Source: Pedobacter cryoconitis (GTDB taxonomy: Bacteria > Bacteroidota > Bacteroidia > Sphingobacteriales > Sphingobacteriaceae). Taken from it: DNA of 64,000 nucleotides. The position numbers and the translations under genes were made by a program. Shown here piece by piece: positions 1 through 64,000 of the stretch. Where the stretch lies: NCBI RefSeq assembly GCF_014200595.1, contig NZ_JACHCG010000004.1, positions 186,001-250,000 on the forward strand, in the 5' to 3' direction. A model generated the notes under the pieces. That model saw only the letters and a list, made by a program, of their open reading frames with translations, did not search any database and had not been told where the DNA came from. The first letter of the stretch is position 1. Every line of letters starts with the position of its first letter.

Positions 1-391
1 CGACATGGGTTTATATACCTACGATGCCAATACCAAAATTGATGTAGAAATAGTTGACATAACGGGAAATACAATACAATCGGCTCCTAAATTAATGGCT
101 AACATAGGGTCTAATGGAAAGATAGCTTATACTTACTCTGCTGAAGGTGGAAATGGCTATATTCATCTTAAAAGAGATGATGCCGGTGTTTTAGTACCTG
201 ACGCTAAAGGAGTTATTTTAAAGGCTGTGCCATATGATTCATACTACTCTGCACTAGGTAATAGTTCAAATCTAAACATAGCATCAAACAGATACGTAAC
301 CAATAGTTACTTACTAAGTAATAAAGGTGACAAAAAAGTTGTCAACTTTTACTACGGTTCTGGCGATAGCAGAGTAAAACAAGTATACTAG
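1..391 (+). CDS. C-terminal end of an unknown protein (partial)
   Basis: The frame is open from the window edge to a TAG at 389-391, so the true start probably lies outside the window; the first ATG at 5 need not be the start. About 129 residues are visible, rich in Gly, Asn, Ser, Tyr and beta-branched residues. This suggests an exported beta-sandwich or repeat protein, but no domain is recognised. A strong hairpin follows 30 bases after the stop. No function is assigned. Confidence 0.6.
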   Translation, partial: DMGLYTYDANTKIDVEIVDITGNTIQSAPKLMANIGSNGKIAYTYSAEGGNGYIHLKRDDAGVLVPDAKGVILKAVPYDSYYSALGNSSNLNIASNRYVTNSYLLSNKGDKKVVNFYYGSGDSRVKQVY

Positions 392-420
392 TTAATAGCC
401 AACATATTTAGTTTAACATA

Positions 421-459
421 AAAAAAGAGAGGGTTTCCCAGGAAGCCTTCTCTTTTTTT
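421..459 (+). terminator. Rho-independent terminator
   Basis: About 18 paired bases (two G-T pairs) around a 3-nt loop, with an A run on the left and a T run on the right. It lies just after the partial gene and would work in both directions. Confidence 0.8.
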
Positions 460-614
460 ATGTTATGTTTTCCAATATCAAGGGATCAAGTCATAAACTT
501 GCGGATTAGGGATTAAATTTCAAGTTTTGGGTTTGATATTTTTTGAGTTCAAAGCAACTGGTTAAGATTCTTTAATAAGATGATTACTTCCTGATTTTTC
601 CAGGCTTGCTACTT

Positions 615-788
615 TTACGAAAGTTCTCTGATGCCTTTTTCGGTTTCCATTGATTGTTTCATTATGCCCGGTACAGAACTTTTGAAACAACCAGTACTCC
701 AAACTGCTGCTTTAAAAATGAAATCGCCTAGGATTCCCTTTAAAAATTTACCCGTTAAACTTCCCATAATAAATAAATGCTTTTCCAT
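615..788 (-). CDS. Possible 57-aa small protein
   Basis: An ATG at 788 opens 57 codons ending in TAA at 615-617. The N-terminal half is mildly hydrophobic and glycine-rich and the C-terminal third is charged. A TACATTTA sequence, close to the Bacteroidota -7 promoter box, lies a few bases upstream of the ATG. No family is recognised and there is no partner gene. It could be chance coding in an otherwise gene-free stretch. Confidence 0.25.
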   Translation of the reverse strand: MEKHLFIMGSLTGKFLKGILGDFIFKAAVWSTGCFKSSVPGIMKQSMETEKGIRELS

Positions 789-830
789 AAATGTAAATCA
801 TTAATGTTAAAGTGCATCATCAGGAGTAGA

Positions 831-880
831 CAATGTCCGTAATTGTCCGCAGCAGTCTGCAATTGTCCGTAGTTGTCCAT
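831..880. repeat. Five 10-bp imperfect tandem units
   Basis: Units are caatgtccgt / aattgtccgc / agcagtctgc / aattgtccgt / agttgtccat. The period is exactly 10 bp, close to one helical turn. It lies in the gene-free stretch between 392 and 1372, where apart from the possible small ORF and these arrays nothing else was recognised. Confidence 0.7.
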
Positions 881-924
881 GCCTTAGTCAAAGGAAAAAT
901 CATAAGGTTTATGAAGCTTCAGTT

Positions 925-957
925 AGTTGTGCTTGAGTTGTGCCTGAGTGGTGGTCG
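925..957. repeat. Three 11-bp imperfect tandem units
   Basis: Units are agttgtgcttg / agttgtgcctg / agtggtggtcg. This is the first of several 11-bp-period arrays in this gap. Confidence 0.65.
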
Positions 958-1023
958 GTGTAAGTGCAGGCCGTAACCAGCCCGGGAGTATGACAACTCT
1001 AAGTCATTTCAACTAGTTGTTTT

Positions 1024-1067
1024 GACTTGGACTTGCCATGCTCTCACGTTGCTTTAGCATTGCTCTT
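1024..1067. repeat. Four 11-bp imperfect tandem units
   Basis: Units are gacttggactt / gccatgctctc / acgttgcttta / gcattgctctt. The last three share six of eleven columns. The array is in 11-bp phase with the one at 925, nine units on, but its sequence is unrelated. Confidence 0.5.
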
Positions 1068-1077
1068 ACCCTAACGA

Positions 1078-1110
1078 GTACTCGGACAGTACTCAGGCAG
1101 TACCCGGCCG
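1078..1110. repeat. Three 11-bp imperfect tandem units
   Basis: Units are gtactcggaca / gtactcaggca / gtacccggccg. They are GC-rich compared with their surroundings. Confidence 0.7.
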
Positions 1111-1371
1111 ATATAGATCTGTTATTTAGCTGTTTTGAATTTATTTACTAACAGCCCGGACTTGTTTCCCCTGAGTCATTCCCATGCAAATTGAAAGCTT
1201 TCAGCGCAACTTCCACAGGCATAAGCGCATCCGTGACAGCAAAGACTTTCTGTTTAGCGTGTCAAAAATTTATGCTTAAAAAAGAGACTGCTTCACAAGT
1301 TGATGACTTGATCCATATCAAGACTTACCCCTGCACAGTATGTTATCCAAAATAAAAAACCTTTGAAAACA

Positions 1372-1400
1372 AAAAAGCTCCAGATTTCTCTGAAGCTTTT
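1372..1400 (-). terminator. Terminator of tRNA-Phe
   Basis: A 12-bp stem (one G-T pair) ends in a T run when read on the minus strand. It starts 9 bases after the tRNA 3' end. Confidence 0.7.
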
Positions 1401-1408
1401 AGAAGAAG

Positions 1409-1481
1409 TGGTGTGGGCCGGGATCGAACCGGCGACACAAGGATTTTCAATCCTTTGCTCTACCGACTGAGCTACCGCACC
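1409..1481 (-). tRNA. tRNA-Phe (anticodon GAA)
   Basis: A 73-nt cloverleaf reads on the minus strand. The anticodon stem AAGGA/TCCTT encloses loop TTGAAAA with anticodon GAA. The D-loop has the usual AGCTCAG...GGTAGAGC pattern, and the T arm pairs GCCGG with CCGGC around TTCGATC. The discriminator is A73 and CCA is not encoded. The acceptor stem GGTGCGG/CCACACC has one C5-A68 mismatch. No integrase or duplicated tRNA end was seen nearby. Confidence 0.96.
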
Positions 1482-1692
1482 ATCTTATTTCAACATGTTT
1501 GACCATGTTCCCCTCGGTTGGGAGTGCAAATGTAGTTTCTTTTTTCGAATTGCAAAACTTTTTCTGAAAATAATTTAAAAACCCCTCAGAATTATTTAAA
1601 AAGGCTCTAAATTTGAAATAATTATGCAAGCATAGTATTTTTTGTCTGCTAATTATTTTAACTTAGCATGACTGTAAAAGATTAACCAAATA

Positions 1693-2988
1693 ATGATTTC
1701 ACAAATTCTATTTATAGCAATCACTTTAGCGGCTATCGCCTTATTCAGCTTCAACCTGAAAAAGGTCATCCGTAACATCAGAATTGGTAAAGCGGCAGAC
1801 CGTACTGACCAACCTCAAAAAAGATTGATGACCATGATCAGGGTTGCCCTTGGGCAAAGCAAGATGGTGGTACGTCCAATTCCTGCTGCCCTGCATTTTG
1901 TCGTGTACATTGGTTTTGTGATTATCAATATCGAAGTGCTCGAAATTATGATTGACGGCATGTTTGGCACTCACCGCGTATTTGGCGGGCTGGGCAGCTT
2001 GTATAACTTTTTGATAGGATCATTTGAGATTCTCGCTTTAGGAGTATGGGTTGGCTGTGCAATTTTCCTGATCAGAAGAAATATTTTAAAACTGAAAAGA
2101 TTAAACAGCCCCGAATTGAAAGGCTGGCCAAAATCTGATGCCAATTATATCCTGATCACAGAAATCCTGTTAATGACCGCATTTCTGCTGATGAATGCAG
2201 CAGATGCTAAATTGCAGGCTTTAGGCGCACATCATTATATCACAGCAGGCGCTTTCCCTGTAAGTCAGTTTCTCCAAAGCTTATTGCCAGGCAGCGAAAG
2301 CAGCCTGATCGCTATAGAAAGAGGCTGCTGGTGGTTCCACATTATCGGTATCCTTGCCTTCCTGAACTATTTACCTTATTCCAAACATTTCCATATCCTG
2401 TTTGCCTTTCCAAATACATATTTCTCTAACCTGGAGCCAAAGGGTGAATTTACAAATATGCAAAGCGTAACCAATGAGGTTAAAGCTATGCTGGATCCGT
2501 CCTTCACTCCCCCTGAGGCTGAAGCAGGTCGTTTCGGTGCAAAGGATGTGAATGACCTGTCATGGGTAAACCTGATGAATGCTTACACCTGTACCGAATG
2601 CGGACGTTGTACTTCAGTATGTCCTGCCAACATTACAGGCAAACTCCTTTCTCCACGTAAGATCATGATGGATACCCGTGACCGCATGGAAGAAGTGGGT
2701 AAAAATATTGATAAAACAGGCGCTGGTTTTGAAGATGGAAAATCATTAATTGATGATTATATCACCAGAGAAGAACTATGGGCATGTACAAGCTGTAATG
2801 CTTGTGTAGAGGCCTGTCCTATCAATATAGATCCGCTGGCAATTATTACAGACCTCAGAAGGTATGCGGTAATGGAAGAGTCTCAGGCTCCTGCAAGTAT
2901 CAATGCGATGCTTGGAAATATTGAAAATAATGGTGCGCCATGGAAATATTCTCCGGCAGACCGTTTGAACTGGGCAAAAGAAAGTTAA
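1693..2988 (+). CDS. Membrane-bound 4Fe-4S oxidoreductase (HdrC/GlpC-like)
   Basis: The 431-aa protein begins with about five membrane helices (residues 1-25, 68-95, 105-130, 150-170, 210-235). A cytoplasmic ferredoxin-like part follows, with two CxxCxxCxxxCP motifs at about C300 and C365, enough to bind two 4Fe-4S clusters. This is the layout of iron-sulfur subunits that pass electrons between the membrane and a CCG-domain partner, and the next gene, 27 bases on, encodes that partner. It probably belongs to the respiratory redox chain, but the electron donor cannot be read from sequence. It is common in Bacteroidota beside electron-transfer genes, which are not present here. Confidence 0.85.
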   Translation: MISQILFIAITLAAIALFSFNLKKVIRNIRIGKAADRTDQPQKRLMTMIRVALGQSKMVVRPIPAALHFVVYIGFVIINIEVLEIMIDGMFGTHRVFGGLGSLYNFLIGSFEILALGVWVGCAIFLIRRNILKLKRLNSPELKGWPKSDANYILITEILLMTAFLLMNAADAKLQALGAHHYITAGAFPVSQFLQSLLPGSESSLIAIERGCWWFHIIGILAFLNYLPYSKHFHILFAFPNTYFSNLEPKGEFTNMQSVTNEVKAMLDPSFTPPEAEAGRFGAKDVNDLSWVNLMNAYTCTECGRCTSVCPANITGKLLSPRKIMMDTRDRMEEVGKNIDKTGAGFEDGKSLIDDYITREELWACTSCNACVEACPINIDPLAIITDLRRYAVMEESQAPASINAMLGNIENNGAPWKYSPADRLNWAKES

Positions 2989-3015
2989 ATTTTAATCTAT
3001 TACTCAAGCTGAATA

Positions 3016-3816
3016 ATGAGCGAGAAACTAAATATAGAAGTGCCTACTATGGCAGAAATGATTGCCAGGGGCGAAGAACCTGAAATTTTATTCTGGGTAG
3101 GTTGTGCAGGCAGTTATGATGAACGCGCACAAAAAACAACACGGGATATTTGCAAAATCCTTCACCATGTAGGCATTAAATATGCCGTATTGGGAACGGA
3201 AGAAAGCTGTACAGGTGATCCTGCTAAACGTGCTGGAAATGAATTCCTGTTCCAAATGCAGGCCATGACCAATATCGAGGTATTGAATGGTTACAATATT
3301 AAAAAAATTGTAACAGGCTGCCCGCATTGCTTTAATACGATTAAAAATGAATATCCGGGTTTAGGTGGTAATTATGAGGTTATTCACCATACCCAATTAA
3401 TTCAGGATCTGATTAACGATGGCAAGCTGAAAGCTGAAGGAGGCGAAAGCTTTAAAGGTAAAAAAATCACCTATCATGATCCTTGTTATTTAGGCCGTGG
3501 TAATGGTATATATGAAGCCCCAAGAAAAGCTTTAGAAGTTTTAGATGCACAATTAGTGGAAATGAAACGTTGTAAGTCTAATGGCCTTTGTTGTGGTGCA
3601 GGTGGCGCCCAGATGTTCAAAGAACCAGAAAAAGGGAACAAAGACATCAATATAGAAAGAATCGAAGAAGCACTGGAAACTAATCCAAGTATTATTGCAG
3701 CAGGTTGTCCTTTCTGTATGACCATGCTTAGTGACGGTGTTAAAATGAAAGATCAGAATCAAAATGTCCAGGTATTGGATATTGCAGAAATTACAGTACG
3801 CGCAAATGGGTTGTAA
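3016..3816 (+). CDS. CCG-domain Fe-S oxidoreductase subunit (HdrB-like)
   Basis: The 266-aa soluble protein has two cysteine-rich CCG regions. The first runs from GC30AG to CPHC; the second contains DPCYLGRGNG, CCGAGG and GCPFC. In the known family (HdrB, GlpC and LutA relatives) these cysteines hold an unusual Fe-S cluster. It is co-directional with the membrane 4Fe-4S gene 27 bases upstream and overlaps the next gene by 11 bases, so the three are probably one transcript. The two Fe-S proteins likely form one complex. Its substrate is unknown. Confidence 0.85.
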   Translation: MSEKLNIEVPTMAEMIARGEEPEILFWVGCAGSYDERAQKTTRDICKILHHVGIKYAVLGTEESCTGDPAKRAGNEFLFQMQAMTNIEVLNGYNIKKIVTGCPHCFNTIKNEYPGLGGNYEVIHHTQLIQDLINDGKLKAEGGESFKGKKITYHDPCYLGRGNGIYEAPRKALEVLDAQLVEMKRCKSNGLCCGAGGAQMFKEPEKGNKDINIERIEEALETNPSIIAAGCPFCMTMLSDGVKMKDQNQNVQVLDIAEITVRANGL

Positions 3817-4645
3817 TCCCCTTTTTATTACGTCAATAAATTCAGGCAGTAACGGCAATTGTTATTACGTAGGTAATGCAAAGGAGGCCGTGCTGATTGA
3901 CGCTGGAATATCCTGCCGGGAAACTGAAAAACGGATGCTGCGTCTGGGTTTATCTATGGGCAAGGTGAAAGCTATTTTCATTTCGCACGAACATGGTGAC
4001 CACATCCGCGGTTTAACTGTCATGGCGAAGAAATACCGTATCCCGGTTTATATCACTCCGGGAACAATTGGTAACAGCAAGCTGGAATTACCAGAAGATT
4101 TAATCAATTCATTCTTTAGTCACCAGGTAATCCAGATCGGGTCGTTGCAAATCACTTGTTTCCCTAAAATTCATGATGCAGCAGAGCCGCATAGTTTCAT
4201 GGTTTCATGTGGAGAGATCAAAGTTGGCGTGTTTACTGATCTTGGTGCAGTTTGTGAACAGCTTACCCTGCATTTCAAGCAATGTGATGCAGCTTTTCTG
4301 GAAGCGAATTATGATGAAGATCTTTTACACAATGGTAATTACCCTTATTACCTCAAAAAAAGGATTAGTGATGGTTTTGGTCACCTGAGCAATAAACAAG
4401 CCTTAGAACTGTTTACAACATGCCGCCCGGCTAAGCTGACGCATTTATTGCTTTCACATTTATCAAAAGATAATAACAACCCGGATTTAGTAGAAAATCT
4501 GTTTAAAGAACATGCGCAGGATACGATGATCGTTGTTGCACCGCGTGATATGGAAACCCCGGTATTTACTATTGGCGGACCTTCAGGCTCATCTGCCGGA
4601 ATTTCTCCATTAACTGATTCAGCTCCTCTGGTTCTATATTCTTAA
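3806..4645 (+). CDS. Metallo-beta-lactamase fold hydrolase, YycJ/WalJ-like
   Basis: The start is placed at the ATG at 3806, because the family begins a few residues before the SGSNGN stretch; an upstream ATG at 3764 would add 14 residues inside the previous gene. The chosen ATG overlaps the preceding CCG gene by 11 bases, which suggests coupled translation. The metal motif SHEHGDH and later conserved His and Asp residues mark a two-metal hydrolase, in this family usually a nucleic-acid exonuclease. The last 25 or so codons overlap the convergent gene by 77 bases, so the C-terminus looks longer than necessary. Confidence 0.85.
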   Translation: MGCNPLFITSINSGSNGNCYYVGNAKEAVLIDAGISCRETEKRMLRLGLSMGKVKAIFISHEHGDHIRGLTVMAKKYRIPVYITPGTIGNSKLELPEDLINSFFSHQVIQIGSLQITCFPKIHDAAEPHSFMVSCGEIKVGVFTDLGAVCEQLTLHFKQCDAAFLEANYDEDLLHNGNYPYYLKKRISDGFGHLSNKQALELFTTCRPAKLTHLLLSHLSKDNNNPDLVENLFKEHAQDTMIVVAPRDMETPVFTIGGPSGSSAGISPLTDSAPLVLYS

Positions 4646-5045
4646 GTGGTATGGCCATAAACGTGGCCATACTATCAATGTCATTACCTTTTGTATCATT
4701 ATAGGTCTGCACAATAACGTCATCCCCTTTGGTACGTAAAATTAAATTCCCGGATTGTGCTGTCCCTGCATAATCCAAATCCTTGTATTTTAAAAAGTTA
4801 AAAGAGAAATATTCTATCTTTCCATTGTTAAAAAAACATTTATAACGACAGAACCCACTGTTAGTAATCCGTAGTTCGTATTTCTTTATACTCCCTCCTT
4901 TAGCTTCTTTATTGTAATGATCTTCTAGTTTTTGCTGTACATATATAGCTTCTTCTTCTGTTGGGCCATAGGATGAAAAGGAGAGAAAAACAGCGCATAA
5001 CAGCGAATAGACACTAATTTTTAAGGAGATTGTAAACTTTTTCAT
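4569..5045 (-). CDS. Small exported protein of unknown function
   Basis: The 158-aa protein has an N-terminal signal sequence (residues 1-26, hydrophobic core SVYSLLCAVFLSFSS). The mature part is small and beta-rich with two cysteines near residue 70. No family is recognised. Its 3' end overlaps the metallohydrolase gene by 77 bases on the opposite strand. A signal peptide and ordinary codon use support it as real. Confidence 0.7.
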   Translation of the reverse strand: MKKFTISLKISVYSLLCAVFLSFSSYGPTEEEAIYVQQKLEDHYNKEAKGGSIKKYELRITNSGFCRYKCFFNNGKIEYFSFNFLKYKDLDYAGTAQSGNLILRTKGDDVIVQTYNDTKGNDIDSMATFMAIPLKNIEPEELNQLMEKFRQMSLKVRQ

Positions 5046-5084
5046 CTCAATTGCTATTTGGGTAAATCAATTTAAATAAAATGT

Positions 5085-5092
5085 TAAATTTG
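5085..5092 (+). promoter_or_regulatory. -7 promoter box TAAATTTG
   Basis: A perfect match to the Bacteroidota TAnnTTTG box, with its last base 5 bases before the ATG at 5097. Transcription would start about at the ATG. A TTTG 24 bases upstream could be a loose -33 element. Confidence 0.45.
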
Positions 5093-5096
5093 TGAT

Positions 5097-5576
5097 ATGA
5101 GTTTTTCTCCACAATCAAAAGTTTGGATCTATCAGAGCGATCGTGAATTCAGTGACCAGGAGGTTAGTGCAATTCAACAACAATTGGACGGTTTTACTGC
5201 ACAATGGAAAGCCCATGGCCATCAGTTACAGGCAAAAGCAGAAATCAGGTACAATTATTTCATTATTTTCACAGTAGACGAAGCTACCGCTGGTGCTACA
5301 GGGTGTTCTATTGATGCCTCAGTACGCATAGTTAAGGGAATTGAAACCGAATATGGAGCCGATTTATTTAATCGCTTTAATATGGCTTACAAAGTTGACG
5401 GAAAAGTAATTGTTGTCAATAAGGAAGATTTCGAAACACTGATCAGTATTAAGAACATTACACAGGATTCTATTGTATTTAACAATATGGTTCAGACTTT
5501 GGAAGATTTCCAGACGAAATGGGAAGTTCCTTTCAGGGATAGCTGGCATAATAAAGTATTCGCGGATTTACTTTAA
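5097..5576 (+). CDS. Conserved Bacteroidota protein of unknown function
   Basis: The 159-aa protein has no signal peptide or membrane segment and is predicted cytoplasmic. I recall relatives carrying the label ABC transporter ATPase, but no Walker A, Walker B or signature motif is visible, so that name is not supported. It ends SWHNKVFADLL and stands alone between opposite-strand genes. A hairpin spans its stop codon. The function is unknown. Confidence 0.75.
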   Translation: MSFSPQSKVWIYQSDREFSDQEVSAIQQQLDGFTAQWKAHGHQLQAKAEIRYNYFIIFTVDEATAGATGCSIDASVRIVKGIETEYGADLFNRFNMAYKVDGKVIVVNKEDFETLISIKNITQDSIVFNNMVQTLEDFQTKWEVPFRDSWHNKVFADLL

Positions 5577-5587
5577 CCCGCGAATAC
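5556..5587. terminator. Hairpin spanning a stop codon
   Basis: Ten paired bases (gtattcgcgg with ccgcgaatac) enclose the stop of the 159-aa gene in a 12-base loop. It is shared with the convergent mtgA end 20 bases away. It lacks a clear T run. Confidence 0.55.
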
Positions 5588-5606
5588 CTTAAAACCTGCA
5601 ATGGGC

Positions 5607-6335
5607 TTACTTAAATTTTATTGGCCCAAGGTTTCTTATATTTTTCATAATCAGATATTGCCTGTGCCTGATATAAAGGGTGGGATGCACAGGAGTCCAG
5701 CGTAACGGATTAGGGAAACAGGCGACAATTAATGCTGCTTCTGATCTGTTCAGATTTCTGCATGATTTCCCATAATAACTTTGTGAAGCAGCTTCTGCAC
5801 CATAAATACCATCGCCCATCTCAATCACATTCAGGTAAACTTCCAATATCCGCTGTTTGCTCCACATCATCTCAATCAGCACCGTAAAGTAAGCTTCAAA
5901 ACCTTTACGTACCCAGGATCTTCCGGGCCATAAAAACACATTCTTAGCAGTTTGCTGCGAGATCGTACTTCCACCTTTAACTTTGGTGCTATCTCCTTTA
6001 TTAGCGCTGTATGCCCTGCCAATAGCTTTCATATCGAAACCCCAGTGGTGAACAAACTTCTGGTCTTCACCAGCAATAGCTGCACGTTTGATCTGGTCTG
6101 ACATTTCACTGAGTTTTACCCAGTCTTTCTCTGTTTTAAAAGTCTTCCCATCAGATTTACGTTCAATATTACGCAAGATCATTAAGGACGTAAAAGGCGG
6201 GTTAATAAACCGGTAAGCCAAAACCCAGAGGATCGTACTCAGGAAAAACCATAAAATACATTTCCCTATTAATATTGGTAAATTCCTGAAGTCGAATTTT
6301 CTTTTTTTAGTGTTTTTGCCACGTTTTACAGCCAT
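5607..6335 (-). CDS. mtgA: Monofunctional peptidoglycan glycosyltransferase
   Basis: The 242-aa protein polymerises lipid II into glycan strands on the outer face of the inner membrane. It has a basic N-terminus, one membrane helix (about residues 22-45), then a GT51 domain. Visible motifs are AGEDQKFVHHWGFD with the catalytic Glu, KGGSTISQQTAKN, and SKQRILEVYLN. The length fits MtgA, and no transpeptidase domain follows, which separates it from class A penicillin-binding proteins. It is convergent with the 159-aa gene and divergent from transaldolase. Confidence 0.93.
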   Translation of the reverse strand: MAVKRGKNTKKRKFDFRNLPILIGKCILWFFLSTILWVLAYRFINPPFTSLMILRNIERKSDGKTFKTEKDWVKLSEMSDQIKRAAIAGEDQKFVHHWGFDMKAIGRAYSANKGDSTKVKGGSTISQQTAKNVFLWPGRSWVRKGFEAYFTVLIEMMWSKQRILEVYLNVIEMGDGIYGAEAASQSYYGKSCRNLNRSEAALIVACFPNPLRWTPVHPTLYIRHRQYLIMKNIRNLGPIKFK

Positions 6336-6440
6336 CGCCCAAAGGTAAATAAAAATAGAGATTTGTCATGTCAGTGCATATATTTAAAGCAGTATAAACA
6401 TTCGGACTATTTACTTGTTTTTTGATTAAAACAATAGAAT

Positions 6441-7538
6441 ATGGAAGCGAATAAAGTAAAAAAAATACACGATTATGGTCAAAGTATCTGGCTGGACTTT
6501 ATTGATCGTGACATCATTAAATCTGGTAAATTAAAAGAACTGATTGAAATTGACGGCGTAAGAGGGTTAACTTCTAACCCGGCCATATTTGAGAAAGCGA
6601 TTAGCAGCAGTGCTGATTATGATGCTGATATCGCTGAACTATCAAAAGAGAAAATAAGTAACGAAGATATTTTTTACCGTCTTGCAATTAAAGACATCCA
6701 GCAGGCAGCAGATTTATTACTTCCGGTATATAATGAAGAAGTAAAAGGTGCGGATGGATATGCGAGCCTGGAGGTTTCTCCACTTTTGGCCCTCGATACT
6801 GAAGGTACAATTAAACAAGCCTTACAACTTTGGAAGGAAGTAAACCGTAAAAATGTAATGATCAAGATTCCTGGTACACAGCCAGGATTAGCTGCAATCA
6901 AGAAGACTATCTCTGAAGGGCTAAACATCAATGTAACCTTATTATTTGGTCTGGAACGCTACAAACAGGTAACAGACGCCTACCTGGAAGGATTGGAAGA
7001 ACGTGCAGCAAGAAACGAGAGTATTAAAGATATTGCATCAGTAGCCAGCTTCTTTTTAAGCCGGATAGATGTGCTGGTCGATCCTATCCTGGAAGAAAAA
7101 CATCTGGGCGAGTTAAAAGGTGAAGTTGCAATTGCTTCGGCAAAAAAAGCATATGAGATTTACCAACAGGTTTTCAGTGGAGAAAGATGGGAAAAACTAG
7201 CTGCTCTCGGTGCGAAACCTCAGCGTTTGCTTTGGGCAAGTACAAGTAGTAAAAACCCTGCTTTTAAGGATACTAAATATGTAGAAGCACTGATTGGCCC
7301 CGATACAGTAGATACCATTCCTATGGAAACACTGGAAGCTTACCGCGATCACGGTGATCCGGAAAGCCGCCTTGGAATTGATATTGATGGCGCATCTGCT
7401 ATATTGGCACAATTACGTCATGAAGATATTGATCTCGCCAAACTTACCCAGCAACTGGAAGATGAAGGGATAGAAAAATTCAATGCGCCTTATGAGAAAT
7501 TATTAAATGCAATTGAAAAGCAAAAACAATTAGCTTAA
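6441..7538 (+). CDS. tal: Transaldolase (long, Tal type 2)
   Basis: The 365-aa enzyme of the pentose phosphate pathway moves a dihydroxyacetone unit between sugar phosphates through a lysine Schiff base. The lysine sits in NVMIKIPGT near residue 138. Other signs are RGLTSNPAIFEKAI near residue 40 and RLLWASTSSKNP near residue 258. The length and the C-terminal helical extension match the longer Tal group rather than the 220- or 315-residue forms. A small unknown gene follows 35 bases later, and both may share the terminator at 7873. Confidence 0.95.
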   Translation: MEANKVKKIHDYGQSIWLDFIDRDIIKSGKLKELIEIDGVRGLTSNPAIFEKAISSSADYDADIAELSKEKISNEDIFYRLAIKDIQQAADLLLPVYNEEVKGADGYASLEVSPLLALDTEGTIKQALQLWKEVNRKNVMIKIPGTQPGLAAIKKTISEGLNINVTLLFGLERYKQVTDAYLEGLEERAARNESIKDIASVASFFLSRIDVLVDPILEEKHLGELKGEVAIASAKKAYEIYQQVFSGERWEKLAALGAKPQRLLWASTSSKNPAFKDTKYVEALIGPDTVDTIPMETLEAYRDHGDPESRLGIDIDGASAILAQLRHEDIDLAKLTQQLEDEGIEKFNAPYEKLLNAIEKQKQLA

Positions 7539-7573
7539 TAACTAGATTTGCGCTTACATTCAGATCATAAAAA

Positions 7574-7867
7574 ATGAAGTTTACAGCATCAAGGCTCTCA
7601 GAGGGAAACAAGGTTTTTCCGGCAGAAATTTATTTAGAAGAAAACAGTATTGAAATAAAGGTTCCAGGCTTGTTTAGCGGAGACTCTAAATACCTGAATT
7701 ACGAAGATATTACTTCGATTGAGGTTGACTCCCCAATGATTGGGTTTGCGACTTTACGCTTGTTTGTGAATGGCAATAAAGTAGAAATTCACGGTTTCTC
7801 TAAAAAAGATATTAAAGAAATCCGGAAAGTAATTGATGAAAACAGATCTAAAAGAAGAAGAGTTTAA
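7574..7867 (+). CDS. Small PH-like/GRAM-like protein
   Basis: The 97-aa protein has alternating hydrophobic strands and ends in a basic helix with a KRRR tail. This resembles a small bacterial PH-like fold, but the assignment is weak. It follows tal by 35 bases and is followed within 5 bases by a strong terminator. The function is unknown. Confidence 0.7.
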   Translation: MKFTASRLSEGNKVFPAEIYLEENSIEIKVPGLFSGDSKYLNYEDITSIEVDSPMIGFATLRLFVNGNKVEIHGFSKKDIKEIRKVIDENRSKRRRV

Positions 7868-7872
7868 AGCAT

Positions 7873-7910
7873 AAAAAAAAGCGTTCCGATAATCGGAACG
7901 CTTTTTTTTA
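7873..7910. terminator. Bidirectional terminator
   Basis: A perfect stem GCGTTCCGA/TCGGAACGC with a short loop is flanked by eight A on the left and eight T on the right. It serves the tal transcript and, in the other direction, the ribosomal protein operon ending at 7928. Confidence 0.93.
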
Positions 7911-7927
7911 TATTCGTTAAGATGAGA

Positions 7928-8371
7928 TTACTCAGCTACAACTGCGAAAGGAACTTTAACTTTTACTTCTTTGTGTAAGTTTAAGTTAGCGATATATTCA
8001 CCAACAAATTTAGGTTCAGTTTCGAAAGTGATACGGCGACGGTCAACATCAAAACCTTGTTGTTTTAATGCATCAGCAATCATAATAGTGTTTACTGCAC
8101 CAAAGATTTTACCAGTTTCACCAGCTTTAGCACCGATACTCAATTTAACATCAGCTAAACGAGTTGCGATACCTTCAGCATCTTTCTTAATTTTATCTTG
8201 TTTAAACGCTGCTTGTTTTAAGTTCTCTGCTAATACTTTTTTAGCAGATGGAGTAGCTAAAGCACCGAATCCTTGTGGGATAAGGTAGTTACGTCCGTAA
8301 CCTGGCTTTACGTTTACAATATCATCTTTCTCTCCAAGAGATTTGATGTCCTGTTTTAATATAATTTCCAT
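7928..8371 (-). CDS. rplI: 50S ribosomal protein bL9
   Basis: The 147-aa protein binds 23S rRNA near the L1 stalk. The N-terminal domain starts MEIILKQDIKSLGEKDD and has the GYGRNYLIPQG signature at about residues 24-34. A lysine-rich linker helix and the C-terminal domain follow. It is the last gene of rpsF-rpsR-rplI, 9 bases after rpsR, and ends at the shared terminator. Confidence 0.98.
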   Translation of the reverse strand: MEIILKQDIKSLGEKDDIVNVKPGYGRNYLIPQGFGALATPSAKKVLAENLKQAAFKQDKIKKDAEGIATRLADVKLSIGAKAGETGKIFGAVNTIMIADALKQQGFDVDRRRITFETEPKFVGEYIANLNLHKEVKVKVPFAVVAE

Positions 8372-8380
8372 GTTCAGCTC

Positions 8381-8644
8381 TTATTTTAATTGGTCAGCAA
8401 CGAAAGGTAACAAACCAATGTGGCGAGAACGTTTAACCGCTTGAGCCACTTTACGTTGAAATTTCAATGAAGTACCGGTTAAGCGGCGAGGTAAAATTTT
8501 ACCTTGATCATTGATGAATTTTAACAAAAAGTTTGCGTCTTTATAATCAATATATTTAATACCATTCTTTTTGAAACGGCAATATTTTTTTCTGTTATCG
8601 TCCACTTTTGGAGCGGTAACATATTGTATCTGATCTTTAGCCAT
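8381..8644 (-). CDS. rpsR: 30S ribosomal protein bS18
   Basis: The 87-aa protein pairs with bS6 on the platform of the small subunit. The core [16 protein letters not shown] followed by the basic [13 protein letters not shown] is diagnostic. Its start codon overlaps the rpsF stop by one base (TAATG), which suggests coupled translation. Confidence 0.98.
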
Positions 8645-9006
8645 TATGCTGCAGCCTCCTCTTTCTTAGGTTTTTTGTTAAAAGCACCACTGCGTTTCTT
8701 CTCATTATAAGCAACCGCGTGACGGTCTAATCTAATGGTAAGGAAACGAAGAACACGCTCATCGCGTTTTAGTTCTAATTCCAATTTGTTAATTAATTCA
8801 CCTGAAGATTTGTATTCTGTAAGGTGGAAAAATCCGCTTGCTTTTTTTTCAATCGGATACGCTAATTTTCTCAAACCCCAATTGTCCTCTTGAACAATTT
8901 CGGCACCGCTGTCAGTGATGATTTTGCTGAATTTCGCTAATGCTTCTTTCGCAACTTCTTCTGACAACAACGGGGTTAGAACGATAACAGTTTCGTACTG
9001 ATTCAT
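8644..9006 (-). CDS. rpsF: 30S ribosomal protein bS6
   Basis: The 120-aa protein starts [17 protein letters not shown] and has the [18 protein letters not shown] stretch and [14 protein letters not shown] typical of bS6. The C-terminus is a lysine and alanine-rich tail ([10 protein letters not shown]). It is the first gene of the operon. Confidence 0.98.
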
Positions 9007-9084
9007 TGTTATGATTATTTTATGTTAAATCCTGCGTTAAACAGGGATGCAAACTTAGGAATAATTTTCTACAATTCAAAACAT

Positions 9085-10335
9085 TTAAAGCTTGCCAAAC
9101 AGGTAATTAACACCAATCCGGTAGCGTTGCATATTAATACTGAAATTACTGTAATTCGTAACCGGAGAAGAAAAAGCATAACCCGCAGACAATTCTATTC
9201 GCTTATTAAAAACTACACCTGCTGTGAAAGGCAATGAAAAATTAAGTTTTTCCATCTCCAGCGCGTTATCTGTTGTTGTAGTTATGTTTGTTAAAGAATT
9301 ATACTCGCTTGTTCTGTTATTGGTATAACTGGAAACGTTAATTCCTATCCCTCCGCCTGCAAATAGTTTCAAATTACTGGCATTATATATATTGTATATA
9401 ACCTGTGGACTCAAAGCAATAGTTACCTGATCAAAAGTATGTTTTGAATTTGATCCGGCATATCGATAGGTATTTATAAAAGCTTCATTTTTACTCATCA
9501 GCAAAGACGTCTCCACTCTGTAAATCAATTTGCCAATAGCCGGATTAGCTAACATATCAATTCCAAATGTCAATAAAGGACTATAGGAAGTTTTAATTAC
9601 AGCACCCCGCTGGGCAAAAGCGATATCACCTTTATATTTTGCTTTAATTATGTTTAAACCCGACCCGGCAAAAAACCTTACTCCAAATCCTTTAGATTTA
9701 ACCAATTGCTGTTCATTAATAAGCGCAACAACCCTCATTATATCTGATTCCCTGTAAGGTAAAGATGCAAGACGTCTGCGCTCATCAGCTGTACCGGCAT
9801 TTAATTTATTCATAATCAACGATAACTGTCTGATATATCCCGTTCCTTTGATCAGAATACTTTCCTCACCCGATTTCATGTATTGCTGATAACTCAGTTC
9901 GTAGGGTACCGGATCATCATTACCCTGTATATAAAGCCTTTGTTTAATTCCATCAGTATAAGAATACAGCGTTACATTTTTACCGCTTTGCAAAATTTGT
10001 AAAAACACGGCACTCCTTATTTTTGAGTTATCAATACCGACAGATAACTGATCAATACTGGTCTTACTCATACTTATATCGACCTCAAACTTCCTGTAAG
10101 CCTCAAAACCTTCAACAGCCCACGCGGCAGCATTATTAACAGTAAAAATTTGAGCATCTGTATCCAGACTGGCTTTAAAAGTAACTGAAGAAGGATTTTT
10201 TCTCCATTCTTTATAATCAACATACCCTTTTAGGGTGTCCTTTAAATTGTTAACAACATATCCTTTTTGAAAATTAGATTGAGCAGAGCATATAGCAGAT
10301 GTGCCTAATAAAAGACCTAATAGAAAGCGCTTCAT
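9085..10335 (-). CDS. Outer-membrane beta-barrel protein, unknown
   Basis: The start is set at the ATG at 10335 (416 aa), because a signal peptide MKRFLLGLLLGTSAICSAQ begins there; an ATG at 10374 would add 13 residues. The first 200 residues are mixed, and from about 210 the alternating aromatic strands GVRFFAGSG to GVNYLFGKL fit a small porin-like barrel. It lies 57 bases after the TonB receptor on the same strand and may be co-transcribed. No substrate is predicted. Confidence 0.75.
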   Translation of the reverse strand: MKRFLLGLLLGTSAICSAQSNFQKGYVVNNLKDTLKGYVDYKEWRKNPSSVTFKASLDTDAQIFTVNNAAAWAVEGFEAYRKFEVDISMSKTSIDQLSVGIDNSKIRSAVFLQILQSGKNVTLYSYTDGIKQRLYIQGNDDPVPYELSYQQYMKSGEESILIKGTGYIRQLSLIMNKLNAGTADERRRLASLPYRESDIMRVVALINEQQLVKSKGFGVRFFAGSGLNIIKAKYKGDIAFAQRGAVIKTSYSPLLTFGIDMLANPAIGKLIYRVETSLLMSKNEAFINTYRYAGSNSKHTFDQVTIALSPQVIYNIYNASNLKLFAGGGIGINVSSYTNNRTSEYNSLTNITTTTDNALEMEKLNFSLPFTAGVVFNKRIELSAGYAFSSPVTNYSNFSINMQRYRIGVNYLFGKL

Positions 10336-10392
10336 GAATTGGGTTAAATATTGAATTAATAATAAAAATCTCAAAGTTAACTATATTTAACA

Positions 10393-12870
10393 TTAAAACG
10401 AACAAATTATCTTTAAGCCAATACTTCTTCCCATTCCTTGTATACCTCTGTATCCATTCGGTGAATGCTCATAATATTCAAAATATTTAAGTCTGCTCAA
10501 ATTAGATTGATAGGTCTCATTCAATAAATTGCTGACCTGTACCTGCACTTGCAGCGGATATTTTTTTGAATAATTAATTGTTGCTCCGGCAGCTACATTA
10601 AAAAGTAAATAAGATGAAGTAGCAGTTTCTGTATCATTCAATGCTAAATAGCGATTCTGCGCTCCATTATACTCACCTTCTGCTCTGAAATTCATTATTG
10701 AAACCAGTTTGGAATTAAGTTTGATGTCCTGGCTAACGCTGCTCAATAGCCGAACAGGCGGAATAAGTGGTAAATACTCCCCTCCTGTTTTCTTATCTTT
10801 AAATATCGCTTTTCTATTAAATCCATAAATCATAGAAAATGAATTATCAAATGAAAAGCCTTTCCATGCTTCCGGATGAAGATTAAATGTAGTTTCAAAT
10901 CCGTAAAGCTGCGCGGACGACTGCTGATATTGATAAGTTTTATCTCCCTGCGCGCTGATAATCGGGTTCCCTCCTGCATCAAGCAGCTGGCTTAAATAAA
11001 TATAATTCTGAATATTATTGTTGAAAACACTAAATGACATGGATAAGTCTTTCAGTGTGATATCTGCACCAATGTCTTCCTGTAAAGAAAACTCTGGTTT
11101 GAAATCTCGGTTTCCTAAATAAATAATATGTGCACCAGGATCTAACCCATTGGAAGCAAATTCCGTGATACTTGGTGCACGATACCCTCTGGCAATATTA
11201 GCTTTTAAACTAACCTGATCATTTAATTGATAAGTAGTTCCTAAACTTAAAGAGATCCCCCCGAAAGATTTATTAAAAGAAGGGAATTGCAAATTTGCCT
11301 TTGGATCTTCAGCAGGCGAAACGTGCTGACCAAAGCCTGTCTGTGCATTTGTTGAAGTATAAAAATCATTTGCCTTTAAATAACGCAGATCAGACCGGAT
11401 ACCCCCTCCGATTGTCCATTTTTCATATTTCCATTTGGCAAACAGATAAGCTCCTGCATCAAACAAGCTATAATCCGGAATCGGAAAGTCCGTTGCATTC
11501 TTATTTAAATTGTTCTGGTACATTCCATTTATACCAAAAGTAAATTCAGTATTTAATATTTTAGGCGCATTGTATTTTACGCCGTAATTTAAGGTATTTA
11601 ACCTGACAAACATTCCCGCCTGATCCGGCATAGTCGGGTGATTATATTCCCTGCGAACATTTTGCTGAAAAGCTAACATCACATCAACATCCCCTTCACC
11701 AACCTTATAATGATTATTGTTATAAATACGGTAATGTTGAATATGCTGGTGCAAAGGGCTCAATTCATAAGAATTTAACAGCGCATCAGAAACAATGGGC
11801 CGGTTCTTAATATCATCTAGTTCTCCTTCATAGATTTGATGTGTAAATTTCCTGGTCAATGAATCACGGCTGCCATCAGGGATACCCTGAATATTATCAT
11901 AAAGGGTGAGGTTAAGTGTGGAATTACCTTTACTTGTCTGATAACGAACGGTACCAGATGCATTTGTTTCTCTGAATCCTGTGTTATAAACCCTTCCATC
12001 AATCGCGTTACTATAATTTTTAGCGATGCGATAAGAACCCCGTAATGCGAAAGACCAATGATTTTTAGAATAGAATAATCCTATCCCATTTCCAATCAAA
12101 CCATTATTACTCTGGTATTCAGATAAGACCTTACCATGCAAAAGGCCATCATCGATTCCCGGCATAGAGGACATCAGGCTGACCACACCGGCAAGTGCAT
12201 CACTACCATACATTAAACTCGCAGGCCCTTTGATGACTTCAGAACGTTCAATGTTATAGGCATCGACCTCAATACCATGCTCATCTCCCCATTGCTGACC
12301 TTCCTGACGAATTCCATCATATAATGTCAATACCCTGTTATAGCCTAGCCCCCTGATAAAAGGTTTTGAAATATTAGGCCCCGTTTTCACTGCATTAAGT
12401 CCCGGAACATTTCGCACCAGTACATCTATAATGTTACTTTCTGAAGATTGTTCTATCTTCTTTTTGGAAACTGATACAATAGGAACCGGATTTTCTTTAG
12501 TAAGTGTTGCCCTGGAAACGCCTGTTACAACAACCTCATTCAGTGCATCCGACTTCGTATCCAATAATATTTCATAATACTTTTTGCTGGTATCAATTGA
12601 TATTGAGTCAGGTCTGTACCCCAGGTAAGAGATTAAAAGTTTTCCACTATTCATTTGCTGAGGAACAGCTAATTTGAATTTCCCCTGTTGATCAGCAATA
12701 GCAGATCTTTTAGAGTTTTTAAGTTTTATAGTACTTCCCCCGATAGCTTCATTGCTATTGACATCTTTAATCACACCGGAAATTTCTATGTCCTGTGCCA
12801 TCCCCCGGACAGAAAATAGCAGAAACAAAATGAGCATCAATCGTTTAAATATTAATTTTAACATAATCAC
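10393..12870 (-). CDS. TonB-dependent receptor, metal/siderophore-receptor-like
   Basis: The 825-aa outer-membrane receptor has a signal peptide ending at GMAQ (about residue 25). A carboxypeptidase-regulatory domain (27-115) follows, then TonB box and plug (about 118-240) with RGLGYNRVLTLYDGIRQ and SEVIKGPASLMYGSDALAG, then a 22-strand barrel ending in Phe. The plug carries an acid and histidine patch, QQWGDEHGIE, as seen in some zinc or heme receptors, but the ligand is not proven. It is monocistronic or paired with the barrel gene downstream. Two overlapping palindromes sit 20-60 bases upstream of the start. A second ATG two codons in is equally possible. Confidence 0.9.
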   Translation of the reverse strand: MIMLKLIFKRLMLILFLLFSVRGMAQDIEISGVIKDVNSNEAIGGSTIKLKNSKRSAIADQQGKFKLAVPQQMNSGKLLISYLGYRPDSISIDTSKKYYEILLDTKSDALNEVVVTGVSRATLTKENPVPIVSVSKKKIEQSSESNIIDVLVRNVPGLNAVKTGPNISKPFIRGLGYNRVLTLYDGIRQEGQQWGDEHGIEVDAYNIERSEVIKGPASLMYGSDALAGVVSLMSSMPGIDDGLLHGKVLSEYQSNNGLIGNGIGLFYSKNHWSFALRGSYRIAKNYSNAIDGRVYNTGFRETNASGTVRYQTSKGNSTLNLTLYDNIQGIPDGSRDSLTRKFTHQIYEGELDDIKNRPIVSDALLNSYELSPLHQHIQHYRIYNNNHYKVGEGDVDVMLAFQQNVRREYNHPTMPDQAGMFVRLNTLNYGVKYNAPKILNTEFTFGINGMYQNNLNKNATDFPIPDYSLFDAGAYLFAKWKYEKWTIGGGIRSDLRYLKANDFYTSTNAQTGFGQHVSPAEDPKANLQFPSFNKSFGGISLSLGTTYQLNDQVSLKANIARGYRAPSITEFASNGLDPGAHIIYLGNRDFKPEFSLQEDIGADITLKDLSMSFSVFNNNIQNYIYLSQLLDAGGNPIISAQGDKTYQYQQSSAQLYGFETTFNLHPEAWKGFSFDNSFSMIYGFNRKAIFKDKKTGGEYLPLIPPVRLLSSVSQDIKLNSKLVSIMNFRAEGEYNGAQNRYLALNDTETATSSYLLFNVAAGATINYSKKYPLQVQVQVSNLLNETYQSNLSRLKYFEYYEHSPNGYRGIQGMGRSIGLKIICSF

Positions 12871-12890
12871 AATGTATTTTTAGTTTTGAC

Positions 12891-12927
12891 AAATCTAATA
12901 AATTAGATTTAACTAATTTTAATAATT
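12891..12927 (-). promoter_or_regulatory. Candidate operator: two overlapping palindromes
   Basis: The first has arms AAATCTAAT and ATTAGATTT around two bases (12891-12910). The second has AATTAG and CTAATT around six bases (about 12901-12918) and shares half of the first. AT-rich repeats continue to 12927. Their place just upstream of a TonB receptor suggests binding of a metal-responsive repressor; the protein is unknown. Confidence 0.4.
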
Positions 12928-13063
12928 ATGTATTTCTAAAAATAAAACACAAAGAAGCCAATTCTCACTAAAGCTTCTGATAACGGCTATAATCATGTCG
13001 GGTTCATTTTATTTTGCTCAAAATCCCTTCTGCTCCATAAAAATTTTATAATTTCGCAGTGAA

Positions 13064-14905
13064 ATGGAAAATTTTATTGTCTCGGCCCGTAAGTATCGTC
13101 CAGCAACGTTTGAAACCGTTGTAGGGCAAAATCACATTACCGGAACTTTAAAAAATGCGATTAAAAATAATCAGCTGGCCCAGGCATTCCTTTTCTGCGG
13201 ACCAAGAGGGGTAGGTAAAACAACTTGTGCAAGGATTCTTGCAAAAACAATTAACTGTACTAATTTAACAAGTGAAGTTGAAGCCTGCGGAACCTGCGAA
13301 TCATGTGTTTCATTTCAAACTGGTCATTCTTTCAACTTCCATGAACTGGATGCCGCATCTAATAACTCAGTAGACGATATACGTAGTCTGATCGAACAGG
13401 TCCGTATCCCGCCACAAGCTGGTAAATACAAAATTTATATTATCGATGAGGTCCATATGCTTTCTGCAAATGCATTTAATGCATTTTTGAAAACATTGGA
13501 AGAGCCACCTTCTTATGCAATATTTATACTGGCAACAACAGAAAAGCATAAAATCTTGCCAACTATCCTTTCGCGTTGTCAGATTTTTGACTTCAACAGG
13601 ATCCAGGTAGATGACATTTCCAGTCATCTGAATAAGATTGCTATCCGTGAACAAATTACTGTAGAAGCAGACGGGCTGCATATTATTGCCCAAAAAGCAG
13701 ATGGTGGTTTACGGGATGCGCTATCTATGTTTGATCAGATTGTAAGCTATACCAATAAGAACCTGACTTATAAAGCTGTAATCGATAACCTGAATATTCT
13801 GGATTATGATTACTATTTCAAGTTAACGCAATATCTCAATAATGCAGATGTAAGTTTAGCACTGGTCTTATTTGATGAAATTCTGAACAATGGTTTTGAT
13901 GGAAACAATTTCATCAATGGACTTGCAAGCCATTTGCGGAATTTATTGGTCAGCAAAGATCCGCAAACAGTAAAACTACTGGAGGTCAGCGAAAATATAA
14001 AACAGAAATATATCTCACAAAGTCAGCAAATACAGGTATCGTTTATTCTTACGGCGCTTAATTTAGCTAACCAGTGTGATCTTACGTATAAAAACAGCAA
14101 GAATCAGCGACTACAAGTTGAACTGGCACTCATCAAGATGTGTCATATTCCGTCAGTCCTGCAACTCGCACAACTACCTTATACAGCATCTACAACAGCA
14201 ACTGACACAGATCAGACTAAAAAAAAAACTGATGTAAAAACTGTACCTGTAGTGAATGTGGAAAGGCCTGAGCCTCTGCCACCTCCCGCAGGAATTAACA
14301 GCAAACCTGTAGAAACGCCCGCTAAGGCTATTCCATCAATACCACAGGCCGCACCAGCTGAGGCCAGCCGAGCGTCAGTAACTCCTAATCTGAATTCTGT
14401 CAATAAGATTGCGCTAAAGCCGAATCCATTAGGAAATATGGCCGGAGGAACACTGATTCCATCCCTTACCGCATTAACTAATGCAGAAGGCGGCATAGTG
14501 AGCGATGAACCAAAATTTGTATTCGGTGAAGAGAAGGAACCATTTACCCATGAGGAATTGATGGTACTCTGGAAAGAGTATATACAAAAGATTAAGGAAG
14601 AAAATAAAATCAATTTCTATACAATCCTGACTACAAATGATCCGGAACTGACCAGCCCTGAGCAAATTACAGTATGTATTACTAACCTTGCGCAAGAAAG
14701 TATTCTTCAGAATGAGCTGGTAGAATTTCTGAATTTCCTGAGAACCAGGTTAAAGAATTACAGTGTAGGAATCGTTACTAAAAGGGTAGAAAATAAGATT
14801 GAAAACCGATTGTACACCAGCATTGAAAAATACCATTACCTTTTAGAAAAGAATCCTAAACTGGAAGACATGCGTAAACGCCTGAACCTGGATCTGTTAC
14901 CTTAA
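13064..14905 (+). CDS. dnaX: DNA polymerase III subunits gamma and tau
   Basis: The 613-aa clamp-loader ATPase has Walker A GPRGVGKTT (about residue 46), zinc-binding cysteines in the 65-85 region (CGTCESC), Walker B IIDEVHM (about 126), and sensor motif ILATTEKHK with the arginine finger in LSRCQIF (about 170). Domain III reaches about residue 365, and a Pro/Ala/Ser-rich linker leads to a tau-specific C-terminal part. Ten A bases at 14219-14228 (codons 386-388) sit exactly at the start of the linker, and loss or gain of one A gives an immediate stop, so a short gamma form may be made by slippage. The last 9 bases overlap the convergent gene. Confidence 0.96.
   Translation: MENFIVSARKYRPATFETVVGQNHITGTLKNAIKNNQLAQAFLFCGPRGVGKTTCARILAKTINCTNLTSEVEACGTCESCVSFQTGHSFNFHELDAASNNSVDDIRSLIEQVRIPPQAGKYKIYIIDEVHMLSANAFNAFLKTLEEPPSYAIFILATTEKHKILPTILSRCQIFDFNRIQVDDISSHLNKIAIREQITVEADGLHIIAQKADGGLRDALSMFDQIVSYTNKNLTYKAVIDNLNILDYDYYFKLTQYLNNADVSLALVLFDEILNNGFDGNNFINGLASHLRNLLVSKDPQTVKLLEVSENIKQKYISQSQQIQVSFILTALNLANQCDLTYKNSKNQRLQVELALIKMCHIPSVLQLAQLPYTASTTATDTDQTKKKTDVKTVPVVNVERPEPLPPPAGINSKPVETPAKAIPSIPQAAPAEASRASVTPNLNSVNKIALKPNPLGNMAGGTLIPSLTALTNAEGGIVSDEPKFVFGEEKEPFTHEELMVLWKEYIQKIKEENKINFYTILTTNDPELTSPEQITVCITNLAQESILQNELVEFLNFLRTRLKNYSVGIVTKRVENKIENRLYTSIEKYHYLLEKNPKLEDMRKRLNLDLLP
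14219..14228 (+). promoter_or_regulatory. A10 slippery run inside dnaX
   Basis: The run encodes Lys386-388 in frame. With eleven A the next codons are AAC TGA; with nine they are CTG ATG TAA. Both shifted frames therefore stop within three codons. Placement just after the clamp-loader core mirrors known dnaX slippage sites. Confidence 0.6.
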
Positions 14906-15322
14906 TTTAGGCTCATCATTTTTCGGATACCCTTCTTCATCCAGATCTGTACGTTCATCTTCTGGTGTTCTGGCTAAAAATTCATCTTCCGCATTGACTT
15001 CTACAATATTTCCGTGGTCAATGTGCATACCCTGGTTATCAAGTTCAGCTTTTCTCTTTTCTGCCCAGGTCGCATACTCGTCGCCTACATATGGATTAGC
15101 CTCATCATAATCTGAATTTTCATCTCCACCATTCTCTGCTGTAGTATCGTATGGAAGCGGATGATCATAATCTTTATCCGGCCCTTTTACATCAAGCTCA
15201 TAACTATTTTTCTCTTTGTCAAAAGATAATTGGTTAAAATCTTTTGTCTCTCCTAAGTCAGAATTATGAAGTTTATCTCCAGATCCTTTATCTTCACCTG
15301 CATTATTTGCGTCTGTAACCAT
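14897..15322 (-). CDS. Acidic, disordered small protein
   Basis: The 141-aa protein is very rich in Asp, Glu, Asn and Gly, has almost no hydrophobic core and no signal peptide, and is probably disordered in the cytoplasm. The only dense segment is around DEYATWAEKRKAELDNQG (residues 82-99). It overlaps dnaX by 9 bases tail to tail. No function can be assigned. Confidence 0.7.
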   Translation of the reverse strand: MVTDANNAGEDKGSGDKLHNSDLGETKDFNQLSFDKEKNSYELDVKGPDKDYDHPLPYDTTAENGGDENSDYDEANPYVGDEYATWAEKRKAELDNQGMHIDHGNIVEVNAEDEFLARTPEDERTDLDEEGYPKNDEPKLR

Positions 15323-15411
15323 AGCTTAATGTTTTATGTCAATATAACGTTACTTAATCTTCATTTGTTTTGGTAATTTACGCGAAAATGAGGCTATAAA
15401 CTCAAAATTTA

Positions 15412-15419
15412 TATCTTTG
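15412..15419 (+). promoter_or_regulatory. -7 promoter box TATCTTTG of the isocitrate dehydrogenase gene
   Basis: A perfect TAnnTTTG box 33 bases upstream of the ATG at 15452. No convincing -33 TTG lies at the usual distance. Confidence 0.5.
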
Positions 15420-15451
15420 TTTTTTTATAAAGTTAAAATTGAAACCATAAT

Positions 15452-16687
15452 ATGTCTGTACAAAAAATTAAAGTAGACCAGCCAGTTGTAGAGTTAGATG
15501 GTGATGAGATGACCCGTATCATCTGGAAATTCATTAAGGATAAACTGATTTTACCTTATCTTGATCTTGATATTAAATATTATGATCTTGGTATAGAATA
15601 CCGTGATGAGACTAATGATCAGGTAACTATTGATTCAGCTGAAGCCATTAAAAAATACGGTGTAGGTATTAAATGTGCTACCATTACTCCTGATGAAGAC
15701 CGCGTAAAAGAATTTAATTTAAAACAAATGTGGAAATCACCAAACGGAACCATCCGTAATATCTTAGATGGTACTGTTTTCCGTGAGCCAATTGTGATGA
15801 GCAATGTTCCCCGTTTAGTGCCAAACTGGACTGCACCGATCTGTATCGGCCGTCATGCTTTTGGTGACCAATACCGTGCTACTGATTTAGTAACTAAAGG
15901 AAAAGGTAAATTAACCCTGACATTCACTCCTGAAGATGGTGGTGAGGTTCAGTCATTTGATGTATATAACTTCAAAGGTGACGGTGTTGCTTTAGCAATG
16001 TACAACACTGATGAGAGTATCCGTGGTTTTGCACATGCTTGTTTCAACCAGGCATTAATCAAAAAATGGCCTTTATATTTATCTACAAAAAATACTATTC
16101 TTAAAAAATATGATGGCCGTTTCAAAGATATCTTCCAGGAGATTTATGAAAATGACTTCTTAGCTAAATTTAAAGAAGCTGGTATTACTTATGAGCACCG
16201 TCTGATCGATGACATGGTAGCTTCTGCCTTGAAATGGAACGGTAACTTTGTTTGGGCTTGTAAAAACTATGACGGAGACGTTCAATCTGATACAGTTGCA
16301 CAAGGATTTGGTTCATTAGGCTTAATGACTTCAGTATTGGTTACTCCAGATGGAAAAACTATGGAAGCTGAAGCAGCGCATGGTACAGTGACTCGTCACT
16401 ACCGTGATCATCAGGCTGGTAAACCAACTTCTACAAACCCTATTGCTTCTATCTTTGCATGGACAAGAGGATTGGAATTCCGTGGAGTGTTAGATAACAA
16501 TCAACCATTAATCAACTTCTGTCACGCTTTAGAGCAGGTTTGTATTGAAACTGTTGAAAGCGGTAAAATGACTAAAGATTTAGCTGTTTGTATCCATGGT
16601 AACAAAGTAGAACATGGTACACACTACTTATATACTGAAGAATTCTTAGCTGCGATTGATGAGAACTTACAATCGAAACTAGCTTAA
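15452..16687 (+). CDS. icd: NADP-dependent isocitrate dehydrogenase (eukaryote-like form)
   Basis: The 411-aa TCA-cycle enzyme oxidises isocitrate to 2-oxoglutarate. Signs are [17 protein letters not shown] at the N-terminus, the substrate motif [20 protein letters not shown] (about 93-112), [14 protein letters not shown], and the metal-site DDMVA(S)ALKW near 250. Length and motifs match the dimeric class shared with mitochondrial IDH2, not the 740-residue monomeric form. It stands alone between a promoter box and a clear terminator. Confidence 0.96.
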
Positions 16688-16714
16688 TTACTGAAGTAGT
16701 CTAATTTTTATTTT

Positions 16715-16752
16715 AAAAAGTCCTGTTCTTTATTGAGCAGGACTTTTTTTTT
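16715..16752 (+). terminator. Terminator of the isocitrate dehydrogenase gene
   Basis: A GTCCTG..C/G..CAGGAC stem with one mismatch and a short loop is followed by nine T. Confidence 0.9.
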
Positions 16753-16910
16753 AAGCACCATATAGCTAAAACAATTTTAATAGCTAAATTCACAACTACA
16801 TTGCACTATATATTTTTCCTGAAACATCCTTTCAATTAACTTGTTAACAAAATAGCTTTAGCAAGCTGCTGAATATTATAAAAATATATAAACCAAAAAA
16901 CCATATTCCA

Positions 16911-18227
16911 ATGAAAAGATATCTTCTGCTGCTGAGTACTGTACCCTTTATGATTTCTTGTAATTCACAGACAAAAAAGAATACAACAAAGACAGATACA
17001 ACCATTAATGATACGACTACAAATGCCTTGAACCTGCCAGTACCAGATACCGGTGCTTCCAAAACCAAATTCAGTAAGGTCATAGGCTGGCCGGCAGATA
17101 AGACACCTGTAGCACCAGCAGGATTTACGGTAACCAGGTTTGCAGGAAATATTAAAAGCCCAAGGAATATTTATGTCGCTCCTAACGGTGATATACTGGT
17201 TGTGCTTTCCAATTCTGAGCGCAATACCAAAGAGAAAATTGCCAATGCCCTGAGCGGTAAAGACAAAGCAGAAGTAAGCGGTTCAAGTGCAAATACGGTA
17301 CTCCTGTTCAGAGATACCAATAAAGATGGTAAGTTTGATTTACAGACCACTTTTTTATCCGGACTTGATCAGCCTTATGGTGTATTGATTATTGGTAATT
17401 CATTTTACGTAGCCAACACAGATGGTTTATATGTATACCCTTATAAAACTGGTGACACTAAAATTACTGCAAAAGGCAAGAAGATTGTGGAACTGCCAGC
17501 TGGTGGTTATAACAATCACTGGACAAGAAACCTGATTACAAATGCAGACCATTCTAAAATCTATATTACCGTAGGGTCAGGAAGTAATGCAGGCGAGAAT
17601 GGAATGGAACATGAAGTACGCCGGGCTAATATACTGGAGGTCAACCCTGATGGGACAGGCGAAAAAATATACGCAGCAGGATTAAGAAATCCGGTAGGCG
17701 TGGCCTGGGCTCCTGTGACCAATGCCTTATGGACTGCTGTAAATGAGCGTGATGGTCTTGGAGACGATCTGGTACCTGATTATATTACGAGTGTTAAACC
17801 AGGTGGATTTTATGGCTGGCCATATTCTTATTACGGTCAGAATGAAGATCCGAGATTGAAAGGTCAGCATCCTGAACTGGTTAAATCTGCCCTTATTCCT
17901 GATTTAGCAGTTGGTTCACATACTGCATCATTAGGGCTGGCATTTTATACCGCTAAAAATTTTCCTGAAAAATATCAGAACGGGGCTTTCATTGGTCAGC
18001 ACGGCTCCTGGAACCGCTCAGTATTAGCAGGCTATAAAGTTGCTTTTGTCCCTTTTAAAAATGGGAAACCAGCCGGAAAATTAGAAGACTTCCTAACTGG
18101 TTTCATCGCAGATGAAGCTAAAGGTGAAGTTTATGGCCGTCCCGTTGGTGTAGCTGTCGCTAATGATGGTGCCCTATTGGTTGCGGATGATGTAAGTGGT
18201 GTGGTTTGGAGAGTTGCAGCCAAATAG
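16911..18227 (+). CDS. Glucose/sorbosone-type PQQ sugar dehydrogenase lipoprotein
   Basis: The 438-aa protein has a lipoprotein signal (MKRYLLLLSTVPFMISC, Cys17). The mature part is a six-bladed beta-propeller of the glucose/sorbosone dehydrogenase family. Motifs include SPRNIYVAPNGDILV-like blade starts, GGYNNHWTRNL, EVNPDGTGEKIYAAGLRNP and GQHGSWNRS. Such enzymes usually oxidise aldoses with PQQ in the periplasm. No pqq genes are in the window, so the cofactor may come from outside. The next gene, a TonB receptor, starts directly after the stop (TAGATG), which implies a shared transcript and possibly PQQ or sugar uptake. Confidence 0.85.
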   Translation: MKRYLLLLSTVPFMISCNSQTKKNTTKTDTTINDTTTNALNLPVPDTGASKTKFSKVIGWPADKTPVAPAGFTVTRFAGNIKSPRNIYVAPNGDILVVLSNSERNTKEKIANALSGKDKAEVSGSSANTVLLFRDTNKDGKFDLQTTFLSGLDQPYGVLIIGNSFYVANTDGLYVYPYKTGDTKITAKGKKIVELPAGGYNNHWTRNLITNADHSKIYITVGSGSNAGENGMEHEVRRANILEVNPDGTGEKIYAAGLRNPVGVAWAPVTNALWTAVNERDGLGDDLVPDYITSVKPGGFYGWPYSYYGQNEDPRLKGQHPELVKSALIPDLAVGSHTASLGLAFYTAKNFPEKYQNGAFIGQHGSWNRSVLAGYKVAFVPFKNGKPAGKLEDFLTGFIADEAKGEVYGRPVGVAVANDGALLVADDVSGVVWRVAAK

Positions 18228-20285
18228 ATGAAGCAATTAATTACGTTTCCAATGCTGGTATTAACTTTAACAGGCTTTAGCCAAATTAAACCAGATACGG
18301 CAAAGAAACTTGAAGAGGTTGTTATTCGTCCTTACTTTTCTGCACAGCCCTTGTTAAGAACAACAGGGGCTGTTGCTATTTTAGACAAAAAAGCGCTGGA
18401 TCAGCAACCTAACAGTTCCTTAGTCACTGCTGTAAATACTATATCAGGAGTGCGCATGGAGGAACGTTCTCCGGGAAGTTACAGGTTATCTATCAGGGGG
18501 AGTTTATTACGTTCTCCTTTTGGCATCAGGAATGTGAAGATCTACTTTGATGAATTTCCACTGACTGATGCAGGCGGTAATAGCTATCTGAATGCACTGG
18601 ATTTATCTGCCATACAAAATATTCAGATCCTGAAAGGCCCTCAAAGCAGCATTTATGGAGCTAATTCGGGAGGAGTTGTATTAATCGCGCCCAATACTAT
18701 AACGACAGATAGTACCCGGCTTTCATTAAATCTTACAGGTGGTTCATTTGGCTTGTTCCATGAAAATCTCAATCTTGGTAAAAAGTGGAAAAACTATACC
18801 CTTAATATTAACCAGTCTTACCAGCGAAGTGATGGCTTCCGCGACCATAGTAAGATGGAAAGGAAATACTTCCAGGTGCATCAAAAATGGGACTATACCC
18901 CAAAATCAAATCTGACTGCTTTATTATTTTATAGTGATTTACAATATGAAACCCCGGGAGGATTAACAGCTGCGGAATATGAATTAAATCCAGGAGCATC
19001 AAGACCAGCATTTGGTAAAACCAGAAGTCCGGTAGAACAGCAAGCAGGAATTTACAGCAAAACCTTTTATGCAGGTGTGACGAACAACTGGCAATTAAAT
19101 TCACAGTTTAAACAGGTGTTTTCTGCCTTCACTTCCTATACAGATTTCAAGAATCCATTCCTCACTAATTATGAGCACCGCAAAGAATTCACAATTGGAA
19201 TTCGAACATATGTGGAATACTTTAAGAAATCAGAAGATGTAACATGGAGATTTAATTTAGGTTTAGAAGCCGCCAAAACGGCCTCAAACATCGAAAATAG
19301 AGATAATGACTACGGAATACCAGGTAATTTACAAGCTTCAGACCGGCTAAAAGCAATGACTGATTTTAGTTATGCACATTTAAATGTGGATATCTTTCAG
19401 AAACTTTTGCTGGAATTCTCGGTCAGCGGAAACTTGTACCAATACAAATATGAGCGTAAAGCTCCGGTTGCGGATGCTCAAAAAACAAAGAACTTTGACT
19501 TGCAGTTTATGCCAAGAGCGGCACTCTCCTACTTGCTGAATAAAGAACTATCGTTGCGCGGTTCTGTCAGCCGTGGGTATTCACCGCCTACACTTGCCGA
19601 AATCAGGGCATCAGACAATGTGATCAATGTTGACTTACAGCCAGAGAGTGGATGGAATTATGAAACAGGCATCAGGTATCAGACAGAAGACCGCAGAATA
19701 TCCCTGGATCTCAATGGTTTTTATTATCACCTGAAAAATGCCATAGTACGGAGATTAAATGAAAATGGGACAGAGTTTTTTATTAACGCAGGCGGGACAA
19801 AACAATGGGGCCTGGAAGCATCTGCCTCAGCATGGCTGATTCTGCCAAATAACAAGACTACAATAAGAGAGTTATCCATTAAAAGCGCCTATACCCTGAG
19901 CCGTTTTAAATTCGACCATTACCTGGATCGCACAGTAGACCTTTCCGGGAAAGATCTCACTGGCGTACCCAAAAATGTCATCGTTACCTCAATAGATCTC
20001 CAATTACCAAAAGGATTTTATATTTTCCTTCAGCACAACTATACGTCAAGAATTCCGCTGACTGATGCGAATACTGTCTATGCCAGAGATTACCATCTGG
20101 TACAGAGTAAAATCGGATGGAAAGAACTGCACATTGCAAATACTCCGATAGAAGTTTTTGCCGGAGCAGATAACCTGCTCAATCAAAACTACAGCCTTGG
20201 CAATGATCTGAATGCGGCCGGAGGACGATACTTCAATCCTGCCGCCACCAGAAGTTTCTATGCCGGACTAAATATTCATTTCTAA
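18228..20285 (+). CDS. TonB-dependent receptor next to a PQQ-type dehydrogenase
   Basis: The 685-aa receptor has a short signal peptide (to about residue 19, GFSQI), no carboxypeptidase-regulatory domain, TonB box EEVVIRPYF and plug (about 25-150) with VNTISGVRMEERSPGSYRLS and IQILKGPQSSIYGANSGGV. A barrel ending in AGLNIHF follows. It begins on the base after the dehydrogenase stop. Length and simple plug-barrel layout resemble small-cofactor receptors such as the PQQ importer PqqU/YncD of E. coli; that ligand is an inference from position. Confidence 0.88.
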   Translation: MKQLITFPMLVLTLTGFSQIKPDTAKKLEEVVIRPYFSAQPLLRTTGAVAILDKKALDQQPNSSLVTAVNTISGVRMEERSPGSYRLSIRGSLLRSPFGIRNVKIYFDEFPLTDAGGNSYLNALDLSAIQNIQILKGPQSSIYGANSGGVVLIAPNTITTDSTRLSLNLTGGSFGLFHENLNLGKKWKNYTLNINQSYQRSDGFRDHSKMERKYFQVHQKWDYTPKSNLTALLFYSDLQYETPGGLTAAEYELNPGASRPAFGKTRSPVEQQAGIYSKTFYAGVTNNWQLNSQFKQVFSAFTSYTDFKNPFLTNYEHRKEFTIGIRTYVEYFKKSEDVTWRFNLGLEAAKTASNIENRDNDYGIPGNLQASDRLKAMTDFSYAHLNVDIFQKLLLEFSVSGNLYQYKYERKAPVADAQKTKNFDLQFMPRAALSYLLNKELSLRGSVSRGYSPPTLAEIRASDNVINVDLQPESGWNYETGIRYQTEDRRISLDLNGFYYHLKNAIVRRLNENGTEFFINAGGTKQWGLEASASAWLILPNNKTTIRELSIKSAYTLSRFKFDHYLDRTVDLSGKDLTGVPKNVIVTSIDLQLPKGFYIFLQHNYTSRIPLTDANTVYARDYHLVQSKIGWKELHIANTPIEVFAGADNLLNQNYSLGNDLNAAGGRYFNPAATRSFYAGLNIHF

Positions 20286-20291
20286 AAAACT

Positions 20292-20322
20292 ATTCCCTCC
20301 GGCTCCGCCAGACGGAGGGAAT
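20292..20322. terminator. GC-rich hairpin between convergent genes
   Basis: A ten-base perfect stem ATTCCCTCCG/CGGAGGGAAT with an 11-base loop stands 6 bases after the receptor stop and 8 before the ssb stop. T runs are weak. Confidence 0.65.
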
Positions 20323-20329
20323 AATTACC

Positions 20330-20671
20330 TCATAGTTCATACTTGTCAACTACTTCCAGCTTATGGATTACAATTTCGGTTGTATACCGCTGATCACCAT
20401 TCTTATCCGTATAAGTCTGCGCACTCAATTTCCCTTCCACCTGTATAGCCATACCTTTTTTCACTATATTTTCCACCAGTTCTACTTTCTGGTTCCAGAA
20501 AATCAGATTAAACCATTGCGTCTGATCTACTGCTTCTCCCAAACCATTTTTGAAAAACTCATGGACCCCAATGCTTAGCCTGGCCATCTTTTTCCCTGTA
20601 ATAAAACTTACAATTACCGGATCGGTAGCCGCGTAACCAGTTAAACGCACATTGTTTCTTACTCTATCCAT
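20330..20671 (-). CDS. ssb: Short single-stranded DNA-binding protein
   Basis: The 113-aa protein is one OB-fold domain. It has VRLTGYAATDPVI near the start, the QTQWFNLIFWNQKVELVENIVKKG-type core (split here for length) and VEGKLSAQTYTDKNG. It ends at VVDKYEL and lacks the acidic DDDIPF-like tail by which main SSBs recruit partners. It is therefore probably a secondary SSB. Confidence 0.9.
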   Translation of the reverse strand: MDRVRNNVRLTGYAATDPVIVSFITGKKMARLSIGVHEFFKNGLGEAVDQTQWFNLIFWNQKVELVENIVKKGMAIQVEGKLSAQTYTDKNGDQRYTTEIVIHKLEVVDKYEL

Positions 20672-20797
20672 ATTTAATCAAATATGAGAAGAAGAACACC
20701 TCTTAGTCGTTCATTAACCGGTTATTATCGGTTAAACAGAGATTTAAAAGAAGAAATATTTAACCATAAATTAATAAAAACAGATTAATTTGCTCCT

Positions 20798-21160
20798 ATG
20801 AAATATTGTCAGGACTGCGGAGCTCAGCTCAAAGGACGTGCAGATAAAAAATTTTGTGACGACTATTGCCGGTGTCATTATAACAATGAGATCAATAGAA
20901 ACCGGGATCAGGATTTCAAAAAGATCAATAGTATCCTGAAAAAAAATGCTGGTATTCTTGAAAAATTGATTCAGCAGGAAATTAAAACCTCCACAGTTCA
21001 CTTACTTTCCGGAGCTGGTTTCAATTTCAACTTTTTCACCCATCAATTGCAGGAACAAAATGGAGAAATAAGTATTTACTGCTATAATTATGGATATATG
21101 AAAATAAATGAGGAACAATTAATGATTAAACAAGTCACTCATTCCCTGTCTTCTAAGTAA
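20798..21160 (+). CDS. Zinc-ribbon protein of unknown function
   Basis: The 120-aa protein opens with CQDCG and then CDDYCRCHYNNEINR, a four-cysteine zinc finger at residues 4-26. A helical linker (about 35-65) and a small beta-rich C-terminus follow. It looks like a DNA- or protein-binding factor, but no target can be read. It is a single gene with no close partners. This type is often seen as a conserved hypothetical in Bacteroidota. Confidence 0.75.
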   Translation: MKYCQDCGAQLKGRADKKFCDDYCRCHYNNEINRNRDQDFKKINSILKKNAGILEKLIQQEIKTSTVHLLSGAGFNFNFFTHQLQEQNGEISIYCYNYGYMKINEEQLMIKQVTHSLSSK

Positions 21161-21245
21161 AAAAAGGAAAATAACATCGAAATAGTGAAATTCGAATGAC
21201 AGGTTATTTGCAGGTTAGTACCTCAATATCATTTAGGTTTAGTAC

Positions 21246-21273
21246 TTTGGTCTATCAATCAATTTAGACCAAA
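21246..21273 (+). promoter_or_regulatory. Inverted repeat at the DUF2071 gene start
   Basis: Perfect arms TTTGGTCTA and TAGACCAAA around a 10-base spacer end 6 bases before the ATG at 21280. An extra AGGTTT (21235) mirrors AAACCT at 21271. It may be an operator or an RNA hairpin that hides the start. Confidence 0.45.
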
Positions 21274-21279
21274 CCTTTA

Positions 21280-21993
21280 ATGAGTTTTTTAACCGCAGAA
21301 TGGAGAAAATTAGCAATTGCTAATTATGCCATCGATCAAGAGATCCTACGACCTTACCTGCCAGCAGGTACGGAACTGGACATTTGGAATGATACCTGTT
21401 ACGTAAGTTTAATAGGTTTCCTTTTTAAAAACACTAAACTACTGGGCTTCAGTGTTCCTTTTCATGCTAATTTCGAAGAAGTGAACCTGCGTTTCTACGT
21501 AAAGTACACAGAGGGCGACACCGTAAAACGCGGCGTAGTCTTCATTAAGGAAATAGTTCCTAAATTTGCACTTTCTGTAGTCGCTAATACCGTTTATCAC
21601 GAACACTACGAAACCATGCCGATGACCCACAAATGGTCTGAAACTGAGGATGAGCGGGAAGTAGAATACAGCTGGAGGTGTAAAAATGAATGGCAGGTTT
21701 TCTCCGTAAAAGCCAACAAAGCCCTCTCTGAAATTCTACCGGACAGTGAAGCTGAATTCATTACCGGACATTATTGGGGTTATACCAAATGTAATGAGAC
21801 AGAAACTAACGAATACGAGGTAAAACACCCTAAATGGGCACAATATAAAGTTAAAGAATTTAAAATTGCAGTAGATTTTGCGCATACTTATGGGCCGCAA
21901 TTCGACTGTCTAAACCATCAGCAACCAGTTTCAGTGATGCTGGCAGAAGGTTCTGACATCTCTGTAGAGGGCAAAAAAGGAATTCAGGGCTAG
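21280..21993 (+). CDS. DUF2071 (YqjF-like) protein
   Basis: The 237-aa protein matches the YqjF/DUF2071 pattern. The start is WRKLAIANYAIDQEILRPYLP, followed by the small hydrophobic LIGFLF and the NLRFYVKY strand. The family has no proven activity; its fold resembles acetoacetate decarboxylase. The next gene follows after 19 bases and may be co-transcribed. An inverted repeat lies just upstream. Confidence 0.8.
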   Translation: MSFLTAEWRKLAIANYAIDQEILRPYLPAGTELDIWNDTCYVSLIGFLFKNTKLLGFSVPFHANFEEVNLRFYVKYTEGDTVKRGVVFIKEIVPKFALSVVANTVYHEHYETMPMTHKWSETEDEREVEYSWRCKNEWQVFSVKANKALSEILPDSEAEFITGHYWGYTKCNETETNEYEVKHPKWAQYKVKEFKIAVDFAHTYGPQFDCLNHQQPVSVMLAEGSDISVEGKKGIQG

Positions 21994-22012
21994 AAACCCT
22001 ATTTAAATATTT

Positions 22013-22651
22013 ATGATCAATACATCAAACCTTCAATTGTTGCCAGACAACAAAAAACTACAATCCGCCTGCAAAGCTATGGCTGTATTAGATGCCATAC
22101 TTTGTCAGGATTGGACTTACCGTTATTACTCCTATAACAGTCAATGGAGCGAAGACGAGGAATTTTTTGAAATGCGCAATGGAGAAGGTGATCAGCTACT
22201 GGTCTTATTCAGAAATGAAGGAGCCGTAATTAATGGTTATTTCGCCGAAGCAGAACAAGGGGAAAAGGACAAATTAACCGATCAGCTTCCTGAAGTGTTC
22301 CATGAATTCATTTTCGGGGAACCAGTGAACTCTGCCGGAACTACATTTTCGGTATGGCAATTAAACGGTCAGCCCTGGACAACAGGGATTCCTGCCGAAA
22401 ATGACGACCATTCAGCAGAACTGCTAAGTCCGCTGGATGCAGAACCTGCTACCTATATTAAATGGGCATCAGATTATTTCAAAGGAAGTTATGCAGAAAG
22501 CGGAATTCCACTGGATACCGTCACCCGGATATTCAACCAGGAACCACTGACAAAAGACATGGTTTCTTCCCTGGTTAGCGAACTGGAAGACTGGGACCAG
22601 CTGATAGAAGATCTGATAGAAATTTCATATCCATATCATATAAATCTGTAA
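22013..22651 (+). CDS. Conserved protein of unknown function
   Basis: The 212-aa soluble acidic protein has no signal peptide. Features are SYNSQWSEDEEFFEMRNGEG near residue 45 and a helical C-terminus LVSELEDWDQLIEDLIEIS. No family is recognised with certainty. It sits 19 bases after the DUF2071 gene in the same direction, so the two are likely one unit. Confidence 0.7.
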   Translation: MINTSNLQLLPDNKKLQSACKAMAVLDAILCQDWTYRYYSYNSQWSEDEEFFEMRNGEGDQLLVLFRNEGAVINGYFAEAEQGEKDKLTDQLPEVFHEFIFGEPVNSAGTTFSVWQLNGQPWTTGIPAENDDHSAELLSPLDAEPATYIKWASDYFKGSYAESGIPLDTVTRIFNQEPLTKDMVSSLVSELEDWDQLIEDLIEISYPYHINL

Positions 22652-22676
22652 ACCATACAATTGGCCTCAACAATCT

Positions 22677-22684
22677 TATCTTTG
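22677..22684 (+). promoter_or_regulatory. -7 promoter box TATCTTTG of the MFS gene
   Basis: A perfect box, with its last base 9 bases before the ATG at 22693. The transcript would have almost no leader. Confidence 0.5.
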
Positions 22685-22692
22685 CGGCCAAT

Positions 22693-23889
22693 ATGAAATT
22701 ACTGAAGCTAATTACCAATACAAAAATAAGTCTGATCACACTTTGCCTGGGCGGCATCAGCCTGGGAATGACAGAATTCATGATGATGGGGGTATTACCA
22801 GATGTAGCTAAAACCCTCAGCATCAGTATTCCCTCAGCAGGGAACTTAATATCTATCTATGCATTAGGCGTTATTATCGGAGCTCCGATTATGGTTGCCG
22901 TCCTTGGAAAGTATCCTCCCAAAAAGGTGCTGATCGGACTCATGATTACTGTGGCCAGCGGTAATATCTTATTCAGCTTTGCCCCTACTTACGAATTATT
23001 ACTTGCTGCACGTTTCTTAGTAGGCCTGCCACACGGTGCATTTTTTGGTATCGGTGCAGTAGTTGCCAGCAGATTAGCCGATCCCGGAAGTGAAGCAAAA
23101 TCAGTATCGGTCATGTTTGCTGGTCTTACGATAGCGAATATAATCGGCGTACCCCTGGGTACATTTATTGGTCATAATGTAAGCTGGAGAATCTCTTTCC
23201 TTTTAGTCTCTGTGATTGCCCTGATTACCGCAGCGAGTATCAAATTATGGTTACCAGTACTCCCATCACAATCAGAAACCAAGTTTTCAGACAGTCTTAA
23301 AGTATTTAAAAAGCCGGAACTCTGGATCATTATCGGAATTTCCGCGATAGGTACCGGAGGTTTATTTGCCTGGATCAGTTATATCGCGCCATTGATGACA
23401 GAAGTTGCACATTTCAGCAGCAATATGATTACCCCTATTATGGTTATTGCAGGCCTGGGAATGGCAGTCGGTAACTTTATTGGAGGTCGTCTGGCAGACA
23501 AATTTTCACCACTCAAAACAACCAGTTATTTATTATTGGCCATGATTGTTACGCTGATTCTGGTTGCCTTGCTGAGCCATATTAAAATTGCGGCGATCCT
23601 GTTGACCTTTATTACAGGAGCACTGGCCTTCGCGGTAATTGCACCTATGCAAATGCTGATGATTGGCGCAGCAAAAGGCGCAGAAATGCTGGCCTCTTCT
23701 TCTATGCAGGCCAGTGCGAATACAGGAAATGCTTTAGGTGCATTTTTAGGCGGTATGCCAATTGCAGCCTATGGCTTTACCTCTCCGCAATACGTTGGTG
23801 CAGGATTAGCATTTGGCGGATTTTTACTGTGTATGTTACTCACCTCATTGTTAAATAACAGAACTAAATTGAAAACTGCTATTGCTTAG
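22693..23889 (+). CDS. MFS transporter, AraJ/sugar-efflux type
   Basis: The 398-aa inner-membrane protein has twelve predicted helices. An early GGISLGMTEFMMMGVLPDVA helix, the RFLVGLPHGAFFGIG segment between helices 4 and 5, and GGRLADKF after helix 8 are typical of the arabinose-efflux (AraJ/YdhP) branch of proton-driven exporters. Substrates in that branch are sugars or drugs and cannot be told here. Its 3' end overlaps lgt by 11 bases on the other strand. Confidence 0.9.
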   Translation: MKLLKLITNTKISLITLCLGGISLGMTEFMMMGVLPDVAKTLSISIPSAGNLISIYALGVIIGAPIMVAVLGKYPPKKVLIGLMITVASGNILFSFAPTYELLLAARFLVGLPHGAFFGIGAVVASRLADPGSEAKSVSVMFAGLTIANIIGVPLGTFIGHNVSWRISFLLVSVIALITAASIKLWLPVLPSQSETKFSDSLKVFKKPELWIIIGISAIGTGGLFAWISYIAPLMTEVAHFSSNMITPIMVIAGLGMAVGNFIGGRLADKFSPLKTTSYLLLAMIVTLILVALLSHIKIAAILLTFITGALAFAVIAPMQMLMIGAAKGAEMLASSSMQASANTGNALGAFLGGMPIAAYGFTSPQYVGAGLAFGGFLLCMLLTSLLNNRTKLKTAIA

Positions 23890-24736
23890 CAGTTCTCAAT
23901 TTAGTTACTTCTTCTTTCATTGGTGTTTGCTCTTCTTCCCCTTTTTTAAGGTACATAATAACCATACCCGTTAAAATAAAAGGAATACTTAGCAACTGCC
24001 CCATATTTAAAAGCATGCCTGCCTCAAAAGCAGACTGATCTTCCTTGATAAATTCAATCGCAATTCTGAAACAGAAGATTAAGAAGATGACCATTCCAAA
24101 ATAAAACCCGGAAGCTCTCGGATATTTCTTCATCATCAGATAAACAAAGCCAAAGATTAACAAATAGGCGATAGCTTCATATAATTGTGCCGGATGGCGT
24201 GGGATATTATCATCTCTGAGAAAAACAAAAGCCCAGCTCACATCAGCAGGCTTACCAATAATTTCTGAATTCATCAGGTTACCCAAACGGATAAAAGTAC
24301 CCGCCAGCGGGACAACCAATGCTACCTGATCCAGCAGAAACCACAATTTCACTTTGAATTTCCGGCTAAATAAGATTAAGCTCAGCATAATTCCTATTCC
24401 ACCACCATGACTGGCCAGCCCCAGAAAACCAGTAATCCGGAAATGCGGAGTAAAAGTAACCGGAAGAACAGCTTCCAGTGGATGCTGAGAAAAATAAGCA
24501 AAATCATAAAACAAAACATGCCCCAGACGAGCCCCGATCAATGTCCCTAAAACAGCGTAGATCGTTAAAGAATCCATGAGCTCTACATCAATCCCATATT
24601 TAATAAATTGTTTTTTGACTACGATATAACTAAAAACAAAAGCAAGCAGAAAAAACAAAGAATAATACTTTAAAGCGAAAAAACCTAAATCTATTAGTGA
24701 ATCACCGGGGTTCCATATTATGGTAGCTATGCTCAT
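23879..24736 (-). CDS. lgt: Prolipoprotein diacylglyceryl transferase
   Basis: The 285-aa integral membrane enzyme adds diacylglycerol to the lipobox cysteine of prelipoproteins. It has seven helices, the motif GARLGHVLFYD (about 98-108), the conserved Arg in LAGTFIRLGNLMNSEIIG (about 145), and HPAQLYEA (about 195). The window holds several lipoproteins that depend on it (SusD, GH30, dehydrogenase). It is divergent from the sensor gene at 24860. Confidence 0.96.
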   Translation of the reverse strand: MSIATIIWNPGDSLIDLGFFALKYYSLFFLLAFVFSYIVVKKQFIKYGIDVELMDSLTIYAVLGTLIGARLGHVLFYDFAYFSQHPLEAVLPVTFTPHFRITGFLGLASHGGGIGIMLSLILFSRKFKVKLWFLLDQVALVVPLAGTFIRLGNLMNSEIIGKPADVSWAFVFLRDDNIPRHPAQLYEAIAYLLIFGFVYLMMKKYPRASGFYFGMVIFLIFCFRIAIEFIKEDQSAFEAGMLLNMGQLLSIPFILTGMVIMYLKKGEEEQTPMKEEVTKLRTAKQ

Positions 24737-24814
24737 ATCTCTTTAAAATTTGTGTTAATGCCTGCAAATATAGACATATGCAATCACGTTGCAGATTTGA
24801 AATCAAATTAATCC

Positions 24815-24822
24815 TATCTTTG
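24815..24822 (+). promoter_or_regulatory. -7 promoter box TATCTTTG of the sensor gene
   Basis: A perfect box 37 bases before the ATG at 24860. TTG at 24789 is a possible -33 element at a long (23-base) spacing. Confidence 0.5.
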
Positions 24823-24859
24823 CTTTCATACCAGATGCCAAGGGCTTTCTTATTCATTT

Positions 24860-26767
24860 ATGTTTAACCGGTTCACACTCTCAAGCTTACGTACCTTACT
24901 CACAACAATCCTCCTGTTTGTCATTGGCCCGGCTGTTCATGCACAAAAAACAGTCAGCGTAAATGATAGTGTTAACCAGCATATCTTTAATTTCGGTGAA
25001 ATAGAGTGGTTCAAAGATGCTCAAAACACACTCAGCTTTGAAAAAATAAGCAGCAAAGACTTTGATCAGCATTTCATCAAAAGTATAAAAAGCACACCGC
25101 AAACTACCGATCTCAAAGCAACCTACTGGTTTAGAATTAAGATCAAACACAATAGTAAAGCCAGTAAAAGATACCTGCTTGAATTTTTCGACCAGACAAT
25201 AGACCATGTAACCGCCTATTTGCCCCAAAAGGACGGGCGCTATAAAATCAAAGAATTCGGTGATCAATTTAACTTTGATCAGCGCGAACTTCACCATAAA
25301 AATTTCGAACTGTACATCAATAATGACAATGATGAAACGCAGCTCTACTATTTCAAATTTAAATCCTCACAGATTTCTGATGCGATCATCGTACTCAGAA
25401 GCGTAGACTGGTTTATCTCCTACGCACTGGATGAATACTTTTATTTTGGTATTTTCTATGGAATGATCATGGTCTTTAGTTTCTACAACCTGATCATGTT
25501 TATCGCCATGCGGCAAAGGCAATACCTCTATTATGTACTGTACAACCTGAGTGTAGGTTTCTTTGAGATGAGTACAGATGGTATCGCCTATCAGTATTTA
25601 TGGTCTTCGGCTACCGGATGGAACCAGATTGCCTATGCCTTTGCCCTGTACGCGACCAGTATATTCGCCTTGATGTTTACCAAAGAACTGCTCTTTGTGA
25701 AGGCTAATGCCCCGAAATTAAACAAGTTTATTCTTTATATCATCGGTATCCGAACGGCGCTGTTCCTTTACAGTTTATTGATAGACCAGTCCTTATTCAC
25801 CTATAAGTTCCTGGAATTTATTCCCCTCGCCGTCGCTTTCTATACCGGTATTTACATTTACAAACAAGGTTATAAACCCGCTCGTTTCTTTGTTTTAGGC
25901 TATAGCTTCCTCTTTATTGGCTTTACCCTGAAATTCCTGATTATGCTGGGATTTGCCTGGTTAAACTTCGGGGTAATCAGCTATTATAGTCTGAGTTTCT
26001 GTTTTGTACTGGAAATGGTATTTCTTTCCTTTGCCATTGGCGATAAATTACGTATCCTGAAAACCAAAGAAGAAAAAGCACAACGTCAGATGATCCACCA
26101 GATGGCAGAAAACGTGAAGCTGAAAGATACCTTAAACCAGCAACTGGAAACTAAAGTAGAAGAACGCACCAAAGAAGTGTTTCATAAATCACTCATCATT
26201 GAAGCTAAAAATGCAGAGCTGCTTGCAGTAAATGACAGACTGCAACAGCAGGCAGAAGAAATATCGAGGATGAATATTCTGCTGGAACAAGACAACCAGG
26301 AACTTCAAACCAATGTAGAAAAAGTAACCCGTGACCGGGTGATGTCTGCCGATGTTGATTTTGAAGAATTCAGTAAAATCTATCCTGACAAAGACAGCTG
26401 CAACCTGTTTCTATCCGACCTCAAATGGAAAGACGGCTACAGCTGCCGTAAATGTAAAAACACACATTTCTATACCGGTCACATTGCATTTAGCAGAAGA
26501 TGCAGCAAATGCGGATACGAAGAATCAGTGACCGCTTATACTGTTTTTCAAAATACCCGTATCCCAATCAATAAAGCATTTTACATGATTTTCCTGATCT
26601 ATTCCAGTAAAGGAAAAATATCCTCTCACAAGCTTGCCGAAATACTGAATATCCGCCAAAGCACCTGCTGGACTTATGGTTCCAAGATCAAACTTTTGAT
26701 GGAAGAGAGAAAAACGGTGTTAAAAAAGACCAGCAAAAATGGCTGGAGCCAGCTTGTACTCGAATAA
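24860..26767 (+). CDS. 7TM-DISM membrane sensor fused to an IS1595-transposase-like zinc-ribbon region
   Basis: The 635-aa protein has, in order: a signal peptide (to about 29, AVHAQ); a 7TMR-DISMED2-like extracellular sensing domain (about 35-180); seven membrane helices (about 190-395); a coiled coil (about 400-495, KTKEEKAQRQMIHQMAENVK then LETKVEERTKEV); and a C-terminal region (about 500-620). That region copies the N-terminus of IS1595-family transposases: FLSDLKWKDGYSC, zinc cysteines C529, C532, C548 and C551, the T.F...R.P..KAFYMI block and a helix-turn-helix-like HKLAEILNIRQSTCW. The DDE catalytic domain is absent, so this should be a DNA-binding output, not a transposase. It stands immediately upstream of the susC-susD-GH3-GH30 locus in the same direction and is the only regulator there. 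Sensor plus DNA-binding role is an inference. Confidence 0.85.
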   Translation: MFNRFTLSSLRTLLTTILLFVIGPAVHAQKTVSVNDSVNQHIFNFGEIEWFKDAQNTLSFEKISSKDFDQHFIKSIKSTPQTTDLKATYWFRIKIKHNSKASKRYLLEFFDQTIDHVTAYLPQKDGRYKIKEFGDQFNFDQRELHHKNFELYINNDNDETQLYYFKFKSSQISDAIIVLRSVDWFISYALDEYFYFGIFYGMIMVFSFYNLIMFIAMRQRQYLYYVLYNLSVGFFEMSTDGIAYQYLWSSATGWNQIAYAFALYATSIFALMFTKELLFVKANAPKLNKFILYIIGIRTALFLYSLLIDQSLFTYKFLEFIPLAVAFYTGIYIYKQGYKPARFFVLGYSFLFIGFTLKFLIMLGFAWLNFGVISYYSLSFCFVLEMVFLSFAIGDKLRILKTKEEKAQRQMIHQMAENVKLKDTLNQQLETKVEERTKEVFHKSLIIEAKNAELLAVNDRLQQQAEEISRMNILLEQDNQELQTNVEKVTRDRVMSADVDFEEFSKIYPDKDSCNLFLSDLKWKDGYSCRKCKNTHFYTGHIAFSRRCSKCGYEESVTAYTVFQNTRIPINKAFYMIFLIYSSKGKISSHKLAEILNIRQSTCWTYGSKIKLLMEERKTVLKKTSKNGWSQLVLE

Positions 26768-26805
26768 AAACCATTAAAATCAGATTAATTCTTTAAGGGT
26801 ATCAG

Positions 26806-26903
26806 AGCGTATCGTTTATACAAAGCTATGAACGGGATCTCTTTCTTTATGTGCTGTAAATCAGCTATAAACCAATATTTAACCTACGGTACTGAAGCGT
26901 ATC
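26806..26903 (+). promoter_or_regulatory. Two AGCGTATC direct repeats upstream of susC
   Basis: Copies at 26806-26813 and 26896-26903 have their first bases 90 bp apart, in the 258-bp gap between the sensor gene and susC. They are possible binding sites for the adjacent regulator. Two 8-mers alone are weak evidence. Confidence 0.3.
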
Positions 26904-26962
26904 AACATCGACATAAACATCTATATATCAGTGATTTATGTAAAAAATATTTGTTTAATATC

Positions 26963-26994
26963 TTGTTTTTAACAGATATTAGCCCTTAACTTTA
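26963..26994 (+). promoter_or_regulatory. Candidate promoter of the sugar-utilisation operon
   Basis: TTG at 26963 and TAACTTTA at 26987-26994 (seven of eight with TAnnTTTG) are separated by 21 bases, a usual Bacteroidota spacing. The start would fall near 27001, with a leader of about 25 bases. Confidence 0.45.
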
Positions 26995-27025
26995 ACAATC
27001 AAATACAAACCTAAATAAGCAAATC

Positions 27026-30000
27026 ATGACTAAAAATTTTACTCTTTTAATCATTTGCCTTTTATGCGGGATCTCTGTAGCCATAGCACAGAACATCAAT
27101 ATAAAAGGTGAAGTCAAAGATAATCAGGGCCTGCCTTTACCGGGAGTCTCGGTTAAAGTCGATGGCACCAGCAATGGAGTGATGACCAACAAAGATGGTA
27201 TCTACACTTTATCTGCTCCAGGAAACGGCACACTTACTTTTTCATTTATAGGCTATAAAACGATTTCGCAAGCCATTAACAACAGAACAAATATTAATAC
27301 CACTTTAACAGATGCAAATCAGGAACTGAATGAAGTAGTCGTGGTAGGTTATGGTTCACAGAAAAAGAAAGATATCACTTCTGCGATCTCTACCATCAGT
27401 GTTAAAGATGTAAGCGCACGCCCAATCATCAATACCTCTGAAGTTCTTGCGGGAAAAGCTCCCGGAGTACAGGTATTCAACGCATCAGGCGCACCAGGTG
27501 GTGGTAATTTCAGTGTAAGAATACGTGGAGCATCCTCACCAAACGGTTCTGAACCTATTTACGTTGTAGATGGAGTTGTGGTAAGAAACACTGAAAGTAT
27601 AGATCCTAACAACATTGAATCAATCAGCGTACTAAAAGACGCTTCTGCTGCCGGAATCTATGGTTCATTAGGCGCTACCAATGGTGTGGTATTGATCACA
27701 ACTAAAAAAGGAACAAGCGGGCAGACTAAGGTCGAAGTAAACATGTATGCAGGTAAACAGCAAATCATTAAAAAATTAGATATGCTGAATGCTGACCAGT
27801 ACAAAGACCTGATTGCTGATGAATATACCAATAAAGGACAGAATGTACCAGCATTTCCAGCTAATTTCACTGCCGATAACAACTGGCAGGATCTGACCTA
27901 CCGTTCTGCAAACCAAAGTGGAATTAATGTAGGTGTATCCGGCGGTACTGACAAAGGTACCTTCTATTTAGGATTAGGCCGCTTGCAACAAGACGGGATT
28001 GTATATGGTACTAACTTTAAACGTTATTCTACTAACCTGAGTTTAGAGCAAAAGCTGAAACCGTGGTTATCTGTAGGAACTAACATTGCTTACAACAGAA
28101 CTGACGGACGTACCGTGAATGATAACCAGTCTGCTAACCGCGGCGGAACAATACTCGGTGCACTTTATGCCCCACCTATCCTTCCAATTTTCAATGCAAG
28201 TGGTAAATACCAGGCTAACACAGATAACGTATCTAACCCATTGGATGATATTTACAGTAATGAGAACCATTATGTAAAAAACAATTTACTGGGAAATGCA
28301 CATGCTGAAATCACTTTGCCATTTAACATTAAATACCGTTCACAATTTGGTATTTCATTAAATAACTATAACAACGATACCTTCACTAACCCGCTAACTA
28401 ATCAGGGAGCAAGCCAGGTTAATGGTATAGGATCCAATACAGCCAATGAAACCTTCCGTTATACCTGGGATAATACTTTAACCTACTCTACAGTAATCAA
28501 CGGAAAACATAACATTACTGCTGTAGTTGGAACATCTGCTATAGAAGAAAAATATACAAACAGCTATTTATACGGTACTGGTTTTCCAGCAGGAATAAAG
28601 ACATTAAATGCTGCAAGTGCGAATAAACAGATTTCTACTTTTAAAACAGACTGGACAAGTAATTCTTACTTTGGCCGTATCAATTACGGTTATAACGATA
28701 AGTACCTGTTAACTGCCTCATTAAGAGCTGACGGATCATCCAGAGCAGGTATTAATAACCAATGGGGATATTTCCCGGCAGTATCGGGAGCATGGCGTAT
28801 TTCTAACGAAGACTTTTTGAAAGAAAATACAGTCATCAAAGACCTTAAACTAAGAGCAGGTTATGGTGAAGTAGGTAATTTACCTCAAACACTGTACAAT
28901 AGCTACAGTTCACTGGATCCTTCAGCCTACTTATTTGGAGGAAACAGTGCTTCAGGTTACAGACCAGCTAATCCATTCGGTAATCCAGATCTGAAATGGG
29001 AAAGTACTAAAGGATTAAATATTGGTTTTGATCTATCTGTATTGAATGACAGAATAGCGTTCAGTGCTGATTACTACGATAAAAAAACAACTAACTTCAT
29101 TTTCCCGGTAACTTTCCCAACTGCAATTTCGGGTAATGCAAATACTGGTTATTACAACTTACCAGGTAATATCTCGAACAAAGGGATTGAATTTTCAATA
29201 ACAGGCAGAATAATTGCAAAAACAGATTTTTCATGGACTGCTAACTTAAATGCATCCTTCAATAAAAATTCTGTAAACGGTATGCCGCAGATCCTGGATA
29301 GCAAAGGTAATAACGTAGACCAGACCTTCCCATTCGGCGGTATAGGATTTGGTGGTAATGGAAACAACACCAACTTATCAATTGTTAAAAATGGTCTGCC
29401 ATTAGGCGCATTTTACGGTTACCAATACACAGGTGTTGATCCAGCCAATGGAAATGCATTGTATAGAAAAGCAGATGGAACGATTACTGCAAAACCAGAA
29501 GCTGCCGATCAGACTTATCTTGGTAGTGGTTTGCCGAAAGGCGTATATGGCTTTACCAACAGTTTTAACTATAAAAGCTTAAGCCTTGATATCTTGATTG
29601 ATGCAGTTACCGGAAACAAAGTTTACAATGCGACAAGAGTAGAAACTGAATCTATGTCTTCCACAGCTAATGCAAGTGCAGCAGTATTAGATCGCTGGAG
29701 AAAACCAGGTGATATTACTGATATCCCAGGTGCATTTTTTGGTGGTATAAATGCTGCGGGTACAACCAACACACTTCCATCATCACGCTTTGTTGAGAAT
29801 GGTTCATTTGTACGTTTGAAATCAATCACGTTAAGCTACAGGATTAAAAACAGCTTGTTTGATAAGCAAGGTATACAGCTTACTGTATATGCTACAGCTC
29901 AGAACCTATGGACAATCACAAAATACAAAGGTTATTACCCTGAGGTCAACACCTTCAGTTCAAGCTCTCAGCAAGATGGTAAACTTGGTGCACCAAGCTC

Positions 30001-30076
30001 TACTGCTGTGGGTATAGATTACGGTACTTACCCGCAAACAAAAACATACACAGCAGGTCTGAATCTATCTTTTTAA
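27026..30076 (+). CDS. SusC-family TonB-dependent glycan transporter
   Basis: The 1016-aa outer-membrane importer has a signal peptide to about residue 21, a carboxypeptidase-regulatory domain (25-105, GEVKDNQGLPLPGVSVKV), TonB box and linker (ELNEVVVVGYGSQKKKD), plug with the family-typical PNGSEPIYVVDGVVV and IESISVLKDASAAGIYGS, and a long barrel ending in GLNLSF. There is no STN domain, so signalling through an anti-sigma factor is not expected, in line with the absence of an ECF sigma pair. It forms a pair with SusD 21 bases downstream. A glucan is the likely cargo, judged from the enzymes. Confidence 0.96.
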   Translation: MTKNFTLLIICLLCGISVAIAQNINIKGEVKDNQGLPLPGVSVKVDGTSNGVMTNKDGIYTLSAPGNGTLTFSFIGYKTISQAINNRTNINTTLTDANQELNEVVVVGYGSQKKKDITSAISTISVKDVSARPIINTSEVLAGKAPGVQVFNASGAPGGGNFSVRIRGASSPNGSEPIYVVDGVVVRNTESIDPNNIESISVLKDASAAGIYGSLGATNGVVLITTKKGTSGQTKVEVNMYAGKQQIIKKLDMLNADQYKDLIADEYTNKGQNVPAFPANFTADNNWQDLTYRSANQSGINVGVSGGTDKGTFYLGLGRLQQDGIVYGTNFKRYSTNLSLEQKLKPWLSVGTNIAYNRTDGRTVNDNQSANRGGTILGALYAPPILPIFNASGKYQANTDNVSNPLDDIYSNENHYVKNNLLGNAHAEITLPFNIKYRSQFGISLNNYNNDTFTNPLTNQGASQVNGIGSNTANETFRYTWDNTLTYSTVINGKHNITAVVGTSAIEEKYTNSYLYGTGFPAGIKTLNAASANKQISTFKTDWTSNSYFGRINYGYNDKYLLTASLRADGSSRAGINNQWGYFPAVSGAWRISNEDFLKENTVIKDLKLRAGYGEVGNLPQTLYNSYSSLDPSAYLFGGNSASGYRPANPFGNPDLKWESTKGLNIGFDLSVLNDRIAFSADYYDKKTTNFIFPVTFPTAISGNANTGYYNLPGNISNKGIEFSITGRIIAKTDFSWTANLNASFNKNSVNGMPQILDSKGNNVDQTFPFGGIGFGGNGNNTNLSIVKNGLPLGAFYGYQYTGVDPANGNALYRKADGTITAKPEAADQTYLGSGLPKGVYGFTNSFNYKSLSLDILIDAVTGNKVYNATRVETESMSSTANASAAVLDRWRKPGDITDIPGAFFGGINAAGTTNTLPSSRFVENGSFVRLKSITLSYRIKNSLFDKQGIQLTVYATAQNLWTITKYKGYYPEVNTFSSSSQQDGKLGAPSSTAVGIDYGTYPQTKTYTAGLNLSF

Positions 30077-30097
30077 TCCTATCCTAAATTTTAAGAA

Positions 30098-31573
30098 ATG
30101 AACAACTATCATAAAATATTAACCATTGCGATGTGCGGCTCAATTGGCCTGCTCTCCTCTTGTAAAAAAAGCTTTTTAGACAAACAACCAATCTCACAAG
30201 GAACCGCTGGAACCTATTACAAAACTGCCAGTGATGCCGAAGGTGGCCTGGTTGGTGTTTATCAGCAAGCCTTTTTAACAAACCAATACTGGGTTTGGGA
30301 TTATATTACCAATGGTGATGCCCGTGCAGATAACTGTTACGCAGGTGGTGATAACCCGGACAACTTTGCAATTGATAACTTTCAGCTTACTCCGCAAAAC
30401 GGAAATGCGACCCGTAACTGGCAGAATTTATATCAGGATATCTATGCAGCGAATATCGTACTGGATTATGTCCCTAAAATTGCAGCAGAACAATTTAAAG
30501 ATAACAGACAACAAGAGATCCTGGGTGAAGCTAAATTTGTAAGAGCACTGGATTACTTCCAATTGGTAACGACCTACAGTGATGTACCAATAATTTTATC
30601 AACTGTTGATTTCCCGGCTAAACCAAGCAGAAACGCAGCAACAGAAGTTTATGCACAAATCGAGAAAGACCTGATAGACGCAGAAACTGCCCTGCCACTT
30701 ACCGCAGCTTCAGTTGGTCATGCCACTAAGGGTTCAGCACAAGCTTTATTAGCTAAAGTATATGCACAAGAAGGAAAATATCAGCAAAGTCTGGACTATA
30801 GCAATAAAGTGATCAACTCAGGAAAATATGCACTGGTCCCTAATTTTGCTACTCTGTTTGATGGTACCAAGAACACGTCTGAATCTATATTTGAGATTCA
30901 GCACTCTTCTGCAAGTGGTTTTACCAGTTACAATGTTTCCTTATTCTTGCCTGCGAAATTTGGTACTTACTCTTTCAATAAGTTCAATCTTCCAACAAAT
31001 GACCTGGTTAACTTGTATAAATCTCAAAACGATAATATCCGTTTGAATTCATCGGTTTATCTGGCAACTGTTGGCGCAGATGGCCTGGCTGCCGGAGATC
31101 CTATCCCGACACCATATACCGCTGCTTATGGTACAATTCCTTTCCTGTATAAGTGGAAAACCAATATTTCACAATACGGTGGTGGTACAGATAACACGAT
31201 ACTGCTGCGTTTAGCAGATATCATCCTGTTAAAAGCTGAAGCATTGAACCAGTTAGGTCAAACAGGGGCAGCAATTCCTTTAGTTAACCAGATCAGAGCC
31301 AGAGTTTCACTCGCGCCTATCACAGTAACTTCAAAAGACGATGTTGCTCTTGCCATTTTAAATGAAAGAAGAATGGAATTAGCATTTGAAGGTAATCGCT
31401 GGAATGACCTTTTAAGATTCGGTAAACAATACACAATTGACCTGATGAATAAACAAGTTGGCCCTGATGGAAAACCATTGAATTACAATGTAAGTCAGAC
31501 CAAATTATTATTCCCTGTTCCATTTAATGAAATACAATTAGACGGGAACCTGACGCAGAACCCTGGTTACTAA
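30098..31573 (+). CDS. SusD/RagB-family surface glycan-binding lipoprotein
   Basis: The 491-aa lipoprotein (signal to SSC22, followed by KKSFLDKQPIS) caps the SusC barrel on the cell surface and binds oligosaccharide. SusD traits are the tetratricopeptide-like helices with LGEAKFVRALDYFQLV (about 147-162), the GSAQALLAKVYAQEGKY helix, and the C-terminal ILNERRMELAFEGNRWNDLLRFG. A terminator-like hairpin follows the stop, before the GH3 gene. Confidence 0.96.
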   Translation: MNNYHKILTIAMCGSIGLLSSCKKSFLDKQPISQGTAGTYYKTASDAEGGLVGVYQQAFLTNQYWVWDYITNGDARADNCYAGGDNPDNFAIDNFQLTPQNGNATRNWQNLYQDIYAANIVLDYVPKIAAEQFKDNRQQEILGEAKFVRALDYFQLVTTYSDVPIILSTVDFPAKPSRNAATEVYAQIEKDLIDAETALPLTAASVGHATKGSAQALLAKVYAQEGKYQQSLDYSNKVINSGKYALVPNFATLFDGTKNTSESIFEIQHSSASGFTSYNVSLFLPAKFGTYSFNKFNLPTNDLVNLYKSQNDNIRLNSSVYLATVGADGLAAGDPIPTPYTAAYGTIPFLYKWKTNISQYGGGTDNTILLRLADIILLKAEALNQLGQTGAAIPLVNQIRARVSLAPITVTSKDDVALAILNERRMELAFEGNRWNDLLRFGKQYTIDLMNKQVGPDGKPLNYNVSQTKLLFPVPFNEIQLDGNLTQNPGY

Positions 31574-31593
31574 CGAAATTTATTATTGATCCC

Positions 31594-31622
31594 GAAGGCA
31601 GCTCAGGCTGCCTTCAATTTTT
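31594..31622 (+). terminator. Terminator hairpin inside the operon (susD to GH3)
   Basis: A perfect nine-base stem GAAGGCAGC/GCTGCCTTC with loop TCAG is followed by AATTTTT. It is placed 20 bases after susD and 22 before the GH3 start. It probably lowers transcription into the enzyme genes. Confidence 0.75.
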
Positions 31623-31643
31623 AAGCCCAAATAAACAATTAAG

Positions 31644-33944
31644 ATGTATTTAAAAAAACCCCTCTCTGTTCTTTTGTTAATGCTCTCTTACGGAATAGCC
31701 GGTGCACAAACAAAGAATAATGCGAAAGTAGAAAGCCTGCTTCAGAAAATGACTCTGGAAGAAAAGGTAGGTCAGATGGCACAGATAACGTTAGACGTTA
31801 TCGGAACCGGTAAAGATCGCTATACCAGTGATGAGCCCTTCTCTCTGGATCAAAAAGCAATGGAAAAAGCACTGATCCAGTATAAACTGGGGTCAGTATT
31901 AAATACATCAAATAACAGGGCAAGAACACCTAAGGTTTGGTATGAAATTATCAGCAAAATTCAGCAAACTGCGATGAAAGGAACCAAGAATGGTATTCCT
32001 GTCATCTATGGTATTGATGCTATTCATGGTGAAACTTATACCGCAGGTGCAACGATGTTCCCGCAGCAGATCGGACAAGCAGCGACTTTCAACAGGAGCC
32101 TGGTTCGCAGAGGTGCTGAAATCACAGCTTATGAAACCCGTGCAAGCTCTATTCCATGGGCATTCTCTCCTTTATTGGATTTAGGTGCTGATCCACGCTT
32201 CCCTCGTCAATGGGAAAGTTTCGGAGAAGATCCTTATTTAGTAAGTGAAATGGGTGTTCAGGCTGTAAAAGGTCTGGAAGGAGACAATAATGATGTTTCC
32301 AATCCATACCGTGTAGCTTCTTCAATTAAACACTTTTTAGGTTATCAAGTACCAATTTCAGGTAAAGACAGAACTCCTGCCTATATTTCTGATCAGGCTT
32401 TAAGAGAATATCACTTACCGTCTTTCAGAGCAGCTATTCATGCAGGTGCTAAAACTATTATGATCAACTCCGGAATTATCAATGGTGTTCCGGTGCATGC
32501 AAACTATAACCTGATCACTAAGTTGTTAAAAGAAGAATTAGGCTTTAAAGGTTTAGCAGTAACAGACTGGGGCGATATTGAGAACCTTTACAAAAGAGAT
32601 CATGTGGCTAAAGACAATAAAGATGCGGTAAGAATTGCTATTAATGCAGGTATTGATATGTCAATGGTTGCTTATAACTATGAGCCATTCTGTGATGACC
32701 TGATTGCTTTAGTTAAAGAAGGTAAAGTTAAAGAAAGCCGTATCGATGATGCAGTAAGAAGAATCTTACAGGTAAAATTTGATTTAGATCTTTTCAACAA
32801 GCCAACAACCAATCCTAAAGACTATCCTAAATTTGGCAGCAAAGAATTTGAACTGGCTTCTTACCAGGCAGCAGCCGAATCTATTACGTTATTAAAAAAT
32901 GCAGATCAGGCTTTACCATTGAACAAAGGAGTAAAGATTCTGGTTACAGGTCCTAACGCAAATTCAATGAGAACTTTGAATGGCGCATGGACTTATTCAT
33001 GGCAGGGAGAAAAAGTAGAAGAATTCGCTGCTAAATACAATACTATCCTGAAAGCTTTAGAAAATAAAGCCGGCAAGCAAAACGTGACTTATGTACCGGG
33101 TGTGAGCTATAAAATGGATGGCAAATACTTTGAAGAATATGCAGACCAGTTAGATGCAGCTATCGCCGCAGCTAAAGATGTGGATGTAGTTGTATTATGT
33201 TTAGGAGAAAACTCTTATACCGAAACACCGGGTAACTTAAGCGATCTTTATCTTTCAGATCTTCAGACTGAGCTTGCACAAAAACTTGCAGCCACAGGTA
33301 AAAAGATCATTTTAGTTCTGAACGAAGGACGCCCAAGAGTGATTTCTAAGTTTGAGAACAAAATGAGTGCTGTAGTACAGAGTTATTTACCAGGTAATTT
33401 TGGTGGTGATGCTATTGCTGACATCCTTTTGGGTACAGTAAACCCATCAGGTAAATTGCCTTATACTTACCCACAGTATCCAAATGCTTTGTTTACTTAT
33501 TACCATAAACCATCTGAATCACGCTCAACTACAGAAGGTGTTTACAACTATGATGCAGATTACAACCCTCAGTACGTTTTCGGATTTGGTTTGAGTTATA
33601 CAACTTTCAAATACAGCCCGATCAAATTAAGTACTGCTGCTTTGAAAAAAGGAGAAACTTTAACAATCTCTGTGGATGTTACCAATACAGGTAAAGTTGC
33701 AGGTAAAGAAAGTGTATTGTTATTCACTTCAGACCTTGTTGCTACCTTAGTTAGCCCGGATGTAAAACGTTTAAGAGGTTTTGATAAAGTAGATTTAAAA
33801 GCTGGTGAAACTAAGACAGTAACTTTCAGGATTACTGCGGATGATTTAGGTTTCATTAATCCAGAAGGTCAGAAAGTAACTGAAGACGGGGACTTTACAG
33901 TACAAATCGGAGATCAGAAAATCAATTTCACTTACAATCAGTAA
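31644..33944 (+). CDS. Glycoside hydrolase family 3 beta-glucosidase
   Basis: The 766-aa exported enzyme has a signal peptide (to about 21, AGAQT), a TIM-barrel domain (25-370), an alpha/beta sandwich (about 400-620) and a fibronectin-III-like C-terminus (about 660-755). The nucleophile Asp308 lies in LAVTDWGDIENL; KHFLGYQVP and the PRQWESFGEDPYL stretch line the sugar site. The arrangement is that of BglX-type periplasmic beta-glucosidases that cut terminal glucose from oligosaccharides. It is third in the operon; GH30 follows after two bases. Confidence 0.94.
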   Translation: MYLKKPLSVLLLMLSYGIAGAQTKNNAKVESLLQKMTLEEKVGQMAQITLDVIGTGKDRYTSDEPFSLDQKAMEKALIQYKLGSVLNTSNNRARTPKVWYEIISKIQQTAMKGTKNGIPVIYGIDAIHGETYTAGATMFPQQIGQAATFNRSLVRRGAEITAYETRASSIPWAFSPLLDLGADPRFPRQWESFGEDPYLVSEMGVQAVKGLEGDNNDVSNPYRVASSIKHFLGYQVPISGKDRTPAYISDQALREYHLPSFRAAIHAGAKTIMINSGIINGVPVHANYNLITKLLKEELGFKGLAVTDWGDIENLYKRDHVAKDNKDAVRIAINAGIDMSMVAYNYEPFCDDLIALVKEGKVKESRIDDAVRRILQVKFDLDLFNKPTTNPKDYPKFGSKEFELASYQAAAESITLLKNADQALPLNKGVKILVTGPNANSMRTLNGAWTYSWQGEKVEEFAAKYNTILKALENKAGKQNVTYVPGVSYKMDGKYFEEYADQLDAAIAAAKDVDVVVLCLGENSYTETPGNLSDLYLSDLQTELAQKLAATGKKIILVLNEGRPRVISKFENKMSAVVQSYLPGNFGGDAIADILLGTVNPSGKLPYTYPQYPNALFTYYHKPSESRSTTEGVYNYDADYNPQYVFGFGLSYTTFKYSPIKLSTAALKKGETLTISVDVTNTGKVAGKESVLLFTSDLVATLVSPDVKRLRGFDKVDLKAGETKTVTFRITADDLGFINPEGQKVTEDGDFTVQIGDQKINFTYNQ

Positions 33945-33946
33945 TT

Positions 33947-35365
33947 ATGAAGAAAAATATCTTATTTGCTTTTGCGATTGCGCTATCGGCGTGTTCAGCA
34001 AAAAGAACAGCAACAGATCCTAACCGGTCTGCTGCTGCTAACGGTGAAATTAAATACTGGCTCACTAAAGGCGATCAATCAGCCTTATTACAAGAACAGC
34101 CAAAAACTTTAAAATTTGGGACAGCTCAAGCTGCTAATCCAGTAATTAATGTTGATGAAACTCAGAAATTTCAAACTATTGATGGTTTCGGCTACACTTT
34201 AACTGGTGGTAGTGCTGGCTTAATCAATGCATTGGATGAAAAGACTAAAGATGCCTTATTGCAGGAACTGTTCTCTACAAAGAAAAACAGTATCGGTGTA
34301 AGTTACCTGAGAATCAGTATCGGCGCCTCTGATCTGAGTGCAGATAATTTTACTTACAATGAATTACCTGCCGGACAAACTGATATGAATCAGGATAAGT
34401 TTTCTATAGCTAAAGAAATGACAGATTTAGTGCCTATCCTGAAAAAGATTCTGGCAATTAACCCTGACATTAAGATCTTAGGTTCTCCATGGACTGCTCC
34501 TACCTGGATGAAAACTAACCATAGTTTTAAAGGTGGAAGCCTGAAACCGGAATATTATGAATCTTATGCTAAATACCTGGTGAAATATATCCATGCGATG
34601 AAAGCTCAGGGAATTACGATTGATGCGATTACGATTCAAAATGAGCCTTTACATCCTGGGAATGTTCCAAGTATGTATATGGAAGCAAAAGATCAGGCTA
34701 TCTTCATTAAATCTGCTTTAGGCCCGGTATTTAAAGCTGCTGGTGTTAAAACAAAGATTATCATTTATGACCATAATGCAGATCGTCCTGATTATCCAAT
34801 CACTATTCTGGATGATCCACAGGCAAAACAATATGTTGATGGATCGGCTTTCCACTTATACGGGGGCCAGATCAATGCGTTGTCTAAAGTGCATGAAGCA
34901 CATCCGGACAAAAACCTGTATTTCACAGAACAATGGGTTGGCGGACCAGGTAAATTTGATGAGGAACTAAAATGGCATGTCTCTACCTTAATTGTCGGAG
35001 CAACCCGTAATTGGAGCAGAACTGTTTTAGAGTGGAATTTAGCCGCTGATCCTTTATATGGCCCACATACTGTAGGCGGCTGTAAAAATTGCTTAGGAGC
35101 GATTACAGTAGCTCCTGAAGTCACAAGAAACGTGGCTTATTACATTATTGGACATGCGTCGAAATTTGTAAGACCAGGGTCTTACAGAATCGGTTCTAAC
35201 ATTACTGACAATTTAGAGAATGTAGCATTCAGGACTCCTGATGGAAAAACTGCCTTGATCGTTGTCAATGGAAACACTGCTGAAAAAACCTTTAACATTC
35301 AATATAAAGGAAAAACAGTAGAAACTTCATTGCCGGCAGGTGCTGTGGCGACTTACGTTTGGTAA
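33947..35365 (+). CDS. Glycoside hydrolase family 30 lipoprotein, probable endo-beta-1,6-glucanase
   Basis: The 472-aa lipoprotein (Cys16 in ALSACSA) has a TIM barrel plus C-terminal beta-sandwich. The acid/base Glu lies in IQNEPLHPG (about 233) and the nucleophile in YFTEQWVGG (about 328); the GFGYTLTGGSAGLINAL and LGSPWTAPTWMKTN stretches are typical of subfamily 3. Together with GH3 and SusCD, this matches the known beta-1,6-glucan (yeast cell wall) locus layout of gut Bacteroides. Surface placement is likely. Glucosylceramidase is an alternative GH30 activity but fits the context less well. Confidence 0.9.
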   Translation: MKKNILFAFAIALSACSAKRTATDPNRSAAANGEIKYWLTKGDQSALLQEQPKTLKFGTAQAANPVINVDETQKFQTIDGFGYTLTGGSAGLINALDEKTKDALLQELFSTKKNSIGVSYLRISIGASDLSADNFTYNELPAGQTDMNQDKFSIAKEMTDLVPILKKILAINPDIKILGSPWTAPTWMKTNHSFKGGSLKPEYYESYAKYLVKYIHAMKAQGITIDAITIQNEPLHPGNVPSMYMEAKDQAIFIKSALGPVFKAAGVKTKIIIYDHNADRPDYPITILDDPQAKQYVDGSAFHLYGGQINALSKVHEAHPDKNLYFTEQWVGGPGKFDEELKWHVSTLIVGATRNWSRTVLEWNLAADPLYGPHTVGGCKNCLGAITVAPEVTRNVAYYIIGHASKFVRPGSYRIGSNITDNLENVAFRTPDGKTALIVVNGNTAEKTFNIQYKGKTVETSLPAGAVATYVW

Positions 35366-35405
35366 TGTAAAGTTATTACGATAATTGCACTTTAAGTAAA
35401 GTTTC

Positions 35406-35469
35406 GATAACTCTTATAAAACAAGAAAACCCGGTAAATACCGGGTTTTCTTGTTTTATAAGAGTTATC
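35406..35469. terminator. 31-bp perfect palindrome closing the sugar operon
   Basis: Arms of 31 bases (35406-35436 and 35439-35469) pair perfectly around two bases. The GC part CCCGG near the tip is followed by T-rich sequence on both strands, so it can stop transcription from both sides. This is far longer than a terminator needs. Confidence 0.9.
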
Positions 35470-35496
35470 TATTAGAGTTTAATTTCTATTATTTGA

Positions 35497-35997
35497 TTAA
35501 AAAATAGGCAGTTCAGCAAAAGCTTCATTACTAATTCCCCACAAAACATCAGGTGCAAATTCTTGATATAAGATATATATACCAGGAACTTTTTCTAACA
35601 ATAGGGGATAATAAACATCTTCAAGTAGTGATGTAGCAAGAGGCTCCTGATTTTCCATGTTTTTAAGAAAAATAATAGATGGCGATTCATAGAGTTCCCA
35701 TATTTTTTTCAACACTCTCCTATTTATTATCAAGCTTGCTGGCTTAATTCTAAATAGAATTCTATTAAATTTATTATTCACATTAAAAAGACTTTCTTCT
35801 AATAAAAAATCAATATTCGCCTCTAAATCATTATCAAAATAGTTCAGACGTAAACCATAAAAATATACACCCGCCGTAGTTTCTAATAAGTGATTAATTA
35901 AGAAATCCCATTTCATTTCACTTATATCTAAATCATTAGTGAAATCTTTGATCGAAATTTCATAAGGATTTCGCATATCAATATCTAAATCTTTCAT
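35497..35997 (-). CDS. Putative cytoplasmic immunity protein
   Basis: The 166-aa acidic protein has no signal peptide or membrane helix. The N-terminus MKDLDIDMRNPYEISIKDF and a tryptophan and aromatic-rich core are of the sort seen in immunity proteins, but no named family is recognised. Its start lies 6 bases after the stop of a toxin-like open tail (36004-36156) on the same strand, the classic order of a toxin tip followed by its immunity gene. The toxin itself has been largely lost, so this may now be an orphan immunity gene. Confidence 0.6.
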   Translation of the reverse strand: MKDLDIDMRNPYEISIKDFTNDLDISEMKWDFLINHLLETTAGVYFYGLRLNYFDNDLEANIDFLLEESLFNVNNKFNRILFRIKPASLIINRRVLKKIWELYESPSIIFLKNMENQEPLATSLLEDVYYPLLLEKVPGIYILYQEFAPDVLWGISNEAFAELPIF

Positions 35998-36003
35998 ATC
36001 AAG

Positions 36004-36156
36004 TTATTTTTTGTATTTCCAAAATTGAAAAGGAGCTGATGGTGGATATTGCTTACTACTACCATATATATTTCCATCAATATTAAATCTAAAAGTAGAA
36101 TGATTAGTCATTATCTGTGTTTTGTGATCCGGACCAGCACTGGGACTGAACCAAAG
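36004..36156 (-). pseudogene. Remnant of a toxin C-terminus
   Basis: About 50 in-frame codons end in TAA at 36004-36006 and start after a stop near 36157. The end NIYGSSKQYPPSAPFQFW followed by basic residues looks like the last part of a polymorphic toxin tip. No start or core was found upstream, and DNA before it is unrelated and GC-rich. It directly precedes the 166-aa putative immunity gene. Confidence 0.45.
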
Positions 36157-36313
36157 TCATGGATTACTCTGCTGCGTTTATAATGTGTATTATGTTATTT
36201 AGCTTTGGGCCGGTTCTTCTCCGGCAACAGAGCCAGCGAAAGGACAGCAAAAGACAGAGACAAGCGAGCCCTTTGCGAGCTGGCTGGATTTTGATGGACT
36301 GGAGGCGTGCGCA

Positions 36314-36865
36314 CTACGGCTGGCCTGATCCAATTTGATAACCAATAATGGTTCTATCAGTATTGGGATCATCTTTCTTTTCCAGTAATTCATCCAGATA
36401 CTGGAATACAACTTCCATATTCTTGTCCTGATTGTCTAACTTTTTCTTGATCTTTTCTACCTCCAGGCGTAGTTCTGTATGATCAGTTAACAATTGCCTG
36501 ACCCGGGTGAATATCCTGATGATCTGTATATTTACCTCTATAGCCGTTTCACTGTTAAGCACACTCGATAACATCGCCACCCCCTGTTCAGTGAAAGCAT
36601 AAGGAAGCTTCCGTAAGCCCATTTTCTCTTTATTGGATATCACATTTTGTGATTTCCAATCTGACAACTCTACTGCGCTCAGCTGAAACATGAAGTCAGC
36701 GGGAAAGCGTTTTTCATTCCGCTTGATAGCCTGATTCAATACACGGGTTTCTACCCCGTACATTTCAGCAAGATCACGATCTATCATTATTTTCTGACCT
36801 CTTATCAGATAGATTTTATTGATGATTAGCTCATCAGATATGGTTATGGGTTTATGTTCACTCAT
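36314..36865 (-). CDS. ORF6N-domain protein
   Basis: The 183-aa protein has an N-terminal ORF6N DNA-binding domain (about 8-95), with IRGQKIMIDRDLAEMYGVET, NQAIKRNEKRFPADFMFQL and LPYAFTEQGVAMLSSVL. A coiled-coil C-terminus (130-165) follows. The domain is common in phage antirepressors and in chromosomal cassettes. It is divergent from the XRE gene and lies between two Rhs-type modules. It may regulate mobile DNA here, but no phage genes are present. Confidence 0.9.
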   Translation of the reverse strand: MSEHKPITISDELIINKIYLIRGQKIMIDRDLAEMYGVETRVLNQAIKRNEKRFPADFMFQLSAVELSDWKSQNVISNKEKMGLRKLPYAFTEQGVAMLSSVLNSETAIEVNIQIIRIFTRVRQLLTDHTELRLEVEKIKKKLDNQDKNMEVVFQYLDELLEKKDDPNTDRTIIGYQIGSGQP

Positions 36866-36957
36866 ATTACAAAGGTATTCAGGTATGTATTCAACTTGGT
36901 TATTTATTTAAGTGGATGGTGTTTATTTAAAGCCTCATATCCACTCTTTAGCAGAAT

Positions 36958-37296
36958 ATGCTCGACATTGGAAGCAAGATTATGGAACTCAGGAAGCGAA
37001 AAGCATGGTTACAGGGAGACCTGGCCAAAGCCGTAGAAGCTTCAAGGGATATTATTGGAAAGTATAAACGCAATGAAAACAGCCCCTCTGTAGAGATGGC
37101 CTTAAAGCAGGCCAGGGTGTTTGATATTTCTGTAGATTATCTGCTGGGAGAAGGAAAGCATGCTGCTTATGACAAAGACACACTTAAGCGATTAGAAGAT
37201 ATACAGGTCTTAGACCAGGATACCAGGCTCATTCTATTTAACATCATAGATACCTTTCTAAGGAACGCTAAAGCCAGAAAAGCTTACGGACAGTAA
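36958..37296 (+). CDS. XRE-family transcription regulator
   Basis: The 112-aa protein has an N-terminal helix-turn-helix (about 5-60, KIMELRKRKAWLQGDLAKAV, NSPSVEMALKQARVF, DISVDYLLGEG) and a short helical tail (70-112) that may dimerise. It is divergent from ORF6N with a 92-base shared region. Its last codon and stop lie inside a perfect 22-bp palindrome shared with the convergent immunity-like gene. Confidence 0.9.
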   Translation: MLDIGSKIMELRKRKAWLQGDLAKAVEASRDIIGKYKRNENSPSVEMALKQARVFDISVDYLLGEGKHAAYDKDTLKRLEDIQVLDQDTRLILFNIIDTFLRNAKARKAYGQ

Positions 37297-37337
37297 ATAA
37301 CAAAGCCCGGCTTATAGCCGGGCTTTGTTATTTACTG
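37291..37337. terminator. 22-bp perfect palindrome holding two stop codons
   Basis: Arms 37291-37312 and 37316-37337 pair perfectly around TAT. The left arm begins with the CAG TAA end of the XRE gene and the right arm carries the mirrored CAG TAA of the gene at 37332. Both proteins therefore end in Gln within the stem. It is a bidirectional terminator. Confidence 0.9.
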
Positions 37338-37661
37338 TGGCACCAAAGGAAACCTCTTTAAAGGAGAAAAGTCACCTTTAAATACTTCTAACTCAAATAA
37401 CTTTCCGTTGGAATCTAAAATCACAGATATAAAGACTGGAACCTGATCAACATCAGAAAAGTCAGCTTCAGCTAAAACTCTTGAATAAGCCCTATCATCT
37501 TTTCCTTCAACGATAACTTTTAGACTACCCATTCCCCCATCATTCATTTCCTTAACATTAACATCACTTAACTTATTAATTATATCTTGCCCCTCGATAG
37601 TATCCTTTATCATCCAGGTTATTAAAGCAATCTCTTCATCTTTTAACTTTCTTACTATCAT
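37332..37661 (-). CDS. Putative immunity protein of the orphan toxin tip
   Basis: The 109-aa protein begins IVRKLKDEEIALITWMI, a pattern I associate with a small DUF family (possibly DUF6984) seen near polymorphic toxins. It has no signal peptide. Its ATG overlaps the stop of the toxin tip by one base (TAATG), so translation is probably coupled. The function as antitoxin is inferred from position. Confidence 0.65.
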   Translation of the reverse strand: MIVRKLKDEEIALITWMIKDTIEGQDIINKLSDVNVKEMNDGGMGSLKVIVEGKDDRAYSRVLAEADFSDVDQVPVFISVILDSNGKLFELEVFKGDFSPLKRFPLVPQ

Positions 37662-38460
37662 TATCTAGGAGGTTTTATTGAACCTATGTTTATTTTCCCA
37701 CCAGGCAGTTTCACACCGCTATAGCTTACTTCTACATTATTCACTATAACGGTACCTGTAATCCTTACTCCAGTTCTATATGTGGAAGCAGGCTTTATAT
37801 CCTTTACAATTGCCGCTTTTACAGCTTCTACATTTAGTCCTTTTGCTTCGATATGTCTAGTTGCATGCCACATTTGCTCTGGAGTATTACCAAAGGACGG
37901 TTTAGGTTGGACAATACCGACCATACCATGAGCAAATGCTGTAAGTCCCATAGCTACATTCACTGGATCGCTCCATTGCGCTTTTACCTCCTGAAGCACA
38001 AAAGAGCCATAGCTCCTACTGCCATATAAATACTCAATTGCTGCTGCCTGTACATTTTCAGAACTTAAGAAATTGAATCCTGCCTGCTTTAAAGTTTTTT
38101 CGCTTATCGTTTGTTCAAATTGACCTCTCCAATAATCATTCCATCCTCTTGAATCTGCCTGACCTGTATTAGGAGTGCTTGACGCTTTCGCATTTTCACT
38201 AAATTCCTTAACCCTATCCCAAGGTACCTGATAAACATCATTACGTCCATCATTAGAATTAAAAGTGTTTTTCCGTTTGGATCTACATATCTTGTTGTAA
38301 TTGATTCAGTAGACCTGCCATCAGGATCAATTATAGAAATAGGATTATTTGTAGCATAATTATAAGGTGACCAATGTTGATAGCTCTCCGCAAGCGGATC
38401 AATCGTGCTCCACCTTCCAATAACTGGATCATAGAAACGAGCGCCATAATCATACTCCTT
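37661..38460 (-). pseudogene. Orphan Rhs tip: end of the core plus a toxin domain, frameshifted
   Basis: Reading on the minus strand, the frame opens at 38460 after a TGA. It matches the Rhs core end ([20 protein letters not shown], then [13 protein letters not shown]), nearly the same as in the main Rhs gene. Near the five-T run at 38268-38272 the frame shifts by one base, and the toxin part continues in another frame to the stop at 37661; an unshifted start at 37999 leaves 112 codons. The tip has HATRHIE and later SGVKLPGGKINIGSIKP, a pattern seen in BECR-type RNase toxins (weak inference). It has no start of its own, as in silent Rhs tips that can recombine into the main gene. Confidence 0.75.
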
Positions 38461-38493
38461 TCAATTGTAAGAAGTCTCTCCAGCTATAGTGCG

Positions 38494-38940
38494 CTACATT
38501 TTTCTTCCATTCAGAACAACATAATTTTCTAATATATCAATCGAAAGATACTCATAACCAACCTTTATATTATGATTTATGTAATATGTATTAATGAAAT
38601 CCTCTCTTTGTTTATAATCATAATATTTCACTTTATAAGATTTAAAGCTAAGGTCTACTGGTGCACCATAGTTATTACATATTACAAGTTGATCTGTCAT
38701 CTTTCTTTTCCACACGAATGTTAAACTATTTTTATTCGTAGTTTCAAGATATTCACCACTAGGTTTCCATAACCCAATATATTTACCTGGGATAACAAGG
38801 CATTTTCCTCCAAGTCTTTTCCAGATAGTAATACATTCCGTTTTATCCTTATTATAATAAAAACTACGTTTTTCTACGAAATAGAAAGCACCTAATAGAA
38901 ATACTATAAGAAATACAAACTTCCATTTTATATTTTTCAT
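38494..38940 (-). CDS. Membrane-anchored putative immunity protein
   Basis: The 148-aa protein has one N-terminal membrane helix (about 7-22, WKFVFLIVFLLGAFYFV) followed by about 125 exported residues rich in Tyr, Lys and Asn. Its ATG overlaps the stop of the Rhs gene by four bases (ATGA). Position and coupling mark it as the immunity partner of that toxin, and its membrane location suggests the toxin acts in the periplasm or on the envelope. No family is recognised. Confidence 0.65.
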   Translation of the reverse strand: MKNIKWKFVFLIVFLLGAFYFVEKRSFYYNKDKTECITIWKRLGGKCLVIPGKYIGLWKPSGEYLETTNKNSLTFVWKRKMTDQLVICNNYGAPVDLSFKSYKVKYYDYKQREDFINTYYINHNIKVGYEYLSIDILENYVVLNGRKM

Positions 38941-40514
38941 TTTTTATACCTCTTTATAAAAGAATTAAAATAACCTATTCCCTTGTTCCATCCAGCTTTC
39001 TGTGAGAGTTGTGTGGATGAACTTTCACTAGAAAAACCACGTTCCTGAATACTTTGAAGAGCGTCAAAACCCATCCGCGATTCACCCCAGCTAAGCCCTT
39101 CTCTTCCGGCTATATATCCTGCCGCATAATTCCCTATATCTCTTGCTGAAGCATAAACTTTCTCACCGTCCTTTTTATGGCCAAAAGGCATTCCGCGATA
39201 AAAATAGTCTGAATTATTTTGCTCGTCTTTTCCTCTATTTGGCCCAAGCCTTTTAAAATCATAATCTCCACCACCAACCCCATTCCACATATAACTAATT
39301 ATACCTAAACTTTTATTTCCAATAATGTCATTATTAATAAACTTTAATCCGCTTCCATCTGTAGGATCAATAGTCCCCTTCCATTCATTAGTTTCACTAT
39401 AATAAAATGACTCCATAGTTAATGACTCACCTATCGTTTCACCAGTACGTTTACCATCGGTACCAACTACATAAATATTTTTGTCTCCATCATTTACATT
39501 TCCTCCAACTACCTTATAAGTTCCATCATCATTTTCAGTTACGTCTGTAGAAAACATTCCATCAGGATCAATGAATCGGATTGGGTTATTATTCCCATAG
39601 ACATAAGGCGCATATCTTCTGCCATCTTCAGAAAGTGGGTCTATCGTACTGAAACGCCCAATCACCGGGTCATAGAAACGAGCCCCGTAATCATACTGAC
39701 CTAACTCATCTTGCAATTCCTTACCATTATACAAATACTTATTATCTAAAGATACTGGAGATCCTGATGATTTGCGTAATCCAAACGGATAATAATCATC
39801 ACTCTGCAATCTTTCCATTTTATTTGTAGCGGGATTTTTATGAAAGCTGTAGCGTACATTTCCTAAATGATCTGTCAAATTATATTCATAACTATAGCTT
39901 GAGCCAATTTTTCTGGCAACACCAACTTCTGTATTTATAAATTCAATATTGCCATCCCTGTATTGAATTCCTCCAACATAATCTATAACTACATCACTAC
40001 TAGTCTTCTTTAACTTATTTCCGGCAGCATCATATAAGTAAAAAAGTTTCAAACCCGTTATTTTAGCAGGAAGGTTCAAATCATTATACGTGATTGTCTG
40101 TCCATTCTTTCCATCAACAGTAGCATTCCCATTTTCGTCATAAGAATAAGCACTTATTTCATTTCCCCCTGTTATCTGGCTCAACTGGTTACCACTGTAA
40201 GAATAAGACCGTGTAACATCATCACGTTTTAAACTCTTAATGTTACCCATCAGATCATATGTAATGACTTCACTCATTCCACCACCAATGCCGCTTTCTA
40301 ACCTATTCAACTTATCGTAAACATATACAAATTTGTCATTCAGCGTTTTTCCAGATCCCCATAGCTGATCTGAAATATTTCCATTGAACTGCGGGTTCGT
40401 CCCCTCCTCATAACGTAATTGTTGACTGAATTGATCAGAAGTACTACTTTTCAGCCATCCACGTTCATTATAAGTATAAATAGTCTTTTGTTCGCCATTG
40501 CTTAGTTCTTTCAT
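38937..40514 (-). CDS. Rhs/YD-repeat protein: core and toxin tip
   Basis: The 525-aa ORF starts inside YD repeats (IYTYNERGWLKS, YVYDKLNRLES, YDLMGNIKSL, YSYDENGNATVDG). It runs into the Rhs core end [20 protein letters not shown] (about 270-290) and DPDGM, then a variable tip of about 210 residues. The tip has GGGDYDFKRLGPNRG, FYRGMPFGH and a glycine-rich AAGYIAGREG, which resemble polymorphic toxin type 44; this is tentative. Its frame is open back to 40565, so the ATG at 40514 is probably not the native start but the edge of a rearrangement joining it to the preceding ORF. Confidence 0.8.
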   Translation of the reverse strand: MKELSNGEQKTIYTYNERGWLKSSTSDQFSQQLRYEEGTNPQFNGNISDQLWGSGKTLNDKFVYVYDKLNRLESGIGGGMSEVITYDLMGNIKSLKRDDVTRSYSYSGNQLSQITGGNEISAYSYDENGNATVDGKNGQTITYNDLNLPAKITGLKLFYLYDAAGNKLKKTSSDVVIDYVGGIQYRDGNIEFINTEVGVARKIGSSYSYEYNLTDHLGNVRYSFHKNPATNKMERLQSDDYYPFGLRKSSGSPVSLDNKYLYNGKELQDELGQYDYGARFYDPVIGRFSTIDPLSEDGRRYAPYVYGNNNPIRFIDPDGMFSTDVTENDDGTYKVVGGNVNDGDKNIYVVGTDGKRTGETIGESLTMESFYYSETNEWKGTIDPTDGSGLKFINNDIIGNKSLGIISYMWNGVGGGDYDFKRLGPNRGKDEQNNSDYFYRGMPFGHKKDGEKVYASARDIGNYAAGYIAGREGLSWGESRMGFDALQSIQERGFSSESSSTQLSQKAGWNKGIGYFNSFIKRYKK

Positions 40515-41330
40515 TCTGAGCTGACCAACCTCATTATAATAATTCTGTAGCCCAGAGTGATAGAGCTACTAAATTCGATAGCATCCACATCTCCACCAAA
40601 GGTGTAAACTTTACCATCTTCAGTAGTAATCGTAAATTTATAAAAAGGTTTGGGAAGACTTTCTCTCGTCCCATTATTGGTTTGTCCTGTAGGAGCATAA
40701 AAATCTACAACAAGATCTTTATTTTCTACTTCTACTTTTATTCTTCTTCCATCTTTTGATTTGACCTTTATCTTTACAAGGCCATCAGTATCACGATACA
40801 TATAAAAACTGGCATTAATTCCAGGCGCATTGACTATGAACTCATCGGGTTCACTATCGGCATAATTCGACTGGGTTCCCTCTCCTGCAGGAAAAAAATT
40901 AGTAAAACTCGCCTCACTTAACCAGTCAGTTCTATTTAACAGATACCCACGATAGAAATATCCATATACAGGATTACCATTAAATCCAGGACCACCTTCG
41001 CGTATAACGTCGGTGTTATTCCGCTCATCTTTGAATCCGTGAATGACTCTGGTAATTGATCCACCACAAGAAAGATTCCATCCCAGACTAACCCATGTAG
41101 GATGTTGCTGCACTTTAAGTCCACTTGCATAATAACTCAATTGTATAGGTACTTCTATATCCTTAACCTTAATAGTATGTATAGGAACTGCAATTTGAGG
41201 CAACCCATTGAAAAGATCAGTAGGGATTTGTCCATATCTTCCAAGTTCAGCTGCATTTGGTGTTTGCGGTAACACTTGAGCATTTAGCTTATACAGCGAT
41301 ATATAAAAAAAGTAGTATTTTTTTCTTCAT
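40511..41330 (-). pseudogene. Rhs N-terminal part, out of frame with its signal peptide
   Basis: From GTG 41275 a 254-codon frame carries the start of a Bacteroidota Rhs protein (LPQTPNAAELGRYGQIP, then QLSYYASGLKVQQHP, VSLGWNLSCGG). An ATG at 41330 begins a signal-like MKKKILLFLYIAV followed by TAA. Removing one base from the A7 or T7 run at 41302-41324 joins it to ...YKLNAQVLPQTPN. At the other end the frame runs into unrelated codons (ITLGYRIIIMRLVSSE) and stops at 40511, overlapping the next ORF by four bases. About 500-700 residues normally found between these parts are missing. Confidence 0.75.
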
Positions 41331-41501
41331 AATGATTGTTTTTTTTTAAAGAGAATGCTGGTCATTCCCCAAATTTATGATTGAGAATATTTTTAAATAA
41401 AATTGATTTAAATATCAGATAGTCAATCTTCAGAGATTAACTGTAAAACAGTTATATGTTTTAATGGGGGCTGAGAGAGCATGCATTTTTCGTATAATTG
41501 C

Positions 41502-41545
41502 TTAACTATAATGTGTCGCAATATACAATATCAGTTAACTATAAT
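41502..41545. repeat. TTAACTATAAT direct repeat, 33 bp apart
   Basis: Identical 11-mers at 41502-41512 and 41535-41545 are three helical turns apart. They lie in the AT-rich 438-base gap (41331-41768) upstream of the Rhs start and the lipoprotein gene. No gene or other feature was seen in this gap. Confidence 0.45.
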
Positions 41546-41768
41546 TCATTATTAAAAAATAAAATAAGCCATAAGCATACTTTTATTTAACAAATAACAT
41601 TAAATAATTACATAAACAGAATCCGTTAATAATCAATATGTTAAAAAAGAATATTACAAATCATTATTCAAAAGAAAATTCATCATGTGCTTTTTTTCTG
41701 GCTAGAATCTTGTCTTAAACAATCGATATACTTATTTTTAGCAGAGAAATCTGCATAAAAACACCAGC

Positions 41769-42233
41769 ATGAAAAAAACAATTTTATCATTAACCATCCT
41801 GGCAGGACTTTTTGCTGCCTGTCAGCAAAATAAAACTACAGAACAAAAAATAGACAGTCTGGCTACAACACCAGATACGAATGCTTCCAAAGCGAAAGCC
41901 TGCTACGTCTACATTAAAGATAAAGACACCGTTTCCCTCTCACTGATTACCGCAGGAAATGCAGTAGCAGGTAGCTTAAACTATAATTTTTATGAGAAAG
42001 ATAAAAATGCCGGCACTATCGCGGGAATAATTAAAGGAGACACCATTATTGCAGATTATACATTTCAATCTGAGGGATCAACCTCTTACAGACAAGTTTC
42101 ATTTATCAAAAAAGGAGATCAGTTGTTAGAAGGTTACGGCCCAACACAAGAAGCAGATGGCAGAAGGGTCTTTACTAATATAGCAGGCTTAAAATACGGG
42201 GACATTACCCTTTCACCGGTCAACTGTAAATAA
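41769..42233 (+). CDS. Small lipoprotein, unknown
   Basis: The 154-aa lipoprotein has lipobox LFAAC (Cys18). A flexible Thr/Ser/Lys linker and a beta-rich domain of about 110 residues follow, with two cysteines (45 and the penultimate residue 153) that may form a disulfide. No family is recognised. It is anchored in the periplasm or outer membrane and is convergent with the pseudouridine synthase gene, sharing a hairpin at the stops. Confidence 0.8.
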   Translation: MKKTILSLTILAGLFAACQQNKTTEQKIDSLATTPDTNASKAKACYVYIKDKDTVSLSLITAGNAVAGSLNYNFYEKDKNAGTIAGIIKGDTIIADYTFQSEGSTSYRQVSFIKKGDQLLEGYGPTQEADGRRVFTNIAGLKYGDITLSPVNCK

Positions 42234-42236
42234 GAA

Positions 42237-42269
42237 ACGTTTTGAATCCTTAAAAGGACTCAAAACGCT
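42237..42269. terminator. Hairpin at the stop of the pseudouridine synthase gene
   Basis: A 15-bp stem with one A-C mismatch (ACGTTTTGA.. with ..TCAAAACGC) has its tip AA just at the stop codon region. The right arm is the coding end of the synthase gene. Confidence 0.65.
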
Positions 42270-42936
42270 CCCAAAATCCGTCTACAGGAAGTTTGGCAAA
42301 GATATTTACCGGTTCTTTTTTAACCGGGTGAAGGAATTGCAATCTTCTGGCGTGCAAACAAATACTTCCTTTACGGCTGCCGCGTGGGTAGCCGTATTTA
42401 TTATCCCCAACAATCGGGCAGCCTAAAGTAGAAAGCTGGACCCTGATCTGATGAGAGCGTCCTGTTAAAGGATCGACCTCAATCAGATAATATCCGCCAA
42501 GTTCGCCAAGCAGCCTGTAGCTTAATTCAGCACGCTGACTTCCCGGAACTTCTGTATTGTGCGGCGTAACCACATTTGTTTTTGGATTTTTTACCAGCCA
42601 GTGTACCAGCGTTCCGGAAATATTAGCCGGACGGTTGCGTACAACCGCCCAGTAAGTTTTCTTAACCTCCCTGTTTTTAAAAATGGCATTCATTCTTTCC
42701 AGTGCCTTACTTGTCTTTGCAAATAAAATCACCCCGCTTACCGGGCGGTCTAAACGATGTACCACACCTAAAAAAGCACTGTTAGGCTTATTATATTTTT
42801 TGGCGATGTACCTTTTCACCATATCTTCCAATGGCTCATCACGAGTTTCATCCACCTGAACAATATCACCTGCACGTTTACAAATCGCAATCAGGTGGTT
42901 ATCTTCGAAAAGTACATCTTTATCAGTTACCGACAT
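42250..42936 (-). CDS. RluA-family rRNA/tRNA pseudouridine synthase
   Basis: The 228-aa enzyme turns uridine into pseudouridine in structured RNA. The catalytic Asp is in the motif VVHRLDRPVSGVILFAKT (about residue 65). KKTYWAVV, PLTGRSHQIRVQL and GDNKYGYPRGS follow in the order typical of RluA relatives. No S4 domain is present at the N-terminus. The exact target site cannot be read. It lies two bases after panB on the same strand, so they are one transcript. Confidence 0.92.
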   Translation of the reverse strand: MSVTDKDVLFEDNHLIAICKRAGDIVQVDETRDEPLEDMVKRYIAKKYNKPNSAFLGVVHRLDRPVSGVILFAKTSKALERMNAIFKNREVKKTYWAVVRNRPANISGTLVHWLVKNPKTNVVTPHNTEVPGSQRAELSYRLLGELGGYYLIEVDPLTGRSHQIRVQLSTLGCPIVGDNKYGYPRGSRKGSICLHARRLQFLHPVKKEPVNIFAKLPVDGFWERFESF

Positions 42937-42938
42937 TT

Positions 42939-43754
42939 TTAGTATTGCTCCTTTTCATTTGGAAAGTCATTCGCTTTCACATCCTTAATATATGCTTTTG
43001 CAGCACCTAAAATTCCGTCATATAAATTAATATACTGACGTAAAAAGCGTGGTTTAAAGCCTTTAGTTAAACCGATCATATCGTTTACTACTAAAACCTG
43101 TCCATCACAATGTGGTCCTGCCCCTATGCCGATAACCGGGATATGAAGACTTTCAGACACTTCTTTAGCCAGTGCAGCAGGTATCTTTTCCAATACAATT
43201 GCAAAACAACCAGCATCCTGTAACGCCTTTGCATCAAGTTTCAGCTTTTCAGCTTCTTCTTCACCTTTGGCTCTAACTGTATAAGTTCCGAATTTATAGA
43301 TCGACTGAGGAGTTAAACCTAAATGGCCCATTACAGGGATACCCGCAGTAATAATCCTTGAAATAGAATCGACCACTTCAGTACCGCCTTCCAGCTTTAC
43401 ACCGTGAGCACCTGATTCTTTCATGATTCTGATGGCAGAACTTAAAGCCTCTTTAGAATTACCCTGGTAAGAACCGAAAGGAAGATCTACTACTACAAAA
43501 GCGCGTGTTGCGCCTCTTACGACACCCTGTGCATGATAAATCATCTGATCCAGTGTAATCGGCAAAGTAGTTTCATGGCCCGCCATTACGTTTGAAGCTG
43601 AATCACCAACCAATAAAACATCAAGTCCCGCATCATCCAGAACCGTAGCCATGGAATAATCATACGCAGTTAACATTGATATCTTTTCACCACTCTGTTT
43701 CATCTCTTGCAGAATGTGGGTCGTAATACGCTTTACTTCTTTGTGTATAGACAT
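42939..43754 (-). CDS. panB: 3-methyl-2-oxobutanoate hydroxymethyltransferase
   Basis: The 271-aa enzyme makes ketopantoate for pantothenate and CoA. TIM-barrel motifs are [26 protein letters not shown] (metal Asp), KLEGG and [21 protein letters not shown]. The length is normal. panC and panD are not nearby. The -7-like box CAAAATTA (reverse TAATTTTG) lies at 43776-43783, 22 bases before the start. Confidence 0.97.
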
Positions 43755-43775
43755 AAATTTATGCTTTTAGGGGAG

Positions 43776-43783
43776 CAAAATTA
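43776..43783 (-). promoter_or_regulatory. -7 promoter box of panB
   Basis: TAATTTTG on the minus strand matches TAnnTTTG, 21 bases upstream of the panB ATG. Confidence 0.4.
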
Positions 43784-43887
43784 GGGTATTCAATTGAGAA
43801 AATTACCCTAAAACCAATTATATAAGGGATATCCAACGTAACAATTCAATCCTGATAAAAAAAATATGGATTTAAAGATGAAAAAGC

Positions 43888-43895
43888 TATCTTTG
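43888..43895 (+). promoter_or_regulatory. -7 promoter box TATCTTTG of carA
   Basis: A perfect box. It leaves a leader of about 110 bases before the carA ATG at 44014. No clear attenuator hairpin was seen in the leader. Confidence 0.5.
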
Positions 43896-44013
43896 TATCC
43901 CGAAATGAACGGGTTAAACAACAGCACATTTGTTAATCAATATAGCGACTTCAAAACCGCAAATCTTCATTCATTAATCCCTTTTTTAAACTTTATTTTT
44001 CATTTTAATTACG

Positions 44014-45126
44014 ATGACTAACTACACCAAGTTACCTGCTATCCTGTTATTGGCTGACGGTACTGTTTACCACGGTAAAGCTGCCGGAAAGATTGGTACA
44101 ACGACAGGAGAGATTTGTTTCAACACAGGAATGACGGGTTATCAGGAAATTTTCACTGACCCATCTTATTTCGGACAAATCATGGTCACTACGAATGCCC
44201 ATATTGGTAATTATGGAATTCATAAAGAAGAAATCGAATCTGATTCGATTAAGATTGCAGGTCTGGTTTGCAAGAATTACAACATCGGCTATAGCCGTAA
44301 AGAAGCAAATGAATCTATACAGGATTATTTCCAGGATGAAAACATCGTTGGAATTTCTGATATCGATACCCGTGCTTTAGTAAGAAAAATCAGAGATCAG
44401 GGAGCAATGAATGCGATTATCTCTTCTGAAATTACTGACATCGAAGAACTGAAAGCTAAATTAGCACAAGTACCTTCCATGGATGGATTAGAGCTATCTT
44501 CACAGGTTTCTACTAAAGAGCCATATTTCTACGGTTCACCAGATGCGACTTATAAAGTAGCTACCCTGGATTTTGGGATCAAGAAAAACACCTTGCGTAA
44601 CTTCGACGAAAGAGATTTATATGTTCAGGTTTTCCCTGCAAAAACAACTTTTGAAGAAATGGACAAATGGGGAGCTGATGCTTACTTCGTGTCTAATGGC
44701 CCTGGCGATCCATCGGCAATGCCTTATGCCATTGAAACTGTTAAACAGATCCTGGCTTCAGACAAACCACTTTTCGGTATCTGTTTAGGTCACCAGTTAT
44801 TAGCACAAGCTAACGGAATTGGTACTATGAAAATGTTTAACGGCCACAGGGGATTAAATCACCCGGTAAAAAATATTATTAAAAACCACTGCGAAGTAAC
44901 TTCTCAAAATCATGGTTTCGGTGTAATCCCGGAAGAAGTAAGAAGTTCTGACAAAGTGGAAATTACACATATCAACTTAAATGATCAGTCGATCGAAGGA
45001 ATTCGTGTGAAAGGCAAAAAAGCATTCTCGGTACAGTATCACCCTGAATCTTCACCTGGCCCGCATGATTCACGTTATCTGTTTGATGACTTTGTGAAGC
45101 TGATCAAAGGCGAATTAAGCTGGTAG
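44014..45126 (+). CDS. carA: Carbamoyl-phosphate synthase small subunit
   Basis: The 370-aa glutaminase subunit supplies ammonia for carbamoyl phosphate (pyrimidine and arginine synthesis). The N-terminal domain has FNTGMTGYQEIFTDPSY. The class I amidotransferase domain carries the nucleophile Cys in FGICLGHQL (about 253) and the His and Glu in QYHPESSPGPHDS (about 346). The large subunit carB is not in the window; carA is single here. Confidence 0.97.
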   Translation: MTNYTKLPAILLLADGTVYHGKAAGKIGTTTGEICFNTGMTGYQEIFTDPSYFGQIMVTTNAHIGNYGIHKEEIESDSIKIAGLVCKNYNIGYSRKEANESIQDYFQDENIVGISDIDTRALVRKIRDQGAMNAIISSEITDIEELKAKLAQVPSMDGLELSSQVSTKEPYFYGSPDATYKVATLDFGIKKNTLRNFDERDLYVQVFPAKTTFEEMDKWGADAYFVSNGPGDPSAMPYAIETVKQILASDKPLFGICLGHQLLAQANGIGTMKMFNGHRGLNHPVKNIIKNHCEVTSQNHGFGVIPEEVRSSDKVEITHINLNDQSIEGIRVKGKKAFSVQYHPESSPGPHDSRYLFDDFVKLIKGELSW

Positions 45127-45225
45127 ACTGGTAATCACCGGTTCTAACCATCATTTTACCGACATTTTAAGAAAGGATTGAGTCACATCAATCCTTTTTA
45201 CATTAAACCTTGTTACATTTATCTC

Positions 45226-45993
45226 ATGGATAAAACGAATACCATTATCAGTGTCCGTAATCTGGTAAAAAACTATGCTGACTTCAAAGCAGTCAAAGGG
45301 ATTAGTTTCGATGTCTATGAAAATGAGATTTTCGGACTGCTTGGCCCTAACGGTGCAGGAAAAACAACTACATTGGAAATTATCGAGACGCTGCGGGAAA
45401 AAACTTCCGGAGAAATTACAGTAGATGGATTTTCTGTAGATAAAGATGCCAATGAGATCAAAAGAATCATTGGCGTACAATTACAGGCTGCGGGTTATTA
45501 CCCAAACCTGAATCTGGTGGAGCTTATGGAACTTTTTGCTGGTCTGTATGGCGTAAACATCAAACCCATGGAGATGCTGGAGAAAGTAAATCTTCAGGAT
45601 AAAGCAAAAGCAAAATTCAAAGCCCTCTCCGGAGGACAGAAACAACGCTTTTCTATCGCTACCACTTTATTAAATTCTCCTAAGATCATTTTTCTGGATG
45701 AACCGACAACCGGACTGGATCCTCAGGCGCGCCGTAATTTATGGGATCTGATTATTGATATCAGGAACAATGGAACTACCGTAGTGCTAACCACCCATTA
45801 TATGGATGAAGCAGAACAACTTTGCGACCGTGTAGCTTTTGTAGAGCATGGAGAAATCATTGCGCTTGATACCCCGGATAACCTGATTGATCAATTAATC
45901 AACAGCGGATTCGAAAGAAAAAAAGAAGTTAAAAAAGCTAACCTCGAAGATGTATTTATCAATCTTACAGGCCAGGAATGGCGTGAAGGCTAA
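45226..45993 (+). CDS. ABC exporter ATP-binding subunit
   Basis: The start is set at the ATG at 45226 (255 aa), which gives MDKTNTIISVRNLVKNY, the usual beginning; an ATG at 45178 would add 16 residues across a promoter-like AT region. Walker A LLGPNGAGKTTT, signature LSGGQKQRFSIA, Walker B IIFLDEPTTGLD and H-loop TTHYMDEAE are all intact. This is the DrrA/CcmA-like drug or polymer export group. The permease starts on the next base after the stop. Confidence 0.93.
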   Translation: MDKTNTIISVRNLVKNYADFKAVKGISFDVYENEIFGLLGPNGAGKTTTLEIIETLREKTSGEITVDGFSVDKDANEIKRIIGVQLQAAGYYPNLNLVELMELFAGLYGVNIKPMEMLEKVNLQDKAKAKFKALSGGQKQRFSIATTLLNSPKIIFLDEPTTGLDPQARRNLWDLIIDIRNNGTTVVLTTHYMDEAEQLCDRVAFVEHGEIIALDTPDNLIDQLINSGFERKKEVKKANLEDVFINLTGQEWREG

Positions 45994-47097
45994 ATGAGCT
46001 CAAAAATGAATAAACCATACAATAATACTAAAGCGACACTGGCCCTTGCCAAAGCAAGTTTCAGATCTATTACCCGCAGCCCGTCGGCTGTAGTTTTCAC
46101 CCTTGCCTTTCCATTGATTTTTATCCTGGTATTTGGTTTCCTTGGCGGCGGCGGCGTTAAATTAGATCTTGCCGTAGCACCAGGCTCGGATATGCAAAAT
46201 CCGGTAATCATCGCCCTGCAACATACTTCTGTAATCCATTTGATTACTGATCAAAGCGAAGTTGAGCTTCAGCAGCGGTTAGAAAAAGGAACGATTGCTG
46301 GTGTAATTGATGTCCATAAAAACATCGTGGAACAACCTGCTTATTTAGCAAACGTAAAATATACTTCTGCATCGATGGATAAAGGAAACATCCTGAAGTC
46401 GATACTGAACAACCTGATGTATACTTTAAATACGAAAGATTTGAAGCCATCGGTAGCAGAATTGAAAGAAAGTACTGTTCATGGCAGAACTTACCGCACG
46501 ATAGATTTTATCCTGCCGGGACAGCTTGGTTTCTCGTTATTGAGTACCGGCGTTTTTGGAACAGCTTTCGTTTTCTTCAGCTTAAGACAAACCCTGGTGA
46601 TCAAACGTTTTTTTGCCACTCCGGTAAAAAGATCGAGCATTATCCTTGGTGAAGGCCTCGCCAGGATAGGTTTCGCCTTAATTGGTGCGTTATTTATCAT
46701 TCTGATCGGCCATTTCTTTTTCCATTTTACGCTCATCCACGGGGTCACGACGGTGATTAATATGCTGCTGCTTTCCACTATCGGTGTCATTGTGTTTATG
46801 GGCTTCGGTTTTGTCGTTTCTGGTATCGCAAAAAGTGAAAGCACGATCCCTCCTATCTCAAATATTATTACCTTACCACAATTTTTATTATCTGGTACGT
46901 TCTTCTCTATAGAGAATTTCCCAAACTGGCTGCAACCAATTAGCAGGGCCTTACCGCTCACCTATTTGAATGACGCGATGAGACAGGTTGCTTTTGAAGG
47001 CGCCGGGCTATGGGATGTGAAACAACAGATTTTAATCATGGTGATCTGGGGAATAGGAATATACGCGGTAGCGGTGAAGGTATTCAAGTGGGAATAA
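45994..47097 (+). CDS. ABC-2 type exporter permease
   Basis: The 367-aa membrane protein has one N-terminal helix (about 35-55, VVFTLAFPLIFILVFGFL), a periplasmic part (60-170), then five helices between about 180 and 360. PQFLLSGTFFSIENFPNWLQP is the ABC-2 hallmark. It is translated directly after its ATPase (stop followed by ATG without gap). The substrate is unknown. Confidence 0.92.
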   Translation: MSSKMNKPYNNTKATLALAKASFRSITRSPSAVVFTLAFPLIFILVFGFLGGGGVKLDLAVAPGSDMQNPVIIALQHTSVIHLITDQSEVELQQRLEKGTIAGVIDVHKNIVEQPAYLANVKYTSASMDKGNILKSILNNLMYTLNTKDLKPSVAELKESTVHGRTYRTIDFILPGQLGFSLLSTGVFGTAFVFFSLRQTLVIKRFFATPVKRSSIILGEGLARIGFALIGALFIILIGHFFFHFTLIHGVTTVINMLLLSTIGVIVFMGFGFVVSGIAKSESTIPPISNIITLPQFLLSGTFFSIENFPNWLQPISRALPLTYLNDAMRQVAFEGAGLWDVKQQILIMVIWGIGIYAVAVKVFKWE

Positions 47098-47137
47098 AAT
47101 TATAGGAAAATCAATCCTGATAATTTATAATTTTATT
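47093..47137 (+). terminator. AT-rich terminator hairpin
   Basis: A twelve-base stem AATAAAATTATA/TATAATTTTATT contains the permease stop in its left arm. A second small stem AGGA/TCCT is inside the loop, and TTTTA follows. Confidence 0.55.
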
Positions 47138-47147
47138 TTAACTTTGA

Positions 47148-48500
<1,353 letters not shown>

Positions 48501-48524
48501 GCTGGGTTTCCAGTTTTAGCATAG

Positions 48525-48558
48525 AAAGCATAGTCGGAAACGGCTATGCTTTTTTTAT
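48525..48558 (+). terminator. Terminator of eno
   Basis: Stem AAAGCATAGTC/GGCTATGCTTT (one G-T pair) with a short loop, followed by a T run. Confidence 0.85.
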
Positions 48559-48569
48559 TTTATAATTTA

Positions 48570-48577
48570 TATCTTTG
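48570..48577 (+). promoter_or_regulatory. -7 promoter box TATCTTTG of divIC
   Basis: A perfect box, with its last base 6 bases before the ATG at 48583. A leaderless or nearly leaderless message is implied. Confidence 0.5.
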
Positions 48578-48582
48578 TTTAT

Positions 48583-48882
48583 ATGAACAGATTACTGGAA
48601 ATCTTTCGCAACAAGTACTTTCTCTCTACCGCAGCATTCGCAGTATGGATGTTATTCTTTGATAAGAATGATATGCTCTCTCAATACGAGTACCGCACAG
48701 AAGTACATAAGTTACAGGAAGAAAAAGATTTCTATGAAAAGCAAACTGCTCAGGTGAAAAAAGATCTTAACGAACTGAACACCAATCTGAACACTGCTGA
48801 AAAATTTGCAAGAGAGAAATACTTCATGAAAAAAGACAATGAAGATGTTTTTGTGATCATTAAAGCAACCCCTAAAGACTAA
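48583..48882 (+). CDS. Septum formation initiator, DivIC/FtsB family
   Basis: The 99-aa bitopic protein has one membrane helix (about 12-25, FLSTAAFAVWMLFF), then a coiled coil (35-80) and the end AREKYFMKKDNEDVFVI. That end is the conserved motif of the family, which links divisome parts in the periplasm. Its stop overlaps the convergent gene by four bases. Confidence 0.9.
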   Translation: MNRLLEIFRNKYFLSTAAFAVWMLFFDKNDMLSQYEYRTEVHKLQEEKDFYEKQTAQVKKDLNELNTNLNTAEKFAREKYFMKKDNEDVFVIIKATPKD

Positions 48883-49490
48883 TAGCCAAATCTCGGCAGC
48901 GAAAGCTTATAGCGGACTACCACCACTCTGAGTGCAAAAATAAATCCGATAACCAATACTTTCGCCACATCAGCTTTAAGATTAAAAAACAATAAGGTGA
49001 AGTATAAGATCCCTCCCAGAATACAGGCCGTAGCATAAATCTCTTTTTTAAAGATCAGCGGAATAGTATTCAGCAAAGTATCCCTGATTACTCCGCCAAA
49101 ACAACCTGTGATTGTACCCAGTGCAATACAAATCCCCGGACTCAAACCAAAAGCTATCCCTTTTTGAATCCCAAGAATAGTAAATAACCCCAGTCCCATC
49201 GAGTCAAACAGAAACAGTGTCACCGTAAACCGCTTCCGATGTCTTTTTAAAACTATGGTTAGCAATGAAGTGACCAGGATCAGCAAACAGTAGTTTACAT
49301 CTCGCATCCATTTAACCGGGGTATCGCCCAAAAGTAAATCCCTGACCGTACCACCACCAATAGAAGTTACAAAAGCAATAATCAATACCCCAAAAGGATC
49401 AAGCCGCCGCTGTATAGCAGAAAATGAACCAGAGATCGCAAAAGCGATGGTTCCTAAAATTTCTATAACCTGAGAGGTAGTGAATTCCAT
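48879..49490 (-). CDS. TRIC-type (UPF0126) membrane channel/transporter
   Basis: The 203-aa protein has seven helices made of two repeats, each with a glycine hinge: GGGTVRDLLLGDTPVKW near residue 40 and GGVIRDTLLNTIPLIF near 132. Relatives include bacterial TRIC cation channels and glycine transporters; which activity applies here cannot be read. It lies 13 bases after the vWA-like gene on the same strand. Confidence 0.9.
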   Translation of the reverse strand: MEFTTSQVIEILGTIAFAISGSFSAIQRRLDPFGVLIIAFVTSIGGGTVRDLLLGDTPVKWMRDVNYCLLILVTSLLTIVLKRHRKRFTVTLFLFDSMGLGLFTILGIQKGIAFGLSPGICIALGTITGCFGGVIRDTLLNTIPLIFKKEIYATACILGGILYFTLLFFNLKADVAKVLVIGFIFALRVVVVRYKLSLPRFGY

Positions 49491-49503
49491 AAATTAACCT
49501 TTA

Positions 49504-51585
49504 TTACAGCGCCGAATTTCTTTTACGTACAAACCATTCTATGCTGAGCATGGCCATAATCAGCACAAATAAGCTTTTTAAATTAATCAATTCCTCATAC
49601 TTGCGATCTTCATAACTCAGCGTTTTCAACTGGTTACTTTGAAGCAAGTCATCCTTAATTTTTGAAAGCTGGTCTGGAAGATACAATTTTCCGTTGGTCT
49701 GGGTAGCTAACTGATACAATAATTGATGATTTGCCAGGGTCTGCTGAAATTCGGCAGTTAAAGTGTTGACGAAAAAGGAGCCTTTATCCTGGTAATGCTG
49801 ATTACCCAATGTTGTACTGGCTGTATAACTGTAATTACCCGGAGGCAATACACCGGCATCCAGCTGATAAGAAGATTCATACCTGGAAAAAGTAAAATTA
49901 TAAGTCTTGCCCTTTTCATCTTTTAATAACAAATTGACATCAGGTGTATTTACTGGCTGATAACTATCATTATATAACAACGCATTCAGTAATACCCGAT
50001 CATTCTCTTCAAAAGTATTTTTAACCGGCCTGACTTTAAATTTCCTTTTGTCATCCTTCACAGAAAGATACTGCACTATCTTCCCCATCAGGTCATTGAA
50101 TACCGGGGTCTGCGGGTTTTCACGGGCTTCTGACAGCTTCCACTTCCATAATCCTTCTCCAATCAGATACCCCACCTTACGACCGTTATCATTCATGAAA
50201 AATAACTGCGGACGATCAGTTTTCGCTTTTCCATTCCGCTGATCCAGTACAACCTGCTGCGTTCCTAAAATCTTAAACACACCAGACGGTGACTGTAAAG
50301 GATCAAAATTTTCAATGACTTTACGCGAGACAGGATCTAAATCAAAAACGGAAAGGTTTTGATCAATAGCACTATATTGATATTGAGGGACTGAATTTCC
50401 AGAAAAGCTAACCTGCTGCTGTACCTGGTTAAACCTGCCCGGATTACTTTGCATCCCCACCACATACCAGAGCGGAACTTTCTCTGTCTTTATTTTCGCC
50501 AGAAAACTGCCAGCATCAAATTGATTATCGGGCAATTGATAAAGAATGATTAACCCATAGGTCTTCGGATCAATCTTCAGCAGCGCATCATTCAAGACCA
50601 CCGAAACCTCATGATGTTTATTTAAGCCGATTGCCTGCTTCAAAGCTGCCAGATCCGGATGCGGGCCTGCCGCAGCAATTAATATCTTTTGACGCTCATC
50701 AATAACATCTACTAAAGTTTGATAAACATTATTTTTAGTGGAAATCTCCTTAGCCACTGGGGCTACTGAAATGGTATATTTATGCTGGCCAATTTTTGAG
50801 GCCTTTAAATTAACCGGAATGTTTTTAGAAAATTGAGGTGAAGTTACCTGAACAGCCTTTTCGTATACCTTTTTCCCGTCTTCCAGCACCGTTAGCTGAA
50901 TTGGAAGACCATCACATTGAAATGCCTGTACCTGTATCTCCATCCTGAAATCATTATCCAGGTAAACCAGGTCATTCACATTAACAGCATTGATCGATAT
51001 ATCTTTTTTAGGAATAGTATCTCCCAAAGCGATCGTATAAACCGGGGCTTTCAGTAAAGCCAGTTCCTGCGCCGGATTACCCCCGCGATTAAAAATCCCA
51101 TCAGTAGCTATAATCACTGCTCCGACGTTTTTATTGAGCAGTTCATCATTGAGTTTACTGATCAGCTGTGCAGCGTTGGTAAGTTTACCTTTATAGCTAA
51201 AATCAAGCCCGCTAACCACACGATCGCTAAAGCTATAGGCTCTAACCTCATATTTCTCTGAAAGTTCAGCCTGAAGCTGCTGAAGTGACTTTCTATACTT
51301 TACACTATCAAATCCTGCTGGTTTAAAAGCCATAATAGATTCTGAGTTATCCTGTGCGATAATCACAATTGGCTTTTCCAGCGTATAACTTGTCTGTTTA
51401 AGCAATGGAGAAAACAATAACCATAAGATCAAAGTAAGCGTTACCGTCCTGATTACTGCTAAACCTATGTTGACCGGGCGGGTTAAATTTGAATTCTTTC
51501 CATAGAGCAGCCATGCGAAAAACAAACCAGCTGCCAGACAACCAGTAAACGCAAGAAAGCTATAGAAATTGAAAGTATCGCTCAT
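49504..51585 (-). CDS. vWA-like membrane protein
   Basis: The 693-aa protein has helices at about 8-26 and 42-62. A von Willebrand A-like region starts PIVIIAQDNSESIM (about 73), with GAVIIATDGIFNRGGNPAQ (about 155), and Ig-like and mixed domains facing the periplasm follow. A last helix (about 665-682, LFVLIMAMLSIEWFVRKR) closes the protein. Its layout resembles proteins near BatA/BatD systems, which are not present here. The function is unknown. Confidence 0.8.
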   Translation of the reverse strand: MSDTFNFYSFLAFTGCLAAGLFFAWLLYGKNSNLTRPVNIGLAVIRTVTLTLILWLLFSPLLKQTSYTLEKPIVIIAQDNSESIMAFKPAGFDSVKYRKSLQQLQAELSEKYEVRAYSFSDRVVSGLDFSYKGKLTNAAQLISKLNDELLNKNVGAVIIATDGIFNRGGNPAQELALLKAPVYTIALGDTIPKKDISINAVNVNDLVYLDNDFRMEIQVQAFQCDGLPIQLTVLEDGKKVYEKAVQVTSPQFSKNIPVNLKASKIGQHKYTISVAPVAKEISTKNNVYQTLVDVIDERQKILIAAAGPHPDLAALKQAIGLNKHHEVSVVLNDALLKIDPKTYGLIILYQLPDNQFDAGSFLAKIKTEKVPLWYVVGMQSNPGRFNQVQQQVSFSGNSVPQYQYSAIDQNLSVFDLDPVSRKVIENFDPLQSPSGVFKILGTQQVVLDQRNGKAKTDRPQLFFMNDNGRKVGYLIGEGLWKWKLSEARENPQTPVFNDLMGKIVQYLSVKDDKRKFKVRPVKNTFEENDRVLLNALLYNDSYQPVNTPDVNLLLKDEKGKTYNFTFSRYESSYQLDAGVLPPGNYSYTASTTLGNQHYQDKGSFFVNTLTAEFQQTLANHQLLYQLATQTNGKLYLPDQLSKIKDDLLQSNQLKTLSYEDRKYEELINLKSLFVLIMAMLSIEWFVRKRNSAL

Positions 51586-51680
51586 AGATCAGCCTAAAGA
51601 TGCTGATTTTTTAAAAACCGAATGCATAATTCTTTAGAAAAATCAGATTTATCTGCCTGTCTTATGATGTTTTCACTCAT

Positions 51681-51728
51681 AAAAAAGGGTAAGACCATTT
51701 CCTGTAACAGAAACATTTTTACCCTTTT
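51681..51728 (-). terminator. Terminator downstream of fabG
   Basis: Stem AAAAGGGTAA/TTACCCTTTT with a long loop. It is placed about 30 bases after the fabG stop on the minus strand. Confidence 0.55.
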
Positions 51729-51756
51729 AAATAAAATTTAATGAATTAGCTGACGC

Positions 51757-52500
51757 TTATAACATACCACCGCAAACAGACAATACCTGTCCGGTTACAT
51801 AGGCACTCATATCAGAAGCAAGGAATACACAAACATTCGCTACATCCTCAGGTTCACCTGCACGTTTCAAAGGAATACCTTCTTCCCAGCCTTTAACAAC
51901 TTTAGGATCCAGTACATCAGTCATCTCTGTACGGATAAATCCTGGAGCGACCACGTTGGTACGGATATTTCTGGAGCCTAATTCTTTAGCCACTGATTTA
52001 GAAAAACCAATAATACCAGCTTTAGAAGCTGCATAATTAGCCTGACCAGCATTTCCCTGAACACCTACTACCGAGCTCAGGTTAATGAAAGATCCTTTAC
52101 GGGCCTTCATCATCACTTTTGATGCTGCTTTAGTCACATTGAACACAGATTTCAGGTTTACATTAATTACGTCATCCCAGTTCTCTTCGCTCATACGCAT
52201 TAATAAACCATCTTTAGTAATTCCTGCATTGTTAACAACGATATCAATTGTACCAAATTCAGCAACGATATCACTAATTAGTTTTTCTGCTTCATCAAAT
52301 TTAGAGGCATCAGAACGGTATCCTTTGATTTTAGTACCGAAAGATTGTAGTTCCTGCTCTAATGCTTCTCCTTTTTCTACTGAAGACAGATAAGTGAAAG
52401 CAACATTCGCACCCTGTTCTGCAAACTTCTCCGCTATTTTGCGGCCTATTCCTTTTGAAGCACCAGTAATTAATGCTGTTTTTCCTTCTAATAGTTTCAT
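51757..52500 (-). CDS. fabG: 3-oxoacyl-[ACP] reductase
   Basis: The 247-aa short-chain dehydrogenase of fatty acid synthesis has NADPH motif TGASKGIG (12-19), NNAG (88), catalytic Ser in INLSSVVG (about 141) and YAASKAG (about 154). C-terminal ASDMSAYVTGQVLSVCGG is the FabG ending. It is not beside other fab genes; its neighbours are agmatine enzymes, 40 bases upstream. Confidence 0.93.
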   Translation of the reverse strand: MKLLEGKTALITGASKGIGRKIAEKFAEQGANVAFTYLSSVEKGEALEQELQSFGTKIKGYRSDASKFDEAEKLISDIVAEFGTIDIVVNNAGITKDGLLMRMSEENWDDVINVNLKSVFNVTKAASKVMMKARKGSFINLSSVVGVQGNAGQANYAASKAGIIGFSKSVAKELGSRNIRTNVVAPGFIRTEMTDVLDPKVVKGWEEGIPLKRAGEPEDVANVCVFLASDMSAYVTGQVLSVCGGML

Positions 52501-52539
52501 GTAGTGGTTATATATTGTTTTTTATAATATTTAATCTTT

Positions 52540-53595
52540 TTATATTGCTGGTTCCTGTTGACTCAGGCAATGGAAACTACCCAGTCCCCAGATAATATCT
52601 GTAGAATCAATCCCAACTACTTTGCGGTCAGGGAAAGCACCTCTGATAATATCCAGTGCAATCTCATCATTCACATCTCTGAAAGTAGGTACAATTACCG
52701 CAGCATTTGCAATGTAAAAATTAGCATAGGAAGCAGGCAAACGTGTATCCTCATGGATAACTGGTGATGGCATTGGCAACTGGATGATGTTTAAAGGCTC
52801 ACCATTCAATAAACGCATGGTCTTCAACTCTTCCAGATTTTCTTTTAAAAGGATATAATTCTCATCTAATGGATTTGATTCCACAACAGTTAATACCGTA
52901 TTCGCATTCACAAAACGGGTTATATCATCAATGTGACCATCAGTATCATCACCTACAATTCCATCTCCAACCCATAAAATCTGTTCTGCACCATAACATT
53001 CTTTCAGATACTCTTCAATCTGCTCTTGATTCAAATGCGGATTTCTGTTTGGATTTAACAAACAAGCTCTGGAAGTTAAAATCGTTCCTGCACCGTTAAA
53101 TTCTACAGATCCGCCTTCCATAACTATACCCGGATTAAATACCGGCAAACTGAAATGATCTGCAATACGGGTAGGTATAACATCATCTAACTCATACGGA
53201 GGATATTTTCCACCCCAGGCATTATAACCCCAGTCAATTACTACCTTTTGCTGTTCTGCTTTTGGATTCAACAAAAAAGCAGGGCCATGATCACGGCACC
53301 AGGCATCATTGCTCGGATTAAAATAAAATTCTATCTGCGTCAAATCTGCACCCGCCTCCTGCAATTTTGAAATTGCGAAAGCTTTGGTTGCTTCATCATT
53401 TACATTGATTCTTACTTTTTCTCCCTGAGCCACGATTTTGATAAACTCACAGTATGGTGCGTAAATCATATCAATCTTACCCGGCCATGAAGCTTCTTTA
53501 TGCGGCCATGTTAACCAGGTAGCCTCATGTTTTGCCCATTCAGCAGGAAAGCTATATCCGGCTTTCTTCGGAGAGTTATCAAATAGACTCGTCAT
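52540..53595 (-). CDS. aguA: Agmatine deiminase
   Basis: The 351-aa enzyme hydrolyses agmatine to N-carbamoylputrescine and ammonia. Guanidine-group-modifying fold motifs are WLTWPHKEASWPG, NDAWCRDHGPAF (about 96-107), GGSVEFNGAGTIL (about 165) and DGHIDDITRFV. The catalytic Cys is in GSFHCLSQQEP near the C-terminus. It overlaps the end of aguB by 17 bases, so the two are one operon. Confidence 0.96.
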   Translation of the reverse strand: MTSLFDNSPKKAGYSFPAEWAKHEATWLTWPHKEASWPGKIDMIYAPYCEFIKIVAQGEKVRINVNDEATKAFAISKLQEAGADLTQIEFYFNPSNDAWCRDHGPAFLLNPKAEQQKVVIDWGYNAWGGKYPPYELDDVIPTRIADHFSLPVFNPGIVMEGGSVEFNGAGTILTSRACLLNPNRNPHLNQEQIEEYLKECYGAEQILWVGDGIVGDDTDGHIDDITRFVNANTVLTVVESNPLDENYILLKENLEELKTMRLLNGEPLNIIQLPMPSPVIHEDTRLPASYANFYIANAAVIVPTFRDVNDEIALDIIRGAFPDRKVVGIDSTDIIWGLGSFHCLSQQEPAI

Positions 53596-54454
53596 CTATA
53601 TATCTTTTGGTAATTGGTGAATAAGTATCAATTCTTCTGTCACGTAAAAATGGCCAGTGTGTTCTGTAACGGTCAGACTTGGACAAGTCTAGTTCTACCA
53701 CTTTCAGTTCTTCCTGATCGTGTGTAGCCTGGTATAAAAGAGAACCGAAAGGATTGGACACAAATGACCCTCCCCAGAAAGAAACACCAGCTTCTTCACC
53801 AACACGGTTGATACTGACTACAGGTACACCATTTGCGATAGCGTGCGAACGCTGAATGGTCTGCCATGCATTGTATTGTTCTTTATTCGTTTCCTCATCC
53901 TGTGTGGTTGCCCATCCTATTGCAGTTGGGTAAACCAAGAAATCAGCCCCCATCAGCGCAGTGATTCTTGCAGCTTCAGGATACCATTGATCCCAGCAGA
54001 TCAGGACACCAATTTTTGCATATTTGGTTTTGAATACTTTATAACCTAAGTCACCAGGAGTGAAATAGAATTTCTCATAAAACCCAGGATCATCCGGGAT
54101 ATGCATTTTACGATATTTACCTAAATAGGAACCATCTGCATCCAGAACAGCAGTAGTATTATGATATAAACCTTCCGCTCTTTTTTCAAACAGAGAAGCA
54201 ACAATAACTACATTTAATTCTTTGGCAACGGCCGATAAAACATCGGTAGACGGGCCAGGGATAGTTTCTGCTAATTTGAAGTTCTCATACTCTTCAACAT
54301 CACAGAAATATAGTGAGGTAAAAAGCTCCTGCAAGCAAACCACCTGGGCGCCCTGAGCCGCTACTTCACGGATCTTTGCAATTGCTTTATCTAAATTTTC
54401 TTGTTTGCTACTGGTGCAGGTCATCTGCACCAATCCAACTTGTACTTTAGCCAT
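53579..54454 (-). CDS. aguB: N-carbamoylputrescine amidase
   Basis: The start is set at the ATG at 54454 (291 aa), giving MAKVQVGLVQMTC as in the family; an upstream start at 54475 would add 7 residues. The nitrilase triad is visible: Glu in CLQELFTSLYF, Lys in YRKMHIPDDPGF, and Cys in LICWDQWYPEAAR. It converts N-carbamoylputrescine to putrescine and completes the pathway with aguA. Confidence 0.95.
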   Translation of the reverse strand: MAKVQVGLVQMTCTSSKQENLDKAIAKIREVAAQGAQVVCLQELFTSLYFCDVEEYENFKLAETIPGPSTDVLSAVAKELNVVIVASLFEKRAEGLYHNTTAVLDADGSYLGKYRKMHIPDDPGFYEKFYFTPGDLGYKVFKTKYAKIGVLICWDQWYPEAARITALMGADFLVYPTAIGWATTQDEETNKEQYNAWQTIQRSHAIANGVPVVSINRVGEEAGVSFWGGSFVSNPFGSLLYQATHDQEELKVVELDLSKSDRYRTHWPFLRDRRIDTYSPITKRYIDDESI

Positions 54455-54549
54455 TCTTTGAATTTTTGTGACCACAAAGTTAGCAGAAAAAAAATTCTGT
54501 ACTTCATTATTCTGAAAAGCGTATCTCAGCTAAGATTAAAGGCTAAAAA

Positions 54550-55683
54550 TCAGAATTTTATCAGTGTTTTCGGCTTATAATAATATTGATAAAAAAGCAG
54601 ATAAGAAATAATCAGACTTGCAGCAAAAGATAATCTGGGCATACCGAACATGATGATATAAAAAGATAAAATAAATAGGCCGAATACCCATAACAGGTAT
54701 CTGTACATTCTTAAGCCCATCAAATATAAAATACTCCGGAAAAGCAGCGCTGTACTTAATCCGGACAATAACATTTCTACTGCTGTTAAAAAAGGAAATT
54801 GAGAGAAACACCAGATACACTCCGGCAGAATAATTAAGAAGTAGATGAAAGAGAAGTTTAAAAACAACTTGAACCTGCTGTAAGGAAGGTTCCTCGCAAA
54901 ACTGAGGTAAGTTTCTTTAAAACGATGTTCCTGATAAATCAGTACGCTGTGCAAAGTAACAATAGCGAGTATAATAATATAGGGTACGCGCAAGTCTTGT
55001 TTGTTGGCTGCAAAAATATAAAGTACGCCGGTCATCACTAACAATGAGGCAATTTTAGTGAGCAGATAGATCAGCTTTGTCCGGTCAAAAAGATGATACA
55101 TAAATAAGCTTGAAAAAGGTTTGCTGATCCCGCTGCTCAGTCTGAGGAGCAAAGAAGTTTTCCTGGTTTTGTTAATGCGGTTAACCAGGTATATATAAAG
55201 CAATGCACTGATCAAGGCCATGAACAGAATGTAGACCAGGGTAATTGCAGGGATCATATTCGCATCATAGATTACACCCAGAATAGTAGCAAAAAGCCAG
55301 TAGCCTAAAAATGGCAGAGAGATCACCAGCTGTACACAGAACCAGCTTTTGAACTGTTCCAGCTTACTGAAGGAAGTCATCCCGTAAAATAAAAACTGAT
55401 TATTTTCCAATTGTAATTGTGCGGCTACGTATTGCCAGCTTTTGATAGAATAGATCAGCCAGCAGGCGAAAACCAGCAGCATCATGACAGGAGTAATAAT
55501 GAAAGTCATCATTAACATCAAATGATAAAATGTAGACTCCTCCATTTGATAAACACCAGCAGTATTTATAAAAAAACAATAACTGATAATCGTGACGAAA
55601 AGGAAAAGTAACAGCCCTGATTGTTCCCTGTAAAAACGGTAGGCAAATATTTTAAGCAGTACCTGCGTGAGTGATCCGGACAT
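54550..55683 (-). CDS. ABC transporter membrane subunit, atypical
   Basis: The 377-aa protein has about eight or nine helices and almost no long soluble domain. No clear ABC-2 motif is seen. It starts one base after the stop of an ABC ATPase gene and is therefore read as its membrane partner. It is weakly similar in layout to Bacteroidota exporter permeases. The substrate is unknown. Confidence 0.75.
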   Translation of the reverse strand: MSGSLTQVLLKIFAYRFYREQSGLLLFLFVTIISYCFFINTAGVYQMEESTFYHLMLMMTFIITPVMMLLVFACWLIYSIKSWQYVAAQLQLENNQFLFYGMTSFSKLEQFKSWFCVQLVISLPFLGYWLFATILGVIYDANMIPAITLVYILFMALISALLYIYLVNRINKTRKTSLLLRLSSGISKPFSSLFMYHLFDRTKLIYLLTKIASLLVMTGVLYIFAANKQDLRVPYIIILAIVTLHSVLIYQEHRFKETYLSFARNLPYSRFKLFLNFSFIYFLIILPECIWCFSQFPFLTAVEMLLSGLSTALLFRSILYLMGLRMYRYLLWVFGLFILSFYIIMFGMPRLSFAASLIISYLLFYQYYYKPKTLIKF

Positions 55684-55684
55684 C

Positions 55685-56338
55685 TTATAAGCGTGTTAAA
55701 TGCTGATTTTCGATTAAGATCTTTTTAATTAATGGCAAGACTGCGCTTTCAAATGGCTGATGTGATGCCAGCAGGAAACTCGTTTTATCCTTTTCATGTT
55801 TTTCTGCGATCCACCGGTAAAGGATCTCCAGTGATTCTACATCAACAGTAATTAAAGGTTCATCCAGTAAAATAATTTCTGGTTTGCCTAAAAAAGCAAG
55901 AATAAGGGATAGTTTCTTCAGCATACCACTGGAATAGGTTCCCAGGTGCCGGTTAATATAGGAGGTCATTTTCATGCTTTCTATATAATAAGCTGCTTGC
56001 TGCGCATCACCACCTTTTGCAGCAGCAAACAAGCTAACCATTTCTTTACCTGTTAAGAACTCAGGAAATATGGGCTCTGCTTCTGCGAAATTTACCAGTT
56101 TACGAAAAGCAAGAGTCTGCTTTTTCACGCTGACCGGATTAGCCAGATTACCAGCAGGAGATTTCAGGATAATATCGCCCTTAAAATCAAGGATACCTGC
56201 AATTGTTTTCAGCAGCGTACTTTTCCCGGAACCATTTGCCCCCTGGATCCAGTAGATACCCGGATCCATACTATAGTCATCTATTTTTAAAGCCGGGAAG
56301 TTATGATATGATTTTTGATAATTTACGAAGCTAAGCAT
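55685..56338 (-). CDS. ABC transporter ATP-binding subunit
   Basis: The 217-aa protein has Walker A GANGSGKST (about 34-42), signature YSSGMLKKLSLILAFLG, Walker B IILLDEPLITVD and the H-loop in LLASHQPFESA. It is short, as ATPases of CcmA type are. It pairs with the downstream membrane gene. Confidence 0.9.
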   Translation of the reverse strand: MLSFVNYQKSYHNFPALKIDDYSMDPGIYWIQGANGSGKSTLLKTIAGILDFKGDIILKSPAGNLANPVSVKKQTLAFRKLVNFAEAEPIFPEFLTGKEMVSLFAAAKGGDAQQAAYYIESMKMTSYINRHLGTYSSGMLKKLSLILAFLGKPEIILLDEPLITVDVESLEILYRWIAEKHEKDKTSFLLASHQPFESAVLPLIKKILIENQHLTRL

Positions 56339-56410
56339 ATCCAGTCTTTAGGATAGTAGGACAGCAATCAACTGGTATTGTTACGTTTAAAAGAAAGCTA
56401 AATATTTTTT

Positions 56411-56626
56411 TTAAGAGGCAGCCGTTTGATTCAGGGAATCCCTGTATTCCTGCTGTAATTCAAACAGGCATTTAGCACAAAGACAACTATCATAATGCTC
56501 ACTGATATACTGCACTTCATTCAGGTCAAGGTACACCACACTGCACTGACATTTAGTGTAAGAGTTAGCCTTGCACTCAATCGGCACACCGCAACGTTCG
56601 CATGGTATAATTTCGTGTTTAGCCAT
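56411..56626 (-). CDS. Cysteine-rich CWC-family protein
   Basis: The 71-aa protein has the pattern CERCG..IEC, KCQC and CLCAKCL, matching the small cysteine-rich CWC family except that the central motif is CQC instead of CWC. Eight cysteines suggest two metal sites. The function of the family is unknown. Confidence 0.8.
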   Translation of the reverse strand: MAKHEIIPCERCGVPIECKANSYTKCQCSVVYLDLNEVQYISEHYDSCLCAKCLFELQQEYRDSLNQTAAS

Positions 56627-56647
56627 TAAAAAGGGTCTTATACAACA

Positions 56648-56677
56648 AAAGTACGGTAATTTGACTTACCGTACTTT
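56648..56677 (-). terminator. Terminator of nrdA
   Basis: A perfect 12-base stem AAAGTACGGTAA/TTACCGTACTTT with a six-base loop, about 27 bases after the nrdA stop. Confidence 0.8.
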
Positions 56678-56703
56678 ATGCCTTTCATTTTATGAGATTT
56701 AGA

Positions 56704-59082
56704 TTATCCTGAGCAGCTGATACAGCCTTCTTCCATAGAACAGACCGGGCCATCAGTGATTTCTTCAACCACCTGCTCAATATGTTCAGGAATTACAGGT
56801 TCCATGTTTTTACCAGCCTGGTTTTCTACAGTGAATTTCACCGCTTGTGATGCAGCCTGAGTACGCAGGTAATACATTCCTGTTTTCAAACCTTTCTTCC
56901 ATGCATAGAAGTGCATTGAAGTCAGTTTAGAAGTATTAGGAGCGTTGATAAACAAGTTAAGGGATTGCGACTGGCAGATATAAGCACCACGATCGGCAGC
57001 CATATCAATGATACTACGCATTTTAATTTCCCAAACTGTTTTATACAATTCTTTGATATAATCAGGTATTTCAGCGATGTCCTGGATAGAACCGTTAGCT
57101 AAAATAATTCTGTCTTTCATTGCTGGCGTCCATAAACCTAAAGCAACTAAATCTTTAAGTAAGTGTTTGTTAACCACGATGAATTCACCGCTCAATACAC
57201 GTCTTGTATAGATGTTTGAAGTATAAGGTTCAAAACATTCATTGTTCCCTAAAATCTGAGAAGTCGAAGCTGTAGGCATTGGTGCAACCAATAAAGAGTT
57301 ACGTACACCGTCTTTAACTACTTTTTTACGCAATGATTCCCAATCCCAACGGTTACTCGATGGTGTTACGTTCCAAAGATCAAACTGGAATTTACCTTTT
57401 GATAAAGGAGAACCTTTGAAAGTTTCGTAAGCTCCGTCTTTAACAGCAAGATCATGCGAAGCAGTCATTGCAGCAAAGTAAATAGTTTCAAAAATTTCTT
57501 TGTTCAGTTCTCTTGCGCCTTCGCTTTCAAAAGGTAAACGCATTAAGATAAATGCATCTGCAAGCCCTTGTACACCTAAACCAACTGGTCTGTGGCGCAT
57601 ATTAGAGTTTCTCGCTTCTTCTACCGGATAAAAGTTATAATCAATGATCTTATTCAGGTTTAAAGTAGCCTGATAAGTTACATCATATAATTTCTGGTGG
57701 TCAAATTCTCCATTGATAACATATCTCGGTAAGGCCAGTGAAGCTAAGTTACATACTGCAACTTCATCTTTAGAGGTATACTCGATGATCTCTGTACATA
57801 AGTTAGAACTTTTGATAGTCCCTAAGTTCTGCTGATTAGATTTACCGTTCGCAGCATCTTTGTACAACAAGTATGGTGTACCGGTTTCAATTTGTGAATC
57901 CAGGATAGCGAACCATAATTCCTGTGCTTTGATCGTTTTACGGGCACGGCCTTCTTTTTCGTAACGTGTATATAACGCGTTAAATTCTTCTCCCCAGCAT
58001 TCTGCCAATCCTGGTGCTTCATGTGGACAGAAAAGGCTCCATTCGCCGTTTTCTTCAACACGCTGCATAAATAAATCGCAAACCCAAAGTGCATAGAACA
58101 AGTCACGTGCGCGCATTTCTTCTTTACCGTGATTTTTACGCAAATCAAGGAAAGCGAATACGTCAGCATGCCAGGGCTCTAAATAGATTGCGAAAGCACC
58201 CTTACGTTTACCTCCACCCTGATCTACATAACGTGCAGTATCATTGAATACTTTTAACATGGGTACGATACCATTACTGGTTCCGTTTGTTCCGCTGATA
58301 TAAGAACCTGTAGCTCTTACGTTGTGAATACTCAATCCAATACCACCTGCACTCTGTGAGATTTTGGCAGTTTGTTTTAAAGTATCATAAATTCCTTCGA
58401 TACTATCATCCTGCATAGATAATAAGAAGCAAGATGACATTTGAGGTTTTGGTGTTGCTGCATTAAACAACGTTGGTGTAGCATGGGTAAACCAACGCTC
58501 ACTCATCAGGTTATAGGTAGCAATTACACTATCAATATCACCTTTGTGAATTCCTACAGAAACACGCATAAATAAATGCTGCGGACGTTCTACGATTTCA
58601 CCATTAATTTTTAGCAGGTACGATTTTTCAAGGGTCTTGAAACCAAAGTAATCGAAACCAAAGTCACGGTCATAGATGATTGTGCTGTCTAATAAATCAG
58701 CATTTTCCTGAATAACTTCCCAAACATCTTCAGCGATTAAAGAAGCTGATTTTTCAGTTTTAGGGTCTATATATCTATATAACATCTCCATCGTCTTTGA
58801 AAACGACTTCGTGGTATTCTTATGCAAATTTGATACGGCTATTCTAGAAGCTAATAAAGCATAGTCCGGGTGTTTTGTGGTTAAAGAGGCAGCAGTCTCA
58901 GCAGCAAGATTATCTAATTCTGAGGTTGTAACACCGTCATACAATCCTTCAATTACTTTCTTGGCTACATCTATAGGATCAACAAGTTCCACATTAAAGC
59001 CATAACATAACTTTTCGATCCGGGCAGTGATCTTATCAAACCGCACCGCTTCTTTGCGACCATCTCTTTTTTCTACAAACAT
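56704..59082 (-). CDS. nrdA: Ribonucleotide reductase class I, large subunit
   Basis: The 792-aa subunit reduces ribonucleoside diphosphates to deoxy forms. An N-terminal ATP-cone (1-90, [16 protein letters not shown]) gives dATP control. Active-site parts are [23 protein letters not shown] and [16 protein letters not shown]; the C-terminal swinging pair is in [12 protein letters not shown]. Length and motifs match the eukaryote-like NrdA. It follows nrdB by about 77 bases. Confidence 0.97.
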
Positions 59083-59159
59083 ATTTTCTTAGGTTTTATG
59101 CTGCTTATTCTCGTTGTTCAAAGCAATTCCGAACATAGGCAACAGTTTATATTCTTTTA

Positions 59160-60131
59160 TTAAAAATCATCATCCAGAGAGAAAGCCGAAGCTTTGTCTT
59201 CTGAAGACGTCAACACCCCACTTTTCTGGTAATCCCCAACACGTTTCTCAAAGAAGTTGGTTTTTCCCTGCAAGGAGATCATCTCCATGAAGTCAAACGG
59301 ATTAGTAGCGTTATATATTTTGTCATATCCCAGTTCGCTCGACCATCTGTCGGCCACAAATTCGATATACTGAGACATTAGTTTGGCATTCATACCGATC
59401 AGTGCAACTGGCAGTGCATCTGTCACAAATTCTTTTTCTATTTCAACGGCATCTTTGATGATACCATGAACTGCTTCCTGAGAAAGTTTATTTTTCAGCA
59501 TTTTGTAAAGCAGGCAGGCAAATTCACAGTGCATACCTTCGTCTCTTGAGATCAGCTCATTGCTGAAGGTCAATCCGGGCATTAAACCACGTTTCTTCAA
59601 CCAGAAAATTGAACAGAAACTTCCGCTGAAGAAAATACCTTCTACAGCTGCAAAAGCTACCAGACGTTCCGCGAAGTTTCCTCCGTCGATCCAGCGCAAT
59701 GCCCATTCTGCTTTTCTTTTTACACAAGGTACAGTGTCAATAGCGTGGAACAGTCTGTCTTTTTCTGCTTCATCCTTGATATAAGTATCAATCAATAAAG
59801 CATAAGTTTCAGAGTGGATGTTTTCCATCATAATCTGGAAACCATAAAAGCAACGTGCTTCTGGCAACTGGACTTCACTCATAAAGTTGACTGCAAGGTT
59901 CTCATTCACAATTCCGTCACTGGCTGAGAAAAATGCCAGGATATGAGAGATGAAATGGCGCTCTCCATCATTAAGATTATCCCAGTGTTTCTGATCATCA
60001 GATAGATCAATCTCTTCGGCCGTCCAAAAACTAGCTTCACTCTTTTTGTACATTTCCCAGATTGCCGGATATTTAATCGGCAAAAGTACAAAGCGATCTT
60101 TGTTCTCTTTCAGTAATACTTCTTCTTCCAT
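59160..60131 (-). CDS. nrdB: Ribonucleotide reductase class I, small subunit
   Basis: The start is set at the ATG at 60131 (323 aa); a TTG 33 bases upstream is less likely. The di-iron/tyrosyl protein has [18 protein letters not shown] with the likely radical Tyr and iron ligands, [11 protein letters not shown] and [15 protein letters not shown]. It passes the radical to NrdA. It is first in the nrdB-nrdA operon. A perfect DnaA box lies about 250 bases upstream. Confidence 0.96.
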
Positions 60132-60378
60132 GGGTATATTATAAGGGTAATAAACGATTGTCAATAGGTATTAGTCCTCTTCAATAGTCTTTTCAGCAGA
60201 CCGGCTTCAATAAATCAAAAGTTTTACCTAAAATCAGGCTTAATATTTAATCATAAAATATTAACTACTAAACCTTTACCTAACAAATTATTGATAATAA
60301 TGTCAGAATTTTTGTTTAAACAAATATATACTTTGAGGCTTTTAAACGTTAGCAATAGTTCTTAACAAGAGGGCGTAG

Positions 60379-60387
60379 TTATCCACA
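60379..60387 (+). promoter_or_regulatory. Perfect DnaA box (TTATCCACA)
   Basis: This matches the DnaA consensus TTATNCACA. A second site, TGTTGATAA at 60468-60476, fits in reverse with one mismatch. Both are in the 384-base gap between nrdB and the rlpA-like gene; nothing else clear was seen in that gap. Confidence 0.5.
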
Positions 60388-60515
60388 CTGCGGGACAAAA
60401 ATTACAGTTAATTTACTTTGTAAAGTTGTTATTGTTTTCTGTTGTTATCAAAGAAACCAGAAAAAACTGTTGATAACATTTGCAATTCTGACTATTGCTA
60501 CCTGATATTCAGGAT

Positions 60516-60914
60516 TTAAGAGGATTTATCGTAGCTGATTTTCACTTTGGACTGTCCTTTTCTAAAAAAACCGAGGTCTTTGGCAGCTTGTTCTGAAACA
60601 TCAATAATATATCTTTTTGTAAAAGGGCCTCTGTCATTGATTTCCACATCTACTGATTTTCCCGTCGCGACGTTGGTGACAGTTACGATCGTACCAAAGG
60701 GAAGTGAACGGTGAGCGGCTGTTAATTTGCTTCGCCGGTATTTGGCTCCGCTGGTAGTTCTTTTGCCTTCAAACTTCCTATGATAATAGGTTGCCATTCC
60801 TGTTTTTATTAGCGTTGAACCGTCTAAAGCTGTACTGTCCAGTGCTGTAGTATCTCCCTGTGCGTCAACTTGCAAGAACAAGAATATACTCAATAAAAGC
60901 AAACAATATCTCAT
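60516..60914 (-). CDS. RlpA-family septal ring protein
   Basis: The 132-aa exported protein has a signal peptide (to about 18, LQVDAQ). It has a double-psi beta-barrel: MATYYHRKFEGKRTTSGAKY, LTAAHRSLPFGT and VEINDRGPF with the Asp used by lytic transglycosylases of this family. It lacks the SPOR domain of E. coli RlpA. Role in cell-wall cleavage is from the family. Confidence 0.9.
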   Translation of the reverse strand: MRYCLLLLSIFLFLQVDAQGDTTALDSTALDGSTLIKTGMATYYHRKFEGKRTTSGAKYRRSKLTAAHRSLPFGTIVTVTNVATGKSVDVEINDRGPFTKRYIIDVSEQAAKDLGFFRKGQSKVKISYDKSS

Positions 60915-60973
60915 ATTTAATTTTGTTGGTGAACTTTCAAAGGTAAGTAAAAAAAGTATATACCACCAAACTA

Positions 60974-61006
60974 AAAATGCCCAATGATCTGATCATCGGG
61001 CATTTA
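60974..61006 (-). terminator. Terminator of msrB
   Basis: Stem AAATGCCC.ATGAT/ATCAT.GGGCATTT with one mismatch, about 45 bases after the msrB stop. Confidence 0.7.
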
Positions 61007-61051
61007 CGTAAATTAAAACGGGTATTTTCAGGGTTTAAATACCTTTAAAAG

Positions 61052-61528
61052 CTATTTATCGGGAACAAAATTCATTGAAATTGAGTTCACACAGTTTCTT
61101 GTATTTTTTGCTGTAAATCCTTCACCCAGGAACACGTGTCCAAGGTGTGCTTTACAGTTTGCACAGACGATTTCGGTACGTGATCCATCTGCGTCAGGGA
61201 TCCTGATTACTGCGCCTTTAATCTCGTCATCAAAGCTCGGCCAGCCGCATGAGGATTCAAATTTTGATTCCGAACGGTAAAGGGCTGCATTGCACCGTTT
61301 GCAGGTATAAGTACCTTTAGCTGTGTTTTTCAATAATGTTCCAGTTCCTGGATATTCTGTGCCTTTGTGCACAATTACATCTTCTTCTTCTGCGGTTAAT
61401 TTATTCCATTCCATTTTTCCGGTGGTTTTTGAAGGTGATTCTTTTTGTTGTTTCTGCGCACAGGCCATCAAGCTGCAAATGCAAACAAGCCCGGCTATTA
61501 ATATCGATTTACTAATGATCGTTTTCAT
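61052..61528 (-). CDS. msrB: Peptide-methionine (R)-S-oxide reductase, exported
   Basis: The 158-aa protein has a signal peptide with a lipobox-like LMAC (Cys23) and so acts in the periplasm. The MsrB domain has two zinc CxxC pairs (CKRC, CANC), SSCGWPSFDD and the catalytic Cys in TRNCVNSISM. It repairs oxidised methionine in envelope proteins. It ends VPDK; no msrA domain is fused. Confidence 0.94.
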   Translation of the reverse strand: MKTIISKSILIAGLVCICSLMACAQKQQKESPSKTTGKMEWNKLTAEEEDVIVHKGTEYPGTGTLLKNTAKGTYTCKRCNAALYRSESKFESSCGWPSFDDEIKGAVIRIPDADGSRTEIVCANCKAHLGHVFLGEGFTAKNTRNCVNSISMNFVPDK

Positions 61529-61599
61529 ATTTCTATATACGTTTAACGGCCCCCTTCAGTTTTTAGCACACAAATAATGCAAGCTGACAAATACGTGAT

Positions 61600-61637
61600 A
61601 AAAAAAAAGAGGCTCGTTTTGACACGAACCTCTTTTA
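61600..61637 (-). terminator. Terminator of sucD
   Basis: Stem AAAGAGG.TCGT/ACGA.CCTCTTT with one mismatch and T runs, about 20 bases after the sucD stop. Confidence 0.8.
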
Positions 61638-61654
61638 TATGAATTTAAGAAGGA

Positions 61655-62527
61655 TTATTTTTTCAATAATTCTGCCATAGCTTCACCGATTTCAGCAGGA
61701 CTTTCTACTACACGGATTCCGCATTCTGCCATAATTTTCATTTTAGCAGCAGCAGTATCATCAACACCACCAACGATAGCACCAGCATGGCCCATTTTAC
61801 GTCCCGCAGGAGCAGTCTGGCCGGCGATAAATCCTACTACTGGTTTTGTACCATGTTCTTTGATCCAAAGCGCAGCTTCAGCTTCCATACCACCACCAAT
61901 TTCACCGATCATGATGATACCTTCAGTTTCAGGATCATTCATTAACAATTCAACAGCTTCTTTAGTAGTTGTACCGATAATTGGATCTCCACCAATACCG
62001 ATTGCTGTAGTGATACCTAAACCTGCTTTCACTACCTGGTCAACTGCTTCATAAGTTAATGTTCCTGATTTAGAAACAACACCTACTGTACCTTTTTTGA
62101 AGATAAAACCTGGCATGATACCAACTTTAGCTTCATCAGCAGTAATAACACCCGGGCAGTTAGGACCGATTAAACGGCAATCTCTTCCAGTAATATATTC
62201 TTTAACCTGAATCATATCCTTTGTAGGGATACCTTCAGTAATACATACAATAACTTTTATTCCAGCTTCAGCAGCTTCCATAATGGCATCTGCGGCAAAA
62301 GCAGGTGGAACAAAGATAATAGATACATTAGCTCCAGCTTGATCAACCGCATCTTTAACCGTGTTAAAAACCGGTCTGTCTAAATGAGTTTGTCCGCCTT
62401 TACCAGGTGTAACCCCGCCAACTACGTCAGTTCCGTATTCTATCATTTGTGAAGCATGGTAAGTACCTTCATTTCCGGTAAAACCTTGTACAATTACTTT
62501 TGAATCTTTATTTACTAAAACACTCAT
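61655..62527 (-). CDS. sucD: Succinyl-CoA ligase alpha subunit
   Basis: The 290-aa TCA-cycle subunit has a CoA-binding domain ([29 protein letters not shown]) and the phosphohistidine in [10 protein letters not shown] (about 248). NCPGVIT and [10 protein letters not shown] are conserved. sucC is not adjacent. The length is normal. Confidence 0.97.
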
Positions 62528-62630
62528 GTATCTATATTTTTTTATGCAAATCTAAGATTATTGAATGGAATGGCAAATGCATTTGGAATTATAATGAAAA
62601 GAAATGTGTGGGAGAGTGCGTGAGAGGGGA

Positions 62631-62720
62631 AACAATAAAAACCGACAACGTATTTTCCGCCTTACGTTCCCCGAAGAGGGGATCCGAGGCCGGGAAACAC
62701 GTTGTCGGTTTTTTATTGTT
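62631..62720. repeat. Three-tier hairpin element
   Basis: Outer arms of about 21 bases (62631-62651 and 62699-62720, one bulge) enclose a second stem (TTTCC.GCC/GGC.GGAAA) and a third (TCCCC/GGGGA). Poly-T follows on the plus strand. It could be a terminator or a mobile palindromic element. It lies upstream of sucD in the 797-base gene-free region 62528-63324. Confidence 0.7.
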
Positions 62721-62919
62721 TTTCTCACTTAACTGTAGGGGGGAGTTGGATTGTTGTTGCAAAAATAATTTAACAAAAAACATCTTTTATAGTCCTGTAA
62801 TCATAAAATACTTTGTCTTTTGCCTGTTTACAGCAGTTCAGGCGTATTTCTGGACTATTCAGGTACTGGTCTGCATTCTTTTAACGCTGGTTTTAAGGAC
62901 GTTACTGGCTATATTCTTC

Positions 62920-63007
62920 AGCAGTTTGATGCGTACTTCAAGCGTAGTTGATACGGGTCGAAGCGTTTCAACCCCGTATCAACCCCGTTTGAAGTGCGCA
63001 TCAAACT
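62920..63007. repeat. Eight 11-bp units forming a nested inverted repeat
   Basis: Units are agcagtttgat / gcgtacttcaa / gcgtagttgat / acgggtcgaag / cgtttcaaccc / cgtatcaaccc / cgtttgaagtg / cgcatcaaact. The outermost 21-base arms (62921-62941 and 62989-63009) pair with one mismatch, and GTTGATACGGG (62947) pairs with CCCGTATCAAC (62973). Confidence 0.7.
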
Positions 63008-63163
63008 GCAACCAGACTCTACCAGTTACCTTGTTAAAAAGTAATTGTTTTACAATCAAACTAATTGTCTGTCAGGCTAGTGCATAAATTTATTATAAAC
63101 CTGAAAATCAGGGCTATATTGATATTTATCAAACAAAATCCGGCCTCTTTATTAAATAATAAC

Positions 63164-63214
63164 ATGGCCACCAAACATGAACACCAACAAAGAATGGAGC
63201 GCCGTAAGGGTTAG
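63164..63214 (+). CDS. Possible 16-aa micropeptide
   Basis: ATG to TAG encodes MATKHEHQQRMERRKG, very basic and charged, ending 10 bases before a long hairpin. It could be a leader or chance. It is too short for composition to help. Confidence 0.15.
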   Translation: MATKHEHQQRMERRKG

Positions 63215-63223
63215 ACAATCACT

Positions 63224-63311
63224 ATCTTAAAAAAGAGGGAAAGGCATATTCCTTGCCTTCGCTATAATTCATAGCGGCAGCAAGCAATATGCCTTTCCCT
63301 TTTTTTAAGAT
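63224..63311. terminator. Two-tier long hairpin
   Basis: Outer arms of about 32 bases (63224-63256 and 63280-63311; one insertion, one mismatch) enclose CGCTAT/ATAGCG. T and A runs lie at the outer ends. It starts 13 bases after the ABC gene stop on the minus strand and would end that transcript. Confidence 0.75.
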
Positions 63312-63324
63312 CCGTTGGAAAACC

Positions 63325-64000
63325 TTATTTAGCGATACCAACGGAGTGAAACTGCAAATCGTACAGCTTTTTGTAATAACCGTCAAGTTTCAGTAACTCC
63401 TGGTGGTTACCGATTTCTTTAATCTCTCCTTTATCCAGTACGATAATCTGATCAGCTTTCTGTATAGTTGACAAACGGTGTGCAATCACAATGGAAGTAC
63501 GGCCCTTCATCAGCTTATCAATTGCAGTCTGAATCAGCATTTCAGTTTCTGTATCTACAGACGAAGTCGCTTCATCAAGCACAAGAATAGAAGGATTATA
63601 GACTAATGCCCTGATAAAAGAAATTAGCTGTGCTTGTCCGGCAGAAAGTGTGGCTCCGCGTTCCATTACGTTATACTGATAACCTCCGGGAAGTCTCTCA
63701 ATGAAATCGTGTGCACCTACTTTTTGAGCCGCATCAACCACTTCCTCCATAGTTATGGCAGGGTTATTTAGCGTGATATTATTAAAAATTGTATCAGAAA
63801 ATAAGAAAACGTCCTGTAGTACAGTAGCAATATTATTCCTTAGATAGTTTAGCTCATAGTCATTGATACTTACACCATCAACTTTGATTTCTCCTTTCTG
63901 GATTTCGTAGAAACGGTTCAGGATATTGATAGTGGACGATTTACCTGCCCCCGTTGCACCAACCATTGCCACAGTCTGCCCTGCCTTTACTTCGAAAGAG
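63325..64000 (-). CDS. ABC exporter, C-terminal ATPase domain (partial)
   Basis: The frame runs off the window edge; about 225 residues of the nucleotide-binding domain of an MsbA-like half-transporter are present. Walker [11 protein letters not shown]-loop [10 protein letters not shown], Walker [13 protein letters not shown] and H-loop IVIAHRLST are visible. The signature is SAGQAQ, where LSGGQ is usual. The membrane part lies outside. The substrate is unknown. Confidence 0.92.

Follow-up and report, generated by a model that had tools for sequence, protein, structure and literature searches.

A 7TM-DISM receptor with a transposase-derived zinc-ribbon/helix-turn-helix output, a probable regulator of the adjacent sugar-use locus in Pedobacter cryoconitis

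The gene at 24860..26767 of a 64,000-nucleotide stretch of Pedobacter cryoconitis DNA (the window) encodes a membrane receptor that ends in the zinc ribbon and helix-turn-helix (HTH) region of a transposase. We put the probability at about four in five that this protein regulates the adjacent polysaccharide-utilization locus (PUL) through paired candidate sites, a reading that comes from sequence comparison. The architecture, the ancestry, the gene linkage and the conservation of the paired sites are results of computation, from which we infer DNA binding by the C-terminus, binding of the sites by this protein, and activation. A preliminary description of this DNA had proposed a one-protein membrane regulator with an output taken from a transposase, and this proposal is largely supported. 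The parts of the gene, in window coordinates, are:

24860..26767, + strand: regulator gene, 635 aa, 7TM-DISM receptor with transposase-derived zinc-ribbon/HTH output (ORF, Pfam/NCBIfam, alignment, AlphaFold)
24860..24940, + strand: N-terminal hydrophobic segment or signal peptide, residues 1-27 (model helix 2-27; signal peptide by inspection)
24998..25390, + strand: 7TMR-DISMED2 periplasmic domain, residues 47-177, RetS-like fold (Pfam, Foldseek, hmmsearch)
25433..26047, + strand: seven-helix membrane domain 7TMR-DISM_7TM, residues 192-396 (Pfam, AlphaFold)
26048..26341, + strand: coiled coil, residues ~397-494 (model helices 372-454 and 457-494; middle of low confidence)
26387..26518, + strand: C4 zinc ribbon, IS1595 type, residues 510-553, with C529, C532, C548 and C551 (Pfam, alignment)
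26567..26707, + strand: HTH region, helices 570-582, 589-596 and 600-616 (NCBIfam, AlphaFold)
26717..26764, + strand: C-terminal tail with nearly invariant W629, in at least 90% of alignment rows (alignment)

Both receptor domains score far above their curated Pfam cut-offs (7TMR-DISMED2, residues 47-177, E 6.2e-27, 94.6 bits against 22; 7TMR-DISM_7TM, residues 192-396, E 2.3e-41, 142.4 bits against 29), and the ectodomain resembles the sensor domain of RetS (Foldseek E ~1e-5; hmmsearch E ~1e-6). The AlphaFold model has a beta-rich ectodomain, then a helical stretch (182 to 454) compatible with seven membrane helices continuing into the coil, then ribbon and HTH; mean pLDDT is 83.9 for the whole protein and 85.9 for the C-terminal part, and the coil stretch 450-483 lies below 50. 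At the C-terminal end, Zn_ribbon_IS1595 (PF12760) matches residues 510-553 with 25.2 bits in the whole protein (cut-off 25.4) and with 28.3 bits when the C-terminal part is taken alone. Directly after the ribbon, residues 565-618 match the start of the NCBIfam model transpos_IS1595, positions 1-55 of 215, with 26.4 bits against a cut-off of 75. An alignment of 57 sequences shows no variation at the four cysteines C529, C532, C548 and C551. No DDE domain is found in the regulator, which ends at residue 635 without space for one, its tail sitting where transposases have that domain, and a Pfam scan with E up to 1 found no histidine kinase, receiver or AraC domain in it. The order of parts given in the preliminary description (DISMED2, seven helices, coil, four-cysteine ribbon, HTH-like end) is thus borne out by Pfam, alignment and AlphaFold, and the lack of a DDE domain that it had claimed agrees with a model match that stops at position 55 and a protein that stops at residue 635. 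The HMM search and structure prediction that it had called for gave a 7TMR-DISM_7TM match above cut-off, partial IS1595 matches, and a model in agreement with the layout.

A search of 99 genomes returned 49 full-length matches in a single stretch, two of them in the host genome, which has two diverged copies of the regulator; two further full-length matches were split into two pieces. The weak Pfam ribbon score in the whole protein might suggest a recent accidental fusion or a functionless pseudogene, which is hardly conceivable given these 49 matches, inside which no stops were reported, and given the invariant cysteines and the nearly invariant tail in the 57 aligned sequences. Near-identical database proteins come from Pedobacter, P. 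cryoconitis included, and relatives presently carry names as diverse as "7TM diverse intracellular signaling domain-containing protein", "chromosome partitioning protein ParA" and "transposase". The zinc-ribbon/HTH module alone was detected in 58 of 395 genomes across the phylum (E<=0.001), in 131 of 301 in the family and 86 of 395 in the class (both E<=1e-12), and in 57 of 90 in genus g42 (E<=1e-25), all of these counts including transposases. Scores in the class search split, since 17 rows with at least 189 bits are proteins of 620-720 aa and the next row, at 167 bits, is a transposase. Plasmid records contain 8 places with at least 80% query coverage; the four that were inspected (Flammeovirga, Aureibacter and two Persicobacter) are all surrounded by sugar-use genes, and their CxxC pairs are preserved.

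The module is not confined to 7TM-DISM receptors. It follows Reg_prop/Y_Y_Y domains (Pfam) in a 1090-aa protein of locus L129, most of whose region from Y_Y_Y to the end is matched by three database proteins (Desertivirga or Daejeonella where named, or the same contig), and two PAS domains in a 481-aa protein (L112) and four database clusters. Two proteins (L110, L111) join it to a single transmembrane segment and a coil, and in five others, of ~140-160 aa, it stands alone (L114, L173, L262, L268, L269). One of the latter, a 159-aa protein at 9581-10060 of L173 (G585), lies downstream of a susC-GH3 locus, and the module may therefore regulate without a sensor of its own. In L129 (6202-16381), a 7TM regulator and the Reg_prop/Y_Y_Y regulator occur in one locus, with a pair of sites 79 bp apart upstream of the latter, an arrangement that could possibly be a cascade or a local sensor swap. 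The stand-alone and the soluble PAS-linked versions indicate that the module can work off the membrane, and they would fit a regulator from which proteolysis frees the C-terminal part as a soluble factor. We consider such release unlikely here, as the coil between membrane part and output is kept in the alignment of 7TM relatives, which speaks for a protein that acts from the membrane.

The ancestry of the module was examined in a tree of 105 domains, obtained from 193 module hits after removal of near-copies and several duplicate loci, with a modest 143 columns and a midpoint root. Every version without DDE falls into one clade of 48 rows (support 100/99) among IS1595-type transposases, so that one domestication is likely; the sister group of this clade has support of only 81/59. 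The 48 rows comprise 37 7TM, 6 stand-alone, 2 single-TM, 1 PAS and 1 Reg_prop protein, and 1 ORF (L261) that is cut by the contig start and was labelled transposase by a length rule. The DDE-bearing proteins examined fall outside. An IS1595 relation had been claimed beforehand, with relatives bearing an intact DDE domain named as evidence that would speak against the idea; the partial Pfam and NCBIfam matches and the position of the clade agree with the former, and the rows of the clade (7TM, Reg_prop, PAS, single-TM, stand-alone) include none of the latter. Within the clade, the earliest branch is formed by stand-alone proteins of Bacteroidales. The Reg_prop protein clusters, at weak support (90/13), with the 7TM regulator from its own locus, a grouping that suggests a local exchange of sensors. 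Sequence identity between the module and a transposase with an intact DDE domain (L133) is 43%. The module is therefore likely to be the N-terminal DNA-binding region of an IS1595-type transposase, domesticated once, with loss of DDE.

Two further groups of IS1595-like proteins were seen in passing. Membranihabitans marinus (G256; L115-L118, L211, L214, L219) has many diverged genes of this kind (26 first-look candidates, of which 9 were scored). By inspection, other residues seem to stand where the VDE and TDxW motifs are usual; the genes form their own clade (99/93), possibly a DDE-dead, domesticated expansion. Short zinc-ribbon/HTH ORFs of 150-200 aa in Flavobacteriaceae-like genomes (L120-L125, L266) lie outside the regulator clade, three of them (L122-L124) in one common gene neighborhood, and may represent a separate domestication.

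Downstream of the regulator, the window contains a sugar-use locus:

27026..30076, + strand: SusC-like TonB-dependent transporter, predicted target (annotation of the window)
30098..31573, + strand: SusD-like lipoprotein
31644..33944, + strand: GH3 beta-glucosidase
33947..35365, + strand: GH30 enzyme, best solved relative 5ngk

Linkage was assessed in 77 7TM relatives in fetched stretches, a non-random sample chosen from search lists, of which 76 have a downstream gene. The next gene on the same strand is susC in 48 of the 76, compared with none of 20 control 7TM-DISM loci without the module; among the next three genes, as far as they run on the same strand, susC occurs in 53 of 76 against 0 of 20, and a range of 6 kb to either side includes one in 62 of 76 against 1 of 20. 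The link to neighboring sugar genes that the preliminary description had presupposed is therefore strong. For the orthologue-like loci, largely of the one type susC-susD-(GH3)-GH30, susC comes next on the same strand in 23 of 24; for the other 52 relatives it comes next in 25, lies in the three-gene run in 30 and within 6 kb in 38. The host genome has at least 56 susC genes. Among solved structures, the GH30 enzyme is closest to 5ngk, that is BT3312, the endo-1,6-beta-glucanase of the B. theta 1,6-beta-glucan locus in the available part of PMC5481569, which makes fungal beta-1,6-glucan the likely substrate; judging from its genes, susC-susD-GH3-GH30 is probably a beta-1,6-glucan locus. The SusC and SusD of the window (27026-31573) are only ~41% identical to the pairs at the nearest orthologous loci (L053, L054, L055), whereas GH3 and GH30 reach 96% and 93% there, and the transporter pair thus looks swapped within a conserved locus.

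Between the regulator and susC lie the candidate operator and associated elements:

26798..26813, + strand: candidate operator copy 1, GGTATCAGAGCGTATC (intergenic alignment, pattern scans)
26854..26865, + strand: conserved central element between the copies, CTGTAAATCAGC (alignment of 24 intergenic regions)
26888..26903, + strand: candidate operator copy 2, GGTACTGAAGCGTATC, 90 bp after copy 1 (intergenic alignment, pattern scans)
26921..26932: conserved element after the operator copies, CTATATATCAGT

When 24 orthologous regulator-susC intergenic regions are aligned, GGTAYnnAAGCGTATCR stands out as a conserved sequence present twice, with a conserved ATCAG in the middle. In every one of the 24, each copy deviates from GGTANNNNANCGTATC at no more than one position, and the spacing is 90-92 bp (one orthologue, L067, without an adjacent susC, is outside this set). 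Many related promoters likewise contain an ATCAG core. The motif was recovered independently from 25 non-redundant intergenic regions belonging to more divergent regulators: AGCGTATC ranked first among the 8-mers and is present in 12 where ~0.05 would be expected; CGTATC occurs in 16 of the 25, always on the susC strand, and regions that lack it often have CGTATT copies 76-77 bp apart. The candidate operator can be summarized as two direct repeats G-N7-AnCGTATYR, 76-79 or 87-92 bp apart. On the plus strand, (G)CGTATC precedes 41 of 49 susC genes directly after a regulator, as opposed to 6 of 29 other susC genes in the fetched stretches, and CGTATC on the minus strand precedes 0 of the 49. Five of the six motif-bearing other susC genes are in regulator-bearing stretches, and the sixth (L145) is ~20 kb from one.

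The 6.35-Mb host genome contains four exact instances of the long pattern, two at this locus, and a single instance of the paired pattern, also at this locus, for which the reversed control gives none. In 60 Pedobacter genomes there are 94 pairs, against 51, counted by hand, with the reversed control. These genomes have 55 regulator genes or fragments, and 44 of the 94 pairs are no more than 3 kb away from one of them, where 0.13 would be expected, a comparison that is partly circular because the pattern was built in part from loci on which it was tested. The 50 pairs far from regulators are about as numerous as the 51 of the control. Of the 44 near pairs, 43 are on the regulator strand and 39 downstream, and they serve 41 of the 55 regulators; their spacing is 76-79 bp (17 pairs) or 87-92 bp (27 pairs), never 80-86, so that the two classes are about one helical turn apart. 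The pair is also present at all six loci that stood outside motif finding.

The pair might instead be the operator of another regulator, with the 7TM protein merely nearby, and for 14 of the 55 Pedobacter regulator genes or fragments there is indeed no pair within 3 kb. Yet the pair follows the regulator across differing and unrelated downstream genes (several kinds of susC, and a GH30 gene in L140), keeps to its strand in the 43 of 44 cases above, and is absent from 20 of 20 7TM-DISM loci without the module and from 20 of 20 other host susC promoters. We regard an operator of another regulator as quite improbable and favor recognition by the 7TM protein itself. Among the 44 regulators whose module is 50-70% similar, only 21 have a strict pair within 1.5 kb, the motif is found for none of nine distant regulators (less than 50% module similarity), and a motif search in 11 distant-regulator regions found no alternative motif. 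The second copy of the regulator in the host (G000:C1:1446554) has a single site only, upstream of the preceding gene, and single half-sites AAGCGTATCR are no more frequent in the host genome than the reversed control (13 of each). Autoregulation was considered and rejected, as GCGTATC occurs within 300 bp upstream of only 7 of 73 regulators.

The operator might derive from transposon ends, and for this idea terminal inverted repeats of related elements were compared with an operator matrix derived from 89 sites. With the 11-bp core, 4 of 21 arms (L229, L133, L236R, L215) reached an uncorrected p<0.05 against single-letter shuffles, and 3 of 21 did so with the 18-bp matrix; the L133 arm is upstream sequence, the other end being off the contig. 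The ends of the nearest six-copy group in Sphingobacteriaceae (L290) have no likeness to the operator. This IS1595-type element (L290, L315; G1104) has six equal-score matches in one genome, and two copies that were compared are 99.5% identical over 978 bp, so it has probably been active recently.

Together, our data suggest a model in which the protein would be a membrane-bound one-protein activator of the adjacent susC-susD-GH3-GH30 locus, and would thus probably switch sugar-digestion genes on. The periplasmic DISMED2/7TM part may sense a product of glucan breakdown, and the coiled coil would relay the change to the cytoplasmic zinc-ribbon/HTH module. Two modules, probably two dimers or two arms of one, would then bind the direct repeats ~90 bp apart, both on one face of the DNA upstream of susC, and binding would turn on transcription. 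The output itself would be the N-terminus of an IS1595-type transposase that was domesticated once, lost DDE and was joined to several kinds of sensor. The details of dimer geometry, ligand and zinc are put forward with less confidence than the regulatory role as such.

We also lean towards the broader idea that one IS1595-type domestication founded a whole regulator class in Bacteroidota, with the module re-plugged onto 7TM-DISM, Reg_prop/Y_Y_Y, PAS and coil sensors, and that this adds a fourth class of PUL switch to SusR, HTCS and ECF/anti-sigma. Many Bacteroidota carry such genes. If true, the idea provides a directly testable set of regulator, predicted operator and targets, a clear example from bacteria of a signaling output made out of the DNA-binding end of a transposase, and a new way to approach the activation of sugar-use loci.

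Among known systems, the IS1595-family transposases share the N-terminal zinc ribbon and HTH region and the ancestry with the regulator, which differs by being without DDE, by not being multicopy and by its added tail and sensors. Known outputs of 7TMR-DISM receptors include kinases and cyclases. The regulator has both receptor domains of RetS and LadS and a RetS-like ectodomain, but its output is a transposase-type zinc ribbon/HTH. Hybrid two-component systems (HTCS) share the PUL location, and the Reg_prop/Y_Y_Y sensor in the L129 variant only; unlike them, neither the regulator nor the L129 protein has a histidine kinase, receiver or AraC domain in Pfam scans.

The closest likeness, by published description, is to SusR. 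The available parts of PMC6874557 and PMC10316084 list SusR-like, HTCS and ECF/anti-sigma regulators as PUL classes and call the SusR mechanism undefined. The preliminary description had known of no described regulator of this type: this holds for the architecture, on which no paper appeared among the literature matches listed, but less so for the way of working, since SusR, as far as the available part of PMC3878776 describes it, appears to act alike. Whether the regulator and SusR are one family is the main uncertainty. That the regulator is a Sphingobacteriales branch of the SusR family, with the orphan DNA-binding domain of SusR in the same transposase-derived clade, is a possibility that we take seriously and rather doubt. 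No Pfam or NCBIfam match, nor any source name among the matches listed, reads SusR; the zinc ribbon, the 7TM-DISM domain and transposase descent are features here and absent from the SusR descriptions in the available parts of PMC3878776 and PMC5481569. In the host genome itself, inspection of the genes upstream of 20 of the at least 56 susC genes gave no SusR candidate; ECF/anti-sigma pairs, LacI, a Reg_prop-HTH protein, a kinase-regulator pair and enzymes are found. In favor of one family, the available part of PMC3878776 describes the C-terminal HTH domain of SusR, a membrane PUL activator of Bacteroides, as "with no significant similarity" to other DNA-binding domains; if SusR belongs to the class, its orphan domain would be explained too. 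As described there, SusR-like regulators (SusR, SusR2, SusR3/BT3309) are, like the protein proposed here, single-protein membrane activators that adjoin susC and have predicted direct-repeat operators of unusually long spacing, with centers 67 or 77 bp apart, compared with 76-79 and 87-92 bp here. The B. theta 1,6-beta-glucan PUL whose regulator gene is SusR3/BT3309 comprises SusCD, GH30_3 and GH3 (PMC3878776, PMC5481569, in the parts available), the same gene set as in the window.
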